This document shows positions 1 to 33,150 of a stretch of 33,150 bases of DNA, piece after piece. The DNA is taken from the NCBI GenBank assembly GCA_947479995.1, contig CANKBT010000003.1, positions 1 through 33,150 of the forward strand, written 5' to 3'. The notes beneath the pieces are model-generated. The model searched no databases and had not been told where the DNA came from. It was given only the letters and a program-made list of their open reading frames with translations. The stretch's first letter is position 1, and every line of letters begins with the position of its first letter. The position numbers were made by a program, and so were the translations under genes. The DNA comes from Frankiaceae bacterium (GTDB lineage: Bacteria; Actinomycetota; Actinomycetes; Mycobacteriales; SCTD01).

Positions 1-1061
1 ATCGCGCCGCCGGCGGGGTCGACCGAGGTGTCGACGGCCGCGGCCACCGTGCGGGCGAGGTCCAGCGCGACGGGGTCGACGTCGGGGTCGCCGACCGGCG
101 CGCCCGCCGGGGTCGGCACGGCGGGCAGCACCCGGCCGGCGGTGCGCGACGGGTCGGGCCAGGCGGCACCCGGCGCGACGACGTCGGCCGGCGCGGAGGC
201 GACGAGCCTGCCGACCGCGCGCGACAGCGTCGGCCGCCCGACCACGAGCACCCGGTCGGGCCGGTGCGCGTCGAGGAAGCCGGGCGCGGCGAGCACCAGG
301 TCGGGCACGGGCAGCACGCCCGGCCCGGCGCCGGACGACGGCTCCGCGACGACCGGCCAGCCGCGGGCCGCGGCGAGCGCCTGGGCGGCCGCGGCGTCGC
401 CGCCGTCGCCGAGCACGACGACCGTGCGGTCCGGGAGGTCGTCGACGACCAGGCCCGGCACGGCGGGCACGACGGAGGTCCACGGCCCGCCGCCGGGCCG
501 GCCGTCGAGCGGCTCCGGCCAGTCGTCGCTGCCGTCGGGCACGAGGGGCTCGCGCAGCGCGACGTTGACGTGAACCGGCCCGTCGGCGGCGAGCGCGCGG
601 CACGCCACCGCGCGCCAGTACGCGGCCTGGCCGGCCCGCGCCTCGGGCGCCCCGAGCTCGACGAACAGCCGCACCGCGCCGCCGTACAGGCCGAGCTGGT
701 CGACGGTCTGGTTCGCGCCCGAGCCGCGCAGCTCCGGCGGCCGGTCGGCGGTGAGCAGCAGCAGCCGGGCGCCGGTGTGCGCGGCCTCCAGCACCGCGGG
801 GTGCAGGTTGGCCGTCGCCGTGCCCGACGTCGTCACGACCGGCACGGCCCGGCCGCTGGCCTTGGCCAGGCCGAGGGCGAGGAAGGCCGCCGACCGCTCG
901 TCGACGCGCACGTGCAGGCGCAGCCGCCCGGCGGCGTCCGCCGCGTGCAGCGCGTACGCCAGCGGCGCCGACCGCGAGCCCGGCGCGAGCACCGCGTCGG
1001 TCACCCCGCCGCGGACGAGCTCGTCGACCAGCACGCGGGCCAGGGCGGTGGAGGGGTTCAC
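1..1061 (-). CDS. menD: MenD, 2-succinyl-5-enolpyruvyl-6-hydroxy-3-cyclohexene-1-carboxylate synthase (C-terminus cut by window edge)
   Basis: Minus-strand reading from GTG at 1061 gives MNPSTALARVLVDELVRGGVTDAVLAPGSRSAPLAYALHAADAAGRLRLHVRVDERSAAFLALGLA, a typical MenD N-terminus. Absent from the ORF track because it has no stop inside the window. GTGA overlap with the menC stop. Confidence 0.93.
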   Translation of the reverse strand, partial: MNPSTALARVLVDELVRGGVTDAVLAPGSRSAPLAYALHAADAAGRLRLHVRVDERSAAFLALGLAKASGRAVPVVTTSGTATANLHPAVLEAAHTGARLLLLTADRPPELRGSGANQTVDQLGLYGGAVRLFVELGAPEARAGQAAYWRAVACRALAADGPVHVNVALREPLVPDGSDDWPEPLDGRPGGGPWTSVVPAVPGLVVDDLPDRTVVVLGDGGDAAAAQALAAARGWPVVAEPSSGAGPGVLPVPDLVLAAPGFLDAHRPDRVLVVGRPTLSRAVGRLVASAPADVVAPGAAWPDPSRTAGRVLPAVPTPAGAPVGDPDVDPVALDLARTVAAAVDTSVDPAGGA

Positions 1062-1993
1062 GCGCCCAGGATGGCCGAGCACCGGTCGAGCCGCGCGCGC
1101 CACCAGCGCTCGCGGTCGGCGGGGGCGCGCACGGCGCCGCGCAGGTCGGGCACGACCGGCCGCACCGGCAGCGCCCCGTCGACCGGCAGCAGCGGGTCGG
1201 AGGTGACGTCGGTGGCGAGCAGCGACGCGGTGCCGAGCCCGCAGGCGTACGGCAGGTCGGGCAGCGCGGCGGCGAGCGCGACGCCGGCGGCGATGCCGAC
1301 GGAGGTGTCGAGGGCGCTGGAGACGACCACCGGCAGCCCGCACGCCGCGGCGACGGCGAGCGCGGGGCGCACGCCGGCGAGCGGCGCCACCTTGAGCACC
1401 ACCACGTCGGCGGCGCCGAGCACGGCGACGCGCAGCGGGTCGTCGGCCTTGCGGATGCTCTCGTCGGCGGCGATCGGCACCCCGCGGCCGCGCAGCGCGG
1501 CGAGGTCCTCGAGCGACGCGCACGGCTGCTCGGCGTACTCCAGGTCGTACGGCGCGAGCGCGTCGAGCGCGGCGCGGGCCTGCTCGAGCGTCCAGGCGGC
1601 GTTGGCGTCGACGCGCACCCGGCCGGACGGCCCGAGCGCGTCGCGCACCGCGGCGACCCGCGCCACGTCGTCGGCGAGCGCCTGCCCGGCCTGCGCGACC
1701 TTGACCTTCGCGGTGGTGCAGCCGGGGAAGCGGGCGAGCACGCCCGGCACCTCGGCCGCGGCGACCGCGGGCACGGTGGCGTTGACCGGCACCGACGCGC
1801 GCACCGGCGCCGGCCAGCCGACGGTCGCGGCCTCGACGGCGGCGGCCAGCCAGCGCGCGGCCTCGGCGTCGTCGTACTCCAGGAAGGGGCTGAACTCGCC
1901 CCAGCCGGCGGGGCCCTCGAGCAGCACCGCCTCGCGGTGCGCGACCCCGCGGAAGGGCACGCGCATCGGCAGGCTCACGACGTGCGCGTCCAC
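1058..1993 (-). CDS. menC: MenC, o-succinylbenzoate synthase (enolase superfamily)
   Basis: 311-aa ORF with enolase-superfamily pattern (TAKVKVAQ, VRVDANAAWTLEQA, YAEQP, IAADESIR, VVLKVAPLAGV); sits in the men cluster. Start codon not certain. Confidence 0.9.
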   Translation of the reverse strand: MDAHVVSLPMRVPFRGVAHREAVLLEGPAGWGEFSPFLEYDDAEAARWLAAAVEAATVGWPAPVRASVPVNATVPAVAAAEVPGVLARFPGCTTAKVKVAQAGQALADDVARVAAVRDALGPSGRVRVDANAAWTLEQARAALDALAPYDLEYAEQPCASLEDLAALRGRGVPIAADESIRKADDPLRVAVLGAADVVVLKVAPLAGVRPALAVAAACGLPVVVSSALDTSVGIAAGVALAAALPDLPYACGLGTASLLATDVTSDPLLPVDGALPVRPVVPDLRGAVRAPADRERWWRARLDRCSAILGA

Positions 1994-2003
1994 GCGCTGC
2001 TCC

Positions 2004-2018
2004 TACTCTCGACCCGTG
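2004..2018 (+). promoter_or_regulatory. Candidate leaderless promoter of menB
   Basis: TACTCT (2004-2009), 6 nt, GTG start (2016). Confidence 0.45.
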
Positions 2019-2906
2019 ACCTTCGACCCGTCGCAGTGGCGCGACGTCCCCGGCTTCGACCTGCAGGACACCACGTACCACCGGCACGTCGAGCACGGCA
2101 TCGTCCGCATCGCCTTCGACCGGCCCGAGGTGCGCAACGCCTTCCGCCCCGGCACCGTCGACGAGCTGTACCGCACCCTCGACCACGCGCGGATGAGCCC
2201 CGACATCGGCTGCGTGCTGCTCACCGGCAACGGCCCGTCGCCCAAGGACGGCGTGTGGGCGTTCTGCTCCGGCGGCGACCAGCGCATCCGCGGGCGCGAC
2301 GGCTACCGCTACGCCGACGGCGACACCGCGCAGAGCGTCGACCCCGCGCGGGCCGGGCGGCTGCACGTCTTGGAGGTGCAGCGCCTCATCCGCACGATGC
2401 CCAAGGTCGTCATCGCGGTCGTCAACGGCTGGGCCGCCGGCGGCGGGCACTCGCTGCACGTCGTGTGCGACCTGACGCTCGCCAGCCGCGAGCACGCCCG
2501 CTTCAAGCAGACCGACGCCGACGTCGGCTCCTTCGACGGCGGCTACGGCTCGGCCTACCTGGCCCGGCAGGTCGGGCAGAAGTTCGCGCGGCAGATCTTC
2601 TTCCTCGGCGGCGTGCACGACGCCGAGGAGATGCACCGCATGGGCGCGGTCAACGAGGTCGTCGACCACGACGCGCTCGAGGACACCGCCGTCGCGTGGG
2701 GCCGGACGATCCTCGGCAAGAGCCCGCAGGCCCAGCGGATGCTCAAGTTCGCCTTCAACGCGGTGGACGACGGGCTGGTCGGCCAGCAGGTCTTCGCCGG
2801 CGAGGCGACCCGCCTGGCGTACATGACCGACGAGGCCGTCGAGGGCCGCGACGCCTTCCTCGAGAAGCGCGACCCCGACTGGTCCGACTACCCCTACTAC
2901 TTCTAG
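2016..2906 (+). CDS. menB: MenB, 1,4-dihydroxy-2-naphthoyl-CoA synthase
   Basis: C-terminal part of the 264..2906 ORF from GTG at 2016: VTFDPSQWRDVPGFDLQDTTYHRH...FCSGGDQRIRGRDGY...VNGWAAGGGHSLHVVCDLTLAS...KRDPDWSDYPYYF; crotonase fold with MenB hallmarks. The ORF upstream of 2016 is spurious. Confidence 0.95.
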   Translation: MTFDPSQWRDVPGFDLQDTTYHRHVEHGIVRIAFDRPEVRNAFRPGTVDELYRTLDHARMSPDIGCVLLTGNGPSPKDGVWAFCSGGDQRIRGRDGYRYADGDTAQSVDPARAGRLHVLEVQRLIRTMPKVVIAVVNGWAAGGGHSLHVVCDLTLASREHARFKQTDADVGSFDGGYGSAYLARQVGQKFARQIFFLGGVHDAEEMHRMGAVNEVVDHDALEDTAVAWGRTILGKSPQAQRMLKFAFNAVDDGLVGQQVFAGEATRLAYMTDEAVEGRDAFLEKRDPDWSDYPYYF

Positions 2907-2910
2907 GCCG

Positions 2911-3927
2911 GTGCGGGTCGTCCCGGCGGTCGTCGAGCAGCTGCTGCCGGCGCTCGCCGACGCGCTCGACGGCGGCGAGCCGGTGCTGCCGCTGCCCGCC
3001 GACGAGGCGCTCGCCGCGCGCGTGCTCGCCGCGGTGCGCCCCGACGAGCCGATGGAGCACCCGGGCACCTGCCTCGTCGTGCCGACGTCCGGGTCGACCG
3101 GCGAGCCCAAGGGCGTGCTGCTCACCGCCGACGCGCTGCGGGCCTCGGCGGCGGCGACGCTCGCCCGGCTCGGCGGCCCCGGCACGTGGGACCTGCGCCT
3201 GCCGGTCACCCACATCGCCGGCGTGCAGGTGCTCGTGCGCGGCCTGCTCGCGTCCGGCCCGCGCCGCTACACCGCCGTCGTGCCGACCCAGCTGCGGCGC
3301 TCGATGTCCGAGCTCACCGCGTACGACGCCGTGCTCGTCGGCGGAGCGGCCTGCCCCGCGCCGCTGCTCGCGCAGGCGCGGGAGGCGGGCGTGCGGGTCG
3401 TCACGACGTACGGCATGAGCGAGACGAGCGGCGGGTGCGTCTACGACGGCGTGCCGCTCGACGGGGTGGAGGTCGAGGCCGGCGCGAGGATCCGGGTCCG
3501 CGGGCCGGTGGTGGCGCAGGGCTACCGGCTGCGCCCCGACCTCACCGCCGAGGCCTTCGCCGACGGCTTCCTCACCAGCGACACCGGCGTGCTCGAGGAC
3601 GGCCGGCTGCGGGTGCTCGGCCGGGCCGACGACGTGGTCGTCACCGGCGGCGAGAACGTCGCCCCGGCCGCGGTCGAGGAGGCCCTGCTCAGCCACCCGG
3701 CGGTCGTCGATGCGGCCGTCACCGGCGTGCCGGACGACGAGTGGGGCCAGCGCGTCGTCGCCCTCGTCGTGCTGCGCGCGCCGCTGCCGCTCGCCGAGGC
3801 GCGGGACCACGTCGCCGCGCGCGCCGGCCGGGTCGCCGCCCCGCGCGAGCTGCGCGTCGTCGACGCCCTGCCGCTGCTCCCCTCGGGCAAGGTCGACCGG
3901 CGGGCCCTGCCAGACTGGCGCGCGTGA
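2911..3927 (+). CDS. menE: MenE, o-succinylbenzoate-CoA ligase (AMP-forming)
   Basis: 338-aa ORF with the adenylation motif PTSGSTGEPKGVLL, TYGMSETSGG and C-terminal LPSGKVDRRAL; 4 bp after menB. Confidence 0.92.
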   Translation: MRVVPAVVEQLLPALADALDGGEPVLPLPADEALAARVLAAVRPDEPMEHPGTCLVVPTSGSTGEPKGVLLTADALRASAAATLARLGGPGTWDLRLPVTHIAGVQVLVRGLLASGPRRYTAVVPTQLRRSMSELTAYDAVLVGGAACPAPLLAQAREAGVRVVTTYGMSETSGGCVYDGVPLDGVEVEAGARIRVRGPVVAQGYRLRPDLTAEAFADGFLTSDTGVLEDGRLRVLGRADDVVVTGGENVAPAAVEEALLSHPAVVDAAVTGVPDDEWGQRVVALVVLRAPLPLAEARDHVAARAGRVAAPRELRVVDALPLLPSGKVDRRALPDWRA

Positions 3928-4799
3928 CGACACCCGCCCAGTGGCTCGAGGGCGCCCGCCCGCGCACCCTGCCGGCCGCCGTCGCGCCGGTGCTCGTCGG
4001 CAGCGGTGCGGCCGCGGCCGAGGACGCCTTCGACCCGTTCCGCGCGCTGCTCGCCCTCGTGGTGGCGCTGGCCCTGCAGGTCGGCGTCAACTACGCCAAC
4101 GACTACAGCGACGGCATCCGCGGCACCGACGCCGACCGGGTGGGGCCGCTGCGCCTCGTCGGCTCGGGCGTCGCCGCACCCGCCCGCGTCAAGCAGGCCG
4201 CGCTGCTGTGCTTCGCCGTGGCGGCGGTCGCGGGCCTGGTGCTCGCGGTGCTCAGCGCGCCGTGGCTCGTGCTCGTCGGCGCCGCGGCCATCGCTGCCGC
4301 CTGGGGCTACACCGGCGGCGCGAAGCCGTACGGCTACAGCGGCCTCGGCGAGGTGGCCGTCTTCGTCTTCTTCGGCCTGGTGGCCGTGGTCGGCACGACG
4401 TACGTGCAGGCCGAGGAGCTCACGCTCGCCGCGGCCCTCGGCGGCGCGGGCTGCGGCGCGCTGGCCTGCGCGATCCTCGTGGCCAACAACCTGCGCGACA
4501 TCCCGACCGACGCGGTCACGGGCAAGCGCACCCTCGCGGTGCGGCTCGGCGACGCGCGCACCCGCACGCTCTACCTGCTGCTCGTGCTGCTCGCGTTCCT
4601 CGTGGCGGTCGCCGCCGTCGCCGTGACGCCGTGGGCGCTGCTCGCGCTGCTCGCCGCGCCGCTCGCGGTGCCGCCCCTGCGGGTGCTGCGCTCGGGCGCG
4701 ACGGGGCGCGACCTGGTCGCGGTGCTGCGCGCGACCGGCGTGCTGCAGCTGGCGTACGCCGCCCTGCTGGCGGCCGGCTTCGCGCAGGTCGACCTCTAG
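3924..4799 (+). CDS. menA: MenA, 1,4-dihydroxy-2-naphthoate polyprenyltransferase (UbiA family)
   Basis: GTG at 3924 overlaps the menE stop (GTGA). 291 aa, hydrophobic; VNYANDYSDGIRGTDADRVGPLRLV and NNLRDIPTDAVTGKRTLAVRLG match UbiA Asp-rich motifs. Confidence 0.94.
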   Translation: MTTPAQWLEGARPRTLPAAVAPVLVGSGAAAAEDAFDPFRALLALVVALALQVGVNYANDYSDGIRGTDADRVGPLRLVGSGVAAPARVKQAALLCFAVAAVAGLVLAVLSAPWLVLVGAAAIAAAWGYTGGAKPYGYSGLGEVAVFVFFGLVAVVGTTYVQAEELTLAAALGGAGCGALACAILVANNLRDIPTDAVTGKRTLAVRLGDARTRTLYLLLVLLAFLVAVAAVAVTPWALLALLAAPLAVPPLRVLRSGATGRDLVAVLRATGVLQLAYAALLAAGFAQVDL

Positions 4800-5665
4800 C
4801 GGTCGAGCGCCACCAGCCGGAAGACCGGCGCGCGCTTGGGCTCGAGCGCGCCGCAGGTGAGCAGCTGCGCGCCGTCCTCGCCGGCGCGGTCGTAGCGCAC
4901 GACGACCCGGGCGCCGGTGAGCCGCACCTCCCAGACGTCCGGCTCGAGCGTGGTCTGCGCGAGCAGCTCGCCGCCGCCGGCGAACGACTGCGCGGCCTGC
5001 ACGGGCGTCGGCAGGCTGCTGCGCCCGCGCCAGTGCGCCAGGTCGAGCTCGCCCCGCCCCAGGGCCGCGATGGCGGCCACCGCGTCGTCGGGCTCGACGT
5101 GGCCGAAGTAGTGCCCCTCGGGCAGCACGAGCAGGTTGGCGGCGAACCGCTCGCCGCCGATGTGGCTGCACTCCCAGGCGGCGTCGCCGTACGCCGCGCT
5201 CACCGCCAGGGCGACGGGGCGGCCGCGCGTCGCGCAGCAGCGGTCGTGGCTGCCGTGCGTGCAGACCAGGTGCAGGCGCTCGCCGTGCACGGCCCAGCCG
5301 TCCGGGACCCCCGGGCCGTACGGCGGGACGAGGTCGAGCAGCGCGGCGTCGTCGTCGACGTGGCGGGCGAGCACGCGCTCGCGGCCGGGCCTGCTGTCGA
5401 CGGCGAAGACCCAGCGGCCGTCGCTGCCGCCGCCCGACGAGCGGCGCACGAGCAGCAGCCGGGCGCCGGCGGCCTGCGCGGCGCGCGCGACGGCGGTCGC
5501 GGCGGCGGCGGGCATGCGGCCGGACGGCACGGACTCCGGGCCCCAGGCCGCGGCGTGCTCGACGAGCAGCCAGCGCTCGACCCGGCTGGCGGTCGCCCGC
5601 AGGGCCACCCCGCGCTCGCGCGCGGTGGTGGCGCACCACGGGTCGACCGGGTCGGTGTCAGGCAC
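4796..5665 (-). CDS. Sucrase/ferredoxin-like family protein (thioredoxin-like [2Fe-2S] candidate)
   Basis: 289-aa ORF with CTHGSHDRCCATRGRPVA and WECSHIGGERFAANLLVLPEGHYFGHV, characteristic of the Suc_Fer-like family. GTG start overlaps the upstream cupin stop by 8 nt. Confidence 0.85.
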   Translation of the reverse strand: MPDTDPVDPWCATTARERGVALRATASRVERWLLVEHAAAWGPESVPSGRMPAAAATAVARAAQAAGARLLLVRRSSGGGSDGRWVFAVDSRPGRERVLARHVDDDAALLDLVPPYGPGVPDGWAVHGERLHLVCTHGSHDRCCATRGRPVALAVSAAYGDAAWECSHIGGERFAANLLVLPEGHYFGHVEPDDAVAAIAALGRGELDLAHWRGRSSLPTPVQAAQSFAGGGELLAQTTLEPDVWEVRLTGARVVVRYDRAGEDGAQLLTCGALEPKRAPVFRLVALDR

Positions 5666-6809
5666 CGGCGACGAGCACGCCCTCGCGCAGCAGCCGGCGG
5701 GCGACGACCAGCGCGTCGCCCTCGTCGAGCCCGCCCGCGGCGAGGTCGGCCACCGTGCAGGGGCCGGCCATCGCCACGTCGAGCGCGGCGGCGCAGGACG
5801 CCGGCAGCGCGACGTCCTTGCCGGGCAGGTGCAGCACCTCGCCCTCGCGGCGCACCGGCAGCCCGCGGCGGGGCCGCAGCGGCGTCGCGGGCGCCAGGTC
5901 GCGCAGCGCCGCGGCCGACGCCAGCACGCCGACCGGCTCGGGCGGCACGGCCTTGGCCAGCCGGGCCTGCAGCAGCGCCTCGACCTGCGCGGGCTCCAGC
6001 GCGGCGAGCCACGCGGCCGCCTGCTGCAGCACCTCGGCGACGCCCTGCTCCGGCGAGGGCTGCACCGGCAGCGCGTCGCGGAAGCGCACGTCGCCGGCCG
6101 CGAGCGTCACGGCGTCGGTGAGCACGTCGTACCAGGTCGTGCTGAGGATCCCGATCGTCAGGTGGACCGAGTGGACGTCGGTCGTCAGCGCCGCGTGCAC
6201 GTAGCCGCGGGGCAGGTAGAGGCAGTCGCCCGGCTCGAGCTCGACGTCGAGCAGCGGCTCGGCGCCCTCGGGCACGAGGTGCTCGCCGGCCTGCGGCTGC
6301 GACGGCAGCGGCAGGCGCAGCACCGGCTCGTGCACCAGCCAGCGCTTGCGCCCGCTCACCTGCAGCACGAGCACGTCGTGCGTGTCGTGGTGGAAGTCGA
6401 AGCCCTGCGCGTCGCCGCCGGGGGTGACGTAGGCGTTGCACTGCGTCGGGTGCCCGAGCTCCTCGGCCAGCGCGCGGCAGAACCGCCCGACGGGCGGGTG
6501 CATGCGGTGCAGCGACTGCAGCACGAGGGTGGCGCCCGCGGCGTGCTGCGCCGTCAGGGCGTCGGCGTCGACGAGGTCGCCGATCCGGCGGTTGCCGGCG
6601 GTGACGGTGCGGACGGGCGCGGGCAGGCCGCCGCCCTCCTGCACCGTGCGGAAGAACGGGGTGCGCAGCGCGCGCTCGGCGACCAGCTCGTCGACGTCGG
6701 CGTCGGTCAGCAGGTCGGCGAAGCCGCCGGCGGGCAGCTCCTTGGCGCGCGACAGCAGCGGCGTGCGCGACCAGTGCTCGGCGGCGAACTGCGCCGGGTC
6801 GACCGACAC
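5658..6809 (-). CDS. JmjC/cupin_4-type Fe(II)/2-oxoglutarate-dependent oxygenase (ribosomal-oxygenase-like fold)
   Basis: 383 aa; GFDFHHDTHDVLVLQVSGRKRWLVHEP (HxD metal motif) and LEPGDCLYLPRGYVHAALTTDVHSVHLTIGI (distal His), the layout seen in YcfD/NO66/MINA53-type JmjC proteins. GTG start at 6809. Confidence 0.85.
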   Translation of the reverse strand: MSVDPAQFAAEHWSRTPLLSRAKELPAGGFADLLTDADVDELVAERALRTPFFRTVQEGGGLPAPVRTVTAGNRRIGDLVDADALTAQHAAGATLVLQSLHRMHPPVGRFCRALAEELGHPTQCNAYVTPGGDAQGFDFHHDTHDVLVLQVSGRKRWLVHEPVLRLPLPSQPQAGEHLVPEGAEPLLDVELEPGDCLYLPRGYVHAALTTDVHSVHLTIGILSTTWYDVLTDAVTLAAGDVRFRDALPVQPSPEQGVAEVLQQAAAWLAALEPAQVEALLQARLAKAVPPEPVGVLASAAALRDLAPATPLRPRRGLPVRREGEVLHLPGKDVALPASCAAALDVAMAGPCTVADLAAGGLDEGDALVVARRLLREGVLVAGA

Positions 6810-6821
6810 GCAGCGCGCGAG

Positions 6822-6850
6822 CGCGCCCCCCGGCGGAGCCGGGGGGCGCG
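6822..6850 (-). promoter_or_regulatory. Perfect 13-bp stem, 3-nt loop hairpin between peptide and oxygenase genes
   Basis: cgcgccccccggc (6822-6834), gga, gccggggggcgcg (6838-6850): arms are exact reverse complements. No downstream U-tract on the minus strand. Confidence 0.85.
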
Positions 6851-6859
6851 TCTGCTCGC

Positions 6860-7084
6860 TCAGGGGTTGGCCGGGTCCGAGCCGGCCGGGTCGGAGCCGG
6901 CGGGGTCGACGGCCACCTCGTCGCTGTCGCCCTGGTCGGCGTCGCCGCCGGCCGGGTCGGTGCCGGCCGGGTCGCTGCCCGCGGGGTCGACCTGGGTGGT
7001 GTCGGTGTCGCCCTGGTCGGCGTCGCCGCCGGGCCCGGTCGCCGTGGGGCTGGTGGTGATGTCCTCGTCGCGCAGGCTCGTCAC
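6860..7084 (-). CDS. Small Asp-rich tandem-repeat peptide (candidate precursor/substrate)
   Basis: GTG at 7084 preceded by GAGGAG-N5 (strong SD). 74 aa: MTSLRDEDITTSPTATGPGGDADQGDTDTTQVDPAGSDPAGTDPAGGDADQGDSDEVAVDPAGSDPAGSDPANP. Lies within the longer 6860..7333 ORF. Two 27-aa repeats; 51 bp upstream of the cupin gene on the same strand. Confidence 0.72.
   Translation of the reverse strand: MTSLRDEDITTSPTATGPGGDADQGDTDTTQVDPAGSDPAGTDPAGGDADQGDSDEVAVDPAGSDPAGSDPANP
6869..7030 (-). repeat. Two tandem 81-bp (27-codon) repeats inside the small peptide gene
   Basis: Copies at 6950-7030 and 6869-6949; by-eye alignment about 80% nt identity with most differences in one ~10-bp block (TTQ vs EVA). 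Confidence 0.9.
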
Positions 7085-7150
7085 GCTGTCTCCTCGCTGG
7101 GGGGGCTGTCGGACCCCAGGCCCTTCCCCGTGATCGCCGCGCGACACCGC

Positions 7151-7216
7151 GCGCGAGGCGGACGCGAGACGGACGCGAGGCGGACGCGAGACGGACGCGA
7201 GACGGACGCGCAGTGG
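7151..7216. repeat. 11-bp tandem repeat array, consensus acgcgagRcgg, six units
   Basis: gcgcgaggcgg / acgcgagacgg / acgcgaggcgg / acgcgagacgg / acgcgagacgg / acgcgcagtgg, in the divergent intergenic region between the peptide gene and the SBP gene. Confidence 0.9.
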
Positions 7217-7246
7217 ACTCGTGACGACATCGCGACCGGGGGGTGC

Positions 7247-7275
7247 GTGACCAGCGGTGCCGTGAGCCCTAGTGT
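7247..7275 (+). promoter_or_regulatory. Candidate promoter of the oligopeptide transporter operon
   Basis: GTGACC (7247-7252), 17-nt spacer, TAGTGT (7270-7275), upstream of the SBP start at 7332. Weak motif match. Confidence 0.35.
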
Positions 7276-7331
7276 CCGCACGCCGGCAGCCCGACCCGCG
7301 GCGGCCGCCTCGTCCCCACCCGGGAGTGCGC

Positions 7332-8987
7332 ATGCGTCACCGTCCAGCGGCAGCCGTCGGCCTGCTCGCCCTGTCCGCCTCCCTGCTGGCCGCCTGCGGC
7401 GGCGACGACAGCGGCTCCGAGGGCGGCGGCGGCGCCGCCGGCGGCACCCTCGTCTTCGGCGCCTCCGCCGACCCGGTGAGCCTCGACGGCGCCTACACGA
7501 GCGACGGCGAGTCGGCCCGCGTGCAGCGCCAGATCTTCGAGACCCTCGTGACGACCGCCCCGGGCGGCACCGAGATCGAGCCGCTGCTCGCCACGGAGTA
7601 CACCCCGAGCGACGACGGCCTGGCCTGGACCTTCACGCTGCGCGACGGCGTGCAGTTCCACGACGGCACCCCGATGGACGCCGCGGCGGTCTGCTTCAAC
7701 TTCGACCGCTGGTACAACTTCTCGGGCGTCCAGCAGAGCTCGTCGGTGTCGTACTACTGGCAGACGGTGTTCAGCGGCTACGCGCAGAACGAGGACCCCG
7801 AGCTGCCGCAGAGCCTCTACGCCTCCTGCGAGGCGCCGGACGCGACGACCGCGGTCATCAACCTGACCTCGCCGTCGTCGTCGTTCCTCGCCGGCCTCGC
7901 CCTGCCGGCCTTCTCCATCGCCAGCCCCAAGGCGCTCGAGGAGTTCGGCGCCGACGACGTGAGCGGCACCGGCGAGACCCCGAGCTTCGACGGCACCTTC
8001 GGCACGACGGACGCCGTCGGCACCGGGCCGTTCCGCCTGGAGAGCAACGAGCCCGGCACCAGCGTCGTGCTCGTCCGCAACGAGGACTACTGGGGCGAGA
8101 AGGCCCGGCTGGAGCGCCTGATCTTCCAGCCCATCGCCGACGGCCCGGCCCGCCGCCAGGCCCTCGAGGCCGGCCAGATCCAGGGCTACGACCTCGTCGA
8201 CCCGGCCGACCTCGGCGCCCTGGAGTCCGGCGGCTTCCAGCTGCTGGAGCGCCCGGCGTTCAACGTCGGCTACCTGGCCTTCAACACCGCCAAGCCGCCG
8301 CTGGACAACCCGAAGGTCCGCCAGGCCGTCGCGCACGCGCTCAACCGCCAGGCGCTCGTCGACGCGCAGTACCCGCCCGGCTCCGAGGTGGCCAAGGAGT
8401 TCATGCCGCCGGAGCTGTTCGGCTACGCCGAGGACGTCCCCGAGTACCCGTACGACGTCGAGCGCGCGAAGCAGCTGCTCGCCGAGTCCGGCGTGGCGAA
8501 CCCGACGATCGAGTTCTTCTACCCGACCGACGTCAGCCGCCCGTACATGCCGAACCCCGAGGCCAACTTCCAGGCCTTCACCTCCGACCTGGAGGCGGCC
8601 GGCTTCACGGTGACACCGCGCAGCGCCCCGTGGAACCCGGAGTACCTCGACACCGTGCAGTCCGGCGGCGCGTCGATGTACCTGCTCGGCTGGACCGGCG
8701 ACTTCGGCGACCCGGACAACTTCGTGGGCACGTTCTTCCGCACGCAGCAGGCCGCGTGGGGCCCGCTCGCGCCGGAGATCTACAGCCAGCTCGAGGCCGC
8801 GCGCACCGAGGGCGACCTCGAGGCCCGCACGGCGGCGTACGAGGAGGCCAACCGCACGATCATGGAGTTCCTCCCGGGCGTGCCCTACGTCCACACCAGC
8901 CCGTCGCTGGCCTTCGCGCCGAACGTCTCGGGCTACGAGCCGAGCCCGGTCGGCCTCGAGGAGTTCGCGAGCGTCTCGCTCGGCTAG
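7332..8987 (+). CDS. Extracellular solute-binding protein, family 5 (dipeptide/oligopeptide type), lipoprotein
   Basis: ATG at 7332 gives MRHRPAAAVGLLALSASLLAACGGDDSG (signal peptide plus lipobox LAAC), then LVFGASADPVSLDGAYTSDGES...TFTLRDGVQFHDGTPMDAAAVCFNFDRW, a family-5 SBP. Confidence 0.92.
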   Translation: MRHRPAAAVGLLALSASLLAACGGDDSGSEGGGGAAGGTLVFGASADPVSLDGAYTSDGESARVQRQIFETLVTTAPGGTEIEPLLATEYTPSDDGLAWTFTLRDGVQFHDGTPMDAAAVCFNFDRWYNFSGVQQSSSVSYYWQTVFSGYAQNEDPELPQSLYASCEAPDATTAVINLTSPSSSFLAGLALPAFSIASPKALEEFGADDVSGTGETPSFDGTFGTTDAVGTGPFRLESNEPGTSVVLVRNEDYWGEKARLERLIFQPIADGPARRQALEAGQIQGYDLVDPADLGALESGGFQLLERPAFNVGYLAFNTAKPPLDNPKVRQAVAHALNRQALVDAQYPPGSEVAKEFMPPELFGYAEDVPEYPYDVERAKQLLAESGVANPTIEFFYPTDVSRPYMPNPEANFQAFTSDLEAAGFTVTPRSAPWNPEYLDTVQSGGASMYLLGWTGDFGDPDNFVGTFFRTQQAAWGPLAPEIYSQLEAARTEGDLEARTAAYEEANRTIMEFLPGVPYVHTSPSLAFAPNVSGYEPSPVGLEEFASVSLG

Positions 8988-9017
8988 CAGACCCCTCCGC
9001 GACCGCACCCCGCGCCC

Positions 9018-10031
9018 GTGCTCCGCTTCGCCGTCCGCCGCCTGCTCCTGCTCGTCCCGATCCTCGTCGGGCTGTCGATCCTGGTGTTCCTGTTCGTCCG
9101 GGCCCTGCCCGGCGGGCCGGAGACCGCGCTGCTGGGGGAGAACGCCACCCCGCAGCGGACGGCGCAGGTGCGGGAGGCGTACGGGCTGGACCGCCCGCTC
9201 CCCGAGCAGTACCTCCGCTACGTGGGGCAGGCGGTCCAGCTCGACTTCGGCACCTCCACCCGCTACCGCACGCCGGTCGTCGACGAGATCCAGCGCCGCT
9301 TCCCGGCCACGATCGAGCTCGGCGTCTCGGCGATGGCCTTCGCCGTCGGCGTCGGCGTGCCGCTCGGCTTCGTCGCGGCGCGCCGGCGGGGCACCTGGAT
9401 CGACAACCTGTCGACCGCCGGCTCGCTGCTGGGCATCGCCATCCCGGTCTTCGTGCTCGGCTTCCTGCTCAAGGCGGTCTTCGCCGTCGAGCTGGGCTGG
9501 CTGCCGGTCGCGGGCCGGCAGGACCAGCAGCAGTTCTTCGGCGCCGACCACCCGACCGGCTTCTTCGTGCTCGACGGCCTGCTCACCGGCGACCTGCCGG
9601 CGGCGTGGGACGCCGCCAAGCACCTCGTGCTGCCGGCGATCGCGCTCGGCACGATCCCGCTGGCCTTCATCACGCGCATCACCCGCGCGGCGGTGCTCGA
9701 GGTGGTCGAGGCCGACTTCGTGCGCACGGCCGAGGCCAAGGGCATGACGCGCCGGGTCGTCACGCGCCGGCACGTGCTGCGCAACGCCATGCTGCCGGTC
9801 ATCACGATCATCGGCCTGCAGACCGGGCTGCTGCTGTCCGGCGCGATCCTCACCGAGAACGTCTTCGCCATCCAGGGCATGGGGCAGCTCATGGCCGGCG
9901 CGATCGCCGACCGCGACTACGCCGTCCTGCAGGGCGGCATCCTGTTCCTCGCCGTCGTCTTCGTGCTCGTCAACCTGCTCGTCGACCTGTCGTACGGGCT
10001 GTTCGACCCGCGGGTCAGGGAGAGCGGATGA
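9018..10031 (+). CDS. Peptide ABC transporter permease (OppB/DppB-like)
   Basis: 337-aa hydrophobic protein; N-terminal RRLLLLVPILVGLSILVFLFVRALPGGP and EAA-loop region VVEADFVRTAEAKGMTRRVVTRRHVLRNAMLPVITIIG. Confidence 0.93.
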   Translation: MLRFAVRRLLLLVPILVGLSILVFLFVRALPGGPETALLGENATPQRTAQVREAYGLDRPLPEQYLRYVGQAVQLDFGTSTRYRTPVVDEIQRRFPATIELGVSAMAFAVGVGVPLGFVAARRRGTWIDNLSTAGSLLGIAIPVFVLGFLLKAVFAVELGWLPVAGRQDQQQFFGADHPTGFFVLDGLLTGDLPAAWDAAKHLVLPAIALGTIPLAFITRITRAAVLEVVEADFVRTAEAKGMTRRVVTRRHVLRNAMLPVITIIGLQTGLLLSGAILTENVFAIQGMGQLMAGAIADRDYAVLQGGILFLAVVFVLVNLLVDLSYGLFDPRVRESG

Positions 10032-10938
10032 GCCTGTCCCAGGTCGAGGCGGCCGACACCGCCCTCGAGCACCCCGAGGAGGCCTCGGCCGGCCTCACCC
10101 GCGACGCCTTCCGCCGCCTGCGGCGCAACCCGCTGGCCATCGTCGGGGCGTCGCTCATCACCGTGTTCGTGCTCGTCGCGCTGTTCGCGCCGCTGCTTGC
10201 GCCGTACGACCCGGTGGCCAGCGACCTCACCGACATCCGGCCGGGGCAGTTCCCGGGGCCGTCCCGCGAGCACCTGCTGGGCCTCGACGAGCAGGGCCGC
10301 GACGAGCTGAGCCGGCTCATCTACGGCGCCCGCTACTCGCTGCTCATCGGCGTGGTGTCGACGGCGATGGGCGCGACGGTCGGGCTGCTGCTGGGCCTGC
10401 TCGCCGGCGCCTTCGGCGGCTGGGTCGACAGCCTCGTCATGCGCGCGATGGACGTCATGCTCGCCGTCCCCGGCCTGCTGCTCGCCATCGGCGTCGCCGC
10501 GCTGCTGGGCCGCAGCATCACCTCGATCATGATCGCGGTCGCGGTGGTCAACGTGCCGGTGTTCGCCCGGCTGCTGCGCAGCTCGATGCTCGTGCAGGGC
10601 CGCAGCGACTACGTGCTGTCGACGCGCTCGCTCGGCGTCAAGCGCCGCAAGATCGTGCTCGGGCACGTGCTGCCCAACTCGCTCGCGCCGGTCATCGTGC
10701 AGGCGACGCTCGTGCTCGCGACCGCCATCGTCGAGGCCGCCGGCCTGGCCTACCTCGGCCTCGGCTCGGAGGACCCGCGCATCCCCGAGTGGGGCCGCAT
10801 GCTCGCCGTGACCAACGCCTACCTGTCGAGCGAGCCGCTGCTCGCGCTGTGGCCGGGGCTCGCCATCGTGCTGTCGGTGCTGGGCTTCTACCTGCTCGGC
10901 GAGGCCCTGCGCGAGGCCCTCGACCCGAAGCTGCGCCG

Positions 10939-10942
<4 letters not shown>
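10028..10942 (+). CDS. Peptide ABC transporter permease (OppC/DppC-like)
   Basis: ATG at 10028 overlaps the previous stop (ATGA). [30 protein letters not shown]...[24 protein letters not shown]...[30 protein letters not shown]. Confidence 0.93.
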
Positions 10943-13052
<2,110 letters not shown>

Positions 13053-13083
13053 CGCCCGGCTCGCCGCCGCGGCGGCGGCCTGG

Positions 13084-13098
13084 GACACTGGTGCGGTG
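13084..13098 (+). promoter_or_regulatory. Candidate leaderless promoter of menG
   Basis: GACACT (13084-13089), 6 nt, GTG start (13096); first base deviates from TANNNT. Confidence 0.35.
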
Positions 13099-13794
13099 AC
13101 GCGAGCGACGCTGGACAAGGACCCGGGCGAGGTCTCGGCGATGTTCGACGAGGTCGCCGCGCGCTACGACCTCACCAACGCCGTGCTCTCGCTCGGCCAG
13201 GACCGCGGCTGGCGCCGGGCCGTCACGGCGGCGCTCGACCTGCGGCCGGGCGAGCGGGTGCTCGACCTCGCGGCCGGCACGGCGACGAGCAGCGCCGCCC
13301 TGGCCCGCACCGGCGCCCGCGTGGTCGGCTGCGACTTCTCGCTCGGCATGCTGCGCGTCGGCGCGCGGGCGCAGCACCGCGGTGTCGACCTGGTCGCCGG
13401 CGACGCGCTCCGGCTGCCGTTCGCCGACGGCGCCTTCGACGCCGTGACGATCTCGTTCGGGCTGCGCAACACCGCCGACGCCGACGCCGCGCTGGCCGAG
13501 ATGCGCCGCGTCACCCGCCCCGGCGGCCGGCTCGTCGTCTGCGAGTTCAGCCACCCGACGTGGCGGCCGTTCCGCACCGTCTACGTCAACTACCTCATGC
13601 GGGCGCTGCCGGCGGTGGCCACGCGGGTCTCCTCCGACCCCGCGGCGTACGTCTACCTCGCCGAGTCGATCCGGGCCTGGCCGGACCAGGCGGCGCTGTC
13701 CACGCACCTGCAGCGCAGCGGCTGGGCCGACGTCGCCTGGCGCGACCTCACCGGCGGCATCGTCGCCCTGCACCGCGGCACCAACCCGGCCTGA
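13096..13794 (+). CDS. menG: Demethylmenaquinone methyltransferase (UbiE/MenG)
   Basis: [28 protein letters not shown]...[12 protein letters not shown]...[34 protein letters not shown] is the UbiE/COQ5 signature. Confidence 0.94.
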
Positions 13795-13933
13795 GCGGCC
13801 CGCCCGCCGGCCCGCCGGCGCGGCCGACCTCCCCTGCCCCGGGTGAGGGCTCCTTGACCGTGCTGAGCCCCGTGAGCCGTCCTACACTCGACGTGACCAC
13901 CTCGTGAAGACTTTCACAAGCGCAGGAGACCCC

Positions 13934-15205
13934 GTGACCGGCACCGCCGAGGCCCTCGACGCCGACGTCATCGTCGTCGGCGCCGGCCCGGGCGGCAGCG
14001 CGACCGCGCACGCCCTCGCGCAGTCCGGCCTCGACGTCCTCGTGCTGGAGAAGACCGGCTTCCCGCGCGAGAAGGTCTGCGGCGACGGCCTCACCCCGCG
14101 CGCCGTCCGCAGCCTCGTCGAGATGGGCATCGACACCTCCGAGGCCAACGGCTTCATCCGCAACCGCGGGCTGCGGATCATCGGCGGCGGCCGCACCATC
14201 GAGCTGCCCTGGCCCGAGCTCGCCGAGTACCCCAGCCACGGCCTGGTCCGCCCGCGCCTCGACTTCGACGAGCTGCTGGCCCGCCACGCCGAGGGGGCCG
14301 GCGCCCGGCTCGTCGAGCACGCCAACGTGCGCGGCCCGGTGCTCGACGACGCCGGCCGCATCGTCGGCGTCACCGCCGAGCTCGGCCCCGAGAAGGCGCC
14401 CGCCACCTACCGCGCCCCGCTCGTGGTGGCGGCCGACGGCAACAGCGCCCGCTTCGCCCTCGGCGTCGGCCTGGCCAAGCGCGACGACCGCCCGATGGGC
14501 GTCGCCGTCCGCCGCTACTTCACCAGCCCGCGCCACGACGACGACATGCTCGAGTCCTGGCTCGAGCTGCGCAGCCCCGACGGCGGCCTGCTGCCCGGCT
14601 ACGGCTGGGTGTTCGGCGTCGGCGACGGCACGAGCAACGTCGGGCTCGGCATCCTCAACACCACCAAGGCCTGGCAGCGCACCGACGTCCGCAAGCTCAT
14701 GGCCGAGTGGACCTCGACGATGCCGGCCGAGTGGCAGTTCTCCGAGGAGTTCGCCACCGGCCCGGTGCGCTCCGGTGCGCTGCCGATGGGCTTCAACCGC
14801 ACCCCGCACTACACCCGGGGCATGCTGCTCGTCGGCGACGCCGGCGGCGTCGTCAACCCGTTCAACGGCGAGGGCATCGCGTACGCGATGGAGACCGGCC
14901 GGATGGCCGCCGAGACCGTCGTGCAGGCGCTGGCCCGGCCCGCCGGCCCGTCCCGCGAGGCGGCGCTGGAGGCCTACCCGGCGGCCCTGAAGGCCCGCTA
15001 CGGCGGCTACTACACGCTCGGCCGCGTCTTCGTCACCGCCATCGGCAACCCGCACGTCATGGCGCTGGCCACCCGGCACGGGCTGCCCCGGCCGCTGCTG
15101 ATGAAGTTCACGCTCAAGCTGCTCGCCAACCTCACGGACCCGCGCGGGGGTGACGCCATGGACCGCGTCATCAACGGCCTGTCCCGCATGGCCCCGGCGG
15201 CCTGA
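13934..15205 (+). CDS. Geranylgeranyl reductase family FAD protein, probable menaquinone isoprenoid reductase (MenJ-like)
   Basis: DADVIVVGAGPGGSATAHALAQSGLDVLVLEKTGFPREKVCGDGLTPRAV. GTG at 13934 has AGGAG-N5-6 upstream; preferred over 13904 in the ORF track. Located between menG and nuoA. Confidence 0.88.
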   Translation: MTGTAEALDADVIVVGAGPGGSATAHALAQSGLDVLVLEKTGFPREKVCGDGLTPRAVRSLVEMGIDTSEANGFIRNRGLRIIGGGRTIELPWPELAEYPSHGLVRPRLDFDELLARHAEGAGARLVEHANVRGPVLDDAGRIVGVTAELGPEKAPATYRAPLVVAADGNSARFALGVGLAKRDDRPMGVAVRRYFTSPRHDDDMLESWLELRSPDGGLLPGYGWVFGVGDGTSNVGLGILNTTKAWQRTDVRKLMAEWTSTMPAEWQFSEEFATGPVRSGALPMGFNRTPHYTRGMLLVGDAGGVVNPFNGEGIAYAMETGRMAAETVVQALARPAGPSREAALEAYPAALKARYGGYYTLGRVFVTAIGNPHVMALATRHGLPRPLLMKFTLKLLANLTDPRGGDAMDRVINGLSRMAPAA

Positions 15206-15270
15206 CCGGCCCTGCCGCCGGCCGGGCCTAGGCTCGACCCGCTCCACGACCCCCTCGAGAGGACGCGCAC

Positions 15271-15633
15271 GTGCTCGACATGTACCTGCCGATCGTCGTG
15301 CTGTTCGTGCTCGCGGCGGGCTTCGCGGCGTTCTCGGTCGGCGCGGCGACGATCACGGGCCCCAAGCGCTTCAACCGCGCCAAGGCCGACGCGTACGAGT
15401 GCGGGATCAGCCCCACGCCCCAGCCGATGGGCGGCGGCCGGTTCCCGGTGAAGTTCTACCTGACGGCGATGCTGTTCATCGTCTTCGACATCGAGATCAT
15501 CTTCCTCTACCCGTGGGCCGTCTCGTTCGACCAGCTGGGCCTGTTCGGGCTGGTCGAGATGACCCTGTTCATCGGGACCGTCTTCATCGCGTACGCCTAC
15601 GTCTGGCGGCGCGGCGGCCTCGAGTGGGACTGA
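15271..15633 (+). CDS. nuoA: NADH-quinone oxidoreductase subunit A
   Basis: [48 protein letters not shown]...[30 protein letters not shown]. Confidence 0.95.
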
Positions 15634-15701
15634 TGGCCGACCGCACGCCGACCCCCGCGCACGCCGCACCGACCGAGGGAGCGCACCACCATGGGCCTTG
15701 A
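15633..15701 (+). CDS. Possible 22-aa coupling ORF between nuoA and nuoB
   Basis: ATG overlaps the nuoA stop (TGATG); [22 protein letters not shown]; its stop overlaps the nuoB start region (15691). Translation unproven. Confidence 0.3.
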
Positions 15702-16284
15702 GGAGAAGCTGCCGTCGGGCATCGTCCTGACCAGCGTCGAGAAGGTCGTCAACTGGTCGCGCAAGTCCAGCCTCTGGCCGGCGACCTTCGGGCTCGCCTG
15801 CTGCGCCATCGAGATGATGGCCTCGGGCGGGCCGCGCTACGACCTCGGCCGCTTCGGCATGGAGGTCTTCCGCCCGTCGCCGCGCCAGGCCGACCTCATG
15901 ATCGTCGCCGGCCGCGTGTCGCAGAAGATGGCCCCGGTCGTGCGCCAGATCTACGACCAGATGCCCGAGCCCAAGTGGGTCATCGCCATGGGCGTCTGCG
16001 CCAGCAGCGGCGGCATGTTCAACAACTACGCGATCGTGCAGGGCGTCGACCACATCGTCCCCGTCGACATGTACCTGCCGGGCTGCCCGCCGCGCCCCGA
16101 GATGCTCATGGACGCGATCCTCAAGCTGCACGACAAGATCATGGACGAGCCGCTGGGCGCCAACGCCAAGCGCCGCGAGCTGCCCGGCTACGCGCCGCGC
16201 GAGCTCGTCGCCAGCAGCCAGCGCTTCACCAAGGAGGGCAAGAAGGCGCACCGCCAGGCCCTCGTGAAGGAGCTCATGCGGTGA
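15691..16284 (+). CDS. nuoB: NADH-quinone oxidoreductase subunit B
   Basis: [31 protein letters not shown]...[24 protein letters not shown]. Confidence 0.96.
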
Positions 16285-17170
16285 GCGACGACACCTCCAC
16301 CCCCCGCGACGAGACGACGGCCGCCGGCCCCGCCGAGGGCGCCGCCGTGACCGGCGGCGACGCCGCCGGCAGCGGCCCCGCCTCCGAGCTGCCCGACGCC
16401 CAGCGCCCCGACGGCTCGCCCGCGAGCACCGGCGCGAGCCGCCCCGACGGCGAGGTCGCGACCGACCGCCTCGGCGCGACGAGCGCCGCCCCGGCGATCG
16501 CCGCGAAGGCCAGCGCGGTCACCGCGCCCGACGCCCCCGCGCGCGGCACGTCCGACATGTTCGGCGCGGCCTTCGGCTCCGACACCTCGGGCTTCGGCGG
16601 CCTGGTGCGCGCGCCGCGGCTCGAGGCCGGCAGCCCCCGGCCGTACGGCGCGTGGTTCGACGAGGCCGTCGACGCCCTGCAGGAGTCGTACGCCGGCTTC
16701 GCCGAGGCCGTCGAGCGCGTCGTCGTCGACCGCGGCGAACTGACGCTGCACGTGCGGCCCGACCGCGTCGCCGAGGTGGCGCGCGAGCTGCGCGACAGCC
16801 CCGACCACCGCTACGAGCTGCTCTCCAGCCTGTCGGGCGTCGACTACCCCGACACCGAGCGGCGCTTCCACGTCGTCTACCACCTGACGTCGATGACCTA
16901 CCGCCGCCGGCTGCGCCTCGAGACCGCCGTGACCGAGGCCGACCCCCGCGTCGCCACCGTCACCGGCGTCTACCCGACGGCCGACTACCACGAGCGCGAG
17001 ACGTGGGACTTCTTCGGCGTGCTCTTCGAGGGCCACCCGGCGCTCACCCGCATCTTCATGCCGGACGACTGGCAGGGGCACCCGCAGCGCAAGGACTACC
17101 CCCTCGGCGGGATCCCGGTGGAGTTCCAGGGCGCGGTCATCCCGCCGCCCGACGAGCGGAGGGCGTACGC

Positions 17171-17174
<4 letters not shown>
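16281..17174 (+). CDS. nuoC: NADH-quinone oxidoreductase subunit C, with a long low-complexity N-terminal extension
   Basis: GTG at 16281 (GTGA overlap). Core [28 protein letters not shown]...[45 protein letters not shown]. Confidence 0.94.
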
Positions 17175-18543
<1,369 letters not shown>

Positions 18544-18544
<1 letters not shown>

Positions 18545-19245
18545 TGGCCGCGTCTGGTCTCGATCTCGAGCGCGCCCGGGCGGAGGCCCGGGAGATCATC
18601 GCGCGCTACCCGCAGCCGCGCTCGGCGCTGCTGCCGATGCTGCACCTGGTGCAGTCGCACGAGGGCTACGTCAGCGGCGAGGGCATCGCGCTGTGCGCCG
18701 AGGAGCTCGGCCTCACCAAGGCCGAGGTCGGCGCGGTCGCGACCTTCTACACGATGTACCGCCGCCGCCCGGCCGGCACGTACCACGTGGGCGTCTGCAC
18801 CAACACGCTCTGCGCGGTGCTCGGCGGCGACGAGATCCTCGAGCGGGTCTCCGAGCGGCTCGGCATCACGCACGGCGAGACCACCGAGGACGGCACCTTC
18901 AGCCTCGAGCACCTCGAGTGCAACGCCGCCTGCGACTACGCCCCGGTCGTGATGGTCAACTGGGAGTTCTACGACGACCAGACGCCCGAGTCGGCCGTCG
19001 ACGTCGTCGACCGGCTCGCCGCCGGCCAGCCGGTCGCCCCCACCCGCGGGCCGCGCACGCAGTGCACCTTCAAGGAGGCCTCGCGGGTGCTCGCGGGCTT
19101 CCCCGACGGCCGCGCCGTCGAGGGCGTGCAGGCCGGCCCGGCCACGCTCGCCGGCTTCGCGCTCGCGCAGTCGCGCGGCGACGCCGCCCCGGACTACCCC
19201 GTCAGCGAGGCCGGCGACGGCCCGCAGGAGCAGGAGCAGGCCTGA
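18544..19245 (+). CDS. nuoE: NADH-quinone oxidoreductase subunit E
   Basis: ATG at 18544; VCTNTLCAVLGGDEILE ... LECNAACDYAPVVMVNWEFYDDQTPE, thioredoxin-like [2Fe-2S] Cys pattern. Confidence 0.94.
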
Positions 19246-20543
19246 TGCTCACCCCCGTGCTGTCCCGCGGCTGGGGCGACACCGACTCGTTCACCCTCGA
19301 GGGCTACCGCCGCCACCGCGGCTACGAGGCGCTCGCCCGCGCGCGGGCGATGGACCCCGACGCGCTCATCGCGCTGGTCAAGGAGTCCGGCCTGCGCGGC
19401 CGCGGCGGCGCCGGCTTCCCCACGGGCATGAAGTGGGGCTTCATCCCGCAGGGCACCGAGGGCCAGGCCGCCAAGCCGCACTACCTCGTCGTCAACGCCG
19501 ACGAGAGCGAGCCGGGCACCTGCAAGGACACCCCGCTCATGATGGCCAACCCGCACGTGCTGGTGGAGGGCGTCGTCATCGCCTGCCACGCCATCCGCGC
19601 GTCGCACGCCTTCATCTACATCCGCGGCGAGGAGCTGCACGTGCTCCGGCGCCTGCAGCACGCCGTGCAGGAGGCCGTCGACGCCAGCCTCGTCGGCGAC
19701 CTGCGGATCGTCGTGCACGCCGGCTCCGGCGCCTACATCTGCGGCGAGGAGACGGCGCTGCTCGACTCGCTCGAGGGCTACCGCGGCCAGCCGCGCCTGC
19801 GCCCGCCGTTCCCGGCGACGCACGGCCTCTACGCCAGCCCGACGGTCGTCAACAACGTCGAGTCGATCGCCAGCGTCCCGAGCATCGTGCTCGGCGGCGC
19901 CGCGTGGTTCGGCTCCATGGGCACCGAGAAGAGCAAGGGCTACACGCTGTACTCGCTGTCCGGCCACGTGAAGCGCCCCGGGCAGTACGAGGCCCCGCTC
20001 GGCATCACGCTGCGCCAGCTGCTCGACCTGTCGGGCGGCATGCGCGACGGCTCGGAGCTGAAGTTCTGGACGCCGGGCGGCAGCTCGACGCCGATCCTCA
20101 CCGCCGAGCACCTCGACGTGCCGCTCGACTACGAGGGCGTCGCCGGGGCCGGCTCGATGCTCGGCACTAAGGCGCTGCAGTGCTTCGACCAGACCACCTC
20201 GGTCGTGCGCGCCGTCCTGCGCTGGACGGAGTTCTACGCGCACGAGTCGTGCGGCAAGTGCACGCCCTGCCGCGAGGGGACGTACTGGATGGTGCAGATC
20301 CTCAAGCGCCTCGAGGCCGGCCAGGGCACCGAGGAGGACATCGCGACCCTCCTCGACACCTGCGACAACATCTTCGGGCGCAGCTTCTGCGCCCTCGGCG
20401 ACGGCGCCACGAGCCCGATCGTCTCCGCCGTCCAGCACTTCCGCGACGAGTTCCTCGCCGGCACGCACACGCCGGCCTGGGAGCTCTTCCCGTACCGCGC
20501 CTCCGCCCGCTGGGGCGGGGCGCTCGCAGGAGCCCAGGCATGA
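19245..20543 (+). CDS. nuoF: NADH-quinone oxidoreductase subunit F
   Basis: [83 protein letters not shown]. Confidence 0.96.
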
Positions 20544-22963
20544 CGCTCGCCCCCGACCGGACCGACCTGGTCACCCTCACCATCGACGGGCTCGAGGTGA
20601 GCGTCCCGAAGGGGACGCTGCTCATCCGCGCCGCCGAGCAGCTCGGCATCCAGGTGCCGCGCTTCTGCGACCACCCGCTGCTGGACCCGGTCGGCGCCTG
20701 CCGCCAGTGCATCGTCGAGGTGGAGGGCCAGCGCAAGCCGCTGACGTCCTGCACCACCACGGTCACCGAGGGCATGGTCGTCAAGACGCAGCTGTCCTCG
20801 CCGGTGGCCAAGAAGGCGCAGCACGGCGTGCTGGAGCTGCTGCTCATCAACCACCCGCTCGACTGCCCGGTCTGCGACAAGGGCGGCGAGTGCCCGCTGC
20901 AGAACCAGGCGCTGTCGGCCGGCGGCGCGGAGTCGCGCTTCCACGACCGCAAGCGCACCTACCCCAAGCCGCTCGCCATCAGCAGCCAGGTGCTGCTCGA
21001 CCGCGAGCGCTGCGTGCTCTGCGCGCGCTGCACCCGCTTCTCGCAGCAGGTGGCGGGCGACCCGTTCATCGAGCTGTTCGAGCGCGGGGCGCTGCAGCAG
21101 GTCGCGATCTACACCGACACGCCCTTCGAGAGCTACTTCTCCGGCAACACGGTGCAGATCTGCCCGGTCGGCGCCCTCACCGGAGCGGCCTACCGCTTCC
21201 GCGCCCGCCCCTTCGACCTCGTCAGCTCGCCGATGGTGTGCGAGCACTGCGCCAGCGGCTGCGCCCTGCGCAGCGACCACCGGCGCGGCAAGGTGCTGCG
21301 GCGCCTGGCCGGCGACGACCCGGCGGTCAACGAGGAGTGGAACTGCGACAAGGGCCGCTGGGCCTTCCCGTGGTCGTCGCAGGCCGACCGCCTCACCGTG
21401 CCGCTGGTGCGCGACCTCGACACCGGCCGCCTCGTCGAGGCGTCGTGGACCGAGGCCCTCGAGCGCGCCGCGGCCGGCCTCGCGCTCGCCCGCGAGGAGG
21501 GCGGCGTCGGCGTGCTGCCCGGCGGCCGCCTCACCGTCGAGGACGCCTACGCGTACGCGAAGTTCTCGCGCGTCGCGCTGCGCACCAACGACGTCGACGC
21601 CCGCGTGCGCCCGCACAGCGACGAGGAGCTGGCCTTCCTCGCCTCCTCGGTCGCCGGGCGCTACGTCGGCGAGACCGTGACCTACGCCGACCTCGAGAGC
21701 GCGCCCGCCGTCGTCCTCGCCGGCTTCGAGCCGGAGGAGGAGTCGCCGATCGTCTTCCTGCGCCTGCGCAAGGCGGTCCGCCGCCACGGCACGCAGGTCT
21801 TCGCGCTCGCGCCGTTCCGCTCGCCCGGCGCGGTCAAGACCGCCGCCCGGCTGGTCGAGACGGTGCCCGGCCTGGAGGGCGAGGTGCTCGCCGCCCTGGC
21901 GCGCACCGACCTCGAGGGCGTCCCCGGCACCGCCGCGGCGGCGCTGCGCGAGCCCGGCGCCGTGCTGCTCGTCGGCGAGCGCCTCGCCGGCGCCGTCGGC
22001 GCGCTGTCGGCCGCGGCGGCACTCGCCGCCGAGACCGGCGCCCGTCTGGCCTGGGTGCCCCGCCGCGCCGGCGAGCGCGGTGCCGTCGACGCCGGCGCGC
22101 TGCCGACCCTGCTGCCCGGCGGCCGCCTGGTCGCCGACGTCGGCGCCCGCGCCGAGGTCGAGGCCGTCTGGGGCGCGCCCGTGCCCGGCGCGCCCGGCCG
22201 CAGCGCCGACGCGCTGCTCACCGCCGTCCGCGACGGCGCCCTCGCGGGCCTGCTCGTCGGCGGCGTCGACCCCGCCGACTGCCCCGACCCGGCGCTGGCC
22301 CTCGACGCCCTCGAGGCCGCGCAGTTCGTCGTCAGCCTGGAGGTGCGCCGCTCGCCGGTCACCGACCGCGCCGACGTCGTGCTGCCGGTCGCCCCGGCGG
22401 TCGAGAAGGAGGGCACCTACCTCGACTGGGAGGGCCGCGCCCGCCCGTTCGAGAAGGTGCTCCGGGCCTCCGGCGCGCTGTCGGACCTGCGCGTGCTGCA
22501 CGTGCTCGCCGACGAGCTCGACGCGCCGATCGGGCTGCCCGACGCCGCTGCCGCGCGCGCCGAGATCGCGCTGCTCGGCGCGCCGGGGGAGCACCCCGCG
22601 CCGCCGACCGTCGCGCCCGCCGGCCCGCCGGAGCCCGCGCGCGGGCAGGCCGTGCTGGCCACCTGGCACTGGCTGCTCGACGACGGCTCGCTGCAGGACG
22701 GCGAGCCCTTCCTGGCCGGCACCGCCAAGCGCAGCCGCCTGCACCTGTCGGCCGGCACCGCGGCCGAGGTCGGCGTGGCCGAGGGCGACCTGGTCACCGT
22801 GAGCACCGCGCGTGGCAGTCTCACCCTGCCCCTCGTCGTGGCCGACCTGCCCGACCGGGTCGTCTGGCTGCCCACCCGGTCGCCCGACGCCGCCGTACGC
22901 CGTGACCTCGTCGCCTCCGCCGGAGACGTGGTCGCGCTCTCGAAGGGACCGGCCCGCGCGTGA
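20540..22963 (+). CDS. nuoG: NADH-quinone oxidoreductase subunit G
   Basis: 807 aa; [65 protein letters not shown]. Confidence 0.95.
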
Positions 22964-24273
22964 ACGACACCGTGACCGCCCTCGGCAACGAGCCGTTCTG
23001 GCTGGTGGCCGCCAAGGCGGTCTTCGTCTTCGTCCTGCTCGTGCTGCTGACGCTGTTCACCATCGTGTTCGAGCGCAAGGTCGTCGGCCGCATGCAGCAG
23101 CGCCCCGGCCCCAACCGGGTCGGCCCGGGCGGCTGGCTGCAGTCGCTCGCGGACGGGCTCAAGCTGGCGCTCAAGGAGGAGATCATCCCGGCGCTGGCCG
23201 ACAAGCCGGTCTACGTCCTGGCGCCGCTGGTCTCCGCGATCCCCGCGTTCCTCGCGTTCTCGGTCATCCCCTTCGGCCCCGAGGTCTCGGTGGCCGGCGA
23301 GCGCACCGCGCTGCAGCTCACCGACCTGCCGATCGGCGTGCTGTTCATCCTGGCCACCGGCAGCGTCGGCGTCTTCGGCCTGGTGCTCGCCGGCTGGAGC
23401 AGCGGCTCGACCTACCCGCTGCTGGGCGGCCTGCGGTCCGCCGCGCAGGTCATCAGCTACGAGGTGGCGATGGGCCTGGCGCTCGTCGCGGTGTTCATCT
23501 ACTCCGGCTCGCTCTCGACGAGCACGATCGTCGCCGCGCAGGACGACCTGTGGTTCGTGCTCACGCTGCCGGTCAGCTTCGTCATCTACGTCATCGCGAT
23601 GGTCGGCGAGACCAACCGCGCGCCCTTCGACCTCCCCGAGGCCGAGAGCGAGCTGGTCGGCGGCTTCCACACCGAGTACACCTCGCTGAAGTTCGCGATG
23701 TTCTTCCTCGCCGAGTACATCAACATGATCACCGTCTCGGCGCTGGCCGTGACGCTGTTCCTCGGCGGCTGGCAGGCCCCGCCGCTGCTGAGCCGGGTGG
23801 AGGTGCTGTCGACCGGCTGGTTCCCGCTCGTGTGGTTCCTGCTCAAGGTCGTCGCGTTCCTGTTCTTCTTCGTCTGGCTGCGCGGCACGCTCCCGCGGAT
23901 GCGCTACGACCAGTTCATGAAGCTGGGCTGGAAGGTGCTCATCCCGGTCGCCCTGCTGTGGATCCTGCTCGTCGCCGCCATGCGCGTCGCGACCGACGAG
24001 CTCGACCGCGAGCAGCTGCTGCTCGGCGGCGGCGCGGTCGTGCTGCTCGTGCTGCTGGCCTCGGCGCTGATCCCCGACAAGCCCGCGCCCGAGCGCCCGG
24101 CCGACGCGCCGCAGGCGGCGCTCGTGCCCCAGGCCGAGGGCGGCTTCCCCGTGCCCCCGCTCGACCTGTCCGTCCCGCCGACCCCGCGGTCGCTGGCGCG
24201 CGCTGCCGTCGCCCCCGCGGGCGCCGGTGCCGGCACCGACCCCGCGCCCACCCCCGAGGAGGCCTCGCCGTGA
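22960..24273 (+). CDS. nuoH: NADH-quinone oxidoreductase subunit H, with disordered C-terminal tail
   Basis: [60 protein letters not shown]. Confidence 0.96.
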
Positions 24274-24788
24274 GCGCACTCGACCCCGTCAAGGGGTTCG
24301 GCGTCACCTTCGGCGCCATGTTCAAGAAGGTCGCGACCGAGGAGTACCCGGAGCAGGTCAAGGCCGTCGCCCCGCGCTACCACGGGCGCCACGTGCTCAA
24401 CCGGCACCCGGACGGCCTGGAGAAGTGCATCGGCTGCGAGCTGTGCGCCTGGGCCTGCCCGGCCGACGCGATCTACGTCGAGGGCGCCGACAACACCGAC
24501 GACGCGCGCTACAGCCCCGGCGAGCGCTTCGCCGCCGTCTACCAGATCAACTACCTGCGCTGCATCTTCTGCGGCCTGTGCATCGAGGCCTGCCCGACCC
24601 GCTCGCTCACGATGACCAACGAGTACGAGCTGGCCGACGACTCCCGCGCCGACTTGGTCTTCACCAAGTCCGACCTGCTGGCGCCGCTGCTGGCCGGCAT
24701 GGAGCAGCCGCCGCACCCGATGCGGCTGGGCGAGACCGACACCGACTACTACGTGCGCGCCGGCCGCCCCGCCGAGGAGGCGTCGTGA
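24270..24788 (+). CDS. nuoI: NADH-quinone oxidoreductase subunit I
   Basis: GTG at 24270; two 4Fe-4S motifs [12 protein letters not shown] and [12 protein letters not shown]. Confidence 0.95.
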
Positions 24789-25609
24789 GCGCGCTCGCCG
24801 ACGGCCTGCTGCTCGCCGCGGAGCCCGGCACCGCCGGCACCGGCGAGCAGGTGGCGTTCTGGGTGTTCGCGCCGATCGCCACCGTCGCCGCGCTCGGCAT
24901 GGTGCTGGCGCGCAACGCCGTGCACGCCGCGCTCATGCTCGCGGCGGTGATGCTCAGCTTCGCCGGGCTCTACGCCGTGCAGGACGCGCCCTTCCTCGCG
25001 GCCGTGCAGGTGATCGTCTACACCGGCGCCATCCTCATGCTGTTCCTGTTCGTGCTCATGCTGGTCGGCGTCGACAGCAGCGACTCGCTCGTCGAGACGC
25101 TGCGCGGCCACCGCATCGCCACCGGCCTGGTCGGGCTCGGCTTCGCCGGCGTGCTCATGGGCGCGCTCGCCAGCGCCGTGGCCGACACCGAGACCTCCGG
25201 GCTCGCCGGCCCCAACGCCGAGGGCAACGTCGTCGGCATCGCCCGGCTGCTGTTCACCCGCTACGTCTTCGCCTTCGAGGTGACGAGCGCGCTGCTCATC
25301 ACCGCGGCGCTCGGCGCCATGGTGCTCGCCCACAAGGAGCGCACCACGCACGTCGACCAGCGCGAGCAGGCCCGCCGCCGCTTCGCCGGCGACAGCCCGC
25401 TGCCGCTGCCCGGGCCGGGCGTCTTCGCCGACCACGGCAGCAGCGCCAGCCCGGCCCTGCTGCCCGACGGCCGCCCGGCCCCGAGCAGCGTGTCGAGCGC
25501 GCTCGAGGCCGAGGAGGAGCCCGCCGTCGCCGGCGGCACCGGCGGGGCCGGCAGCCGCGGCCGCACCGGGAGCCCCGACGCCACCGCCCAGGACCGGGGG
25601 CTGCTGTGA
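24785..25609 (+). CDS. nuoJ: NADH-quinone oxidoreductase subunit J, with low-complexity C-terminal tail
   Basis: GTG at 24785; [53 protein letters not shown]. Confidence 0.94.
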
Positions 25610-25905
25610 GCCCGAGCGCCTACCTGCTGCTCGCCGCGCTGCTGTTCACCATCGGCGCGGTCGGCGTCCTCACCCGCCGCAACGCGATCCTCGTGTTCAT
25701 GTGCGTGGAGTTGATGCTCAACTCCGTCAACCTCACGCTGGTCACCTTCAGCCGCGTCAACGGCGACCTCGACGGCCAGGTCATGGCCTTCTTCGTCATG
25801 GTCGTCGCCGCCGCGGAGGTCGTGGTCGGCCTGGCGATCATCATGAGCATCTTCCGCACCCGGCGCTCGGCGTCGGTCGACGACGCCAACCTGCTCAAGT
25901 ACTAG
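25606..25905 (+). CDS. nuoK: NADH-quinone oxidoreductase subunit K
   Basis: 99 aa; [31 protein letters not shown]...[21 protein letters not shown]. Confidence 0.95.
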
Positions 25906-26012
25906 ACAGTCCCCGGCGCCCCTGCCCCGCGCCGTGCCCGAGACCGTGCCCCCAGACCGCGCCCCGACGGCCCCGACGCCGACGGCCACGACCGAAGACG
26001 AGGACCTGCCCC

Positions 26013-26050
26013 GTGCCTGCGCGCGCTGACGACGTCCGGCGAGCCGACCG

Positions 26051-26054
<4 letters not shown>
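26013..26054 (+). CDS. Possible 13-aa leader ORF upstream of nuoL
   Basis: GTG at 26013 with AGGA 8 nt upstream; codes MPARADDVRRADR; TGA overlaps the nuoL GTG (GTGA). Translation unproven. Confidence 0.3.
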
Positions 26055-27994
<1,940 letters not shown>

Positions 27995-27997
27995 GCC

Positions 27998-29701
27998 GTG
28001 GACGACTTCCCCTGGCTGACCGTCATCGGCGCCACGCCGCTGCTCGGCGTCGCCGTGATCCTCGCCCTGCCGCGCGGCCGCGACCTGCTCGTCAAGCAGG
28101 TCGCGCTGCTCACCTCGCTCGTCGTGCTCGGCCTGACGATCGCGATGTGCGCCCGCTTCGAGCCGGCCGGCGCGCGCTTCCAGTTCACCGAGGCCTACGA
28201 CTGGATCCCGGCGTTCGGCGTGCAGTACGCCGTCGGCGTCGACGGCATCGCCCTGGTGCTCATCGCGCTCGTGGCGGTGCTCGTGCCGGTCGTGCTGCTC
28301 GCGTCGTGGCACGACGCCGACCCCGTCGAGGCGACCGCGGCGGAGGCGGCCGCCGCGTCCGAGCGGGCCGTCGTCGCCCGCGCCGCCGCGTCGACCGGCG
28401 GCGGCAGCACGCGCGTCGCGACCGTCGAGGGCCCGCCCGCCGGCGGCGCCCTGCGCCCCGGGCGCTCGGTGAAGACCTTCTTCAGCCTGCTGCTGGTGCT
28501 CGAGACGATGATGGTCGGCGTCTTCGCCGCCACCGACGTCTTCCTGTTCTACGTCTTCTTCGAGGCGATGCTCATCCCGATGTACTTCCTCATCGGGAGC
28601 TACGGCGGCCCGCGCCGCGCGTACGCGTCGGTGAAGTTCTTGCTCTACAGCCTGTTCGGCGGGCTGCTCATGCTGGCCTCGGTGATCGGCCTCTACGTCG
28701 CCGCCGGCGACCAGCTGGCGAGCGGCACCTTCAACTTCCTGGCGCTCACCCAGCTCGAGCTGAGCACCACCCACCAGGTGTGGCTGTTCCTCGGGTTCTT
28801 CCTCGCCTTCGCGATCAAGGCCCCGCTGTTCCCCTTCCACACCTGGCTGCCCGACGCCGGTGCCGAGGCGCCGGTCGGCGCGGCGGTGCTGCTCGTCGGC
28901 GTGCTCGACAAGGTCGGCACCTACGGCTTCCTGCGCTACTGCCTGCCGCTGTTCCCCGACGCGTCCCGCGAGCTGGCGCCGTACGTCATCGCGCTGTCCG
29001 TGATCGGCGTGCTGTACGGCGCGCTGCTGGCCATGGGCCAGAAGGACCTCAAGCGCTTCGTCAGCTACACCTCGATCGCGCACTTCGGCTTCATCGGCCT
29101 CGGCGTCTTCGCGTTCACGACCCAGGCGCAGACCGGCGCGGTGCTCTACATGGTCAACCACGGCCTGTCGACGGGCGCGCTGTTCCTCGTCATCGGCTTC
29201 CTCGTGGCCCGCGGCCGCACCCGCGACGTCGACGCGTACGGCGGCGTCGCCAAGGTCGCGCCGCTGCTGGCCGGCGCCTTCCTCGTCGCCGGCCTGTCGT
29301 CGCTGGCGCTGCCGGGCCTGTCGACCTTCATCAGCGAGTTCCTCGTGCTGGTCGGGTCCTTCCAGCGCTACGAGGTCGCGACCGTGCTCGCGACGATCGG
29401 CATCGTGCTGGCGGCGCTGTACGTGCTGCTGGCCTACCAGCGCACGATGCAGGGCCCGCTCAACCCGGTGCACGCCCGGATGCCCGACCTCAAGGGGCGC
29501 GAGGTGCTCGCCGTGGCGCCGCTCGTCGCGCTCATGGTCTTCCTCGGCTTCTACCCGAAGCCGCTCACCGACGTCATCGAGCCCGCCGTGCGCTGCACGC
29601 AGGCCGACCTCGGCTTCAGCGACCCGCAGCCCGACGAGGGCGAGGGCGTCGAGAGCGACGCGCCGACGCCCGCCGACTGCCAGACCACCGGGGAGCGGTA
29701 G
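27998..29701 (+). CDS. nuoM: NADH-quinone oxidoreductase subunit M
   Basis: 567 aa; FLFYVFFEAMLIPMYFLIGSYGG, FPFHTWLPDAGAEAPVGAAVLLVGVLDKVGTYGFLRYCLPLFP. Confidence 0.96.
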   Translation: MDDFPWLTVIGATPLLGVAVILALPRGRDLLVKQVALLTSLVVLGLTIAMCARFEPAGARFQFTEAYDWIPAFGVQYAVGVDGIALVLIALVAVLVPVVLLASWHDADPVEATAAEAAAASERAVVARAAASTGGGSTRVATVEGPPAGGALRPGRSVKTFFSLLLVLETMMVGVFAATDVFLFYVFFEAMLIPMYFLIGSYGGPRRAYASVKFLLYSLFGGLLMLASVIGLYVAAGDQLASGTFNFLALTQLELSTTHQVWLFLGFFLAFAIKAPLFPFHTWLPDAGAEAPVGAAVLLVGVLDKVGTYGFLRYCLPLFPDASRELAPYVIALSVIGVLYGALLAMGQKDLKRFVSYTSIAHFGFIGLGVFAFTTQAQTGAVLYMVNHGLSTGALFLVIGFLVARGRTRDVDAYGGVAKVAPLLAGAFLVAGLSSLALPGLSTFISEFLVLVGSFQRYEVATVLATIGIVLAALYVLLAYQRTMQGPLNPVHARMPDLKGREVLAVAPLVALMVFLGFYPKPLTDVIEPAVRCTQADLGFSDPQPDEGEGVESDAPTPADCQTTGER

Positions 29702-31239
29702 TGCCCGTCGACATCGAGTCCGTGCCGGTCGCGTACTCCGCGATCCTGCCGATGCTGCTCGTCCTCGGCGCCGCCGCCGTCGGCGTGCTCGTCGAGGCCT
29801 TCGTGCCGGCCGCGCGCCGCCGCGTCGCGCAGGTCGTCGTCGCCCTCGCCGGCCTCGTCGGCGGCCTGGTCGCCGTCGTCGCGCTCGCGGGCGAGCCCGA
29901 CCGGCTGGTCGTCGGCGACGCCATCGCGATCGACGGCCCGACGCTGTTCCTGCAGGGCACGCTGTGCCTGCTCGGCATCGGTGCGGTGCTGCTGCTGTCC
30001 GAGAGCAGCCTCGACAGCTCCGGCGGCGACATCGTCAGCAGCGCCGCGGCCCTGCCCGGCACCCGCGAGGACCTCCGGCTCGCCGAGAGCCAGGGCGTGC
30101 AGACCGAGGTCTACCCGCTCGCGATGTTCGCCCTCGGCGGCATGCTGCTGTTCCCGGCGTCGAACAACCTCATCCTCATGTTCATCGCCCTCGAGGTGCT
30201 GTCGCTGCCGCTGTACCTCATGGCCGGGCTCGCCCGCCGCCGCCGCCTGCTGTCGCAGGAGGCCGCCGTGAAGTACTTCCTGCTCGGCGCGTTCTCCTCG
30301 GCCTTCTTCCTCTACGGCGTCGCGCTGCTCTACGGCTACGCCGGCACGGTCGACCTCGGCGGGGTGCGCGAGGCCACGCTGCTCGCGCAGGACGACGACC
30401 TGCTGCTCTACCTGGGCCTGGCGATGCTGGCCGTCGGGCTGCTGTTCAAGGTCGGCGCGGTGCCCTTCCAGGCCTGGACGCCCGACGTCTACCAGGGCTC
30501 GCCGACCGCCGTCACCGCCCTCATGGCGTCGGCCACCAAGGTCGCCGGCTTCGGCGCGCTGCTGCGCGTGCTCTACGTCGGCGTCGCCGAGGTGCGCTGG
30601 GACTGGCGCCCGGCGCTGTGGGCCGTCGCCATCCTCACGATGGTCGCCGGCGCGCTGCTGGCCGTGACGCAGACCGACGTGAAGCGCATGCTCGCCTACT
30701 CCTCGGTGGCGCACACCGGCTTCCTGCTCGTCGGCGTCGTCACCCTCGACACCGACGGCCTGGCGGGCACGCTGTTCTACCTGCTCACCTACGGCTTCAC
30801 GACGATCGCCGCCTTCGCGGTCGTGACGATGGTGCGCGACAGCGCCGGCGAGGCGACGCACCTGTCGTCGTGGGCCGGGCTCGGGCGGCGCAGCCCGCTG
30901 CTGGCCGGCACCTTCGCGCTGCTGCTGTTCGCGCTCGCCGGCATCCCGCTCACGAGCGGCTTCACCGCCAAGTTCGCGGTGTTCCAGCCGGCCCTGGACG
31001 ACGCGCTGCCGCTCGTCGTGGTCGGCGTCGTCGCCAGCGCCGTCACGGCGTTCTTCTACGCCCGCGTCGTGGTGCTCATGTTCTTCACCGACCCGGCGCC
31101 CGACGGCCCGTCGGTGGCGGTGCCGAGCGGCTTCACCACCGCCGCGATCGCGCTCGGCGCGGCCGTGACGGTCGTCGCGGGCGTCGTGCCGCAGCCGCTG
31201 CTCGACCTCGCGCAGTCGGCCGCCCTGTTCACCCGGTGA
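29701..31239 (+). CDS. nuoN: NADH-quinone oxidoreductase subunit N
   Basis: GTG at 29701 overlapping the nuoM TAG; LFIALEVLSLPLYLMAGLARR analog, FQAWTPDVYQGSPTAVTALMASATKVAGF, KRMLAYSSVAHTGFLLVG. Start of the 26122..31239 ORF is spurious. Confidence 0.95.
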   Translation: MPVDIESVPVAYSAILPMLLVLGAAAVGVLVEAFVPAARRRVAQVVVALAGLVGGLVAVVALAGEPDRLVVGDAIAIDGPTLFLQGTLCLLGIGAVLLLSESSLDSSGGDIVSSAAALPGTREDLRLAESQGVQTEVYPLAMFALGGMLLFPASNNLILMFIALEVLSLPLYLMAGLARRRRLLSQEAAVKYFLLGAFSSAFFLYGVALLYGYAGTVDLGGVREATLLAQDDDLLLYLGLAMLAVGLLFKVGAVPFQAWTPDVYQGSPTAVTALMASATKVAGFGALLRVLYVGVAEVRWDWRPALWAVAILTMVAGALLAVTQTDVKRMLAYSSVAHTGFLLVGVVTLDTDGLAGTLFYLLTYGFTTIAAFAVVTMVRDSAGEATHLSSWAGLGRRSPLLAGTFALLLFALAGIPLTSGFTAKFAVFQPALDDALPLVVVGVVASAVTAFFYARVVVLMFFTDPAPDGPSVAVPSGFTTAAIALGAAVTVVAGVVPQPLLDLAQSAALFTR

Positions 31240-31285
31240 CCCCCGCCGGCCGGGCTCCCGTGGGGCCGGGCCGGGCCCGCGCCAC

Positions 31286-31300
31286 TACAGTCTGGGCGTG
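31286..31300 (+). promoter_or_regulatory. Candidate leaderless promoter of the polyprenyl diphosphate synthase
   Basis: TACAGT (31286-31291), 6 nt, GTG start (31298). Confidence 0.45.
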
Positions 31301-32320
31301 ACCCTCCCCGCCGCCTCGACCCGCCCCGCGTCCCTCGGCGAGGCCTTCGAGGCGACCGACCCGGCGCTGTCGGCGGCCCTGCGCGAGGGCCTGGTCCGGG
31401 TCGAGGAGCGGCTGCACGAGGTCGCCGACGCCGGCCACCCGCTGCTGCGCCAGGCCTCCCGCCACCTCGTCGACGCCGGCGGCAAGCGCTTCCGCCCGCT
31501 GCTCGCGCTGCTCGCCGGCCAGCTCGGCGACGGCGCCGCCCCCGAGGTGGTCGAGGCGGCCGTGGTCGTCGAGCTGACCCACCTCGCGACCCTCTACCAC
31601 GACGACGTGCAGGACGAGGCCGACGTGCGCCGGGGCGCCGAGAGCGCCAACGCCCACTGGACCAACACCGTCGCCATCCTCACCGGCGACTACCTGTTCG
31701 CCCGCGCGTCCGACCTCGTCGCCGACCTCGGCCCCGACGCCGTGCGCATCCAGGCCCGCACCTTCGCCCGCCTCGTCGAGGGGCAGATCAGCGAGACGGC
31801 CGGGCCCGCCGACGGCGAGGACGCCGTCGCGCACCACCTGCAGGTCGTCGCCGACAAGACCGGCTCGCTCATCGCCACCAGCGCCCGCCTCGGCGCCCTG
31901 CTGTCCGGCGCGCCGGCGGCCAGCGTCGACGCCGTCACCCGCTACGCCGAGGTCGTCGGCATCGCCTTCCAGCTCTCCGACGACCTCATCGACGTGCTCA
32001 GCGAGACGGGGGAGTCGGGCAAGACGCCCGGCACCGACCTGCGCGAGGGCGTCCGCACGCTGCCGGCGCTCGAGGCCCTCGCCGGCACCGACCCCGCCGA
32101 GGCGCGCCTGCGCGAGCTGGTCGCCCGGCCGCTGCCCGACGACGCCGAGCACGCCGAGGCGCTCGCCCTGCTGCGCGGCTCGGCCGCCGTCGGCGCCGCC
32201 CGCGACCGCCTCACCGCCGCGCTGGACGACGCCCGCGCCATCGCCCGCGAGCTGCCGGCCGGCCCCGTCCCCGACGCCCTGCTCGGCCTCGCCGACTTCG
32301 TGCAGGCCCGCACCGGCTGA
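31298..32320 (+). CDS. Long-chain polyprenyl diphosphate synthase (likely for the menaquinone side chain)
   Basis: 340 aa; GGKRFRPLLALLAGQLG, LATLYHDDVQDEADVRRG (DDxxD), FQLSDDLIDVLSETGESGKTPGTDLREGVRTLP (second Asp-rich motif). Confidence 0.93.
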   Translation: MTLPAASTRPASLGEAFEATDPALSAALREGLVRVEERLHEVADAGHPLLRQASRHLVDAGGKRFRPLLALLAGQLGDGAAPEVVEAAVVVELTHLATLYHDDVQDEADVRRGAESANAHWTNTVAILTGDYLFARASDLVADLGPDAVRIQARTFARLVEGQISETAGPADGEDAVAHHLQVVADKTGSLIATSARLGALLSGAPAASVDAVTRYAEVVGIAFQLSDDLIDVLSETGESGKTPGTDLREGVRTLPALEALAGTDPAEARLRELVARPLPDDAEHAEALALLRGSAAVGAARDRLTAALDDARAIARELPAGPVPDALLGLADFVQARTG

Positions 32321-32322
32321 CC

Positions 32323-32340
32323 GCTGGCCCCTCGGCCAGC
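32323..32340 (+). terminator. Hairpin right after the polyprenyl synthase stop
   Basis: gctggcc (32323-32329), loop cctc, ggccagc (32334-32340); perfect 7-bp stem 2 nt after the stop codon. No strong U-tract. Confidence 0.5.
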
Positions 32341-32361
32341 CTCCCTTCGCCCGCTCCCGCC

Positions 32362-32688
32362 TTGCGTCTGCCCGACGCGTCCGGGGAGCCCCCGCCTGCA
32401 GCAGACATAACGGCCGCGGGGCGCAGGCCGCCGGCCGCGGGCGCGTAGCCGTGAGGCGGCAACTCCCCTGCGTCTGCCCGACGCGTCCGGAGAGCCCCCG
32501 CCTGCAGCAGACGCATCGACCGCGGGGCGCAGGCGCCGTGGCCACGAGGCGGCGTGACCAGCCCTACGTCTGCCCGACGCGTCCGGAGAGTCCCCGCCTG
32601 CAGCAGACGCGACGGTCAAGGGGCGGCGTCTGCTGCCCTTGCGTCTGCCCGAAGCGTCCGGGGCGCCCCCGCCTGCGGCAGACGCAAC
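32362..32688. repeat. Cluster of four ~50-bp REP-like inverted-repeat elements
   Basis: Copies 32362-32411, 32468-32517, 32564-32613, 32639-32688; consensus YTRCGTCTGCCCGACGCGTCCGGRGAGCCCCCGCCTGCAGCAGACGCAAC. Copy 4 has perfect 11-bp terminal inverted repeats TTGCGTCTGCC / GGCAGACGCAA. Confidence 0.92.
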
Positions 32689-32752
32689 GGGGCGGCGAGG
32701 CCGGCGGACGCCGCGGCCGTGAGGCGGCCGCTGCCGCGGGTAGGCAGTCGGC

Positions 32753-33028
32753 GTGAGCGACGTGCGGTACGTGCCCGAGCGGTCCCGGTTCGAGCTCGAC
32801 TGCCCGGGCGGCCCCGCCGTCCTCACGTACGTGCGCGCCGGCGACCGCGTCGTCATGGACCACACGCTCGTGCCGCCCGCGAGCGGCGGCAGCGGCGTCG
32901 GCAGCGCGCTGGTGCGCGCCGGCCTCACCTGGGCGGCTCAGCACGACCTCGTCGTCGTCCCGCAGTGCTGGTTCGTGCGCGGCTGGCTCGACCGGCACCC
33001 CGGCGAGCTCGCGGTGCGCGTCGCCTGA
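32753..33028 (+). CDS. Small GNAT-like (YjdJ/NATD1-type) N-acetyltransferase family protein
   Basis: 91 aa: RFELDCPGGPAVLTYVRAGDRVVMDHTLVPPASGGSGVGSALVRAGLTWAAQHDLVVVPQCWFVRGWLDRHPG, with GxGxGxxL-type acetyl-CoA loop and CxFVxxWxxxHP ending typical of the family. Confidence 0.85.
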   Translation: MSDVRYVPERSRFELDCPGGPAVLTYVRAGDRVVMDHTLVPPASGGSGVGSALVRAGLTWAAQHDLVVVPQCWFVRGWLDRHPGELAVRVA

Positions 33029-33031
33029 CGA

Positions 33032-33047
33032 CGCCGAGCGATCGGCG
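33032..33047. terminator. Short hairpin with GNRA-type loop between convergent genes
   Basis: cgccga (33032-33037) gcga tcggcg (33042-33047); perfect 6-bp stem between the GNAT and yajQ stop codons. Confidence 0.45.
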
Positions 33048-33150
33048 CTAGCGGTAGTTGGTGAACTGCAGCGCGAAGTCGAAGTCCTTGGCCTTGAGCA
33101 GGGCGATGACCGCCTGCAGGTCGTCCTTCTTCTTGGCGCTCACCCGCAGC
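33048..33150 (-). CDS. YajQ-family protein (UPF0234), C-terminus only
   Basis: Reverse complement translates to [33 protein letters not shown] followed by stop; matches the YajQ C-terminal pattern. Confidence 0.85.

Follow-up and report, generated by a model that had tools for sequence, protein, structure and literature searches.

The cassette and its three genes

The window, a 33,150-nucleotide stretch of Frankiaceae bacterium DNA, carries a three-gene cassette on its minus strand (4796-7084) that encodes an Asp-rich repeat peptide, a JmjC oxygenase and a Suc_Fer protein. The open reading frames confirm the positions and common orientation that a sequence-only reading had assigned to the three genes, as well as the 8 nt by which the start of the Suc_Fer gene overlaps the stop of the oxygenase gene (4796-5665 against 5658-6809). 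Peptide, oxygenase and Suc_Fer genes are each present once in the host genome.

The first gene (6860..7084, minus strand) encodes a peptide of 74 amino acids, a candidate precursor recognised by its reading frame, its Shine-Dalgarno sequence, its tandem repeat and the homologous ORFs at related loci. It starts with GTG, and the Shine-Dalgarno sequence noted in the earlier reading is GAGGAG at 7090..7095 (minus strand), 5 nt before the start codon. The leader motif LRDEDITT (7052..7075, minus strand) is kept across the family, where its changes are mostly synonymous and fall on third positions: leader codons in the host's family differ 20, 20 and 74 times at positions one, two and three, the pattern expected of coding DNA. 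The Asp-rich core (6863..7024, minus strand), delimited by its tandem repeat and composition, consists of DADQGD and VDPAGSDPAG repeats and contains 14 Asp residues and no Cys, His, Lys or Arg. At the DNA level the peptide gene is a true tandem repeat with a period of 81 and a score of 232. The peptide has no match in Pfam, NCBIfam or PADLOC, nor could a cleavage site be recognised in the host's version of it. A search of the host genome returned no second copy: only the copy in the window scores, the remaining hits having E>0.1 or lying on the opposite strand at the same place.

The second gene (5658..6809, minus strand) encodes a 383-aa Fe(II)/2OG oxygenase of the JmjC_2, or ROX, type (PF08007, E=1.5e-25). 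Its nearest solved relatives are NO66, MINA53 and YcfD, with a phmmer match to NO66 at E=5e-23, and the AF2 model (pLDDT 90) also retrieves NO66 as the best Foldseek match (E=1.4e-23). The HxD...H triad noted earlier is present as H140/D142/H205. Among 122 oxygenase homologs, H140, H205, Y127, K155 and N125 are kept in every one and D142 in 121, and together with the alignment to NO66 this conservation indicates that the Fe ligands and the putative 2OG ligands are intact; the Tyr and Lys are presumably the 2OG-binding residues. As modelled, the oxygenase has the ROX fold with intact Fe/2OG residues, and it carries the C-terminal winged helix of ROX enzymes. Viral contigs encode no relative, on which ground we rejected a role as phage cargo; anti-phage defence was rejected for want of a PADLOC match.

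The third gene (4796..5665, minus strand) encodes a 289-aa protein of the Suc_Fer family of thioredoxin-like ferredoxins (PF06999, E=1.2e-16), for which a sequence search of solved structures returned no relative. The characterised Apd1/Aim32 thioredoxin-like [2Fe-2S] ferredoxins of the same family bind their cluster through CX8C and HX3H (PMC8482512). The CX8C motif is kept here, but the second His of HX3H is missing, the group having mostly HX3D and the protein in the window HX3E, so that cluster ligation, if any, must differ. Because of this missing His, the role of electron donor suggested for the protein remains a guess.

Conservation of the peptide beside the oxygenase

The sequence-only reading had proposed looking for short repetitive ORFs beside homologous oxygenases, and the outcome is decisive. 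Asp-rich short ORFs lie at most 700 nt upstream at 68 of 70 close oxygenase homologs with upstream DNA and in 4 of 1,371 control windows, under an ORF criterion set after the peptides had been seen. The two loci missed by the criterion, resolved by hand, also have an Asp-rich short ORF. The recurrence of the same kind of ORF at homologous loci, against its rarity in the controls, places the peptide ORF beyond chance. The pairing extends to other classes of Actinomycetota. Of the 297 genomes taken as a sample of the class, 95 have an oxygenase homolog at E<=1e-20. In 14 other genomes GGADGGAD stretches lie far from the oxygenase and are attributable to chance, with the exception of one at a contig end (genome G088), which fits the missing peptide of a truncated oxygenase locus.

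Within about 5 kb of the homologous loci no other neighbour is comparably conserved, and neither a protease nor an exporter was found linked to them. A dedicated protease or exporter is usual in RiPP clusters and is not obligatory. The Suc_Fer gene adjoins at 52 of the 67 testable loci, and a PF06999 protein is absent altogether from several genomes that have peptide and oxygenase. These comparisons of gene content support peptide and oxygenase as an evolutionarily fixed pair, in which the Suc_Fer protein appears as an accessory, not essential to the pairing.

The homologous ORFs share the leader motif L-x-D-[DE]-[DE]-[IMV]-x-T, with variants such as LNDDDIQT, LDDDDMTT, LADDEIRT and VEDEDIVT in other families and classes, followed by a variable Asp-rich core. 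Asp occurs in all of 85 cores, of which 24 contain His, 3 contain Arg and none contains Cys; Gly and Ala are likewise found in nearly all cores. The DPAG[ST] repeat is limited to the host's family, and cores elsewhere contain GPADGGA..HDGGADGG, DGTDGD and other repeats. The suggestion that DPAG[ST] or DADQGD repeats are the target thus holds in part: DPAG[ST] is not general, and Asp is indirectly supported as the target, being the only reactive residue present in every core.

Relatives of the oxygenase also lie beside short peptides: in a sister clade the partner is another conserved short-precursor family, specific to that clade. A distant JmjC_2 paralog sits in a YcaO-TfuA cluster. A plasmid search recovered no more than distant paralogs, which supplied two named precursors; on the plasmids of Streptomyces clavuligerus and S. 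avidinii, the short ORF at the cupin locus carries no annotation beyond hypothetical protein. The oxygenase tree was used for topology only, since automatic precursor labels were too strict at several loci.

The winged-helix domain and the leader

Residues 308-383 of the oxygenase (5661..5888, minus strand) form a predicted winged helix (AF2 pLDDT 96), which we propose as the dock for the leader. Its Foldseek matches fall almost entirely on ROX winged helices and on the RiPP recognition elements (RREs) of ThcOx, MccB, TbiB1, TruD, McbB, PbtF and MibB, each of them weak (E about 0.1-1 for the RREs). Direct homology to PqqD was rejected by sequence, hhalign being negative and the Pfam PqqD profile giving no match. 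The domain may simply have been inherited from a ROX ancestor.

The leader motif has been lost in one clade of 13 loci. There, conservation of the winged helix is 0.47 against 0.73 elsewhere, while that of the JmjC domain is 0.87 against 0.83. A locus-level test gives p=3.6e-5 for the winged helix and 0.85 for the JmjC domain; the loss of the leader and the decay of the winged helix amount essentially to one clade-level event and a weak second one. This co-decay of domain and motif suggests that the winged helix may recognise the leader.

A candidate system for modification of Asp repeats

The separate leader and core, the RRE-like domain predicted in the enzyme and the paralogs found beside short precursors or within a YcaO cluster support the RiPP-like nature claimed for the cassette in the sequence-only reading. 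We consider it roughly two-to-one likely (about 0.68) that the cassette is a RiPP-like system whose oxygenase binds the leader and then oxidises Asp in the core, probably to beta-hydroxy-Asp. Clade-wide, a peptide with an acidic leader and Asp-rich repeats is encoded beside a ROX-type JmjC oxygenase. The C-terminal winged helix would dock the leader, as structure prediction and co-loss suggest, and the JmjC centre, using Fe(II), 2-oxoglutarate and O2, would move along the repeats oxidising the side chains of Asp, with beta-hydroxy-Asp as the most likely result. Activity of the oxygenase might be maintained by the Suc_Fer protein as its redox or iron partner; alternatively, the Suc_Fer protein might act in a later step. 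Since no transporter or protease is linked, we guess that the product stays inside the cell, where its carboxylates and hydroxyls could bind a metal ion.

The most serious competitor, still unlikely, accepts the peptide as substrate and places the reaction elsewhere: on His in GxHDGG repeats, on Ala, Gly or Pro carbons, or at Asp as further oxidation or cleavage. ROX enzymes do act on His or Arg, and many cores outside the host contain HDGGADG, with Gly and Ala nearly ubiquitous; yet the host core lacks His, Arg and Lys, His is confined to the minority of cores counted above, and beta-hydroxylation of Asp is already known from RiPPs, where the MNIO PesHI is one enzyme that performs it (PMC13060819). 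We find it improbable that the enzyme is an ordinary ribosomal oxygenase acting on a ribosomal protein and merely co-operonic with an unrelated or regulatory Asp-rich ORF (a leader peptide or buffer). Its fold and sequence are ROX-like and nearest to NO66/YcfD, but 68-70 of the clade's 70 loci have the ORF, which also recurs in other classes, the sister clade has a different short-precursor family, the paralog lies in a YcaO cluster, and a ribosomal substrate would need no variable peptide nearby. Slightly less probable again is an unmodified metal-binding or structural repeat protein, with the oxygenase sensing or serving otherwise, for example in iron- or O2-dependent control. The acidic DxD spacing resembles cation-binding loops, Asp-richness could suit an unmodified acidic peptide, and a linked protease or exporter is lacking; against this stand the short leader-plus-core layout, the RRE-like domain that decays with the leader and the strict retention of the JmjC catalytic residues.

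Among known systems the cassette has several partial counterparts. NO66, MINA53 and YcfD share the JmjC fold, the HxD...H triad and the C-terminal winged helix, and their targets are His or Arg residues in ribosomal proteins, whereas the cassette clade is tied to an adjoining small peptide. In biphenomycin-type clusters PbsQ/BpmG is a JmjC-related cupin acting on a ribosomal precursor; PbsQ hydroxylates it at Orn, late in an MNIO/rSAM/arginase pathway (PMC12257519), whereas in the cassette no oxygenase other than the JmjC enzyme is conserved and the cores consist of Asp repeats. The large repeat-motif precursor of the corallotide system CorA/CorC is likewise hydroxylated in its repeats by an Fe/2OG enzyme (PMC13097080), but CorC (PF13640) requires prior graspetide linkage by an ATP-grasp enzyme, and none was found at the cassette. 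Nitrilobacillin PesHI also hydroxylates Asp at the beta position in a ribosomal peptide, but it belongs to another enzyme family and modifies a single Asp without repeats. Similar in architecture are the fusions of PF08007 with an RRE-like winged helix in the 2025 RRE-Finder update, which places bacterial homologs in RiPP-like contexts; its passage on the fusions concerns fish and algal proteins and mentions neither a precursor family or repeat peptide nor a Suc_Fer partner or an occurrence across Actinomycetota (PMC12710340). Among openly licensed papers, which make absence a weak argument, searches on JmjC/cupin RiPPs, DGGADGG, Suc_Fer with a peptide, hydroxyaspartate RiPPs and decRiPPter candidates found no description of the cassette.

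Our analysis points to a widespread, undescribed peptide-modification system in Actinomycetota. The chances seem to us evenly balanced that it constitutes a new RiPP class across the phylum, in which ROX-derived JmjC oxygenases with their own RRE-like domain polyhydroxylate the Asp repeats of a dedicated precursor, yielding a beta-hydroxy-Asp-rich, probably metal-binding peptide. Were this so, the RRE of RiPP enzymes and the winged helix that ROX enzymes carry in eukaryotes and bacteria would be one substrate-docking module, and the winged helix of ribosomal oxygenases would gain a function in peptide docking. A very common, nameless gene pair would turn out to modify a peptide, and its product would be chemically simple and readily tested. 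Asp-rich repeat peptides, easily overlooked as precursors under annotations such as those at the plasmid loci, would join RiPP genome mining, and the question would arise why so many Actinomycetota make them.

A peptide–oxygenase gene pair

The minus strand of the window carries ORFs for a 74-aa Asp-rich peptide (6860–7084; GTG start preceded by GAGGAG), a 383-aa JmjC_2 protein (5658–6809; PF08007, Pfam E=1.5e-25) and a 289-aa Suc_Fer-like protein (4796–5665; PF06999, Pfam E=1.2e-16). The positions and the 8-nt overlap between the oxygenase stop and the Suc_Fer-like start agree with the sequence-only reading. The peptide-coding DNA is a genuine tandem repeat, and searches of Pfam and NCBIfam with the peptide returned zero matches. 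The contig is a high-GC actinobacterial one (69–82% GC per kilobase of the window). The cassette is flanked by menaquinone-type genes, and a divergent oligopeptide ABC transporter starts at 7272. An 11-bp tandem repeat in five copies, CGCGAGACGGA, occupies 7152–7210 in the gap that separates the peptide start from the gene for the divergent solute-binding protein, and may be a regulatory site.

We gathered oxygenase homologs from the same order, a genome collection, the class and the phylum. At nearly all homologous loci a short Asp-rich ORF lies immediately upstream of the oxygenase gene. Under a fixed criterion of length (35–260 aa) and composition (Asp 12% or more, small or polar residues 75% or more), such an ORF was detected for 68 of the 70 close homologs whose upstream sequence spans 400 nt or more, versus 4 of 1,371 control windows taken from those loci. 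The contrast is descriptive, because the criterion was set after the peptides had been seen and the loci share common ancestry. Both missed loci also have a peptide: at L058 it is longer (226 aa), and at L127 it overlaps the oxygenase ORF. L137, scored positive, counts only loosely, its ORF being acidic and non-repetitive. Oxygenase identity falls to about 40%, and the peptide repeat type changes completely over the same range, which argues that the pairing is not mere lack of divergence. When all neighbouring ORFs were clustered, the widely conserved context consisted of the peptide, oxygenase and Suc_Fer genes only. The earlier proposal, a RiPP-like system recognizable by short repeat ORFs upstream of homologous oxygenases, is borne out in outline, and more strongly than sequence alone could tell.

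Leader, core and winged helix

The peptides are composed of an acidic leader and a core. In the host's family the leader motif reads LRDEDITT; other families have LNDDDIQT, LDDDDMTT or LSDEDITT, and other classes LADDEIRT, VEDEDIVT or LSEDDIET; leader codons in the host's family differ mostly at the third position (20/20/74 differences at positions 1/2/3). Host-family cores consist of DADQGD and VDPAGSDPAG, most others of GPADGGA.GTPGQHDGGADGGA, and further types of DGTDGDATD and DADSTDAD. The DPAG repeats, among the targets first proposed, are particular to the host's family; cores elsewhere use other Asp repeats. Counting residues present in at least two copies, Asp occurs in all 85 cores (mean 23%), His in 24, Asn in 10, Arg in 3, Lys in 1 and Cys in 0, which makes Asp the one reactive side chain that every core shares. 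At L172 the upstream ORF has a divergent core, whose repeat unit, ADGTDQGV.GGTYGPRDA, sets it apart from the other cores by its recurrent Tyr and Arg.

By sequence (phmmer E=5e-23) and by predicted structure (AF2 model, pLDDT 90; Foldseek E=1.4e-23), the oxygenase belongs with the ribosomal oxygenases NO66, MINA53 and YcfD. All 122 homologs keep H140, H205, Y127 and K155, and all but one keep D142; Y127 and K155, the putative 2OG ligands, align with NO66 Y328 and K355. With these residues in place, the protein is expected to be an active Fe(II)/2OG oxygenase. In the L040 oxygenase Val replaces the iron-binding Asp of HxD, yet the peptide is intact; the change is a mutation or an assembly error.

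Folded alone, the C-terminal 76 residues are predicted (pLDDT 96) to form strands followed by three helices, a winged helix. Foldseek against the PDB recovers the winged helices of ribosomal oxygenases first, and then nearly only RiPP recognition elements (RREs): ThcOx, MccB, TbiB1, TruD, the McbBCD complex, TigE, PbtF, TbtB and MibB. Individually these matches are weak (E from 0.03 to about 1), and comparing the domain with the PqqD profile gave a negative result, so the RRE likeness rests on the collective specificity of the matches. A 2025 RRE survey independently reports that PF08007 occurs in fusions with legitimate RRE-like folds, and that bacterial homologs lie in RiPP-like contexts (PMC12710340).

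One 13-locus clade inside the repeat group, the close homologs paired with Asp-rich repeat peptides, has lost the acidic leader (e.g. MSEQNLEGPADGG, MSELNPEGPADGG). It is precisely here that the winged helix has decayed and become shorter (mean consensus agreement 0.47, against 0.73 at the other loci), whereas conservation of the JmjC domain matches that outside the clade (0.87 versus 0.83). A locus-level test of leader against domain conservation, in which leaders were called by an imperfect regex, gives p=3.6e-5 for the winged helix, as against p=0.85 for the JmjC domain; the former value overstates independence because the losses amount to essentially one evolutionary event and a weak second (L136, L139, L141). 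Erosion of the winged helix alongside leader loss, with the JmjC domain kept, is what leader docking would predict.

Relatives beyond the repeat peptides

Among the same JmjC_2 enzymes, a well-supported sister clade of 25 loci adjoins short, classic-looking precursors. Those of peptide family f31, MDPIEVEVEDLAEVTSRDITAGGDSDGTDSSSDFI and close variants, are highly conserved and lie upstream of the JmjC_2 gene at L145, L146, L218–L220, L222–L225, L227, L228 and L233; others end in SDGSDG, DNDGND or GGGTGRSDGND. In annotated records of two Streptomyces plasmids a JmjC_2/cupin gene also adjoins a small peptide. On S. clavuligerus pSCL4 (L237:5772-7167), a distant example from a culturable, named organism, WP_009999493, with repeats IADNDPSDPPI/IADPDPFDPVI, adjoins the cupin protein WP_009999494; on an S. 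avidinii plasmid (L238:4797-6146) the 45-aa WP_331732877, annotated as a hypothetical protein and ending GDGGGTGRSDGND, directly precedes the cupin gene. A distant JmjC_2 paralog pair, one member also matching 2OG-FeII_Oxy_3, shares a locus (L080:4073-13011) with a YcaO-TfuA protein and a precursor-like peptide of 84 aa that ends in ISASTGCISNPSGPSC; the gene content is that of a YcaO RiPP cluster that includes JmjC enzymes. JmjC_2 enzymes are thus associated with small peptides beyond the repeat type as well.

The Suc_Fer partner and a proposed pathway

The Suc_Fer gene directly follows the oxygenase gene at 52 of 67 testable loci, and in part of the host's family the two genes are 7–9 kb apart on one contig; a PF06999 protein is absent from the sampled genomes of two genera (g21 and g39) and from genome G084. 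Of the Apd1/Aim32 cluster motif, CX8C and HX3H (PMC8482512), the Suc_Fer group keeps CX8C, whereas HX3H is HX3D in nearly all members and HX3E in the window (residue E172). Replacement of the second His would imply an unusual [2Fe-2S] ligand set or cluster loss, and the protein is best called a putative accessory redox-type partner.

Our search of the openly licensed literature found no description of a cassette of Asp-repeat peptide, JmjC_2 and Suc_Fer proteins. Each proposed chemical step has a separate precedent: PbsQ, a JmjC-related cupin, hydroxylates a RiPP (PMC12257519), a 2OG enzyme hydroxylates repeats of the long corallotide precursor (PMC13097080), and Asp beta-hydroxylation is known in RiPPs (PMC13060819). 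The peptide is probably the substrate of the oxygenase, docked by the winged helix, and Asp in its core may be oxidised, most simply to beta-hydroxy-Asp. At a guess, the Suc_Fer protein could supply electrons, and the modified peptide might, equally speculatively, bind metal.

Follow-up and report, generated by a model that had tools for sequence, protein, structure and literature searches.

An Asp-repeat peptide gene preceding a JmjC oxygenase gene in Actinomycetota: a probable RiPP-like modification operon

Introduction

The described enzymes that best match the JmjC protein studied here, both in structure and in sequence, are NO66 (RIOX1), MINA53 and YcfD, with which it has the HxD...H iron site in common. 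NO66 and MINA53 hydroxylate ribosomal His and YcfD hydroxylates ribosomal Arg; we know of no adjacent peptide gene in these systems. JmjC enzymes have also been connected with ribosomal peptides. BipG of biphenomycin biosynthesis is a JmjC oxygenase that hydroxylates a residue of a RiPP precursor (PMC12707348), but it acts on ornithine, and its cluster contains an MNIO, a B12-rSAM and other enzymes and no Asp repeats. RRE-like domains fused to PF08007 have been described under the name JmjC-RRE, with bacterial homologues in RiPP-like contexts (2025, PMC12710340); the combination of JmjC_2 with a C-terminal βββ-ααα domain resembles the protein presented here, whereas the passages of that paper considered here describe no Asp-repeat precursor, ferredoxin partner or actinobacterial distribution. 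In RiPPs, beta-hydroxylation of Asp is known from enzyme classes other than JmjC: nitrilobacillin is a ribosomal peptide with beta-hydroxylated Asp, as is proposed below for the present product, but there an MNIO enzyme modifies a single Asp and the gene set is different (PMC13060819). Finally, the Apd1/Suc_Fer-like ferredoxins include a PF06999-type protein of the kind encoded in the present operon; yeast Apd1 binds a [2Fe-2S] cluster (PMC11126956), but has no known tie to a peptide or an oxygenase. In the literature covered, in which subscription journals are thinly represented so that absence weighs little, no description of Asp-repeat precursors, of their ferredoxin partner or of their distribution was found, and no substrate or role assigned to the actinobacterial JmjC_2 and Suc_Fer genes.

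The locus was found in a stretch of 33,150 nucleotides from a Frankiaceae bacterium (contig CANKBT010000003.1, assembly GCA_947479995.1), hereafter the window. Here we compare its operon, in the order precursor, JmjC_2 (PF08007) and Suc_Fer-like protein (PF06999), with related loci across the phylum.

Results

The peptide has a leader of 20 aa followed by two units of 27 aa each (Table 1); Asp makes up 16 of its 74 residues, Arg occurs once, and Cys, Lys, His and aromatic residues are absent. The initial annotation, made from the letters of this DNA, had described a leader-plus-repeat peptide of such composition, which is borne out by the exact translation and by an 81-bp period detected independently by TRF (6869-7041, 2.1 copies, score 232). 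The DNA of the two units is identical in 62 of 81 bases, and nine codons differ, seven of them nonsynonymously. The same annotation took the duplication to be recent, which is not clearly so, since several related genomes carry both units; its suggestion that repeat number might vary proved right, as relatives have one, partial, two or three units, and the occurrence of two or three units within the single genus g14 illustrates this variation. GGAGG-type sites similar to the ribosome-binding site of the window precede the starts in most relatives. Precursors of all types matched no Pfam or NCBIfam family and the window precursor had no PHROGs match; in particular, the Ca-binding repeat families (EF-hand, dockerin, RTX, TSP3) gave no Pfam or NCBIfam match at E up to 1, either for the window precursor or for its relatives.

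Table 1. Features of the operon and its surroundings in the window (33,150 nt)
Feature	Position	Strand	Evidence or remark
Suc_Fer-like (thioredoxin-like [2Fe-2S] ferredoxin) protein, 289 aa	4796..5665	-	PF06999, E 1.2e-16
JmjC_2 (cupin-4) oxygenase, 383 aa	5658..6809	-	PF08007, E 1.5e-25
Strong hairpin between precursor and jmjC, no T tract	6812..6860	-	-43.9 kcal/mol, z -4.4
Precursor peptide ORF, 74 aa, GTG start (7084) to TGA stop (6860)	6860..7084	-	exact translation, purifying selection, homologous ORFs
Core unit 2, DADQGDSDEVAVDPAGSDPAGSDPANP	6863..6943	-	present, partial or absent in relatives
Core unit 1, DADQGDTDTTQVDPAGSDPAGTDPAGG	6944..7024	-	conserved among family members (alignment)
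Leader, MTSLRDEDITTSPTATGPGG	7025..7084	-	conserved box L-R-D-E-D-I-T-T
Ribosome-binding site GAGGAG	7090..7095	-	sequence; 5 nt 5' of GTG 7084
Dipeptide-type ABC transporter operon	7332-13052	+	between precursor and UbiE-type methyltransferase gene

Among near relatives, the leader and first repeat block contain 122 synonymous and 27 nonsynonymous single-base codon differences, and the resulting dN/dS of about 0.06, a crude value to which codon bias contributes, indicates purifying selection on this part of the peptide. Orthologous loci have open ORFs, and the broken copies that the initial annotation had named as evidence against the peptide did not appear. There is little doubt in our view that the 74-aa ORF is a precursor peptide gene.

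The association of such ORFs with jmjC extends over the phylum. Nearly all jmjC loci of the family and the order with enough upstream sequence have a precursor-like ORF 23-150 bp 5' of jmjC, usually with a ribosome-binding site; in this set the contig end truncates L008, part of L012 is also cut away, and just one of two scans detected L028. In the class survey, which covered 297 genomes and in which the 50 best-scoring jmjC loci were examined, all 50 have an Asp-rich ORF and 48 have clear repeat precursors, the two loci without a true repeat precursor being L104 and L107. By the same definition of Asp-rich, 16 of 1988 random 960-bp stretches drawn from related loci (0.8%) contain such an ORF. 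Every further jmjC locus with upstream sequence in the phylum survey has an Asp-rich ORF, and the loci of family f41, which had been chosen as low-scoring controls, proved to be true members with precursors of the DxD type and were moved into the clade.

Two features by which RiPP loci are recognised, a conserved leader with a variable core and a small precursor gene adjoining a modifying enzyme, are both found in this family. The leader box [LI]-x-[DE]-[DE]-[DE]-[IM]-x-[TS]-[TS] is present in most of the 33 leaders listed, and it is followed by cores of three types: the DPAG type of the window family (DADQGDS...QVDPAGxDPAG), the GGAD type (EGPADGG...HDGGADGGADGGA) and a DxD-rich type (for example DGDATDTTDGD). 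Of the 109 JmjC proteins placed in a tree (quick search, SH-aLRT), 95 form the precursor-bearing group, with a support of 91, and a small Asp-rich ORF lies directly 5' of jmjC in 93 of these 95 loci. The core types track the JmjC phylogeny, with eight changes where the minimum is six and the mean after shuffling is 48.8; the labels behind these counts follow simple motif rules, apart from three rows that were changed manually. L104 and L107 sit on a long branch and have neither a repeat precursor nor an adjacent Suc_Fer gene, while jmjC and intact Fe ligands are kept. In an outgroup JmjC clade (L116, L117, L124, L129), a different short conserved ORF, EVEVEDLxEVTSRDVTAGGDSDGTDSSSDFI, lies 5' of jmjC and is perhaps another JmjC-linked precursor type.

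The gene that follows the precursor on the same strand, jmjC, encodes the single JmjC_2 protein of the source genome. The iron triad HxD...H is kept in the tree group (H140 in 95 of 95 proteins, D142 and H205 in 94 of 95 each; L006 has V at 142), and in the profile alignment the HYD...H motif of NO66 stands against HHD...H of the window protein. The AF2 model (pLDDT 91) finds NO66 in Foldseek with E 3.8e-24, and MINA53 and YcfD also match. Residues 310-381 of the model form four strands followed by three helices, βββ(β)-ααα (strands 310-334, helices 337-375), an order close to the one that defines the RRE, which makes the C-terminal domain a candidate RRE on the basis of the order of its predicted secondary structure; the ribosomal oxygenases likewise end in a winged helix. 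A search of a plasmid collection returned distant cupins from Streptomyces and others, none covering 80% of the query.

The third gene, suc_fer, overlaps jmjC by 8 nt and encodes the one PF06999 protein of the source genome. C135, C143, C144 and H168 are invariant. The model of the protein is similar to the thioredoxin-like [2Fe-2S] ferredoxin of Aquifex (probability 1.00, at a weak E of 0.015) and also resembles an Azotobacter [2Fe-2S] ferredoxin. Suc_Fer lies downstream of jmjC in 39 of the 50 class loci and in most phylum loci; in several near relatives it is about 8 kb away, and the Pfam search for it found none in three genomes with jmjC (G037, G049, G174). Counted by genome, PF06999 is present in 49 of 52 genomes with jmjC versus 111 of 245 without it (p 8e-12), and within family f8 in 10 of 11 versus 0 of 13 (p 6e-6), although both p values are overstated because related genomes are not independent.

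The operon sits amid menaquinone genes: o-succinylbenzoate-CoA ligase and UbiA prenyltransferase genes flank it at one end, and a UbiE-type methyltransferase gene is found past the dipeptide-type ABC transporter operon at the other. Since the precursor and the methyltransferase gene directly adjoin in six near relatives, the transporter operon is taken, among the loci seen, to be an insertion peculiar to this genome. The gene family of which the UbiE-type methyltransferase is the window member adjoins the operon in different bacterial families and in varied orientations (L053, L056, L058 and the near relatives). Besides jmjC, suc_fer and the methyltransferase gene, no gene recurs at loci across families. 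Genes for leader removal or export, which are common in RiPP clusters though not universal, are missing from the cluster, and among the loci seen neither a peptidase nor an exporter is a recurrent neighbour of its genes.

Which residue could be oxidised was judged from 59 cores. Asp, Gly and Ala occur in all of them, and no other residue does; Cys occurs in none, and for each of Ser, Thr (in the GGAD type), Pro, His and Gln there are cores that lack it. His is present in 23 of 27 GGAD cores, 1 of 13 DPAG cores and 3 of 19 DxD cores, and Pro in all 13 DPAG cores and in 11 of 19 DxD cores. Asp is therefore the likeliest target, as no other side chain that is readily oxidised occurs in every one of the 59 cores.

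Discussion

The gene set, the conserved leader, the purifying selection, the co-occurrence of the genes, the cores that track the enzyme tree, the intact iron site, the structural match to protein-residue hydroxylases and the precedent of BipG support a RiPP-like modification operon, whereas the lack of a dedicated linked protease or exporter, the fact that the nearest solved enzymes are not Asp hydroxylases, the distant or missing Suc_Fer gene of some genomes, and the two loci without a repeat precursor speak against it. On balance, an operon that uses the JmjC protein both to recognise the leader and to oxidise the repeat core appears probable, and the broader statement that this enzyme is the modifier of the Asp-repeat precursor is likely. 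As the precursor lies directly 5' of an iron oxygenase of which it is the probable substrate, the family looks like an undescribed type of enzyme-modified ribosomal peptide.

The steps of such a pathway can be outlined as follows. The precursor would present the acidic box LRDEDITT in its leader and, behind it, a repeat core of Asp, Gly and Ala; the JmjC protein would bind the leader, probably through its C-terminal winged-helix or RRE-like domain, and would use its Fe(II)/2OG site to oxidise the core at several residues, most likely by beta-hydroxylation of Asp. The thioredoxin-like [2Fe-2S] protein may supply electrons or keep the iron reduced. The product would be a poly-(hydroxy)aspartyl peptide, soluble and probably disordered, that either serves within the cell or leaves it by general export routes, and its most likely role would be the binding of metal (Fe3+ or Ca2+). 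Leader binding, the choice of Asp, electron transfer and the metal role are what we infer from the gene set and the conserved features. For Asp as the site of JmjC oxidation the case is reasonably good; the guess of beta-hydroxy-Asp, voiced in the initial annotation, gains weight because the next gene proves to encode a 2OG/Fe(II) JmjC oxygenase, and the part of it that concerns the site itself keeps its conjectural character. Metal binding by the repeat peptide is plausible, although we predict it only tentatively.

The enzyme might also modify the peptide elsewhere than at Asp, that is, at the His of HDGG cores, at the Pro of DPAG cores, at Thr or Ser, or by a side-chain cross-link. The activity of NO66 and MINA53 on His, the frequency of His in GGAD cores and the presence of Pro in every DPAG core favour such a site, but none of these residues occurs in every core, and we regard this as unlikely. 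The resemblance to ribosomal oxygenases can be carried further, to a YcfD/NO66-type enzyme that acts on a ribosomal protein and has the peptide as its regulator, decoy or inhibitor. The closest folds are indeed those of ribosomal oxygenases, the YcfD role could fall to the only JmjC_2 protein of this genome, and two members of the clade do without a repeat peptide; however, long repeats of variable number are more to be expected of a substrate with many sites than of a regulator, and the enzyme, unlike a conserved ribosomal modification, is absent from most genomes of the class, which makes this explanation quite improbable.

Two further explanations concern the peptide itself. The initial annotation read the Gly-Gly before each unit as a possible processing site that releases two 27-mers. 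This Gly-Gly is present in the window, but C39 peptidases (PF03412) are absent from the source genome, which is 89% complete, no linked transporter-peptidase was seen, relatives carry one or partial units, and in other clades GG is part of the GGAD repeat; both the context of GG and the unit number vary. Two free 27-mers are thus unsupported, and the double-glycine explanation, with two bioactive 27-mers, is left with a very small probability. That the ORF is a low-complexity product of high GC without function could be argued from the long spurious ORFs that GC-rich DNA yields here on several frames; the similar leader, position and ribosome-binding site throughout the phylum, the purifying selection, and an Asp-rich ORF in 93 of 95 loci where 0.8% would be expected reduce this chance to a negligible one.

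The main meaning of the precursor locus is carried by its operon partners, JmjC and Suc_Fer, which the initial annotation had missed, and conversely the JmjC_2 and Suc_Fer genes gain a conserved peptide partner. Should Asp prove to be hydroxylated in the repeats, they would constitute a phylum-wide peptide class in which repeat number is a tunable trait, and they would provide a bacterial setting where the substrate of a NO66-like enzyme is not ribosomal. In its widest form the proposal is an Actinomycetota-wide RiPP class, in which a multiply beta-hydroxylated poly-Asp peptide serves as a genetically sized chelator of metal (iron or calcium), intracellular or secreted, and is made by a JmjC-RRE enzyme with its own [2Fe-2S] donor; taken as a whole this is speculative and rather doubtful.

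Several details concern the expression of the operon. The N-terminal ALxRC motif of the JmjC family is encoded 5' of GTG 6809 and in the same frame (window 6809-6864), with no in-frame ATG, GTG or TTG preceding it, and the start of jmjC may be a CTG that overlaps the precursor stop. The hairpin between the two genes was considered as an intrinsic terminator and rejected, since it has no T tract and no intrinsic terminator was found there. Comparable hairpins follow the precursor stop in about 8 of 12 near relatives, and the putative role of this structure may be to set the ratio of precursor to enzyme or to stabilise the precursor mRNA. Upstream of the precursor, in the divergent intergenic region, an 11-bp tandem repeat, CGCGAGACGGA, is present in 5.4 copies (window 7152-7210), and these repeats are possible candidate sites for a regulator.
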